NCBI GenBank assembly: GCA_000613065.1 | Contig: CBZS010000558.1 | Location: forward strand, 1 to 34,223 | DNA from: Richelia intracellularis | GTDB lineage: Bacteria; Cyanobacteriota; Cyanobacteriia; Cyanobacteriales; Nostocaceae | Direction: 5' to 3' | DNA: 34,223 nt | In this document: positions 1 through 34,223 of the stretch, in pieces | Layout: every line of letters begins with the position of its first letter | Numbering within the stretch: position 1 is the stretch's first letter | Made by a program: the position numbers and the translations under genes | Notes under the pieces: generated by a model | What the model was told of the DNA's origin: nothing | The model's input: the letters and a program-made list of their open reading frames with translations, nothing else | Databases searched by the model: none

Positions 1-1258
1 TTGTGTCATTGCTGCTGAATCTCCTGCGGTAATTGTGCCAGGAATGTTGCGGCTCAAAAGTTTGTGGGGGGTAGCTAAGGGCATACCTGATGCAATTTTG
101 ACAGGAAGTGCCCTTTCAGATGTGTTGTTGTTGCTGACATTTAGCCTGTTGGTCAACTTTTTGGGAAAGGAAGGAGTTAAAAAATATTACTTTACCTGGA
201 GGAGTCACCTTAAATGCAATTCAGTTACTACCACTACAGGTTATTTTACAAATCGGATTAGGTTTTCTTTGTGGTTATTTAGCAGCTCGTTTATTAGTTT
301 ATGTTTTGGCAAAGCAAAAGTGGACACAAAATTCGATTCAAGATACTTTAATCTCAGCCTGTATAGCATTATTTACAGTAATTATAGCTAATATTTTTCC
401 CATTTTTCTGGCTATTTAGCCACTATGGCAATGGGATTTTTCCTGATAGAAATTGATGCACCATTAGCACGAAGATTGCGTGGTGGTTTTAACAGCTTAT
501 GGATAGTTGCTGAGATAATTTTATTTGTGTTGATGGGAGCAACAATTCAGTTACAAACTTTGGAAAAAACGCTGCTGTCTGGTGTATTAATTTTAGCGGT
601 GGGTTTATTCATTGGTCGGTCAATTGGTTGGTATCTTTCCACTTGGGGAAGTAATTGGAACTGGCGAGAAAAGCTGTTTTTGTTACCGGGAAATTCAGCT
701 AAAGCCACTGTACAAGCAGCTATTGGGGCGATTCCCCTAAGTCAAGGGATTGCAGGAGGAGAAATAATTTTAGCAATCGCAGCTTTATCTATTCTAATTA
801 CTGCACCTTTAGGAGCTTGGGCAACAGCTACCTTTGCCCCGAAATTATTACAAAAGGGAGAAGTAGATCCGACAAAATTAACGGTTGCTAGTCGTACCTT
901 ATTATTGGCTGCGGTGGACGGTTCCCCTTTAGCTGTGGAGGTCTTGAAAAAGGTAGGGGACTTAGCGAGACAGACAAATGGAGAAGCGATTATTTTATAC
1001 GTAATTACTGTCGTTGATGAATCTGTGGCGGAAAGACTGAGAACTCAAACCCAGCAATTATTGTCTGATATCCGCCATCAATTTATTACTACTACGGGAA
1101 ACATTCCCGAAGAGATTATTAATACAGCTCAAGAGTATGAAGCCACTGATATTATTATCGGTAAACGGGGATACCAGCCTTGCGAGAGGGTATTAATTGG
1201 TTCGGTTTCTCAAGCTGTGTTAGAAAGTAGCTCTATTCCTGTTATTTTAGTGGAATGA
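1..1258 (+). pseudogene. Cation:proton antiporter with C-terminal UspA domain, frameshifted, 5' end outside window
   Basis: Membrane exchanger of the Na+/H+ (CPA) type fused to a cytoplasmic universal-stress domain. Hydrophobic helices fill the part up to about base 870 (for example the SGVLILAVGLFIGRSIGWYL stretch). From about base 880 the UspA fold follows, starting TVASRTLLLAAVDGSPLA and ending with GSVSQAVLESSSIPVILVE. The frame open from the window edge runs to the A6 run at 179-184. The sense continues in the next frame (NITLPGGVTLNAIQLLP) until the T5 run at 403-407, where the first frame resumes (SGYLATMAMGFFL). One A gained and one T lost explain this exactly. The N-terminal part of the gene lies outside the window. 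It is a pseudogene, or two homopolymer errors in the assembly; either way the family call is firm. Confidence 0.8.
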
Positions 1259-1374
1259 TGATTCATTTTTAACTACTGTATAAATCTAGCAGAAACTGAT
1301 AGCCACATCAAATACATATAAATGGTGTAGAAATGTATAGAATCGTTTAAAGATATAAAATATATTTTTTTAAG

Positions 1375-2070
1375 ATGCGGACACTTTTAACACCTGACTC
1401 AATGCAGCTGTCGACTAAAGCAACTCAATGTCAGCCTTTAAAAATTATTGCCTTGGGGGATAGTCTAGTATATGGATTTGGAGATATAGAAGGTGGCGGT
1501 TGGGTAGAAAGATTGCGCCGCTGTTGGATGTCTCCAGATAGTGCAGGTCATGTACTATATAACTTGGGAGTACGTGGCGATCGCGTTCAGCAAGTGGCGG
1601 AAAGATTAGAAGTAGAATTTCGTCACCGGGGAGAGTTACGTAATCAAGTACCTGATTTGATTATTCTTTCTGTAGGGGTGAATGATTCGGCACGCTTGGG
1701 TCATAAAAATGGTAGAAACTATACTGATATTGATGTTTTTGAAACTCAGATATCGGCATTATTAGATCGAGCGCAGCAGCTTTGCCCCATACTATTTGTA
1801 GGTATGACACCTGTGAATGAGGCGAAAATGCCGTTTTGGGATTGTATATATTACAATCATGCCGACCAATATCAGTATAAGGAAGCCACAAAACTAGCTT
1901 GTTCTCAAAGAAATATTCCCTATTTAGATATATTTTCCCAATGGATGGAAAGGGAACAGGATTGCTTAGAACAGTGTATCAGTGAAGATGGTCTTCATCC
2001 CAATGCATTGGGTTATGAGAAATTATTAGCTGATGTTGTTAGCTGGGATGCGATCGCTCAATATGAATAA
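1375..2070 (+). CDS. SGNH/GDSL-type esterase or lipase-like hydrolase
   Basis: Intact 231-residue protein of the SGNH hydrolase superfamily (serine esterases acting on acyl or acetyl esters; substrate unknown). Block I is LGDSLVYGFG with the nucleophile Ser30. The block II glycine lies in NLGVRGD (63-69), the block III Asn in GVND (Asn103), and block V is DGLHPN with Asp205 and His208 completing the triad. No signal peptide is evident, so it is probably cytoplasmic. The start is uncertain: ATG 1375 follows an AT-rich stretch directly, and ATG 1402 (MQLSTKATQ) would drop nine poorly conserved-looking residues. It stands alone, 116 bp after the antiporter ghost on the same strand. A HIP1 site lies inside its last codons. 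Confidence 0.87.
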   Translation: MRTLLTPDSMQLSTKATQCQPLKIIALGDSLVYGFGDIEGGGWVERLRRCWMSPDSAGHVLYNLGVRGDRVQQVAERLEVEFRHRGELRNQVPDLIILSVGVNDSARLGHKNGRNYTDIDVFETQISALLDRAQQLCPILFVGMTPVNEAKMPFWDCIYYNHADQYQYKEATKLACSQRNIPYLDIFSQWMEREQDCLEQCISEDGLHPNALGYEKLLADVVSWDAIAQYE

Positions 2071-2229
2071 TATTTACATTTTATATTTTTCTGGCATTCT
2101 CTTGCGAAAAAGGCAATTGTATTACTGTATTTTTTGTACTAGTAAGTAATGACAAATACTAAATATTTAATATCTCACAATGACAAGTGATAAATTCATA
2201 ATTAGAATGAACTGTACACTAAAAATTCT

Positions 2230-2442
2230 ATGACTCCCACTTTATTTGGTCGTTGGCAAACCCGATTATTTCTACTTGCTAGTGTTGGTGTTTTAGTAAC
2301 CCTACCCTTTGCCATGGGTTTAGTAGTTTCTGGCGGCAGTCCTGCGTTATTTTTCTGGATACTGGGATACGTCGCACTTTTTGGTCTTGGCTGGGATGTT
2401 GTATACGACAAAATTAAAAAATCCTTATGGGATAGATATTGA
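2230..2442 (+). CDS. Small two-helix membrane protein, function unknown
   Basis: Seventy residues starting MTPTLFGRWQTRLFLLASVG. Two hydrophobic segments (about residues 12-34 and 39-60) are joined by a short glycine/serine turn, and the tail is basic and charged (YDKIKKSLWDRY), which suggests an inner-membrane hairpin with its C terminus in the cytoplasm. I recognise it only as the kind of conserved short membrane protein common in cyanobacteria and can give no function. The frame is intact, and the neighbouring gene upstream ends 159 bp away on the same strand. The ORF on the opposite strand over the same bases has no such hydrophobic pattern. Confidence 0.6.
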   Translation: MTPTLFGRWQTRLFLLASVGVLVTLPFAMGLVVSGGSPALFFWILGYVALFGLGWDVVYDKIKKSLWDRY

Positions 2443-2805
2443 CCCGCGGTATATCAATTATTTGTTGGTATTTGGGAAATGATATTTATTTTGTGTGGCT
2501 TGAAAGTGTTTGCTTTGTTAGCTCTTCCCATCTTAAAATAGTTTATACTGTGGGGAGATTTCTTCCTTCATTATAGTAATGTTTGGCTAGCAGTATTTAT
2601 CGCTTCTCACTCAAAGCTTGATGAGAATTCTATTTGTTCGTTGGCGTTTCTTTGGTGGTGAGTGGCTTTAAAAAATTATCTGTGTGGTTAATTCCTTAAT
2701 GCTAAACTATTTTTACATCAGTATTCGCAAGGCTAAAAATGTGGAATCAATCCAAAAGTAAAAGTCACTTCACAAAGTGTAAATTTAAATAGAATGAGTA
2801 ATTGA
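2443..2805. other. Gene-free stretch
   Basis: AT-rich intergenic DNA of 363 bp. I see no RNA gene, no known repeat and no convincing coding remnant. A 16-codon frame from an ATG near 2622 is too short to support. Confidence 0.5.
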
Positions 2806-3107
2806 ATGAATAAGTTTGAAATTGAGATAGACTTCGAGAAAGTAAATTTGTCTGAGTTAGAAACCGAGGAGGATTTTCGTACTGAGGCAAAAAAAATCTA
2901 CCTGCTGCACTTTTTAAATTTGGTGAAGCCGTAGCACTGAAAACCTGGGAAGAAATGCAACAAAAGGTTTCTGGAAAAGTTTCCCAGAGCGAAAAACGTC
3001 GATTTATTCAAGAAACAGGAAAAAATTATCAACGAAAGGCAAGTAACCGCGAAAGGCAAGAACTGGAAGATTATATAGTAGAGCAACTACAACAATATAA
3101 AAAGTAA
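2806..3107 (+). pseudogene. Small charged protein of unknown function, frameshifted
   Basis: ATG at 2806 opens a very acidic, lysine-containing frame (MNKFEIEIDFEKVNLSELE) that stops at a TAG just after 2930. The next frame continues a natural-looking sequence (LPALFKFGEAVALKTWEEMQ, then a Lys/Arg/Gln-rich helix ending VEQLQQYKK) to TAA at 3105. The switch falls in the A8 run at 2889-2896; one more A would restore about 100 codons. The product would be a charged, mostly helical cytoplasmic protein. I do not recognise the family; an antitoxin-like or regulator role is possible but unsupported. Confidence 0.5.
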
Positions 3108-3468
3108 TTTGTGTCTAAAATAGCTAAAAACAGAGTCAATGCTAAAGAAGAAGGAAGACATAAGAAGGAAGAAGTATTAATTACATGTACAATCCCCACA
3201 TAGCTAAATACAGAAAAATTTAGTTAGTTGCGAACGCCTGTTCTTGTGAAGTACAAATTACCTGCTGTGATTCTGGGTTTACCTGTACCCCCTCTAATCT
3301 TTCTCAGTCCATTACAACCTCTGGGACATTTAGCGCTGAGTTCTCCAGAAGGTAGGCTACAAAAATGGTACTTACCAAGTTCTATTTCTTCTCAATGAAC
3401 AACTAAGCATGAAAAATTAGCACCCTTATCACTTAGAGGATGTTTTAAAAGTGGAAGTGAATTACAAA

Positions 3469-4270
3469 TCATGCAAGTCCCCTGACCATGATACCTATCA
3501 TTGCAATGTAAATTAAAGTCTCAGAAGTTTCAGGTAGCCTTTCATAGTCCTTACTTAATTTTCTACACCAATTGAGCGACCCGAAAGTTCGTTGTACAAC
3601 CCAAGGTTTTGGTAAAAGGGTAAAACCCTTCTTTTCTAAGGGTCTGAGAACCACTTCCACAATCCAACGAAAAACATCGATTATCCAGTGGGCAAAATCT
3701 TCACCCCGAGATCCTCCATCGATCCAGATAGTGTGCAGTCTTTTAACTTTATCTTTCATCTGATAAACCTGCCAGAACGTGCACGTTTAGTTTAACCCCT
3801 GCACGTTCTGGCACACTTGGAGAAGTAACCAAGATTCGCAAAACTAGCCCTAACAAGTCAACCGTAATAAATCCCTTACGTCCATGTATTTGTTTTCCTG
3901 GGTCGAAACCAACATCCGTACAAATTATGGTTGCTGTTTCAACTGATTGGCTATCAAAGGCTGGTTCCGATGGACTTGGTTCTCGACTGGCTCCTACCCG
4001 AACCCATTGATATAGTTTGTCATGAACCTGAAGCCAACTACGGTCTTTGCGCCATCTTATGAAATAGCCATAGACTGTAGACCAAGGTGGGAAATCTCCT
4101 GGTAATGCCCGCCATGTACATCCTTGACACAGTAGGTATAAAATCGCGTTTACTACTGGGTACATACATGTTGTTGTACTTGGACGAACAACTGGTTTTG
4201 CCTCTGGAAACAGCTCGGGGATTAACTCCCACTGTTCCCACCTTAAATTGCTAGGATAATTCTTAGTCAT
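3469..4270 (-). pseudogene. IS5-family transposase, frameshifted
   Basis: Minus-strand DDE transposase in two frames. The N-terminal part (from 4270) has the helix-turn-helix-like MTKNYPSNLRWEQWELIPEL, then CQGCTWRALPGDFPPWSTVY and the first catalytic Asp in EPAFDSQSVETA, followed by GRKGFITVDLLGL. The C-terminal part has the second Asp in IWIDGGSRGEDF and the Glu region WVVQRTFGSLNWCRKLSKDY. The frames meet near 3755, where one extra A in a GAAAG string shifts the sense. A perfect 14-bp inverted repeat at 3770-3813 lies exactly at this damaged point. Inactive. Confidence 0.85.
3770..3813. repeat. Perfect 14-bp inverted repeat in an IS5 transposase
   Basis: TGCCAGAACGTGCA (3770-3783) and its exact complement (3800-3813) surround a 16-nt loop. 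The coding strand reads VPERAGVKL from one arm, which fits the family, while the other arm replaces the sequence expected next. Confidence 0.85.
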
Positions 4271-5044
4271 TTGCTCAGGGGGTGCTGTTTTCTATAATTA
4301 TCAGCATATGCCTTGTGAGCTTTTTTATCATACCTCCCACCTTTTAAAACATCTTCTTAGAGATAAAGCTCCATTTACTTGCTGTGAAACTGATAGTTCT
4401 TGTATAGACGAGCAAATCTTTGGTGATAATCGTGATAAAAAGGCACTGTTAACAGCAATAGATAGCAGTCTCAAGTATCTCAAAACACTAAGAGCGGTTA
4501 GGAGTTATAGAAATTATAAGATACCAGAAATCACCCGTGAACGCGTACAAAAAGTTTAATTAGATTTAGGCAAATATTGCTAAAGGTTGTCACAGCGAAG
4601 GAATTAAATACTGCGACCGCTAAAGAGTTTGTACTGTATCAATCAGTAGCTCAAAATGGGATAGGAAGAGTATTATTTACATTTTACTATGAGCCAATTT
4701 ATACAGCTAGTCGACTTCCCACTTCAGAATACCGTTATGCCGTTTATCGGTTACCCCCAAATCTAAGATCCTGCGCAAGACCCCACCCCACAAGATTAGA
4801 ATTAGAAGGTGCAGATGGTTTGCAAGGTTACCGTGGTAGATTAAAGGGATTGGAATTATTTTAGTTTCGCGATCGTTTAGAACCATATATGATTCTAATC
4901 CAGGGTTCTGGGAGACTAAAGCTCACCGATGGGACTCAAACCACCATAGGTTATGCAGGTAACGTTGCCCACCATTAAGAATCTATCCCACTAACAACAG
5001 AAAGTGATAATATGCCTGTTGAGTAAGAGGTGTTATATCATCTG

Positions 5045-5969
5045 ATGGCTAGACGTTTTAAAACACTGAGTAATTTGGAGTGGTCTTTGTTTGAGCATAT
5101 TTTCCCGAAACCGCCAGAAAAAAGCTAACGAGGAATGCCACATTCTTCATTTCGTTATGTACTCAATACCTTACTGTATATATTGATCACAGGGTGTCGT
5201 TGGTGTGACGTTCCAAAAGGAGAAATATGGGCATCAAAGAGCTCTGCACATCGATGGCTCAAACGTTGGCAGTTGGAGGGGACGTTAGAGGCTTTACAAG
5301 CACTAATATTGGGAATTGGACAAGAGAAAGGGTTAATAAACTGGAGTTATGGCGGGGTGGACGGGTCTTTTTCCCCCTGGGAAGGGCGGTGGTGATGATG
5401 TTGCTTACGGTGGAAAAGGAAAGGGAATTTTGGCGTTGCTGAATCAGGGGATGAATTAGGGTTTGAAAGCATTGAGAAATCGTTGAAAATTTAGTGAAAT
5501 CATCCCCTGATTCAGCAACGCCGGTATTTTAATACACACTCTTACTGAACGCTCAGGAATGCCTTTATCCAATTCCACCACACCTACCAATGGTAGTGAA
5601 ACAGATCAGGCTATACCACTTCTAGACAGTCTAAAGGTTAAGACCAACAAACGCGGTAGACCCCGTAAACCCCTGAAAGGGCTTGCTGCTGACAAAGCCT
5701 ACGATTCTAAGGATAAGCGCGCTGCTTTACGTAGACCTGGTATTAGGCCCAATGGCCCAAGCGGGTTTGGAAGACAAAGAAGAACAAGGCCAGACCCATT
5801 AAAATTTCCGTCTCACGTTTTCAACAAGAACTTTGTTTCCCATGGTTACAAAAAAAATATCGTCGTCTTGTTTGTTGTCACATGGGAAAGAATTTCAGTT
5901 TTTTTTGATGCTTTTTTGTCTCTTGCAACAATCCATATTTGGATTAACAAAATCACATTATTGGGATAG
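5045..5969 (+). pseudogene. IS5-family transposase, interrupted by a MITE
   Basis: Starts MARRFKTLSNLEWSLFEHIF, then a TAA near 5128, then FRYVLNTLLYILITGCRWCD, SSAHRWLKRWQLEGTLEALQ and the first catalytic Asp in YGGVDGSFSPWEG. The MITE at 5432-5522 separates GGKGKGIL from IHTLTERSGMPLSNSTTP. After it come KRGRPRKPLKGLAADKAYDS (second Asp) and, after another frame change near 5750, KYRRL...WERISVFFDAFLSLATIHIW. At least four lesions; inactive. The group differs from the IS5 element at 3436. Confidence 0.85.
5432..5522 (+). mobile_element. 91-bp MITE copy 1, target duplication GGAATTTT/GGTATTTT
   Basis: The two ends are exact complements over GGCGTTGCTGAATCAGGGG and beyond, so the copy can fold into one hairpin. 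Flanks 5424-5431 and 5523-5530 match at 7 of 8 bases. Removing the element and one flank restores the transposase frame (GKGILIHTL). Confidence 0.92.
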
Positions 5970-6439
5970 GATATTAAAAGTATTAGAAAAGAGATGATTC
6001 AATATGGGGTTCTCCCCAAACATGGAGTCACCATGCCTACCTACAATTTTAGATTATTTCCAACAATATCCCCAAGTTCTAAATACATATATCCCCCGCG
6101 ATCCTAGTTTTGTTTTTTTTCGAGGAAACATATGGCTCTTTAGCTAGTGGTTCTATTGCTGTTTCTCTAACCAAGGATCGTTCTATTGTTACGGATAAAT
6201 CCCTTATCCCTCCTGGAGCCTTAGCTCTAATTTGTGCTTAGTTACCATTCCCCAATGCTGGAGGTAAAATGGAACACTGCATCGTTCCCTATGTCCTTGA
6301 TCAAGACGCAGGAGGGGCAATAAAAGGTGCTTGCTGGTAGGGTGGATTATTTTACGGGTAATGGAAAAGTTGCTGGAGAAGGTGCTGGGGTCACTGTAGG
6401 TGCAGGACAATTTTATTACCCATTACTGAAGAAGTAAAA

Positions 6440-6530
6440 GGCGTTGCATAAGTGCGGGATCATTTCACTAAATTTTCAACGATTTTTCAATGGTTTCAAA
6501 CACTAATTCATCCCGCACTTATGCAACGCC
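6440..6530 (+). mobile_element. 91-bp MITE copy 2, target duplication AAGTAAAA/AAGTAAGA
   Basis: Both ends are of the GGCGTTGCATAAGTGCGGGAT type. Flanks 6432-6439 and 6531-6538 match at 7 of 8 bases. The target overlaps the mltA stop codon, so the element begins three bases after that gene ends. Confidence 0.92.
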
Positions 6531-6620
6531 AAGTAAGAAAGTATTCCTGATAAAAATGGTTTTCATCATAAATCCTCTAAGTTAAGATTTTCACCTCCCA
6601 TTAGTATCAACTTAACGATT

Positions 6621-6730
6621 AGTGTGAATTGATTGTTGAAATGATTGTAATTGCGTTGATAATTACAAAATCACAGTTTTGGAAGAGTTTCAAAACCCCT
6701 ATAGAATAAGATAAGTTTTGAATTCACACC
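6621..6730. mobile_element. Second MITE-like family, copy A (110 bp)
   Basis: Begins AGTGTGAATTGATTG and ends TGAATTCACACC, giving a terminal inverted GTGTGAATT. A copy of identical length lies at 15504-15613 and shares most internal bases (for example TTTGGAAGAGTTTCAAAA). No clear target duplication is visible. Confidence 0.75.
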
Positions 6731-6889
6731 GGACGTTACATACTCTAATTTCCAGATAAAAGCTGGAACTATATCTGAGTGTCGCTAAAGTGTAGTTGTT
6801 ATGACAAAAATAATATAAAAAAGAGTCTGTAACTATTGCCCATTCCCTGTTTAATAGCTCCACCAAACAATTTTCAAGAAGCCCTATTT

Positions 6890-8305
6890 ATGTTCCAAGC
6901 CACTCATCGTCGTCTTGCTCTGTGGTACACTGCCGTCACAGCTTTATTATTGCTGTTATTTGCTAGTGGAGTATACTTGTATGTCCGCAGTACCCTAATA
7001 GAAAGAATAGATGATACATTGAACCATGTGGCTGAGGTAGTGGAGCGATCGCTAGTAATAGAAGCAGTAAATTCATCTAGCGATAAGTTACGAATTAATG
7101 TGGAAGCAAGTTTTCGTGATAATGCTGACACGGTAGAAGATGACCACATTGACCTAGAATGGTTCAGCGCAACAGGAGAATTACTTTGGTCTACCCTATC
7201 AGAACCTCTGAATATTCCCATCCATACTAACCATACAGGGGAGACAGTACATATTCTGCGGGAACAGCAGGAAGAATGGGATGATTCTCCCCTGTTGTTG
7301 CGCCAAGTTACCCAACGGGTTGAAGTAGGAAGACAAATTTTAGGGTATTTGCGGGTAAGTCATCCGTGGTTTGAAGTTACCAAACCCAGCCGCCAATTAA
7401 TTCTGGATTTAGCTGTTGGTACGGGGCTAATGGTATTGTCGGTAGGTACAAGTGGGTGGTTTCTTTCCGGGAAAGCCATGGAACCAGTGTATGATTCCTA
7501 TCAACGATTAAAGCAATTTACCGCAGACGCTTCCCATGAGTTGAGGAGTCCTATTGCCTTAATTCAAACTAATGTCCAGGTAGCATTAACGGATTTAGAA
7601 TTTCCAGAAGCGCAGGGAGCTAATTCTGCCAACTATCGGCAACAATTAAAATTAGTGGAGAGATTAACTAAGCGTTTGGGGATTTTAGTTAACGATTTGC
7701 TGTTTTTAGCCCGTCAAGATAACCGTAGCGCAAGTAAGGAGTTTAACCCTTGTCCTATGGATGCTTTATTAATGGAAGTGGTGGAAGAACAACAATTACT
7801 TGCTAAGGAGAAACACATTCATCTATCCTTGCAATTAATTGATCCCCCTCCTTCTGTGAAGGAACCAGAATTAGTGGAAAATTGGTTTACCTGTAAAGGT
7901 AATTGGGATCAGTTAGCACGATTATTTACTAATTTGATTAGCAATGCCTTACATTACACACCTAATGGGGGTAAGGTAAGCGTGGAAGTAGCACAGATAG
8001 AATCAAATCATCGGGTTTCTGGATTGCGCCACAGCCATCATCAATTACAAATCAAGGTGAGGGATACAGGTATTGGTATTCCTGCAGGGGCTTTACCGAA
8101 ATTATTCGATCGCTTTTACCGTTTAGATCCCGCACGCACCCACTCACCGAGAGACAAGGTTACAGAAAATACCACAGGTTCTGGTCTAGGATTAGCGATC
8201 GCTCAAGCTATTGTAGAAAATCATCATGGACAAATTCAAGTGGAAAGCACTCTAGGTCAGAGTTCTACTTTTATGGTTATGTTACCAGTTGGAAAGGATT
8301 TGTGA
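6890..8305 (+). CDS. Membrane-bound sensor histidine kinase
   Basis: Two-component sensor. From ATG 6890 (MFQATHRRLALWYTAVTA) there are 471 residues; an upstream ATG at 6836 would add 18 residues unlike a membrane-protein start, so 6890 is preferred. Numbered from 6836: TM1 about 32-50, a roughly 135-residue periplasmic sensor region, TM2 about 190-210, the H-box FTADASHELRSPIALIQ with phosphorylated His234, the N-box NLISNAL (366-372), G1 DTGIGIP (410-416), the F-box LFDRFYRL and G2 TGSGLGLAIA (447-456). All catalytic boxes are intact. I see no response regulator beside it; upstream lie MITEs and the mltA ghost. It resembles the RppB/NrsS-like kinases of cyanobacteria, but this naming is inference. 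Confidence 0.9.
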   Translation: MFQATHRRLALWYTAVTALLLLLFASGVYLYVRSTLIERIDDTLNHVAEVVERSLVIEAVNSSSDKLRINVEASFRDNADTVEDDHIDLEWFSATGELLWSTLSEPLNIPIHTNHTGETVHILREQQEEWDDSPLLLRQVTQRVEVGRQILGYLRVSHPWFEVTKPSRQLILDLAVGTGLMVLSVGTSGWFLSGKAMEPVYDSYQRLKQFTADASHELRSPIALIQTNVQVALTDLEFPEAQGANSANYRQQLKLVERLTKRLGILVNDLLFLARQDNRSASKEFNPCPMDALLMEVVEEQQLLAKEKHIHLSLQLIDPPPSVKEPELVENWFTCKGNWDQLARLFTNLISNALHYTPNGGKVSVEVAQIESNHRVSGLRHSHHQLQIKVRDTGIGIPAGALPKLFDRFYRLDPARTHSPRDKVTENTTGSGLGLAIAQAIVENHHGQIQVESTLGQSSTFMVMLPVGKDL

Positions 8306-8364
8306 TGAGAATGGAGAATATTAATTAATAGTTGATGTTTGTACAAATTACCACTTCTCACCTT

Positions 8365-8466
8365 GGGGTTGGATAAGTGCGGGATGAATTAGCGTTTGAA
8401 ACCATTGAGAAAGCATTGAGAAATCGTTGAAAATTTAGTGAAATCATCCCCTGATTCAGCAACGCC
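8365..8466 (+). mobile_element. MITE copy 3, asymmetric ends, no target duplication
   Basis: The left end is a mutated ATAAGTGCGGGATGA type (GGGGTTGG for GGCGTTGC) and the right end is the CTGATTCAGCAACGCC type. Length is 102 bp because of an 11-bp tandem duplication (TTGAGAAAGCA). Flanks CTCACCTT and TAATATTT do not match. Confidence 0.85.
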
Positions 8467-8876
8467 TAATATTTATTCCGGAAGGATGCTCCATTATCGC
8501 TACAGGTTCTGCTCCTACGCCTCCTACCATAAATTAAAATCCGAGCTTTTCATAAAACACCCTTGAAGCTTCGAGGCTTTTCACCCGAATTCCAATATGG
8601 TTAATTATTCTAATTAGCTTAACTTTAGCCCTCAAAATAGTATTACTCGAAATGGTATCAAACGTTTCGGTGAAAGTTTGTCAGCAAATTTGAAAATAGT
8701 GCCGTTAACTTCCTCTGCGAGTTTTTCCATGCTTATAGATCTTGTTATGACCACACAGAAGACTTTTCATTATTTTGAGACTATTTCGAAAACGTAGTTA
8801 TCTTATATACTGGCATGCTTTGTTCATACACTAACCTTATTATAAATCTCAAATTTCAATGTATTACGGAGTTTAA
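8467..8876. other. Gene-free stretch
   Basis: About 410 bp without an open frame or repeat I can name. It may hold eroded coding DNA, but nothing is recognisable. Confidence 0.45.
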
Positions 8877-8891
8877 ATACACCTCTTGATT

Positions 8892-8932
8892 GTTGCTAAT
8901 ACTGATGCTGCTTTCGCATCAGTATTAGCAAC
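8892..8932. repeat. Perfect 17-bp inverted repeat at the broken end of the deacetylase gene
   Basis: GTTGCTAATACTGATGC (8892-8908) and its exact complement (8916-8932) surround a 7-nt loop. It coincides with the point where the minus-strand deacetylase frame stops (LLILSC). In another frame the repeat still reads AKAASVLATI, which resembles the normal continuation, so it could be mistaken for a terminator. No T run follows. Confidence 0.85.
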
Positions 8933-9671
8933 TAAGAATCAGTAAGTCTGGTTGGAATTGAGATAAAAAAGGTACTACTTTCTTGGTAAATAAAGGGTGA
9001 TATATTTCGCCATTACTACCAGGTAAAACAGGTAAATTTAATACGTTATTGGCGATACCAGCCCCAGTAGCTTTACTGATGCCTGGGTAACATGGAAATT
9101 GATGGAGAGAACAATAGGCAATTTGGGGGTTAGTTTCCACGAACGCTTGCGTTTCATTCCCATGGTGTACGTCCCAGTCTAAAATTGCCACGCGGTTAAT
9201 ATCGGGTAGTTGTAGGCCATAATTAGCTGCGATCGCAGCATTGGAAAATAGGCAAAAACCCATACCTGTAATCTTTTCGGCATGGTGTCCTGGGGGACGC
9301 GCCAACACAAAAGCAAGCGGGTTTCCCCGTTTTCCTGACAATATCCACCCCATCTAACCAAGCACTGACAGCCAGTAAAGCCACATCATAACTGCGGGGA
9401 GAAACGGGGGTATCAGAATTTAAGTCACCGCCACCAGTGGAGGCAATTTCTTGTACCTTGTGAATGTAAGGTTGGGTGTGAACTGCTTCTGCAGAAGATT
9501 TTACCGGACGCTTGGTAATAGGAGTACGTGATCGCCATTGGATTTTATCGGCAAATGGAGCCGTTCTTAGGGAATTTGCGATCACTGTTAAGCGTTCTGC
9601 TTTTTCTGGGTGGTAGCTTCCCGTTTTGTATTCAAGAAACTCATAGGAATAGATTACTTTACTGCTACCAT
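8925..9671 (-). pseudogene. Histone-deacetylase-family (acetylpolyamine amidohydrolase-like) protein, frameshifted and truncated
   Basis: Zinc-dependent deacetylase fold. On the minus strand: VIYSYEFLEYKTGSYHPEKA, then IHKVQEIASTGGGDLNSDTP and VALLAVSAWLDGVDIV. After a frame change near 9325 come FVLARPPGHHAEKITGMGFC (the catalytic His pair), NRVAILDWDVHHGNETQAF (zinc-ligand DWDVHHG) and YCSLHQFPCYPG. The ATG at 9671 is out of frame with the YSYEF segment. The frame stops at 8925-8927 directly after DLLILSC, where the family normally continues SAGYDA with another zinc ligand and about 70 more residues. At least two frameshifts plus loss of the C terminus make it inactive. Confidence 0.85.
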
Positions 9672-9796
9672 GGCGATTTGGGTTTTAGAAGGCAGAGGAG
9701 CAGGGAGAAAAGGAGAGCAGAAGGGGACGCGTAGAGTGGGGGAAGCGGAGAGGATAAACTCCCCATGTAACCGTTCAGATGATGTCACTTGCTACA

Positions 9797-9890
9797 ACGC
9801 GGGGTAGACGAAGGCTTCACTCTGCGAGAAGCCACTATTGCGTCTACGTAGAGTACCCGCGCAACGTAGTGGCTTACCGTGTCCCCGCGT
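9797..9890. repeat. Multi-stem palindromic interspersed repeat
   Basis: Nested complements: ACGCGGGG/CCCCGCGT outermost, GTAGACG/CGTCTAC and GGCTTC/GAAGCC inside, and AAGCCACTA/TAGTGGCTT across. GC-rich against the surroundings and typical of short dispersed repeats in Nostoc-type genomes. Lies just downstream of carB, possibly acting as a transcript end. Confidence 0.6.
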
Positions 9891-9914
9891 CCTCTTCAAT
9901 AATTCCCCATTTCC

Positions 9915-12900
9915 TTAATGATCAACCATGCAATACTCTTGGATTGGCTTGACATCCAAGGTGGTATTTTGCAGGGAACGGATAGCGGCAACGGTGGCTT
10001 TTGCACCAGCGATGGTGGTAATAATGGGGATTTTATAAGCTAAAGCTGTGCGACGAATCAGTTTGGCATCGGTTTGAGCTTCTTCCCCGGAAGCAGTATT
10101 GACAATTAATTGAATTTTACGGTTCTTAATTGCATCCAATACATGGGGACGACCTTCATGTAATTTTAGGACTAGTTCCACTTCTAATCCATTTTCTTGG
10201 AGGATGCGACGGGTTCCCTCGGTAGCCATGACGGCAAAACCTAGATCGATAAACTCTTTTACTACGGGTACAACCGCTTGTTTATTGCGATCGTTCATGG
10301 AAACAAATACAGTACCAGTTAGAGGTAATTTTTCTCCTGCACCCATTTCTGCTTTGGCAAAGGCACGACCGAAATCGCTATCTATCCCCATTACTTCGCC
10401 TGTAGAGCGCATTTCTGGTCCAAGGATAGTATCGGTACCGGGGAACTTGTTGAAGGGCAGGACAGCTTCTTTAACGGCTATGTGGCTGGGTATGACTTCT
10501 TTGGTAAAACTGATTTCTTCTAAGGTTTTACTGGACATAACTAAAGAAGCCAGTTTAGCAAGGGGAACTCCGGTTGCTTTTGAAACAAAGGGCACTGTGC
10601 GGGAAGCACGAGGATTAGCTTCAAGAATATAAACCTGGGGACTTTCACTTTGGGCATTAACAACGGCGAACTGGATGTTCATTAAACCTATGACGTTCAA
10701 GGATTTGGCTAATTCTATTGTCCAGGTACGAATTTGGTTGAGAATTGCATCGGCAAGAGAAATAGAAGGCAAGGAACAAGCAGAATCCCCTGAGTGGATT
10801 CCTGCTTGCTCAATATGTTCCATAATACCACCAATTACTACCTGTCCTGTAGCATCTGCGATCGCATCCACATCTACTTCAATGGCATTTTCCAAGAACT
10901 TATCAATGAGAATGGGGTGTTCTGGCTCTACTTGAACAGCAAAGGTCATGTATCGTTCTAACTCATTATCTGAGTAGACGATTTCCATGGCTCTGCCCCC
11001 TAATACGTAGCTGGGACGCACCACCACGGGATAACCAATACGTCGAGCTACAATTAAAGCATCTTCATAGGTACGGGCAATACCATTGGGAGGTTGAGCA
11101 ATGTCGAGTTGTTCTAGAATTTTCTCAAATCTTTCCCTATCTTCAGCAGTATCAATTGAGTCGGGAGCTGTGCCCCAAATTTGCGTATTAATACTTCTTT
11201 CTTCGGCAGTATTTTGCAAATATTCCTGTAAGGGAACTGCCAACTTGAGGGGAGTTTGTCCGCCAAATTGGACGATAATACCCACGGGATTTTCCGCCTC
11301 AATTATGTTAAGTACATCTTCCTTAGTTAGGGGTTCAAAATACAAGCGATCGCTTGTATCGTAGTCGGTGGAGACTGTCTCTGGGTTGGAGTTGACCATA
11401 ATTGTCTCGTAACCAGCACCCTTTAAGGCGTAGGCAGCATGACAGCAACAATAATCGAACTCAATCCCTTGTCCAATCCGGTTTGGTCCCCCTCCCAAAA
11501 TCATCACCTTGGGTTTATCGCTGGGAAGAATTTCTGTCTCTTCTTCGTAGGTGGAGTAGTAGTAAGGGGTAAAGGCTTCAAATTCCGCCGCGCAGGTATC
11601 CACTGTTTTGTAAACTGGGATGACTCCTAACTCTTGACGATAGGTGCGGACTTCATCCTCAGTAGTTTTCGTCGCGTAGGCAATTTGGCGATCGCTAAAT
11701 CCATTTTGTTTTATTTCATGCATCCGCTCTTTTGTCAAGTCTTTTAAGGGTGTACGTTTGATAAACTTTTCCACCTCTAAAAGTTGCTGCATTTTATCCA
11801 GGAACCAAGGATCAATGCCAGTTAATTCATAGATTTCGTCCTGGTTAATCCCCAGTTTCATGGCATGACGCAGGGCAAAAATTCTTTCTGGGTTTGGTGT
11901 TCTTAATTGGGCGCGAATTTGTTCCCCACTGGGTAGTTTTTCCTTCTCGTCGCATCCCCAACCAGCACGTCCGGTTTCTAGGGAACGGATGGCTTTTTGG
12001 AAAGATTCGTTAAAAGTGCGTCCAATTGCCATGGCTTCCCCCACAGACTTCATTTGGGTCGTTAATCCAGAATCGGAACCGGGAAACTTTTCAAAGGCAA
12101 ATCTGGGGATTTTGGTAACAACATAGTCAATGGTGGGTTCAAAGGAAGCAGGGGTTTGCTTGGTAATATCATTCTTAATTTCATCCAAGGTGTAGCCCAC
12201 TGCTAATTTTGCCGCCATCTTAGCAATTGGGAAACCAGTAGCTTTGGAAGCTAGGGCAGAACTACGGGAAACCCTGGGGTTCATTTCAATTACCACCACT
12301 TCCCCATTTGTCGGATTCACCGAAAACTGAATATTAGAACCTCCAGTTTCCACGCCAATCTCCCGAATAATCTTAATTGCCATATCCCGCAAACGCTGGT
12401 ATTCTTTATCCGTCAGGGTTTGGGCAGGTGCAACTGTAATGGAATCTCCGGTATGAATCCCCATGGGGTCGAGATTTTCAATTGAACAGATAATCACCAC
12501 ATTATCTGCTAAATCCCGCATTACCTCTAATTCATATTCCTTCCATCCTAGTAAAGATTGGTCAATAATAATTTGGGATACTGGGGAAGCATCAATACCT
12601 CCTCTTGCCATTTCCGCAAATTCCTCCTCATTGTAGGCAATACCCCCACCAGTACCACCCATAGTAAAAGCAGGGCGAATAATTAGAGGATAAGTGCCAA
12701 TTTCCTGCGCTATGGCTTTTGCTTCTGCCAGGGATGAAGCCGTACCACTGGGACATACCTTCACCCCAATTTTGTCCATAGCCTGATTAAATAACTTGCG
12801 ATCCTCTGCTTTCTCGATCGCTGGGAACTTCGCACCGATTAATTCCACTCCATACTTAGTTAGTCTCCCATCTTTTGCCAGAGCCACGGCAATATTCAAT

Positions 12901-13184
12901 GCTGTTTGTCCCCCCATAGTGGGTAGTAAGGCATCGGGACGTTCCTTTTCCACTATTTTAGCTACCAATTCCGGGGTTAACGGTTCAATATATGTGCGAT
13001 CGGCGGTTTCCGGATCGGTCATGATTGTCGCCGGATTGGAGTTCACTAAGACTACTTCATAACCCTCTTCTCTGAGGGCTTTACAAGCTTGGGTTCCGGA
13101 GTAATCAAACTCACAGGCTTGTCCGATAACAATAGGACCAGAACCCAGGATAAGAATTTTTTTAATGTCGTCACGACGGGGCAT
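9915..13184 (-). CDS. carB: Carbamoyl-phosphate synthase large subunit
   Basis: Makes carbamoyl phosphate from bicarbonate, ammonia (delivered by the CarA glutaminase) and two ATP, for arginine and pyrimidine synthesis in the cytoplasm. Intact, 1089 residues against about 1070 in E. coli. The two homologous synthetase halves begin [20 protein letters not shown] (residue 7) and [20 protein letters not shown] (about 560). Each carries an ATP-grasp core ([12 protein letters not shown] and [20 protein letters not shown] in the first; [20 protein letters not shown] and [20 protein letters not shown] in the second). The last about 135 residues form the methylglyoxal-synthase-like allosteric domain ([13 protein letters not shown]). 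Start [10 protein letters not shown] is conserved. No carA nearby. It stands alone amid ghosts, with no frame damage although it has long homopolymers such as T7 near its 5' end. Confidence 0.98.
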
Positions 13185-13574
13185 ATGCGTTGCCTTAGAG
13201 TAGAGAAATAGAATCCTGATTATTTTAAGATTGTTTCACCACCTCGTATCCAATTTGCAACGAACTTGTGAGGAATTTATAAAAAGCCAGGAGCAGAAGG
13301 TAGGATCTAGAGGTTGGATGAATAGATTCTATCTGTTTTTATTTGGGATTTTTGATTGTGGTGTTGTGGATAAATTAGTAGGATAGAAATAATACAAGCG
13401 TTACTGAAAAGAGCATTCACAACATTATTGCTTCTCAAAAATAGCGAATCTTGCATAAAAATCTAGGTTCATACATAGAAGTTCTGAGAGTAAAGCTTGA
13501 AGGATGTCTTCAGAAAATGTGACTAACATCATCGGAACATCTGATTGACCAAAATTATAGTGACTCACAAATCA
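13185..13574. other. Intergenic region upstream of carB
   Basis: 390 bp between the divergent carB start and the secreted-protein ghost. It must hold the carB promoter, but no confident box can be named. No gene or repeat seen. Confidence 0.45.
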
Positions 13575-13612
13575 ATGAAAATGAAACTATTACATAAAGC
13601 GTTAAGTTTTGC

Positions 13613-13703
13613 GGCGTTGCATAAGTATGGGATGATTTCACTACATTTTCAACGATTTCTTAATGGTTTAAAATGCTAATTCATCCCATACTTATGCAAC
13701 GTC
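13613..13703 (+). mobile_element. 91-bp MITE copy 4, target duplication AGTTTTGC/AGTTTTTC
   Basis: Symmetric ends GCATAAGTATGGGATGA; the final bases GTC instead of GCC. Flanks 13605-13612 and 13704-13711 match at 7 of 8. It sits in the signal-peptide codons. Element plus duplication add 99 bp, so the frame is kept, but a TAA inside the element ends translation. Confidence 0.92.
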
Positions 13704-14128
13704 AGTTTTTCTAGTATTGCTCTAGCAAGTATGATGACTGTTAGTGCGGTTACAAGTAGCTTTTATATGCCCACGGCTACAGCAGCACCTAAAGATTTGG
13801 CTTGTAATAATAACATTTTTAAGTATTCAGTGATTGGTGCATTTTTATCTAATAATCATTAGATCAGAACTGATAAAACACCAAATAATTATACTGCTTT
13901 TAAACCTGAGACTTATTATCCTGGGAATGGTCAAGCATGGGGAGAACCAAGGTTTAAGTACATTGCTAGATTTAACAACATTAAGGAATGGCGAGCTAAA
14001 GTTTGTGCAACATCGGTACAAAACTCTAGTAATAACCATATAATTTTTTACCAAAGCTCTAGTAATTCATCCTGTCTTCCCAATGGAAACAAATATTGCA
14101 GAATGTATGTGAGTCCTACAATTTATTT

Positions 14129-15258
14129 GGGTGCGACTCTTTTGGTAGTAGGGAGTATGATATAAGACTAATAAATGACAATTCAACCACAGTAGTATTG
14201 ACAGGCAAAAATGTACTTGATGGAATTGGCTTGTAAAAAGTGAAAAAACAGGAACAGTTCCACACCCTATGCAAGGATCTACATCAAATCAAAGTATGTT
14301 TTGGTCACAAGCACGAGAACTATTTGAACAGATAGTTAGTTGGTTAGACTCAGACAGCATTTGTGGGTTAAAACACTCCCAGATAGAGAGTAAGTTACTT
14401 GAGAATGGATACGAATTATTGAGACGGTTGTTACAAACAAAGATATTTTGATAAACGCAGTCAAGATGAAATCTAGGGAGAGTGTGCAGGCACAGACTCA
14501 GTAAACAGAACACACAAGAAAAAATTGTCGCGGAAATTGACCACATTATTTGGCACAGTAATCGCCAATAGAATCGGTTCTGGAGGAAGAAAGATAAATA
14601 CCCTATTTCCTTTGGATGGGGAGTTTAATCTACCAGCACAGCAATATTCTCTCTCATGGACTAAGACAGGGATATTATCCATGTGATTGAGTATTTGTGG
14701 AAAGCTGTATTTGTCTTTTATTCTCAGACTTCAACACAGGCAGAAGCTTGGGAGAGCAAACGTTTACAGCTTATCCTTGAAGGTAAATCAAGTTCAGTTG
14801 CCCCAGGTATGCGCCGGAGTGCGACTTTACCCAAACTCACCCCCCCAAGAACGTAAACCCGTGGATACCTGTGCTAGATATTTACTTAACAATGCCAAAT
14901 ACCTCAAATATGACGATTACTTAAAAACTGGATAATCCATCGCCACGGGGGTGATTGAGGGTGCTTGTCGGCACCTGATTAAAGACAGACAGGATGGATA
15001 TGACTGGGGCTAGATGGACGGTGAAGGGTGGTGAGGCTGTTTTACCCCTGGGTTCTTTATACATCAGTGGCGATTGGGATGAGTATTGGCAGTTTCATCT
15101 ACAACAAGAACATAAACCCAATCACCTGGCTTTGTACTCTAGTGGTATTTCTTTGATCAAGCAAGTTCTCAAAGCAAAGCTCGTTGTTCTACTACCCCTC
15201 CACCTCTTCCAATACCTGTCTAAGTTCCACTCCCCCTACTACCAAAAGAGTCGCACCC
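14129..15258 (+). mobile_element. ISKra4-family element, copy 1 (1130 bp, 9-bp target duplication AATTTATTT)
   Basis: Ends GGGTGCGACTCTTTTGGTAG and the exact complement; perfect 9-bp duplicates at 14120-14128 and 15259-15267. Removal restores the host gene frame. Family assigned from the transposase; an internal deletion is likely because the reading jumps from about 14680 to a later region of the protein. Confidence 0.92.
14260..15225 (+). pseudogene. ISKra4-family transposase, degenerate
   Basis: Recognisable pieces: SNQSMFWSQARELFEQIVSW and KLLENGYELLRRLLQ, then several frame changes, VIEYLWKAVFVFYSQTSTQA, MRRSATLPKLTPQERKPVDT, the typical C-terminal IATGVIEGACRHLIKDR, then MDMTGARWTVKGGEAVLPLG and GDWDEYWQFHLQQEHK. 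Stops and shifts separate nearly every piece. Cannot be active. Confidence 0.82.
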
Positions 15259-15503
15259 AATTTATTTTCAGGTAAAGGAAAGGAATGAGCCGGAAAATAA
15301 ATGGAGAACTCTAAAAAAAGATGGGAAGTCAGCTATATATGAAATTCCTGCCAACAATACTCGTGTTTATAATTGGGCATGGAAGAGAAGTCAGGCAAGT
15401 GATTTTCGGATTCTTGTTCGTTATGCAAAACCACTATATCTATTCGGTTTTATGATGGAGAAATAAGACAGTTTTGGCTTTATAATTGAATTTTATTACG
15501 CCT

Positions 15504-15613
15504 AGTGTGAATTGATTGCTGAAACCATTGTAATTGCTTTGATGATTACACAATCAGATTTTTGGAAGAGTTTCAAAAACCTTATGCTAACAGAGAAATT
15601 TTTAATTCACACC
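15504..15613. mobile_element. Second MITE-like family, copy B (110 bp)
   Basis: Same length and ends as the copy at 6621-6730 (AGTGTGAATTGATTG to AATTCACACC). Lies 37 bp after the secreted-protein ghost. Confidence 0.75.
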
Positions 15614-15860
15614 ATACTTTTTATTATTTATAACCATGAAAAACTACAGAATGTTGATACACCTTTTCATGATTGATTATTATACCTATAATACATACTT
15701 CATATCCATGCTGATTTAGTACAAACTTGTATCTTTGAAAAGCTTGATTATTGAGTTAACAAGGCTTTTTGTTATTTGTAATAGTTTATCTATAGTAGTG
15801 CTGGATATCAAGGCTTATATATCACTTCTCAGTCTAGTGAGGTTTTTATCTGTAATATCC

Positions 15861-15951
15861 GGCGTTGTATAAGTGCGGGATGAATTAGGGGTTTTAACCA
15901 TTGAAAAAGCGTTGAAAATTTAGTGCAATCATCCCCTGATTAACAAACACC
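15861..15951 (+). mobile_element. 91-bp MITE copy 5, asymmetric ends, no target duplication
   Basis: Left end GGCGTTGTATAAGTGCGGG, right end CCCCTGATTAACAAACACC. Flanks TAATATCC and CAAGGTAC differ. Confidence 0.87.
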
Positions 15952-16065
15952 CAAGGTACTACAGTAAGCCGCTGCGCGTCTACGGCAGATTAGGAAAAGC
16001 TGTATAAAATGCTGAGAAACGAGATATAAACCACTATATAATTAGGATGTTATGATTTATCAATT

Positions 16066-16281
16066 ATGAAAGCAAGAAACGGCACAATAAAATTAAACCA
16101 GTTTTTAAAATTGATGGGTATAGTACCTACAGGGGGACAAGCTAAGCTGATGATTCAAGGTGGTGATGTGCAGGTTAATGGTATGTTGGAAACCCGACGG
16201 GGACGGAAATTAGTACGGGGTGATAAAGTAACAGTAGAAGGACAAACTTTTGAGGTCAATTTGGACAATAGTCAAGACTAA
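16066..16281 (+). CDS. S4-domain RNA-binding protein
   Basis: Seventy-one residues, essentially one S4 fold: LNQFLKLMGIVPTGGQAKLM, then IQGGDVQVNGMLETRRGRKL, and VRGDKVTVEGQTFEV. Same size and layout as E. coli YbcJ and B. subtilis YaaA, small S4 proteins thought to bind rRNA or ribosomal complexes. Intact, with a short basic N terminus (MKARNGTIK). The nearest active gene downstream converges on it. Confidence 0.9.
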   Translation: MKARNGTIKLNQFLKLMGIVPTGGQAKLMIQGGDVQVNGMLETRRGRKLVRGDKVTVEGQTFEVNLDNSQD

Positions 16282-16449
16282 GAGAAAATCATAGACTTTT
16301 TAGTTTCAGCATAGCTAACTGACATGAGCGTTCGTTTTATTGTTGCAAATATTATTATTAACCTTGAGCTAATTCTTCCATGAGTTGTAGTAGTTTTTTC
16401 TCAGTTTTCTCTAAAGCTTCCAGGAGAAAGTTTTTCTTGATGTCATGAA
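16282..16449. other. Convergent intergenic region with a possible coding scrap on the minus strand
   Basis: On the minus strand, about 16362-16446, an open stretch reads KNFLLEALEKTEKKLLQLME ending ELAQG, helical and protein-like but without a start codon. It may be the eroded tail of a gene that once followed the pentapeptide gene. Confidence 0.3.
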
Positions 16450-17823
16450 TTAAATTTTATGCAAGTTTGCGAATGGGTTAATAAAGCGAGAAAATTCTCC
16501 AGGGGAAAATGTTTTTTCCCAATTATTTGGTTGACGACAGGGGTTAGGATTTTCTGTCGTGGGAACTCGCATAAAAACATACTCACACTGGACTCCATTG
16601 AGATTCGTTTCTGGGGTAATGCCCCAATCTTGAATATATGCACCAGTGAGGTTTGCACCACCAAAATTGGTTTTATCAAGCTGGGTTTCTACTAGTTTGG
16701 CTCTAGAAAGCTCTGCGCCTTGCAAATTAGAATCCCGCAAGTTAGAACTAATCAAACTTGCATCTTGTAGATTCGCTCCTTGTAAATTTACCCCTTGTAA
16801 GTTCCAACCATCATATATTTGGTTGTGCAAATCCTTCGTTATCAATAACTCACGTAACTGGAGATTTTCTAAATACGTTGCTTTCACTGAGGCACCATGT
16901 AAATTTTTTACTTTAAACCAACAGGTACGGGTAATAATTGCTTGATTCAGGTTAGTATTTTTTAATTGCGCCTGGGTAAAATCAGCATCAGTTAAATCAG
17001 CCCGGTAAAAATTAGTACCATATTTTGTCGTTACCGCGATCGCAACATCATTAATCCACCTTTGTTTATAATCTCCGAATAAGGCGCGACTACTAACCCA
17101 AGCAGCAATCATAATTAGTAAAATAGCCACTCCCCCAGCAGCTAAAGCGGGAATCGTGTCAACAGAAGCCGCCATCACAGAAACAGCTCCACCCACGGCT
17201 CCCGCAGCAGATATTGTCATTGCCACGGCAATTAAACCCGCAATATTACCCGCTACAGCAGCAGTAGCAGTCACCACAACTGTACTAAAAGCTGCTGCTA
17301 ATAGCCCCACAGCCCCTGTAACAACGACAGCAACGACCTGAGCCGTAGCCATTGCACCACTTTGAGTAAGGGTAATTCCCGTCCAGGATACAGCCACAAT
17401 ACCAGCCCAACCCACAGCCGCTACCACCGTTGCAGCCACAGCCACCGCCAGAAAAATACAAGCATTGGAAATTCCTCGACCAATTGCGATCGCAAAGAAG
17501 ATTAGTAATACAATTAAACTAGCGAACGCAACGTACACATTTTCCTGGGGACGAGTTTCATTGATCCACAGAAACCCAATTAACGCACCTCCAATGGCTG
17601 CTAGTAGCCCTGAGAATGTGGAAAGCAGCAAGGAGAAGAGAAATAGAATAATAGCCCAGCGTCGCTGTAAACCAGCTTTAGCACGACTGAAGTTGGTATC
17701 CCGCAGAATTGCACCAGAAAAATCCGTGCCTCGAATATCTGCACCAGAAAAGTCCATTCCTGTTAAGTCTTGCCCTTGGAAGGATTTACCTCGAAATTTG
17801 CTACGGCGGTATTTACTAGCCAT
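16450..17823 (-). CDS. Pentapeptide-repeat membrane protein
   Basis: Intact, 457 residues. Pentapeptide repeats at the N terminus (FRGKSFQGQDLTGMDFSGAD, about residues 8-47), then a very hydrophobic Ala/Val/Gly-rich region of several membrane segments (about 53-255), then a second long repeat block (YRADLTDADFTQAQLKNTNL and NLQGVNLQGANLQDASLIS, to about residue 405) and a polar tail. The repeats form a right-handed quadrilateral beta-helix, probably cytoplasmic and flanking the membrane core. This arrangement is common in cyanobacteria, but the function is unknown. Start MASKYRRSKFRG is well placed. No partner gene is evident. Confidence 0.88.
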   Translation of the reverse strand: MASKYRRSKFRGKSFQGQDLTGMDFSGADIRGTDFSGAILRDTNFSRAKAGLQRRWAIILFLFSLLLSTFSGLLAAIGGALIGFLWINETRPQENVYVAFASLIVLLIFFAIAIGRGISNACIFLAVAVAATVVAAVGWAGIVAVSWTGITLTQSGAMATAQVVAVVVTGAVGLLAAAFSTVVVTATAAVAGNIAGLIAVAMTISAAGAVGGAVSVMAASVDTIPALAAGGVAILLIMIAAWVSSRALFGDYKQRWINDVAIAVTTKYGTNFYRADLTDADFTQAQLKNTNLNQAIITRTCWFKVKNLHGASVKATYLENLQLRELLITKDLHNQIYDGWNLQGVNLQGANLQDASLISSNLRDSNLQGAELSRAKLVETQLDKTNFGGANLTGAYIQDWGITPETNLNGVQCEYVFMRVPTTENPNPCRQPNNWEKTFSPGEFSRFINPFANLHKI

Positions 17824-18009
17824 GCTGAGTTACAAGCCTAGTTGCGACATCTTTTTGTACAGATGGTAGGATACCAGGTTTTTGCCTGTTTAGATATCTA
17901 ACTTAGGTTAGTTAATTGTCAGGAGTTTTGCAAAGGTAGGGTTTTGGGCGTTCTTAACTTTATATAAAAATTTTGGATTCAATTTATCTAACTTATGGGT
18001 ATTGAGTTC

Positions 18010-18031
18010 CCCGACTTTTCAAGAAGTCGGG
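18010..18031. repeat. Short hairpin CCCGACTT-N6-AAGTCGGG
   Basis: Perfect 8-bp stem with a 6-nt loop. A motif often dispersed in Nostoc genomes. No T run of terminator quality follows. Confidence 0.5.
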
Positions 18032-18047
18032 AAAATGAGGATTTGTG

Positions 18048-18433
18048 GTTGTGTCGCAAAAATGAGGTTCATTCTGTAGCACACTAAAAGACAAGTAAGA
18101 ATACTTACTACTTCACGTCTGCTGATGAATTCCAAACAACCTTTCAAATGGCCTCACTTCCAGAACACAATTATTTTGCTGAATGTTCGTTGGTATCTGT
18201 GATACTCTCTCAGGTCTCGTAACTTGGAAGAAATGATGTTAGACAGAGGCTTGAAGGTAGATCATTCCAGTATCTGTCTCTGGGTTCATGAGTATGCTCC
18301 TGAAATTCATAAACGCACTCGTCCTTAAAAAAGTTTTGAAAGCCAGGCAGAACAAACAGCTTATAGTGATAAATGTAGATAAGAATCCTGCTTATCCTCC
18401 AGGATTTTAAGAACTCAAAGAAGAAGAAATATT
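18048..18433 (+). mobile_element. IS6-family remnant, 3' part lost
   Basis: A probable left end near GGTTGTGTCGCAAAA is followed by the start of an IS6-type transposase: MNSKQPFKWPHFQNTIILLN, VRWYL then TGA, LRSRNLEEMMLDRGLKVDHS and CLWVHEYAPEIHKRTRP. After more lesions the VDKNPAYPP region is seen close to the MITE that ends the fragment. The catalytic core is missing. Confidence 0.8.
18125..18433 (+). pseudogene. IS6-family transposase, N-terminal fragment
   Basis: Contains the helix-turn-helix part of the protein with stops, and a small internal loss before the VDKNPAYPP motif. It ends at a MITE, beyond which unrelated ISKra4 sequence begins. Confidence 0.78.
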
Positions 18434-18524
18434 GGCGTTGGAGAATCAGGGGATGAATTAGCGTTTGAAACTATTGATAAATCGTTGAACATTTAGTGAA
18501 ATCATCCCCTGATTCCGCAACGCC
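18434..18524 (+). mobile_element. 91-bp MITE copy 6, joining IS6 to ISKra4 sequence
   Basis: Symmetric AATCAGGGGATGA-type ends, with mutations (GGCGTTGG and CCGCAACGCC). Flanks GAAATATT and GGTAAATC do not match. The left neighbour is transposase code of IS6, the right neighbour internal code of ISKra4. Confidence 0.9.
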
Positions 18525-18630
18525 GGTAAATCAAGTTCAGTTGCAGCAGGTATGCGCCGGAGTGGGACTTTACCCAAACTCACCCCACAAGAACCTAAAC
18601 CCGTGGATACCTGTGCTAGATATTTACTTA

Positions 18631-19974
18631 GGTTATTATTGAAAAATAAATTACCAGCTAAAGCGGTTGAATCAAGATATCCCATTTGGGCAACAGTGGA
18701 TTTCGCTGTAATCTAGACTCCACTTGTTTCATAGCTTTCTTTGTTAGAGAAATCCCTTTTTGGTAAACAGTTTTACTTAAACTCAAGATAGGATATAAGC
18801 CTTTCCAAGTCATACTCTAAGCCCAGGAAACTATGACTTCAACATCAAGAAGCTTTCCCCCCCCATTCCAATGCTGGTCAAGAATACCCCAACAACCCTC
18901 TATGGGATTGTATTTACTATGGTAAGGAGCATAGTAAAGCAATTGAATTGCTATATTTAGCAGATCAACAAACTCAACCATCCTTTTTTTTAATTGAGTT
19001 CTTACTCCACTACTTCCCGGACCATTATCAATGGTAATTTGTATCAGTTCGGTATCCTGCTTTTGTTCTGGTGTCATTGTCTTCCACCATTGAATTAGAC
19101 TATCAACAATAAAATCCCTGGTTTTATAAGAAAAACTACCAAAGTTAATATAGAATAATAGCCCACTATCTTCATCAAGAATCCCACAGGGAGTATATTT
19201 TTCTATGGCTCCCATATCATGATCCTCAGCTTGATTGTCTCCTCTGGTTTTTCCACCACGAGAATAACCCCCGATATTAACAGTAGCTTTGCAATCCATG
19301 CTTAGTGCTTTGACTTTGAGGCTTCTTAATTGCTGCTCAAATTCTTTGATGTTGTTGAAGATATCATCCGTTTGTGGAATTTTTTTTGAGGTTTGGCTTT
19401 TACTACTTTACGAAGACGAGAGCCCATTCGATTCAATACTTGTGCCATTGTACTAGCGCAAGGCAATTGCTCCTGGCTAAATCCCTGTTCTTTGAGTTTT
19501 TCTAGTGCGGATGTTGCTGTTAACCGGGTATAGGCTAAGGAAGTTTTAAATGTTGGGTCTTGTTGAGAATCAGATTCTGCAATTTGTCCCAGGGATAATG
19601 CCACAACAGAAGAGGTTGTTTCTCCTGGCAACGGTTTGCTGTGCTAAAGGCTGATTGTAATCCCACACAGATTATCCCTGTTCTTTTTTCCACTAACCCT
19701 AACTCTATATTTTCTCTACCCCAACCGAATACTGTTTGTGCTAACCTTGCTCTACCTTGGCAATATTTCAACCTCATCTGAGCTTGAAAGCCCCGACGTT
19801 CTACGCCATTCATTTTTGATGCTGCCAACCGAAAGTCTTCTATTTGTTTGTGATCTTGTTAATGATTTGGGTTCCTCTGGTGGGTCTAGCATACTCCAAA
19901 ATACTTGCCCCTGTTTTTTTACTCATCAACATTACATCTTACTTTCATTGGTAAATTCTTTCTTCTAAATCACA
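18631..19974 (-). mobile_element. ISAzo13-family element, copy A (1344 bp, target duplication TTA)
   Basis: Ends GGTTATT and AAATCACA are inverted relatives of the GGTGATTT ends of copy B. TTA at 18628-18630 and 19975-19977; comparison with the uninterrupted ISKra4 copy confirms the borders. Confidence 0.88.
18658..19926 (-). pseudogene. ISAzo13-family (Rhodopirellula-type DDE) transposase, frameshifted
   Basis: Minus strand: MSKKTGASILEYARPTRGTQ, then MNGVERRGFQAQMRLKYCQG, FGWGRENIELGLVEKRTGII, SLAYTRLTATSALEKLKEQG, MAQVLNRMGSRLRKVVKAKP, then the DDE domain MDCKATVNIGGYSRGGKTRG, LIQITIDNGPGSSGVRTQLK and YYAPYHSKYNPIEGCWGILD, with a late in-frame stop. Several frame changes in the first half. 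Inactive. Confidence 0.87.
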
Positions 19975-20557
19975 TTAACAATCCCAAATAGCTCAAATAA
20001 GACGATATCGCCACGGGGCTGATTGAGGGTGCTTGTCCCCACCTGATTAAAGACAAGATGGATATCACTGGGGCTAGATGGACCATGAGGGGTGCTGAGG
20101 CTGTTTTACCCTTGGGCTCTTTATACATGAGTGGCGATTGGGATGAGTATTGGCAGTTTCATCTACAACAAGAACATAAACGCAATCACCTGGCTTTGTA
20201 CTCTAGTGGTATTCCTTTGATGAAGCAAGTTTTAAAAGCTCGTTTTTCTACTACCCCTCCACCTCTTCCAATACCTGTCTAAGTTCCACTCCCCGTCTTA
20301 CTAAAAGAGTCGCACCCAAATTAAATTGGCTCATATCTACCAATTGAGCAAAGTCAGCAAGGTTTATTTCCCCATCTAAATGCACATCTATCTAGTCTAA
20401 AACTTGCAGTAAATGACGTTGACATAAACCACCATTGTAAACTGGTATCTGGGGTCTTGTCGTCCCATGGTTTCGAAGCAAATGTAGAGCTAAAACCTTT
20501 GCTAGAGAATCAACATCAAGTTCGTTGCCAAAGGATTACCGGTGCAATTCCCATATA

Positions 20558-21714
20558 CTTTAAACGGCTAAAACTTGGATTGTTTTAAATGTCTGAAACT
20601 CGAGAGTCAATAAGCTGTTTACCTTCTTCTCTTTATCAGTATTAGCAGTAGCAATGCAGTTAGAGATTGCTGCCTTCAAATCTGAGAAATGAGCATAGTA
20701 CTTAGAGTATAAACATTCATTTCTAATAAATTTCCAAAATATTTTAATCAAATTAAATTGTGGGAAATAGCAAGGTAAATAGCATAGTTATATACCTACT
20801 GATATCGCATAATTATGTACTAATTTACACTTCTGAGTTCTGGCTTTATCTAGTACAATAAGAATTGGTTAATTTAGCCCCAGATTAGCTAATTTAAATA
20901 ACAACTGGTACAGACTTTCTGAATTAATATAAGTTTCATTTGTAATTGTAATGATTTCCTTAGTAAGTGCATTAACTGCTCCTAAAACATTAAATCGCTT
21001 TCCACCGGAAGGTGAACAGATAAATGTTCTTGTAAAACACCATAAAAATCCTAAGTATGCTCGATGTACAAAGTGGGCTGCGTCAACAAAAAAAAACTAC
21101 TTTATTTCCGCTAATAGCTTGTTACAGTAATGGTTATAGCTTTTATTGTCTATATTTTTCTACCTCTTCAATCTTTTCTGGGTCTACTGACTTTCCCGGC
21201 ACATACCCCACTTTTAAGCAACGCAAACCTGTTCTGAGCAGAAATTCTCTTACCTGAGTTGGACTGCGCTTAATACCAGTTATTTTTTCAATGGCATCAC
21301 TCGGTTCTGCAATAGTTGTAGCTGGATATTTCTCAAAATATTATTTCAAAATATCACTATACTGATTTTATTCACTTGGCTGTCCTTTGTGGTGTATTTT
21401 GTTTAGTTTTTCTACTCTTCCTGATTGAGATTGTTTAATGTAAACTATTAATTAATGTTGTTCTTGATATTTTACACAAACTACAAATTTATTTATGTTT
21501 TATACCCTGACTTTTTAGATATATAGCTTCCATCTTTCTCTGTACTAATGGATGAGCATAACGATATCATTCATAATGAAATTTATCAATGTCTTCTTGC
21601 CTAAAATCTCTTTTTTACATCAGACTTTACTTGGTTTCTCAAGTAATATTGTTTATTAATTTATAATACTTGTGATTACCGCCATCAAAAAGTCCAGTTT
21701 TTAGCCGTTATTAG
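20558..21714 (-). mobile_element. IS630-family element (1157 bp, TA target)
   Basis: Inverted ends CTTTAAACGGCTAAAACTTGG-like (from 20558) and CTAATAACGGCTAAAAACTGG-like (from 21714, minus strand), with TA at 20556-20557 and 21715-21716. Removal brings the two AraC pieces together at the right point. Confidence 0.88.
20560..21610 (-). pseudogene. IS630-family transposase, many stops
   Basis: Minus strand: RYAHPLVQRKMEAIYLKSQG, TGIKRSPTQVREFLLRTGLR, CLKVGYVPGKSVDPEKIEEV, the first catalytic Asp in VVFFVDAAHFVHRAYLGFLW, GGKRFNVLGAVNALTKEIIT, the second Asp region ILIVLDKARTQKC (the usual DNAR motif is altered), LNLIERFWKF-like FNLIKIFWKFIRNECLYSKY (the usual Glu replaced by Lys) and LLTLEFQTFKTIQVLAV at the end. 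At least six stops. Confidence 0.85.
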
Positions 21715-22464
21715 TATAATAACATCATGGCGTTCGCTTCAATTTGTGGATCACGAGTTTGAAATGTTTGTATTAATTCAATGTGTTCGCTATTTTTACC
21801 CAGGGTTTCCTCTCCGACATTCCACACAAATGAGTCTTTAATCCGAATTTGCACGATAATTTGCACATCGCCATCGGTTTGGGTCGATAGGGTTGTATCA
21901 GCAGGAGTAATCAGCACATCACCCTTACTGTAAAGTCCAGCGTAAATACGATTATCTTGCCTATGGGAAAAATGGAAAGGACGGAGTGAAAGTAACAACC
22001 CCAGGTTATGTTCATCCTGAAAATTCCACTTATTTTCACCAGTTCCATAGTTGCAGCAATGGCGACAGTGTCGAATAAAAAGCTGTTCCCATTGCTGAGT
22101 GACATTCCATCCTGGCTGTAAAGCCGGATTTTGAATTGTTGTCACAATCAAATTCGACATGGCAGGGTTTGGTGAATATTTAGCCAAACTGCAGCAATTT
22201 TAACAAAATCTTGTCTACTGCAATCAAATCGCAACAATATTTTTATTGTTTGGTAACCCAATTATTATCCTAGACGCTACGTGAACGGCGAACTGACAAC
22301 TCAGGGCAAACGATCACAAGATTGTGAAATTTCCACAAGAATTAGATCTGGACTTTAGACTAAAGCGGTGACGGCGTACAAATAGCTCGTATAAAAAATA
22401 GAGAGATGCCTGTGTAAAAAACAAGTATCCCACGACGGAAGATGAGAAAAGCAGAACCAATTCT

Positions 22465-23224
22465 GGCGTTGCAGAATAGAGGGATGAATTGAGGTGTTCT
22501 AATGTCCATTGTCCATACTGCAAGTATACGAGGATTAGAAAAAATGGGAAACGTCGAGGTAAACAAAATCACATTTGTGTAAATTGCGAACGCCAATTTA
22601 TAGATATCTATAATGCACCAAAAGGAGACTCAAATGAGATCAAACAACAATGCTTAAAAGCATAGGTTAATGGCTCGGGATTTAGGACTATTGAACGCCA
22701 AAAATGAGTTAATGACACAACCATAATTAGTTAGGTAAAACAAGTTGGTGAAAAATTGCCAGATGCTCCATCAATAGAGAATATCCCAGAAGTTGGGGAA
22801 CTGGATGAATTAGAAACTTTCGTCGGTTCAAACAAAAAAAAACTAAATTTGGTTGTGGACAGCAGTAGACCATTTCCGCCAAGGAATTTTAGCTTGAGTA
22901 CTGGGAGACCATAGTGCAGAAACCTTTCAACCTTTGTGGGATATTGTCTACTTCTGGAAGTGCTATTTTTATATCACAGATGGATAGAAAGTTTACACCA
23001 GTTTTGTTGAACCAGAAGACCATATTATTAGCAAAATATATATGACTAGAGTACAAGGGGAAAACACACGTTTACGTCATTATCTGCCACGTCTACATCG
23101 AAAAACATTATGCTACTCTAAATCCGTAGATATGCTTTAGCACTCTATTCTATTGTTACTGATTTTATTTAAGTATAGATAAATACCTGTATTTGGTTGA
23201 TTCATCCCGCAAATATGCAACGCC
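22465..23224 (+). mobile_element. IS1-family element (760 bp), perfect 8-bp target duplication CCAATTCT
   Basis: Left end GGCGTTGCAGAATAGAGGG, right end (inverted) GGCGTTGCATATTTGCGGG. Identical octamers CCAATTCT at 22457-22464 and 23225-23232. Length is close to the 768 bp of IS1. Its two ends correspond to the two end types of the 91-bp MITEs in this window. Confidence 0.93.
22493..23180 (+). pseudogene. IS1-family transposase, degenerate
   Basis: Zinc-ribbon start CPYCKYTRIRKNGKRRGKQN and ICVNCERQFIDIYNAPKG, then the helix-turn-helix part VNGSGFRTIERQK, VKQVGEKLPDAPSIENIPEV, the first acidic catalytic region GELDELETFVGSNKKK, VDHFRQGILA, FYITDGWKVYTSFVEPEDHI (second Asp) and TRLRHYLPRLHRKTLCYSKS (C-terminal Arg/Tyr region). 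Four or more stops and shifts. InsA- and InsB-like parts lie in order, so the element is full length but dead. Confidence 0.87.
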
Positions 23225-23315
23225 CCAATTCTCTACTTTCATTATGGAACTTGTATCGTAACTCAAAGCATTTCTTCTATATTTTTTGCATCAGTTGAAG
23301 TTCTGGCAATGTTGT

Positions 23316-23466
23316 TAATTTTTTGGCACGTATGGAAATGGCCTAACCCAGAGAAAAAATATCACAAATATTGGTCAGTAAATTTTCTATATTTAGAAGC
23401 AACAAAAGCCAAACAAAAAAGATTACGTCAGGAGTTACTCCATTATGAAAGCAATTGTATTAACTA
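23316..23466 (+). other. Possible small gene or gene tail overlapping the dehydrogenase start
   Basis: An open frame extends from the IS1 target site to TAA at 23464-23466 and reads IFFASVEVLAMLLIFWHVWK, then NPEKKYHKYWSVNFLYLEAT and KRLRQELLHYESNCIN. A hydrophobic helix followed by a basic tail looks protein-like. It overlaps the following ATG (23445) by about 20 bp. Family unknown and start undecided. Confidence 0.3.
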
Positions 23467-23740
23467 AATACGGTCAGTCAGATGTTCTTCAACTTCAACA
23501 AGTAGAACAACCAAGCTCCAAGAATGATCAGGTATTGGTAAAAGTTAATGCCGCATCTGTGAATGACTGGGATTGGTTTCTTCTGAGGGGTACGCCATTT
23601 TTCATCCGCTTGCTATGTGACTTCTTCAAACCCAAAATTCAGATACATGCAGCAGAAATAGCAGGTATAGTTTAGGCCGTTGGTAAAGGCTGATCGCATT
23701 ACTGAATGTGTATTTGGGAATCACCATTTTGGATTATTAT
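23445..23740 (+). pseudogene. Zinc-type alcohol dehydrogenase / quinone oxidoreductase family, N-terminal fragment
   Basis: MKAIVLTKYGQSDVLQLQQV and QVLVKVNAASVNDWDWFLLR are the typical start of medium-chain dehydrogenase/reductase proteins. AAEIAGIV then meets TAG (23673-23675) where the family has a Glu before AVGKG. The next codons (AVGKG, TGA) follow the family for a few residues and are then lost. The Rossmann domain is absent. The start ATG 23445 matches the family. Confidence 0.82.
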
Positions 23741-23826
23741 ACCGGAGAATGTAAAAATACCAAATGGGTTCTATAAAACTCTAATAGAGGTCGGGATTGA
23801 AGTAAGACGAAAGAGATCGCAAATAA

Positions 23827-24819
23827 TCAGGGGATAATAGGATAATCTGATCCACCAAACCACAGACGGGCTCCCCAGAAAAGGCATAATCCTAGCAGTG
23901 CCAACCAATCACCACCTTTAAGGCGTAAATCGCTCCATCTAACTCGATGTTCGTTGGGGCTGGTAAAACCTCGTACCATCATCGCTCCAGCCATTTGACT
24001 AGCTCTAAGTAATAAATTATCTAACAATCTTTCTGCTACCATCATCCAAACCTTTACTGAACCTTTCCATCCTAATTTTTTCCAATTAATGGCTCTGGTA
24101 ACAATAGAACGTCCTAGATTCTGTACCTCTTCTAATACTAGAGGAATAAATCTTAGGGACAGAGTTAAAGTTAAAGTCATTTCTGTTACAGGTATATTGA
24201 GTTTGCGGAGGGGTTGCATTAGACTGTCAATTCCTGCGGTAATTTCTTCCGGTGCAGTTGTTAAAAGGTAAAGATTAGTACTGTAAATAACAGTAAAAAC
24301 TATGGTGCTTAAACGCACGGCTAAATCAAATGAACGGCGATTTATAGTAACTGGTCGTTGTTGAAACAGAATATAACTATATTCTTTTCCCCGTTGATTT
24401 TGTGCTGCTTTATCTATTGTTGGTGTGTTGTTTCGAAGTGTTGGGGTTTGGGTCGCAGGACTAGGAGCGGGTTGAGAATTAACTGGTTTGAGTAACTCCG
24501 CAGTGGAAGCACTCGGCATTCTGGGTTGATATTTTACCCCCAAACCATCAGGACTAATGGACGCGATCGCTAATACAAATAAGCATAGCATCAGCAACCA
24601 AACCATTTGCTGTCGCCATACCCTTCTAGGTATGCAGGCTACTAAGGTGATAAAAATTAATACTAATACTAAAACTACCCGCCACATGGTACTGGCAAAA
24701 ATATAGGTAGTGAGGAAACTCATTAGCCAGCCAAACTTCACCCTTGGGTCAAGTTTATGTAACCATGTTTGTGGTTGTTCTAAGTATAGTCCTAGGGGTA
24801 GCGATCGCAGTAAATCCAT
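23827..24819 (-). CDS. CbiQ-family energy-coupling factor transporter T component
   Basis: Membrane scaffold (EcfT type) joining the ATPases and the substrate-binding S protein of an ECF importer (cobalt, nickel or a vitamin; the substrate cannot be told). 330 residues, intact. Start MDLLRSLPLGLYLEQPQTWL, DPRVKF entry motif (24-29), hydrophobic segments about 29-60, 70-88 and 165-186, and a last helix about 305-320. The conserved coupling signature RASQMAGAMMVRG (272-284) has the ARG-like VRG. A Pro/Thr/Ser-rich linker of about 45 residues (100-145) follows the second hydrophobic region and is longer than in most relatives. No ATPase or S-component gene adjoins. Third gene of a same-strand run bioD-der-cbiQ, 176 bp after der. 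Confidence 0.88.
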   Translation of the reverse strand: MDLLRSLPLGLYLEQPQTWLHKLDPRVKFGWLMSFLTTYIFASTMWRVVLVLVLIFITLVACIPRRVWRQQMVWLLMLCLFVLAIASISPDGLGVKYQPRMPSASTAELLKPVNSQPAPSPATQTPTLRNNTPTIDKAAQNQRGKEYSYILFQQRPVTINRRSFDLAVRLSTIVFTVIYSTNLYLLTTAPEEITAGIDSLMQPLRKLNIPVTEMTLTLTLSLRFIPLVLEEVQNLGRSIVTRAINWKKLGWKGSVKVWMMVAERLLDNLLLRASQMAGAMMVRGFTSPNEHRVRWSDLRLKGGDWLALLGLCLFWGARLWFGGSDYPIIP

Positions 24820-24995
24820 CGTTCAATTTTAGATTTTAGATTATGGAATTCATCTTTCGATGGGAATTAAAGCAAGTACATTCACAAAACCACAGGTTTT
24901 TGATTTAAGAGTTATCAGTCAAGAGTGATAAGTTTATCCTTGGCTTCAAGTACCCGCCATATGCATTGAGAACTGTTTATTCTTCACTGAAATTT

Positions 24996-26357
24996 CTATA
25001 CCTTAGTAGCACGATTAACGGTAGCATTTTCCACATCACGAGCTTTTTTACTCCGCCAAAACAGACGGATGGGTGTACCTTTAAAACCTAATTGTTGTCG
25101 GAATTGCCGTTCTATATATCGTCGGTAATTATCATTGAAGCGTTTAGCATCATTAACAAACAAGGCAATACTAGGAGGTTGAGTACTTACTTGGGTTCCA
25201 TAGTAAATTTTACCTTGCTTGCCGCTTCTACTTACGGGTGGGGAATGCCAGCGAATAGCCTCCTCTAACACCTCATTAATGACAGATGTACTTACTCGAC
25301 GCTTGTGTTCTTCAGCAGCGTAGTTAACTAAATATAAAATCTTCTCTACCCGTTGTCCAGTCATAGCACTGACAAAGATAGTTTCTGCCCAGTTTGTGAA
25401 ATTCAGACGTTGGCTCAACATTTTTTCATAATCATAAATGGTGTAGGAATCCTTCTCAATCGCATCCCATTTATTCACCACCAGCACAAAAGCCCTACCA
25501 TCTTCTACAATGCGCCCAGCTAATTTTTGATCCTGATCCGTAATTCCATCTAGGGCATCAATTACTAATAACACCACGTCAGCACGACGAATGGCTTTAA
25601 AGGAGCGGTTAATACTAAAAAACTCTGGGCCATATTCCACATTCTTTTTCTTGCGAATACCAGCTGTATCAATTAACCGATAGGTTTGTCCTTGGCGTTC
25701 GATAAAAGTGTCAATTGCATCACGGGTAGTTCCAGAAATAGGACTAACAATTGCCCTCTCTTCTCCCATAAAGGCATTCAACAAACTAGATTTACCGACA
25801 TTGGGGCGACCAACAATTGCTACATTAATTTCGTGTTTCTCCTGAATTTCCGTAGTTTCCGGCAAATGTTCAATTACCTCATCCAACAATTCCCCAGTAC
25901 CATTACCGTGTATAGCAGACACAGGATATGGTTCACCCAGTCCTAAATCCCAAAATTCCGCCGCTTGAATAAAACCCTGATCTGGGGACTCACATTTATT
26001 TACCACTAAGAAGAAGGGTACTTTTTGTTGCCTTAACCAGTCAGCAATTTCCTCATCAGCAGCAGTCGGTCCCGTGCTCCCATCCACGACAAATATTGCT
26101 GCATTTGCTTCAGAAAGGGCAATCATTGCCTGTTGTCGAATTAGGGGTAAAAATTCCGTATCCTCATTAAACACCAACCCCCCCGTATCTACCACCAAGA
26201 AATCTCGATCGCGCCAAAATGCGGGGATGTAAGTGCGATCGCGAGTAATCCCCGGTAAATCATAAATGATAGCAGATTTGTCCTTGGCAAGGCGATTAAC
26301 CAAGGTTGATTTGCCCACATTCGGGCGACCAATAATTGCAACAACAGGAAGTCCCAT
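24996..26357 (-). CDS. der: Ribosome biogenesis GTPase Der (EngA)
   Basis: Double-GTPase needed for 50S subunit maturation. Intact. From ATG 26357 ([20 protein letters not shown]) it has 453 residues; an ATG at 26387 would add ten residues ([10 protein letters not shown]) that do not fit the family, so 26357 is chosen. First G domain: GRPNVGKS (10-17), [16 protein letters not shown] and NKCES. Second: [20 protein letters not shown] (about 180), [18 protein letters not shown] and NKWDAIEK. The C-terminal KH-like domain runs from about residue 345 ([20 protein letters not shown], then [20 protein letters not shown]). It follows bioD by 41 bp on the same strand, suggesting co-transcription. Confidence 0.97.
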
Positions 26358-26398
26358 AATAGCGGATGGCGAATTATATCCAAACAACTATTGTAGCG

Positions 26399-27079
26399 TT
26401 ATTGGGATTGTAATCGTTCTAAATCTAAATTGGCTGCAACTTGGGCTAATTTATCTAAATCTGTGAGGTTGTCAACGTAAGGCAAACATCCTAAAACGGG
26501 GACATCTGTCAAGAATTGAATCAAATCTGTGGGTGTCCAATCAGCTATTTCTGCTTCTGTACGGGGTTGAATGCAATTGAGTACCATTCCCAAAATACTA
26601 ATTTTGTACTGTTTTGCTAAGGTAATATTTGCTACTGCTTGGGATATCGCACCTAATTTTACTGGGACAACCAATACAGAGGGTAAATGCCATTCCGCAG
26701 CTAAATCTGCTACTGTCAATTCACAAGTAACAGGAGAACCCAATCCGCCTAATCCTTCTACCAAAACAAAATCATGTTTGGCTTGCAATGCGTTAAATGT
26801 TTGCCGAACCACCCCTAAATCCACCGTTCGACCTTCTTTAACTGCTGCTAAAGGAGGAGCCAAAGGTGCTTGAAAATACAAAGGGTTAATTTCTTCGGGA
26901 GATTGGTTGAGGTTAAATAATTGCTGATACAATTCGCGATCGCCTACACCAGATTGTACAGGCTTCATAATTGCCAGGTTACAATCTGGAAGGTATTTTT
27001 GCCAATATGCAGCTAAGGCTGTAGTCAGGACTGTTTTACCAGCTTCGGTATCTGTTGCGGTAATGAATAGGGATTTCAA
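26399..27079 (-). CDS. bioD: Dethiobiotin synthetase
   Basis: Closes the ureido ring of dethiobiotin from 7,8-diaminopelargonate, CO2 and ATP, the next-to-last step of biotin synthesis, in the cytoplasm. 226 residues, intact. P-loop [10 protein letters not shown] (7-16; the usual form is TGTDTxVGKT, so Ala stands for Gly8 and for Val13), substrate-site lysine in [19 protein letters not shown] (the glycine-rich VEGAGG region) and [20 protein letters not shown]. It begins the minus-strand run bioD-der-cbiQ. No other biotin gene lies in the window. Confidence 0.93.
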
Positions 27080-27259
27080 TAGTCTGTAAAAGATGGGTTT
27101 AATTGACAGAGTTTAACGCATTTATATGGGTGCTTTCTGATTGTCAACAGGGAAGAATCAAATTAGCAAGTCTATTGAGTTGATATGAGCTACTGAGTTT
27201 ATCTGAGCCACTACGCTTTAGTACTTTTGTATTACGAGTGTTTACGAAACTGTAAAGCT

Positions 27260-27547
27260 ATGCCTATAATAAAGGCTACCCTGAGCTATAAAAATGAAAC
27301 ATCAGACAAAATATACCAAGTAGAAATAGTTTATCTAAGTTGGGGATCCTATCAGGTAAATTTTGCATATGGTAAAACGGGAAAAAAGTTAAGAAGTGGG
27401 ACAAAGACAGACAAACCAGTTACTTTACATAAGGCGGAAAAAATATTTGATGACTTAGTCAAGTCAAAAAAAAATAGGGGTTATCAAATAAGTAACTATC
27501 AAAGTCTATACTGTAAAGAAATTATTACAAATATCTTTACAGTATAG
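27260..27547 (+). pseudogene. WGR-domain protein, truncated
   Basis: MPIIKATLSYKNETSDKIYQ, VEIVYLSWGSYQVNFAYGKT, GKKLRSGTKTDKPVTLHKAE and IFDDLVKSKKNRGYQIS form one WGR domain, a nucleic-acid-associated fold often found in PARP and ligase-like proteins. ATG 27260 is preferred over an upstream frame extension. The domain is complete but ends in a perfect 16-bp inverted repeat (27504-27549), after which the frame stops. In relatives I know the domain is usually followed by more protein, so this is probably the broken N terminus of a longer gene. Confidence 0.65.
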
Positions 27548-27549
27548 AC
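27504..27549. repeat. Perfect 16-bp inverted repeat at the end of the WGR frame
   Basis: GTCTATACTGTAAAGA and its exact complement (27534-27549) around a 14-nt loop. The stop codon of the WGR frame lies within the second arm. Confidence 0.85.
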
Positions 27550-27817
27550 AACCAATTGTTGATGAAATTAAGCGAACAAAAGTAGGTAATTTTTTAGAAG
27601 AAGGGAGAAAACCTAGATAAAAGGCACGACAATATTGGGTGGAGTTAAATTTAAGTAATATTGATTTAAGCTGAAGTTCCCCCGGAGCATATGTAGGAAA
27701 CAGAGCTTTAAGCTTTAACCTTCCAAAGGTTGAGGGTTTTTACACAAAAAAACTGTACTCATGTAATTAAATATTTACTTAGTCTTTTGAGCTCAGAAAC
27801 ATGAGCTAATTATAGTC
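27550..27817. other. Stretch with a possible coding scrap
   Basis: About 27550-27675 reads RQPIVDEIKRTKVGNFLEEG, a stop, then KARQYWVELNLSNIDLS, protein-like on the plus strand. Family not recognised. The left end of the following IS1634 element must lie near 27770-27817, but its terminus could not be fixed. Confidence 0.35.
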
Positions 27818-29566
27818 ATGTATATAGAACGTATTCCTAACAGAAACTCTTCCCCAGCCGTTCTGGTTCGCGAGTCATGCCGTGAGGACGGAAAAGTTCG
27901 TAAACTTACCCTTGCGAATCTTTCAAAACTGCGTTTGCAAACGGTAGATGATTTAAAAATTCTGCTTAAAGGAGGTAAAGCAGTAGAAGATTTAGAAAAA
28001 ATATTTAAAATCATTCATAGCCGTCCTCATGGTCATGTGGCGGCAAGACTATCAAGCTTAATACAATTAATATTAGATACCTTAATTGATAGTTAAAACA
28101 GCAAAATAAGAATAATAATTGATGCTATCATAGTGGCACGTATTCTCAAACCAGCTTCTATTTTAGCAACAGTAAGAGGGCTAGATGGAGAAACTTTTTT
28201 CTCCAGTTTAGGGGAAGTTTTAGGATTAGAAGGAGCGGATGAGGATGAATTATATTTGGCGATGGATTTTTGATTGTAACCCCAAGTAAAAATTGAAAAT
28301 AATCTTGCCAAACTTCATATTAAGGAAGGATGTTTGGTTCTATCTGACGTTAGTTCTACATATTTAGAAGGAAAAGCTTTTCCTTTAGCAAAATATGGTT
28401 ATAACCGTGAGAAAAAACGTGGTAAATTACAAATAGTATTTGGGCTATTATGAAATGATAAAGGTTGTCCAATCGCAGTAGAAGTCTTTGAGGGAAATAC
28501 ATCCGACCCAAATAAATTTATTAATCAAATAGATAAGGTGAGCTCGAGATTTGGTATTAAAAGAGTAGTCTGTGTCGGAGACAGTGGAATGAGTACTCAA
28601 GCAAGGATTAGAGAATACTTAAAAGATAAAGAAGGTTTAGACTCGATTAGCGCTTTAAGAGCGAGCGCCTCAAATACAGAAATTAGTAGAAGAATCAGCT
28701 ATTCAATTAGCTCTGTTTGATTAACGAAATTTAGCATCAATAAAAAGCGAAGATTATCCAGGGTAAATATTAATAGCTTGTCTAAATCCTTTATTGGCAG
28801 CAGAAAGAAAGAAAAATAGAGAATAATTATTACAAGCAAGAGAAAAGGAATTAGAGCAAATTGTTGCAGCAACTTAGAGAAAAGCTCGTCCACGAAAAGG
28901 CGAGGATAATATTGGTGTAAGAGTAGGTAAAGTTATCTTCTATCTCAATATTGAAATGTTTTTCAATATTGAGATAGAAGATAACAGTTTTTCATATCAG
29001 ATAAATCAGTCAAAAATTGATGCAGAAGGAGTATTGGATGGTTTATATATTATAATTAGTACATGTTTGGATAAAGAAAGTTCATCTGCTACGGATACAG
29101 TAAAAGCCGATAACAATCTCTCACAAGTAGAACAAACTTTCCGTAGTTATAAAACTGTTGATTTAAAAGTTAGTCCAATTTACGACTATACAGCCGAACG
29201 TGTAAAATTCCATATCTATGTATGTTGTCTTATTATTATGTAGAATGGCATATGGGAGAACTTTTAGCTCCAATACTTTTTGATGAAGATGATTGGGAAG
29301 CAGCAGCAGCGAGAAAAGAATCTGTTGTATCTCTTGCCAAAAAGAACGAAAAAGCTAAAAATAAAGGGAACAAAAAGCTTACCTCAGATAATTTGCCTGT
29401 TCATAGCTTCCAAACTTTATTGGATGATTTCGCTACAATTGTTAAACATACAATTTCTACAACAATTGGTAGTAAATCCTTCGTTTTTGAGAAGATTACT
29501 CAGCCTACAGCTATACAACAAAGAGCAATAGATTTACTCGGAATTAGTATGATTTGTACTCAGTAA
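27818..29566 (+). pseudogene. IS1634-family transposase, many stops and shifts
   Basis: Nearly full-length coding sequence. MYIERIPNRNSSPAVLVRES, KLTLANLSKLRLQTVDDLKI, HSRPHGHVAARLSSL, ARGLDGE-like and LGEVLGLEGADEDELYLAMD (28207-28266), LVLSDVSSTYLEGKAFPLAK (first Asp), GYNREKKRGKLQIVFGLL, CPIAVEVFEGNTSDPNKFIN, IKRVVCVGDSGMSTQARIRE (second Asp), then VEQTFRSYKTVDLKVSPIYD (Glu region), YYVEWHMGELLAPILFDEDD and KITQPTAIQQRAIDLLGISM. At least eight lesions. A perfect 25-bp inverted repeat replaces part of the code at 28932-28985. The 3' end is cut by an IS630 element at the TA of 29564-29565. Confidence 0.87.
28932..28985. repeat. Perfect 25-bp inverted repeat with 4-nt loop
   Basis: Arms 28932-28956 and 28961-28985 are exact complements (starting GTTATCTTCTATCTC) around TGTT. 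The right arm encodes NIEIEDN, as expected for the transposase; the left arm stands where a different sequence is expected. Confidence 0.92.
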
Positions 29567-30030
29567 GAGTGAACTTGAAATCTCTCTAAGTATCATAAAA
29601 ATTAAATATGAAGCTGCATAGAAAAGAGCTTCTAAAATAAAGTTGTAAGAGGAGATAGATATTACCTGCTCAAATGTAAGTTGCTTGAACAATTGTTGTA
29701 TGCGCTCACGTAAATATTGCAAAGAAGAGAAAAGTTCGTTTTTGGGAGGTTTTTTGAGAAAATGCCAAAGCCTTTCTATTGGATTAAGTTAAGGGGAATG
29801 AGGTGGTTGAAGCAGGGGAATAATATTTTCTGGCCAATTAATCCCACAACTTGTATCAGTACGAGCTTGGTCAATTTGTAAAATTGCATAATCTTCACCT
29901 AACTATTGAGATAGCCAATCTAAAAACTGTTGAAAACAGTTACCGTTGACTTTGGGGTACTCCTGTTGCAAATGTTTTCCTGTTAATGATTTTATTGCAC
30001 CATAAATCCAAAAATTTTACCTTTCCCATT

Positions 30031-30078
30031 TCACAGCAAAAGTGATTACTCCAGAAGCAATAATCACTTTTGCTGTGA
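30031..30078. repeat. Perfect 18-bp inverted repeat in an IS630 transposase
   Basis: TCACAGCAAAAGTGATTA (30031-30048) and its exact complement (30061-30078) around a 12-nt loop. Confidence 0.9.
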
Positions 30079-30438
30079 GGGTTTTCAATCCAACCCTAGT
30101 TTCATCCTGACACAAATAATGAACGCACTTCCCCTGTGCTAGATGTTTTTTTAGACAATTGAGAATGATACCGAGTTTTTTTTTTACTCAGATACCAGCT
30201 TTTCATCCTGTTTGTAGCTTTGAGGACGTGGTAATTTTAGTTTTGATCCCAATTCATATCGAACCAATGCATAAACTCTTCCATACTCAATATCAAGTCC
30301 ATGCTCTTTTTTCAACCATTCTACTATCCCACCATAGCTACTAAACCCTTTTCCTGTTTTTAACTCTTGTATGAGTGCTGCGATCGCATCATCATTTATT
30401 TTTCGTTTTGCTCCTGCCGCTTTCTTTATTTCTAATAA

Positions 30439-31779
30439 GGTGATTTTTGAAAAATAAATTACCAGCTAAAGCGGTTGAATCAAGATATCCCATTTGGGCA
30501 ACAGTGGATTTCCCTATAATCTAGACTCGACTTGTTTCATAGCTTTCTTTGTTAGATAAATCCCTTTTTGGTAAACAGTTTTACTTAAACTCAAGATAGG
30601 ATATAAGCTTTTCCAAGTCATACTCGAAGTCCAGGAAAGCATGACTGCAACATCAACAAGCTTCGCCCGCCCCATTCCAATGTTGGTCAAGAATACCCCA
30701 ACAACCCTCTATGGGATTTTATTTACTATGCTAAAGAGGATAGTGAAGCAATTGAATTGGTATATTTAGGAGATCAACAAACTCAACCATCCTTTTTTTA
30801 AATTGAGTTCTTACTCCACTACTTTTCGGACCATTCTCAACTTTAATTTGTATCAGTTCGTTATCCTGCTTTTGTTCTGGTGTCATTGTTTTCCACCATT
30901 GAATTAGAGTATCAACAATAAAATCCCTGGTTTTATAAGAAGAACTACCAAAGTTAATATACAATAATTGCCCACTATCTTCACCAAGAATCCCACAGGG
31001 AGTATATTTTTCAGTGCATCCCATATCATGATCCTCAGCTTGATTGCCTCCTCTGGTTTTTCCACCACCAGAATAACCCCCGATATTAACGGTAGCTTTG
31101 CAATCCATGCTTAGTCCTTTGACTTTGAGGCTTGTTGATTGCGGCTCAAATTCTTTGATGTTGTTGAAGATATCATGGGTTTGTGCAATTTTTTTTGAGG
31201 TTTGCCTTTTACTACTTTACGAAGACCATAGCCCATTCGATTCAATACTTGTGCCATTCTACTAGCACAAGGCAATTGCTCCTGGCTAAATCCCTGTTCT
31301 TTGAGTTTTTCTAGTGCCGATGTTGCTGTTAACCAGGTATAGGCTAAGGAAGTTTAAAATGTTGGGTCTTGTTGAGAATCAGATTCTGCAATTTCTCCCA
31401 GGGATAATGGCACAAGAGAAGAGCTTGTTTCTCCTGGCAACGCTTTGCTGTGCTAAAGGCTGATTGTAATCCTACACAGGTTATCCCTGTTCTTTTTTCC
31501 CCTAACCCTAACTCTATATTTTCTCGACCTCAACCGAATAGTGTTTGTGCTAACCTTGCTCTATCTTGGCAATATTTCAACGTCATCTGAGCTTGAAAGC
31601 CCCGACGTTCTACTCCATTCATTTTCGATGCTGCCAACCGCAAGTCTTATATTTGTGATCTTGTTAATGATTTGGGTTCCTCTGTTGGGTCTAGCATACT
31701 CCAAAAGACTTGCCCCTGTTTTTTTACTCATCAACATTACATCTTACTTTCATTGGTAAATTCTTTCTTATAAATCACC
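30439..31779 (-). mobile_element. ISAzo13-family element, copy B (1341 bp)
   Basis: Ends GGTGATTT and AAATCACC, inverted repeats extending imperfectly over about 25 bp. Flanks are TAA on the left and TTA on the right, so a direct duplication is not exact here, unlike copy A (TTA/TTA). Sequence nearly identical to copy A over its whole length. Confidence 0.88.
30466..31731 (-). pseudogene. ISAzo13-family transposase, copy B, frameshifted
   Basis: The same order of motifs as copy A (MDCKATVNIGGYSGGGKTRG, TPCGILGEDSGQLLYINFGS, RTQFKKRMVEFVDLLNIPIQ), with further damage: the PYHSKYNPIEGCWGI region shows a frame change after LLHYPL, and the N-terminal half is shifted at least twice. Changes differ from copy A, so both decayed separately. 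Confidence 0.85.
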
Positions 31780-32102
31780 TTATCCAGACAGACAAGCAGT
31801 TCTATACTTATGCAACGATTTTGTCACTGTTGAAGTATCTCTAGCCAAGGGTTTCCTGATTTATTTCTGCTGCTTTACTTGTCCACTTGGCATTGAGCCA
31901 CGACAACATCTGTAGTTTTTCTTTCTAGTTTCCCAATCTGGCTGTCTGTAGCAGTTTTTTTAGTTCCTCTTCGGTATACGTGTTCCCAATCTTAAATCGG
32001 CGGCTCATGAGTATTGAAATCGTTCAAGTTTGCTTTACCCTATATGCACCTTCATACTCAATTAGTATGACATTGATGAGTTAACCACTGGTGAAATAAA
32101 TC

Positions 32103-32141
32103 CCATAGAGGAGCATTAGGGTTAAGAATGCTCCTCTATGG
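32103..32141. repeat. Perfect 15-bp inverted repeat upstream of the cryptochrome gene
   Basis: CCATAGAGGAGCATT and its exact complement around a 9-nt loop. No T run follows on either strand, so a simple terminator is unlikely. It ends 71 bp before the ATG of the photolyase-family gene. Confidence 0.75.
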
Positions 32142-32212
32142 CTAAAACTAAAGATATTGACTTGAGCAATCGCACAATAGTCTAATGGAGTTTCACACTG
32201 AATATTCATCCC

Positions 32213-33685
32213 ATGGGCAGACAGCGAGTTTTAATTTGGTATCGCCACGATTTGCGGATTCACGATCATGAACCAATGTATGAAGCTCTACAAGCAAAAG
32301 CTTTGGTCATACCATTTTACTGTTTTGATACACGAGAATTTGGTCAAACGTCCTTCGGATTTCCGAAAACTGGTAATTTTCGAGCTAAATTCTTACTAGA
32401 AAGTGTTGCTGATTTACGAACTTCTCTGCAAAACTTGGGCAGTGATTTAGTTATACGTCAAGGTGCACCCGAAGAGATAATTCCTTTTCTAGTCAAAGAA
32501 TTACAGATTGATGCTGTTTATTTTCAAGGTGAAGTAACTTCAGAAGAATTAACCGTAGAAATAGCCTTAGAAACTGCGTTGTCCTCTCTGAAAGTTCCCA
32601 TTCATAGCTTTTGGAGTGCAACCCTTTATCATCCTGATAATTTACCCTGTGATGTAGTACAAATCCCAGAGCTATTTACAAAATTTCGTAAGCAAGTAGA
32701 AACAAATTCTTCTATTGAACCAACTTTTATAACTCCTCAACAATTACCAAGTTTACCGGATATAGAAGTAGGAGATTTGCCTCAATTATCAGATTTAGGG
32801 CTAGAATTACCTGAATTTGATAACCGAGCAGTTTTATGTTTTCAAGGAGGAGAGACAGCAGGAAAAGCAAGGCTCAAACATTACTTTTGGCAAAAAAACT
32901 GCTTGAAAGATTATAAACAAACCCGAAATGGAATGTTGGGAGCAAATTATTCTTCTAAATTTTCTCCTTGGTTAGCTTTAGGTAGTCTTTCACCCAGGTA
33001 TATATATGAGCAAATACAGGATTATGAAGAAAAAATTATCAAAAATAATTCTACTTACTGGCTGCTATTTGAACTATTATGGCGAGATTTCTTCCACTTT
33101 CTTTGTCAAAAGCATGGTAATAATATATTTCGTCAATCAGGTTTACAGGGAATTGATATTCCTTGGCAGGAAGACTGGAAAAGATTTCAAGTATGGCAAT
33201 TAGGACAAACTGGATATCCCTTAGTTGATGCCAATATGCGCGAATTAGCTGCAACAGGCTTTATGTCTAATCGAGGTAGACAGAATGTTGCTAGTTTTCT
33301 CACAAAAAACTTAGGCATTAATTGGCAAATGGGGGCAGAATGGTTTGAATCCTTCTTAATTGATTATGACGTTTGTAGCAACTGGGGTAATTGGAATTAT
33401 ACTGCTGGTGTTGGGAATGATGCCCGTGGTTTTCGCTATTTTAATATTCCTAAACAATCCCAAGATTATGATCCCCAAGGTGAATATATTAAGCATTGGT
33501 TGCCAGAGTTAAAGAATCTCTCTGGTGATAAAATACACGCACCATGGAAATTATCAACTACAGAGCAGAAGAAATTTGGAGTCATATTAGGAGTTGATTA
33601 TCCCCGTCCTGTTGTTGATTTCTTTAAATCGGTGAAAAAGAATGAAAAAATTTACGTTCGCGCCGTTTCATCTCAGATACAGTAA
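32213..33685 (+). CDS. Cryptochrome DASH (photolyase family)
   Basis: FAD-binding blue-light protein; DASH members repair cyclobutane dimers in single-stranded DNA and also bind folate. 490 residues, intact. N-terminal antenna domain: RVLIWYRHDLRIHDHEPMYE and PFYCFDTREFGQTSFGFPKT. Catalytic domain: DYKQTRNGMLGANYSSKFSP (about 235-255), LLFELLWRDFFHFLCQKHG, TGYPLVDANMRELAATGFMS, NRGRQNVASFLTKNLGINWQ and YDVCSNWGNWNYTAGVGNDA with RGFRYFNIPKQ, the last typical of the DASH subfamily rather than plain CPD photolyases. Start ATG 32213 gives the standard MGRQRVLIWY. It stands alone; no operon partner. Confidence 0.95.
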   Translation: MGRQRVLIWYRHDLRIHDHEPMYEALQAKALVIPFYCFDTREFGQTSFGFPKTGNFRAKFLLESVADLRTSLQNLGSDLVIRQGAPEEIIPFLVKELQIDAVYFQGEVTSEELTVEIALETALSSLKVPIHSFWSATLYHPDNLPCDVVQIPELFTKFRKQVETNSSIEPTFITPQQLPSLPDIEVGDLPQLSDLGLELPEFDNRAVLCFQGGETAGKARLKHYFWQKNCLKDYKQTRNGMLGANYSSKFSPWLALGSLSPRYIYEQIQDYEEKIIKNNSTYWLLFELLWRDFFHFLCQKHGNNIFRQSGLQGIDIPWQEDWKRFQVWQLGQTGYPLVDANMRELAATGFMSNRGRQNVASFLTKNLGINWQMGAEWFESFLIDYDVCSNWGNWNYTAGVGNDARGFRYFNIPKQSQDYDPQGEYIKHWLPELKNLSGDKIHAPWKLSTTEQKKFGVILGVDYPRPVVDFFKSVKKNEKIYVRAVSSQIQ

Positions 33686-33701
33686 AGAAAGAAGAAAAAA
33701 C

Positions 33702-33792
33702 GGCGTTGCATAAGTGCGGGTTCAATTAGCGTTTGAAACCATTGAGAAATCGTTGAAAATTTAGTTAAATTATCCCCTTATTTAGCAACGTC
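33702..33792 (+). mobile_element. 91-bp MITE copy 7, asymmetric ends, no target duplication
   Basis: Left end GGCGTTGCATAAGTGCGGG, right end CCCCTTATTTAGCAACGTC. Flanks GAAAAAAC and TAAGTTCT differ. Lies 16 bp after the cryptochrome stop. Confidence 0.9.
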
Positions 33793-33834
33793 TAAGTTCT
33801 TTAATACTTAAATCTCTATTTTTGTACCCCATGA

Positions 33835-33980
33835 GTGGTTCCAACAACTGGGGAAGATTGGGTGGCGTAGGGAAGTGCCTGGTCGGGGTATCAGTGTTTA
33901 TTGGGCTTAGTCAAGGTCTTGATGGCCCTACCTCGCACCACCGAATCTAGTCCAGCGTTCCCCAGTTGCGTCAAATTTTT
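33835..33980 (+). ncRNA. Candidate structured non-coding RNA, unidentified
   Basis: CAACTGGGGAA (33845-33855) pairs perfectly with TTCCCCAGTTG (33958-33968). Inside it GATT pairs with AATC, GGTGG with CCACC, CG with CG and TAGGG with CCCTA, giving a 27-bp helix interrupted only by small bulges. An apical region holds GCCT/GGGC and TCAA/TTGA hairpins. CAAATTTTTTT follows directly, like an intrinsic end. GC content is far above the flanks and no protein frame fits. The long rod shape recalls 6S RNA, but I do not recognise its sequence, and the SRP signature is absent. Confidence 0.5.
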
Positions 33981-33994
33981 TTGGCGATGCCCCT

Positions 33995-34070
33995 CCAGTA
34001 CCCCCCAAAGGGCGTTGGCGTAGCCTGCGCTTACGCACGAAGTGCCCGTCGCTGGCGTTCGCACTTGAGA
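33995..34070. repeat. GC-rich palindromic dispersed repeat
   Basis: GGCGTTGGCGTAGCCTGCGC, then TTACGCACGAAGTGCCCGTC and GCTGGCGTTCGC. Several short complements (GCACGAAGTGC, GCGTTGGCG/CGCTGGCG). Typical of abundant dispersed repeats in Nostocales genomes. Confidence 0.6.
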
Positions 34071-34140
34071 ATCAAGACATACATCACAACTGTGTACAAA
34101 AATATGTAACTTTCACTACAAAAGTAGATGCGTTCACCCT

Positions 34141-34223
34141 GCATCTGGCAATTTTTTACCAACTTGTTTTACTAAACTGATTATGGTTGTGTGATGAACT
34201 CCTTTTTCCCGTTCAATAGCCCT
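34141..34223 (-). pseudogene. IS1-family transposase fragment at the window edge
   Basis: Minus strand: RAIEREKGVHHTTIISLVKQ then VGKKLPDA, matching FRTIERQK and VKQVGEKLPDAP of the element at 22465. The similarity stops at about 34141. It runs past the window end, so it is a second, broken copy of the IS1 family. Its ends are not visible here. Confidence 0.75.

What the first reader, a model, noticed from the sequence alone, without database searches (positions are those of the whole stretch)
22465..23224. A complete IS1-family element appears to be the parent of the 91-bp MITE family
Seen: the 760-bp element begins GGCGTTGCAGAATAGAGGG and ends (inverted) GGCGTTGCATATTTGCGGG, with a perfect 8-bp duplication CCAATTCT. 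The MITEs at 5432, 6440, 8365, 13613, 15861, 18434 and 33702 carry GGCGTTGCTGAATCAGGGG or GGCGTTGCATAAGTGCGGG ends, and three of them have clear 8-bp duplications. The similarity covers roughly the outer 30 bases of each end. Known: IS1 is about 768 bp and duplicates 8-9 bp. Inference: the MITEs are internal-deletion derivatives mobilised by this transposase family. The asymmetric copies (one end of each kind) have the same pair of end types as the IS.
Basis: partly seen in the sequence, partly recalled or inferred. Interest (0 to 1): 0.8.

Follow-up and report, generated by a model that had tools for sequence, protein, structure and literature searches.

The report
Dead IS1 element with matching mini-transposons
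A cyanobacterial genome carries more than forty worn-out copies of a small jumping gene and hundreds of 91-base mini-elements that were probably moved by the same kind of enzyme, but the mini-elements are not shortened copies of the jumping gene, and every copy of the jumping gene that could be checked shares one broken codon.

Summary
Window 22465-23224 is an IS1-family element, 760 bp, with GGCGTTGC ends and a perfect 8-bp duplication. The seven MITEs are where stated. 'Complete' is true of the ends only: the transposase gene is broken.

MITEs and IS very probably used the same transposase: shared ends, 8-bp duplications, the same target signature in register, equal ages, and insertion into each other at sites the signature ranks first or second. 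But the MITE is not an internal deletion of this IS. Its 39-bp interior matches no IS interior tested; one end (B) matches the right end of relatives' IS1 elements at 28 of 29 bases; the other (A) is on none of 54 IS ends read here. The MITE occurs at low copy, with both end types, in Nostoc, Calothrix, Fortiea and Komarekiella.

Two additions. All 44 IS places that span insA codon 62 carry TAG, where 13 relatives carry Tyr, and even inherited mutations look neutral: the IS itself seems to have spread as a non-autonomous passenger. MITEs with two like ends carry mirrored private mutations, which suggests arm-to-arm correction. The helper transposase was not found.

The parts
22465..23224 (+). 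IS1-family element, 760 bp, decayed copy (one of more than 40 in this genome)
   Evidence: (PF03400 75.8 bits in six-frame search with 5 stops inside)
22457..22464 (.). left target-site duplication CCAATTCT
23225..23232 (.). right target-site duplication CCAATTCT
22663..22665 (+). in-frame TAG in insA (codon 62 of the open frame), shared by 44 of 44 genome places that span it; Tyr (TAC/TAT) in 13 of 13 relatives read
22834..22843 (+). A-run at the insA/insB' overlap, where two-frame relatives would shift by -1
   Evidence: inference from the frame layout
5432..5522 (+). 91-bp MITE, end type AA; flanks GGAATTTT / GGTATTTT
6440..6530 (-). 91-bp MITE, end type BB; flanks TCTTACTT / TTTTACTT (read on the minus strand)
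8365..8466 (+). MITE, end type BA, lengthened by a short internal duplication; no duplication of the flank seen
13613..13703 (-). 91-bp MITE, end type BB, with private octet ATAAGTAT mirrored in both arms; flanks GAAAAACT / GCAAAACT (read on the minus strand)
15861..15951 (+). 91-bp MITE, end type BA; no duplication of the flank seen
18434..18524 (+). 91-bp MITE, end type AA; no duplication of the flank seen
33702..33792 (+). 91-bp MITE, end type BA; no duplication of the flank seen
34141..34223 (-). fragment of a second copy of the same IS, cut by the contig end (88% over 83 nt)
   Evidence: (I8)

Best explanation
The window lies in a Nostocales cyanobacterium in which one IS1-family transposition system drove a burst of two kinds of non-autonomous element at about the same time: a full-length IS1-type element that already carried an amber codon in insA, and an older 91-bp MITE with an unrelated interior whose ends the same transposase accepts. 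The transposase recognises the outer ends (GGCGTTGC-N8-GGGATGA), inserts into an AT-centred symmetric target and duplicates 8 bp. It must have come from an intact helper copy that was lost or is missing from the draft assembly. The MITE is not a deletion product of this IS: its B end descends from, or shares ancestry with, the right end of IS1 elements of related Nostocales, its A end is of a type not seen on this genome's IS, and its interior is foreign. The near-palindromic MITE arms were sometimes corrected against each other, turning the ancestral B/A elements into B/B or A/A. Shown: ends, duplications, shared target signature, reciprocal nesting, shared TAG, neutral mutation spectrum, equal terminal divergence, mirrored mutations. 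Inferred: that the mobilising enzyme was IS1-family, that a helper existed, and that arm correction worked by template switching.
For: Same ends and 8-bp duplications in IS (8 of 27 exact, 12 of 27 with at most 1 mismatch) and MITE (31 and 50 of 97). A 20-bp target matrix trained on 49 MITE sites puts 12 own IS sites at a mean AT-matched percentile of 0.947; sliding the register by 1-2 bp drops this to 0.49-0.65. Its top site in the MITE is position 44, at which five IS loci sit; its second-best site in the IS is position 710, where five loci carry a MITE. Equal terminal divergence: 1.47% of IS bases and 1.59% of MITE interior bases are singletons at 27 copies. TAG in 44 of 44 spanning places; inherited and singleton changes at near-neutral syn/non ratios in own copies, but third-position bias against relatives. 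Interior unlike the 14 IS interiors tested. 17 of 17 MITE copies from named relatives are B/A. Mirrored mutations: 7 in 36 symmetric copies, shuffle mean 0.67, 0 of 2000 shuffles reach 7; asymmetric control 1 against 1.49. An intact relative's transposase is IS1 by NCBIfam (267 bits, cut-off 100).
Against: No intact helper was found. Genome G069 holds 84 such ends and no PF03400 match at E <= 0.01, so the MITE-IS1 link is not needed in every host today. MITE end patterns and IS1 transposases co-occur only weakly in the family: 21 genomes hold both, of 40 with the A end and 62 with the transposase among 145; one-sided Fisher p = 0.10. Only 12 IS sites could be used for the target test, no unrelated element with 8-bp duplications was scored as a control, and the 15 IS copies without a duplication also scored high on targets made mostly of real left flank (0.70-1.00). 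15 of 27 full-length IS copies have no 8-bp duplication at the 1-mismatch limit. The mirrored-mutation signal rests on BB copies (5 against 0.40); AA alone is weak (2 against 0.45, 127 of 2000 shuffles). The draft (857 contigs) may hide identical recent copies.
Confidence: 0.7

Rival explanations
1. The MITEs are internal-deletion derivatives of this IS.
For: Shared ends and 8-bp duplications; B end similar to the IS right end, 25 of 29 bases. Internally shortened IS copies do exist: C137 lacks about 165 bp (element positions 124-288) and C830 about 46 bp.
Against: Those two keep most of the IS and are far from 91 bp. The 39-bp interior does not beat shuffles against the own IS consensus (280 of 300 shuffles score as high) or 13 relatives (lowest 56 of 300). 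The A octet is on none of 54 own IS ends. MITE copies with both end types are in several other genera.
Confidence: 0.06
2. The MITEs were mobilised by a transposase of another family that happens to recognise GGCGTTGC ends, and the IS1 is incidental.
For: G069 has 84 A/B-type ends and no IS1 transposase found; weak co-occurrence across 145 genomes.
Against: 231 of 234 end motifs in the own-genome sample belong to this IS or these MITEs. Shared register-exact target signature and reciprocal nesting. B end equals the right end of relatives' IS1 L139 and L142 at 28 of 29 bases.
Confidence: 0.13
3. The TAG codon is read through, so the IS copies were autonomous during the burst.
For: TAG is unchanged in 44 of 44 spanning places; but 31 of 126 codons of that frame are also invariant in the 27 full-length copies, so this is weak.
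Against: Changes shared by two or more copies are not enriched for synonymous ones (insA 5 of 40, insB 9 of 62; about 21% expected) and include further stops (4 of 40 and 9 of 62). None of 13 relatives has the TAG. In three copies a 4-nt insertion upstream shifts the frame before the TAG as well.
Confidence: 0.05
4. Like-ended MITEs (AA, BB) arose by exchange or hybrid transposition between elements, not by correction within one element.
For: Ends do move between element types: 6 of 54 IS ends carry the MITE B octet or ATAAGTAC, and one MITE (L179, 10873) carries the IS left octet. L006 looks like a recombined IS-MITE end.
Against: Private mutations are mirrored inside single copies (7 observed, 0.67 expected), and A/B is absent (0 of 97), which fits copying of one arm onto the other, though only about 2.8 A/B would be expected from independent ends.
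Confidence: 0.3

Closest known systems
IS1 family (NF033558, PF03400), including two-frame members
   Same: Transposase family (curated model met by an intact relative, PF03400 by the window copy), about 755 bp, inverted ends, 8-bp duplications, insA and insB' frames overlapping at an A-run.
   Different: Every copy of this genome that spans the codon carries TAG in insA. The E. coli IS1 length and 9-bp duplication are recalled, not fetched.
187-bp Microcystis MITE linked to ISL3 (PMC11448079, passages read)
   Same: Cyanobacterial MITE with 8-nt duplications assigned to an IS by shared ends.
   Different: Different ends (GGCTCTTCG) and a different transposase family (ISL3); 31-33 identical copies rather than hundreds.
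MITEs of Anabaena sp. 90 (PMC3542288, passages read)
   Same: MITEs of a related filamentous cyanobacterium, 77-541 bp, 147 complete or partial copies, folding as hairpins.
   Different: [quoted passage not shown] the sequences were not seen here.
Nezha and other Anabaena MITEs (seen here only as mentions and references in PMC10969869)
   Same: MITEs of filamentous cyanobacteria.
   Different: Sequences not seen; identity with the present family is untested.

Membership tests
IS1 family insertion sequence | transposase of the IS1 type | tested here: met
   window copy matches PF03400 at 75.8 bits in the six-frame search; intact relative L133 matches NF033558 at 267 bits, cut-off 100. Two short open frames of the window copy taken alone gave no Pfam match at E <= 0.01
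IS1 family insertion sequence | about 700-800 bp with inverted terminal repeats | tested here: met
   27 distinct full-length copies, 749-763 bp
IS1 family insertion sequence | 8-9 bp target duplication | tested here: met
   8 of 27 exact and 12 of 27 with at most 1 mismatch at 8 bp
IS1 family insertion sequence | intact, self-sufficient transposase gene | tested here: not met
   TAG in 44 of 44 spanning places; none of 27 full-length copies shows an unbroken insA frame
IS1 family insertion sequence | programmed -1 frameshift | not testable with these tools
   frame layout and A-run fit; needs expression data
MITE | short, non-coding, inverted ends, many copies | tested here: met
   97 full-length copies in 762 kb, 95 of them 91 nt when extended to the model ends; about 617 estimated genome-wide
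MITE | target duplication | tested here: met
   31 of 97 with exactly 8 bp, control 0.055
MITE | ends shared with a resident IS | tested here: met
   B end 25 of 29 with the own IS right end; A end only 20-21 of 29
internal-deletion derivative of the IS | interior continuous with IS subterminal sequence | tested here: not met
   no alignment above shuffles against own consensus and 13 relatives
MITE moved by IS1 transposase | direct mobilisation in trans | not testable with these tools
   needs a transposition assay

The most novel reading that the evidence does not exclude
A bacterial genome records a burst in which an IS1 element already dead through an amber codon in its founder multiplied to more than forty copies (at least 27 full length) purely as a passenger, side by side with some six hundred MITEs of a different interior, both driven in trans by a vanished helper; across Nostocales one A/B pair of ends carries several different interiors, so the ends, not the transposase gene, are the unit that persists, and palindromic arm correction keeps remaking the ends.
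Probability: 0.45. Interest if true: 0.6.

Novelty: new member of a known kind. Interest (0 to 1): 0.48.

Why it matters
IS transposases are usually thought to prefer the copy that encodes them (recalled). A family in which every copy read carries the same stop codon and inherited mutations look neutral would be a clear natural case of a full-length IS spreading in trans. The two element types share ends and targets, so the genome offers a matched test of how MITEs come to outnumber an IS by roughly ten to one (estimate). The mirrored mutations point to palindrome correction at work in natural elements.

Tried and rejected
Internal-deletion origin: rejected after interior alignments; two internally shortened IS copies (C137, C830) do not lead towards the MITE. 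Another IS family with the same ends in this genome: none in the 762-kb sample. Among the A-end loci of relatives that were read, those with a recognised partner end were short elements of 91 to about 324 bp, and the rest had no recognised partner; two longer candidates from G069 (765 and 1521 bp, 1 mismatch in the repeat) have unlike far ends and were set aside as chance. A special attraction of IS to MITEs: not needed, since the ordinary target signature already ranks those sites first or second. Phage records: no match to the MITE. Co-occurrence of ends and IS1 transposase as proof: only p = 0.10. Absence of A/B MITEs alone: 0 observed, about 2.8 expected from the margins (my arithmetic), so weak. 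No structure prediction or fold search was run, since the family assignment was clear.

Papers: passages read of PMC3542288, PMC11448079, PMC4369082 (one reference only), PMC10969869 and PMC3718332; all others seen only as search listings with the start of the abstract. In those seven searches I recognised no report of an IS1-linked cyanobacterial MITE; one paper on insertion sequences of Anabaena PCC 7120 (PMC2950511) was not held.

Limits and rows dropped: fetched 60 stretches of the own genome (761,784 bases with the window, after removing a 5-kb overlap). The stretches came from long contigs that had earlier hits and those from contigs with IS copies, so pooled densities are biased upwards; alone (contigs C200-C219) gave 8 MITEs in 111,644 bases. 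C770 and C484 look like one locus assembled twice and are counted twice in the 97 MITEs and the 44 TAG places. The mirrored-mutation test used the 95 of 97 copies that are 91 nt. The 13 relatives came from 29 relative loci (L127-L155), keeping those in which both ends had been located; L130 and L131 have nearly the same sequence. For the target test of relatives' IS I used 8 loci with an exact 8-bp repeat; L144 (9 bp) was left out. That the interiors of the other A/B-ended MITEs differ from the 91-bp one was judged by eye and length, not by alignment. An earlier count said 7 other genomes have the MITE pattern; one search shows the own genome and six of 39 relatives.

Full report
WHAT IS THERE. 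The 760-bp element at 22465-23224 has the stated ends and a perfect 8-bp duplication. GGCGTTGC occurs 10 times in the window where shuffles give 0.30. Its DNA matches 44 places in the genome at E <= 0.001; 40 of these are long matches at 88-100% identity (itself included), and only 40 of 534 candidates were scored. The IS1 transposase profile PF03400 gives 53 places, fragments included, all 65 candidates scored. The seven MITEs are at the stated positions.

THE MITE FAMILY. A strict pattern gives 572 matches genome-wide (both strands; one MITE can match twice) against 0 for the reversed pattern. In the 761,784-base sample, 109 MITEs (97 full length) hold 101 pattern matches, so the whole genome holds roughly 617 copies, about 1% of the genome by my arithmetic. 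Of the 97, 31 have a longest exact flanking repeat of exactly 8 bp, 3 of 6 bp, 1 of 9 bp, 2 of 11 bp (one locus assembled twice) and 60 have none; 50 of 97 reach 8 bp with at most one mismatch; the shuffled-flank mean for 8 bp exact is 0.055. The ends differ in an octet between constant blocks: B (ATAAGTGC) and A (TGAATCAG). With the interior as reference, 61 copies are B/A, 25 B/B, 11 A/A and none A/B. All 17 MITE copies found in 14 named relatives (Nostoc, Fortiea, Komarekiella, Calothrix and unnamed Nostocales) by a B-end pattern have an A-type other end, so B/A is probably ancestral. The strict pattern is in 6 of 39 relatives, 1-3 matches each.

ONE MACHINERY FOR BOTH. IS copies also duplicate 8 bp: 8 of 27 exact, 12 of 27 with at most one mismatch, 15 of 27 without. 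MITE target sites share a symmetric signature, with an AT-rich centre in the 8 bp and A/T at 96% two bases outside (50 sites read on both strands). A matrix from 49 MITE sites ranks the 12 usable own IS sites at a mean AT-matched percentile of 0.947 (lowest 0.73); shifting the register by -2, -1, +1, +2 gives 0.65, 0.56, 0.62, 0.49. Relatives' IS1 sites score 0.83 (n = 8; three of them only 0.50-0.64) and relatives' A-ended MITEs of 91-323 bp score 0.95 (n = 14). The 15 IS copies without a duplication, run as a control and not expected to be high, also gave 0.70-1.00: most of that target is real left flank, so this control is not independent.

RECIPROCAL NESTING. Five IS loci abut a MITE cut in its middle: C418 (both halves present), C667, C758, C573 and C489 (one half each), all at MITE positions 43-51, in both orientations. 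Position 44 is the best-scoring site of the MITE. In the first 30 loci, 4 such IS copies is more than the 1.27% occupancy of the biased sample predicts (p = 5e-4). Five loci carry a MITE in the IS at 710-720: C736 and C360 with the 8-bp repeat (exact, and 7 of 8), C770/C484 (one locus) with an 11-bp repeat, C430 and C11 with the outer IS remainder missing; both orientations occur. Position 710 is the second-best site of the IS. C377 has a MITE near position 631, and C626 one after position 569 without a repeat. No special attraction is needed. Both orientations mean at least two independent events each way; how many is not known.

NOT A DELETION DERIVATIVE. The 39-bp MITE interior scores 15 against the own IS consensus, where 280 of 300 shuffles do as well; for 13 relatives between 56 and 299 of 300 do. 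The B end matches the right end of relatives' IS1 L139 and L142 at 28 of 29 bases, and the own IS right end at 25; the A end reaches at most 23 of 29 (L141, right end, with the relatives' form of A). Other Nostocales carry short elements with an A end and mostly a B end at the far side, of other lengths (97-324 bp) and, by eye, other interiors, many with exact 8-bp repeats. The A end of one of these families continues TTGAGG, as many IS1 left ends do; this is suggestive only. Two own IS copies are internally shortened by about 165 and 46 bp (C137, C830), but nothing links them to the MITE.

THE IS WAS DEAD FROM ITS FOUNDER. All 27 full-length copies carry TAG at the aligned codon 62 of the insA frame; all 13 relatives read TAC or TAT. 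Extending to fragments, 44 of 44 spanning places have TAG, and 15 further fragments do not span it; the C377 copy has a stop at the same place. Singleton changes are 19% (insA, 24 of 129) and 22% (insB, 31 of 142) synonymous against 21% expected without selection; changes shared by two or more copies are 5 of 40 and 9 of 62 synonymous and include stops. Against relatives the consensus shows third-position bias (for L144 36 of 59 changes in insA and 31 of 50 in insB), so selection acted before the burst but not, as far as this shows, during it. Parallel mutation or gene conversion between copies could blur the shared class. Terminal divergence of IS and MITE is the same (1.47% and 1.59%), so the bursts look contemporary. 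I infer a helper transposase in trans, now lost or hidden in the draft.

ARM CORRECTION. In the 36 symmetric copies, 7 private changes are mirrored in both arms (shuffle mean 0.67, 0 of 2000 reach 7); two of these are adjacent in one copy, so 6 copies are involved. BB alone gives 5 against 0.40 (0 of 2000), AA alone 2 against 0.45 (127 of 2000). In 59 asymmetric copies 1 is mirrored (mean 1.49). Three symmetric MITEs of the window fold as long hairpins (z -8.5, -8.2, -10.0), one asymmetric copy less so (-2.1; four of the seven folded). Template switching that homogenises inverted-repeat arms is a described process (abstract starts in the listing); its action here is inferred.

RESULTS AGAINST. 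G069, 99% complete in 3 contigs, has 84 A/B-type ends and no PF03400 match at E <= 0.01; in the loci and regions that I read (20 regions and 10 search loci) these were MITEs or ends without a recognised partner. Across 145 genomes 40 have the A end and 62 the transposase, 21 both (p = 0.10). No unrelated element was scored as a control for the target matrix.

VERDICT. An IS1-family element and a MITE family moved by the same kind of enzyme: well supported as far as sequence can. Parent and deletion derivative: not supported. The shared amber codon with neutral inherited mutations is the more surprising part.

Noticed in passing
window 18620-19977 and 30428-31782: A segment of about 1.35 kb is duplicated in pieces at 92-97% identity (repeat families D2, D3, D5); nature not examined.
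   Followed up: no
window 14782-15264, 18525-18630 and 20007-20323: Further direct repeats (D4, D9-D12) that may be fragments of another mobile element.
   Followed up: no
window 28932-28985: Perfect 25-nt inverted repeat with a 4-nt loop (I19).
   Followed up: no
window 8365-8466: MITE copy lengthened to 102 bp by a short internal duplication.
   Followed up: partly
L197 (G000:C770) and L198 (G000:C484): The same nested IS-MITE locus seems to be assembled on two contigs of the draft.
   Followed up: partly
G000:C137:1651-2232 and G000:C830:2008-2705: IS copies with internal deletions of about 165 and 46 bp.
   Followed up: no
G069, e.g. L256-L285: A second MITE family with A/B-type ends, variable length and no IS1 transposase found in a nearly complete genome.
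   Followed up: partly
L142, L139, L148 against L133, L131, L141: Some relatives' IS1 elements have insA and insB' in two frames overlapping at an A-run, others one fused frame; the L142 type is multi-copy in its genome G148.
   Followed up: partly
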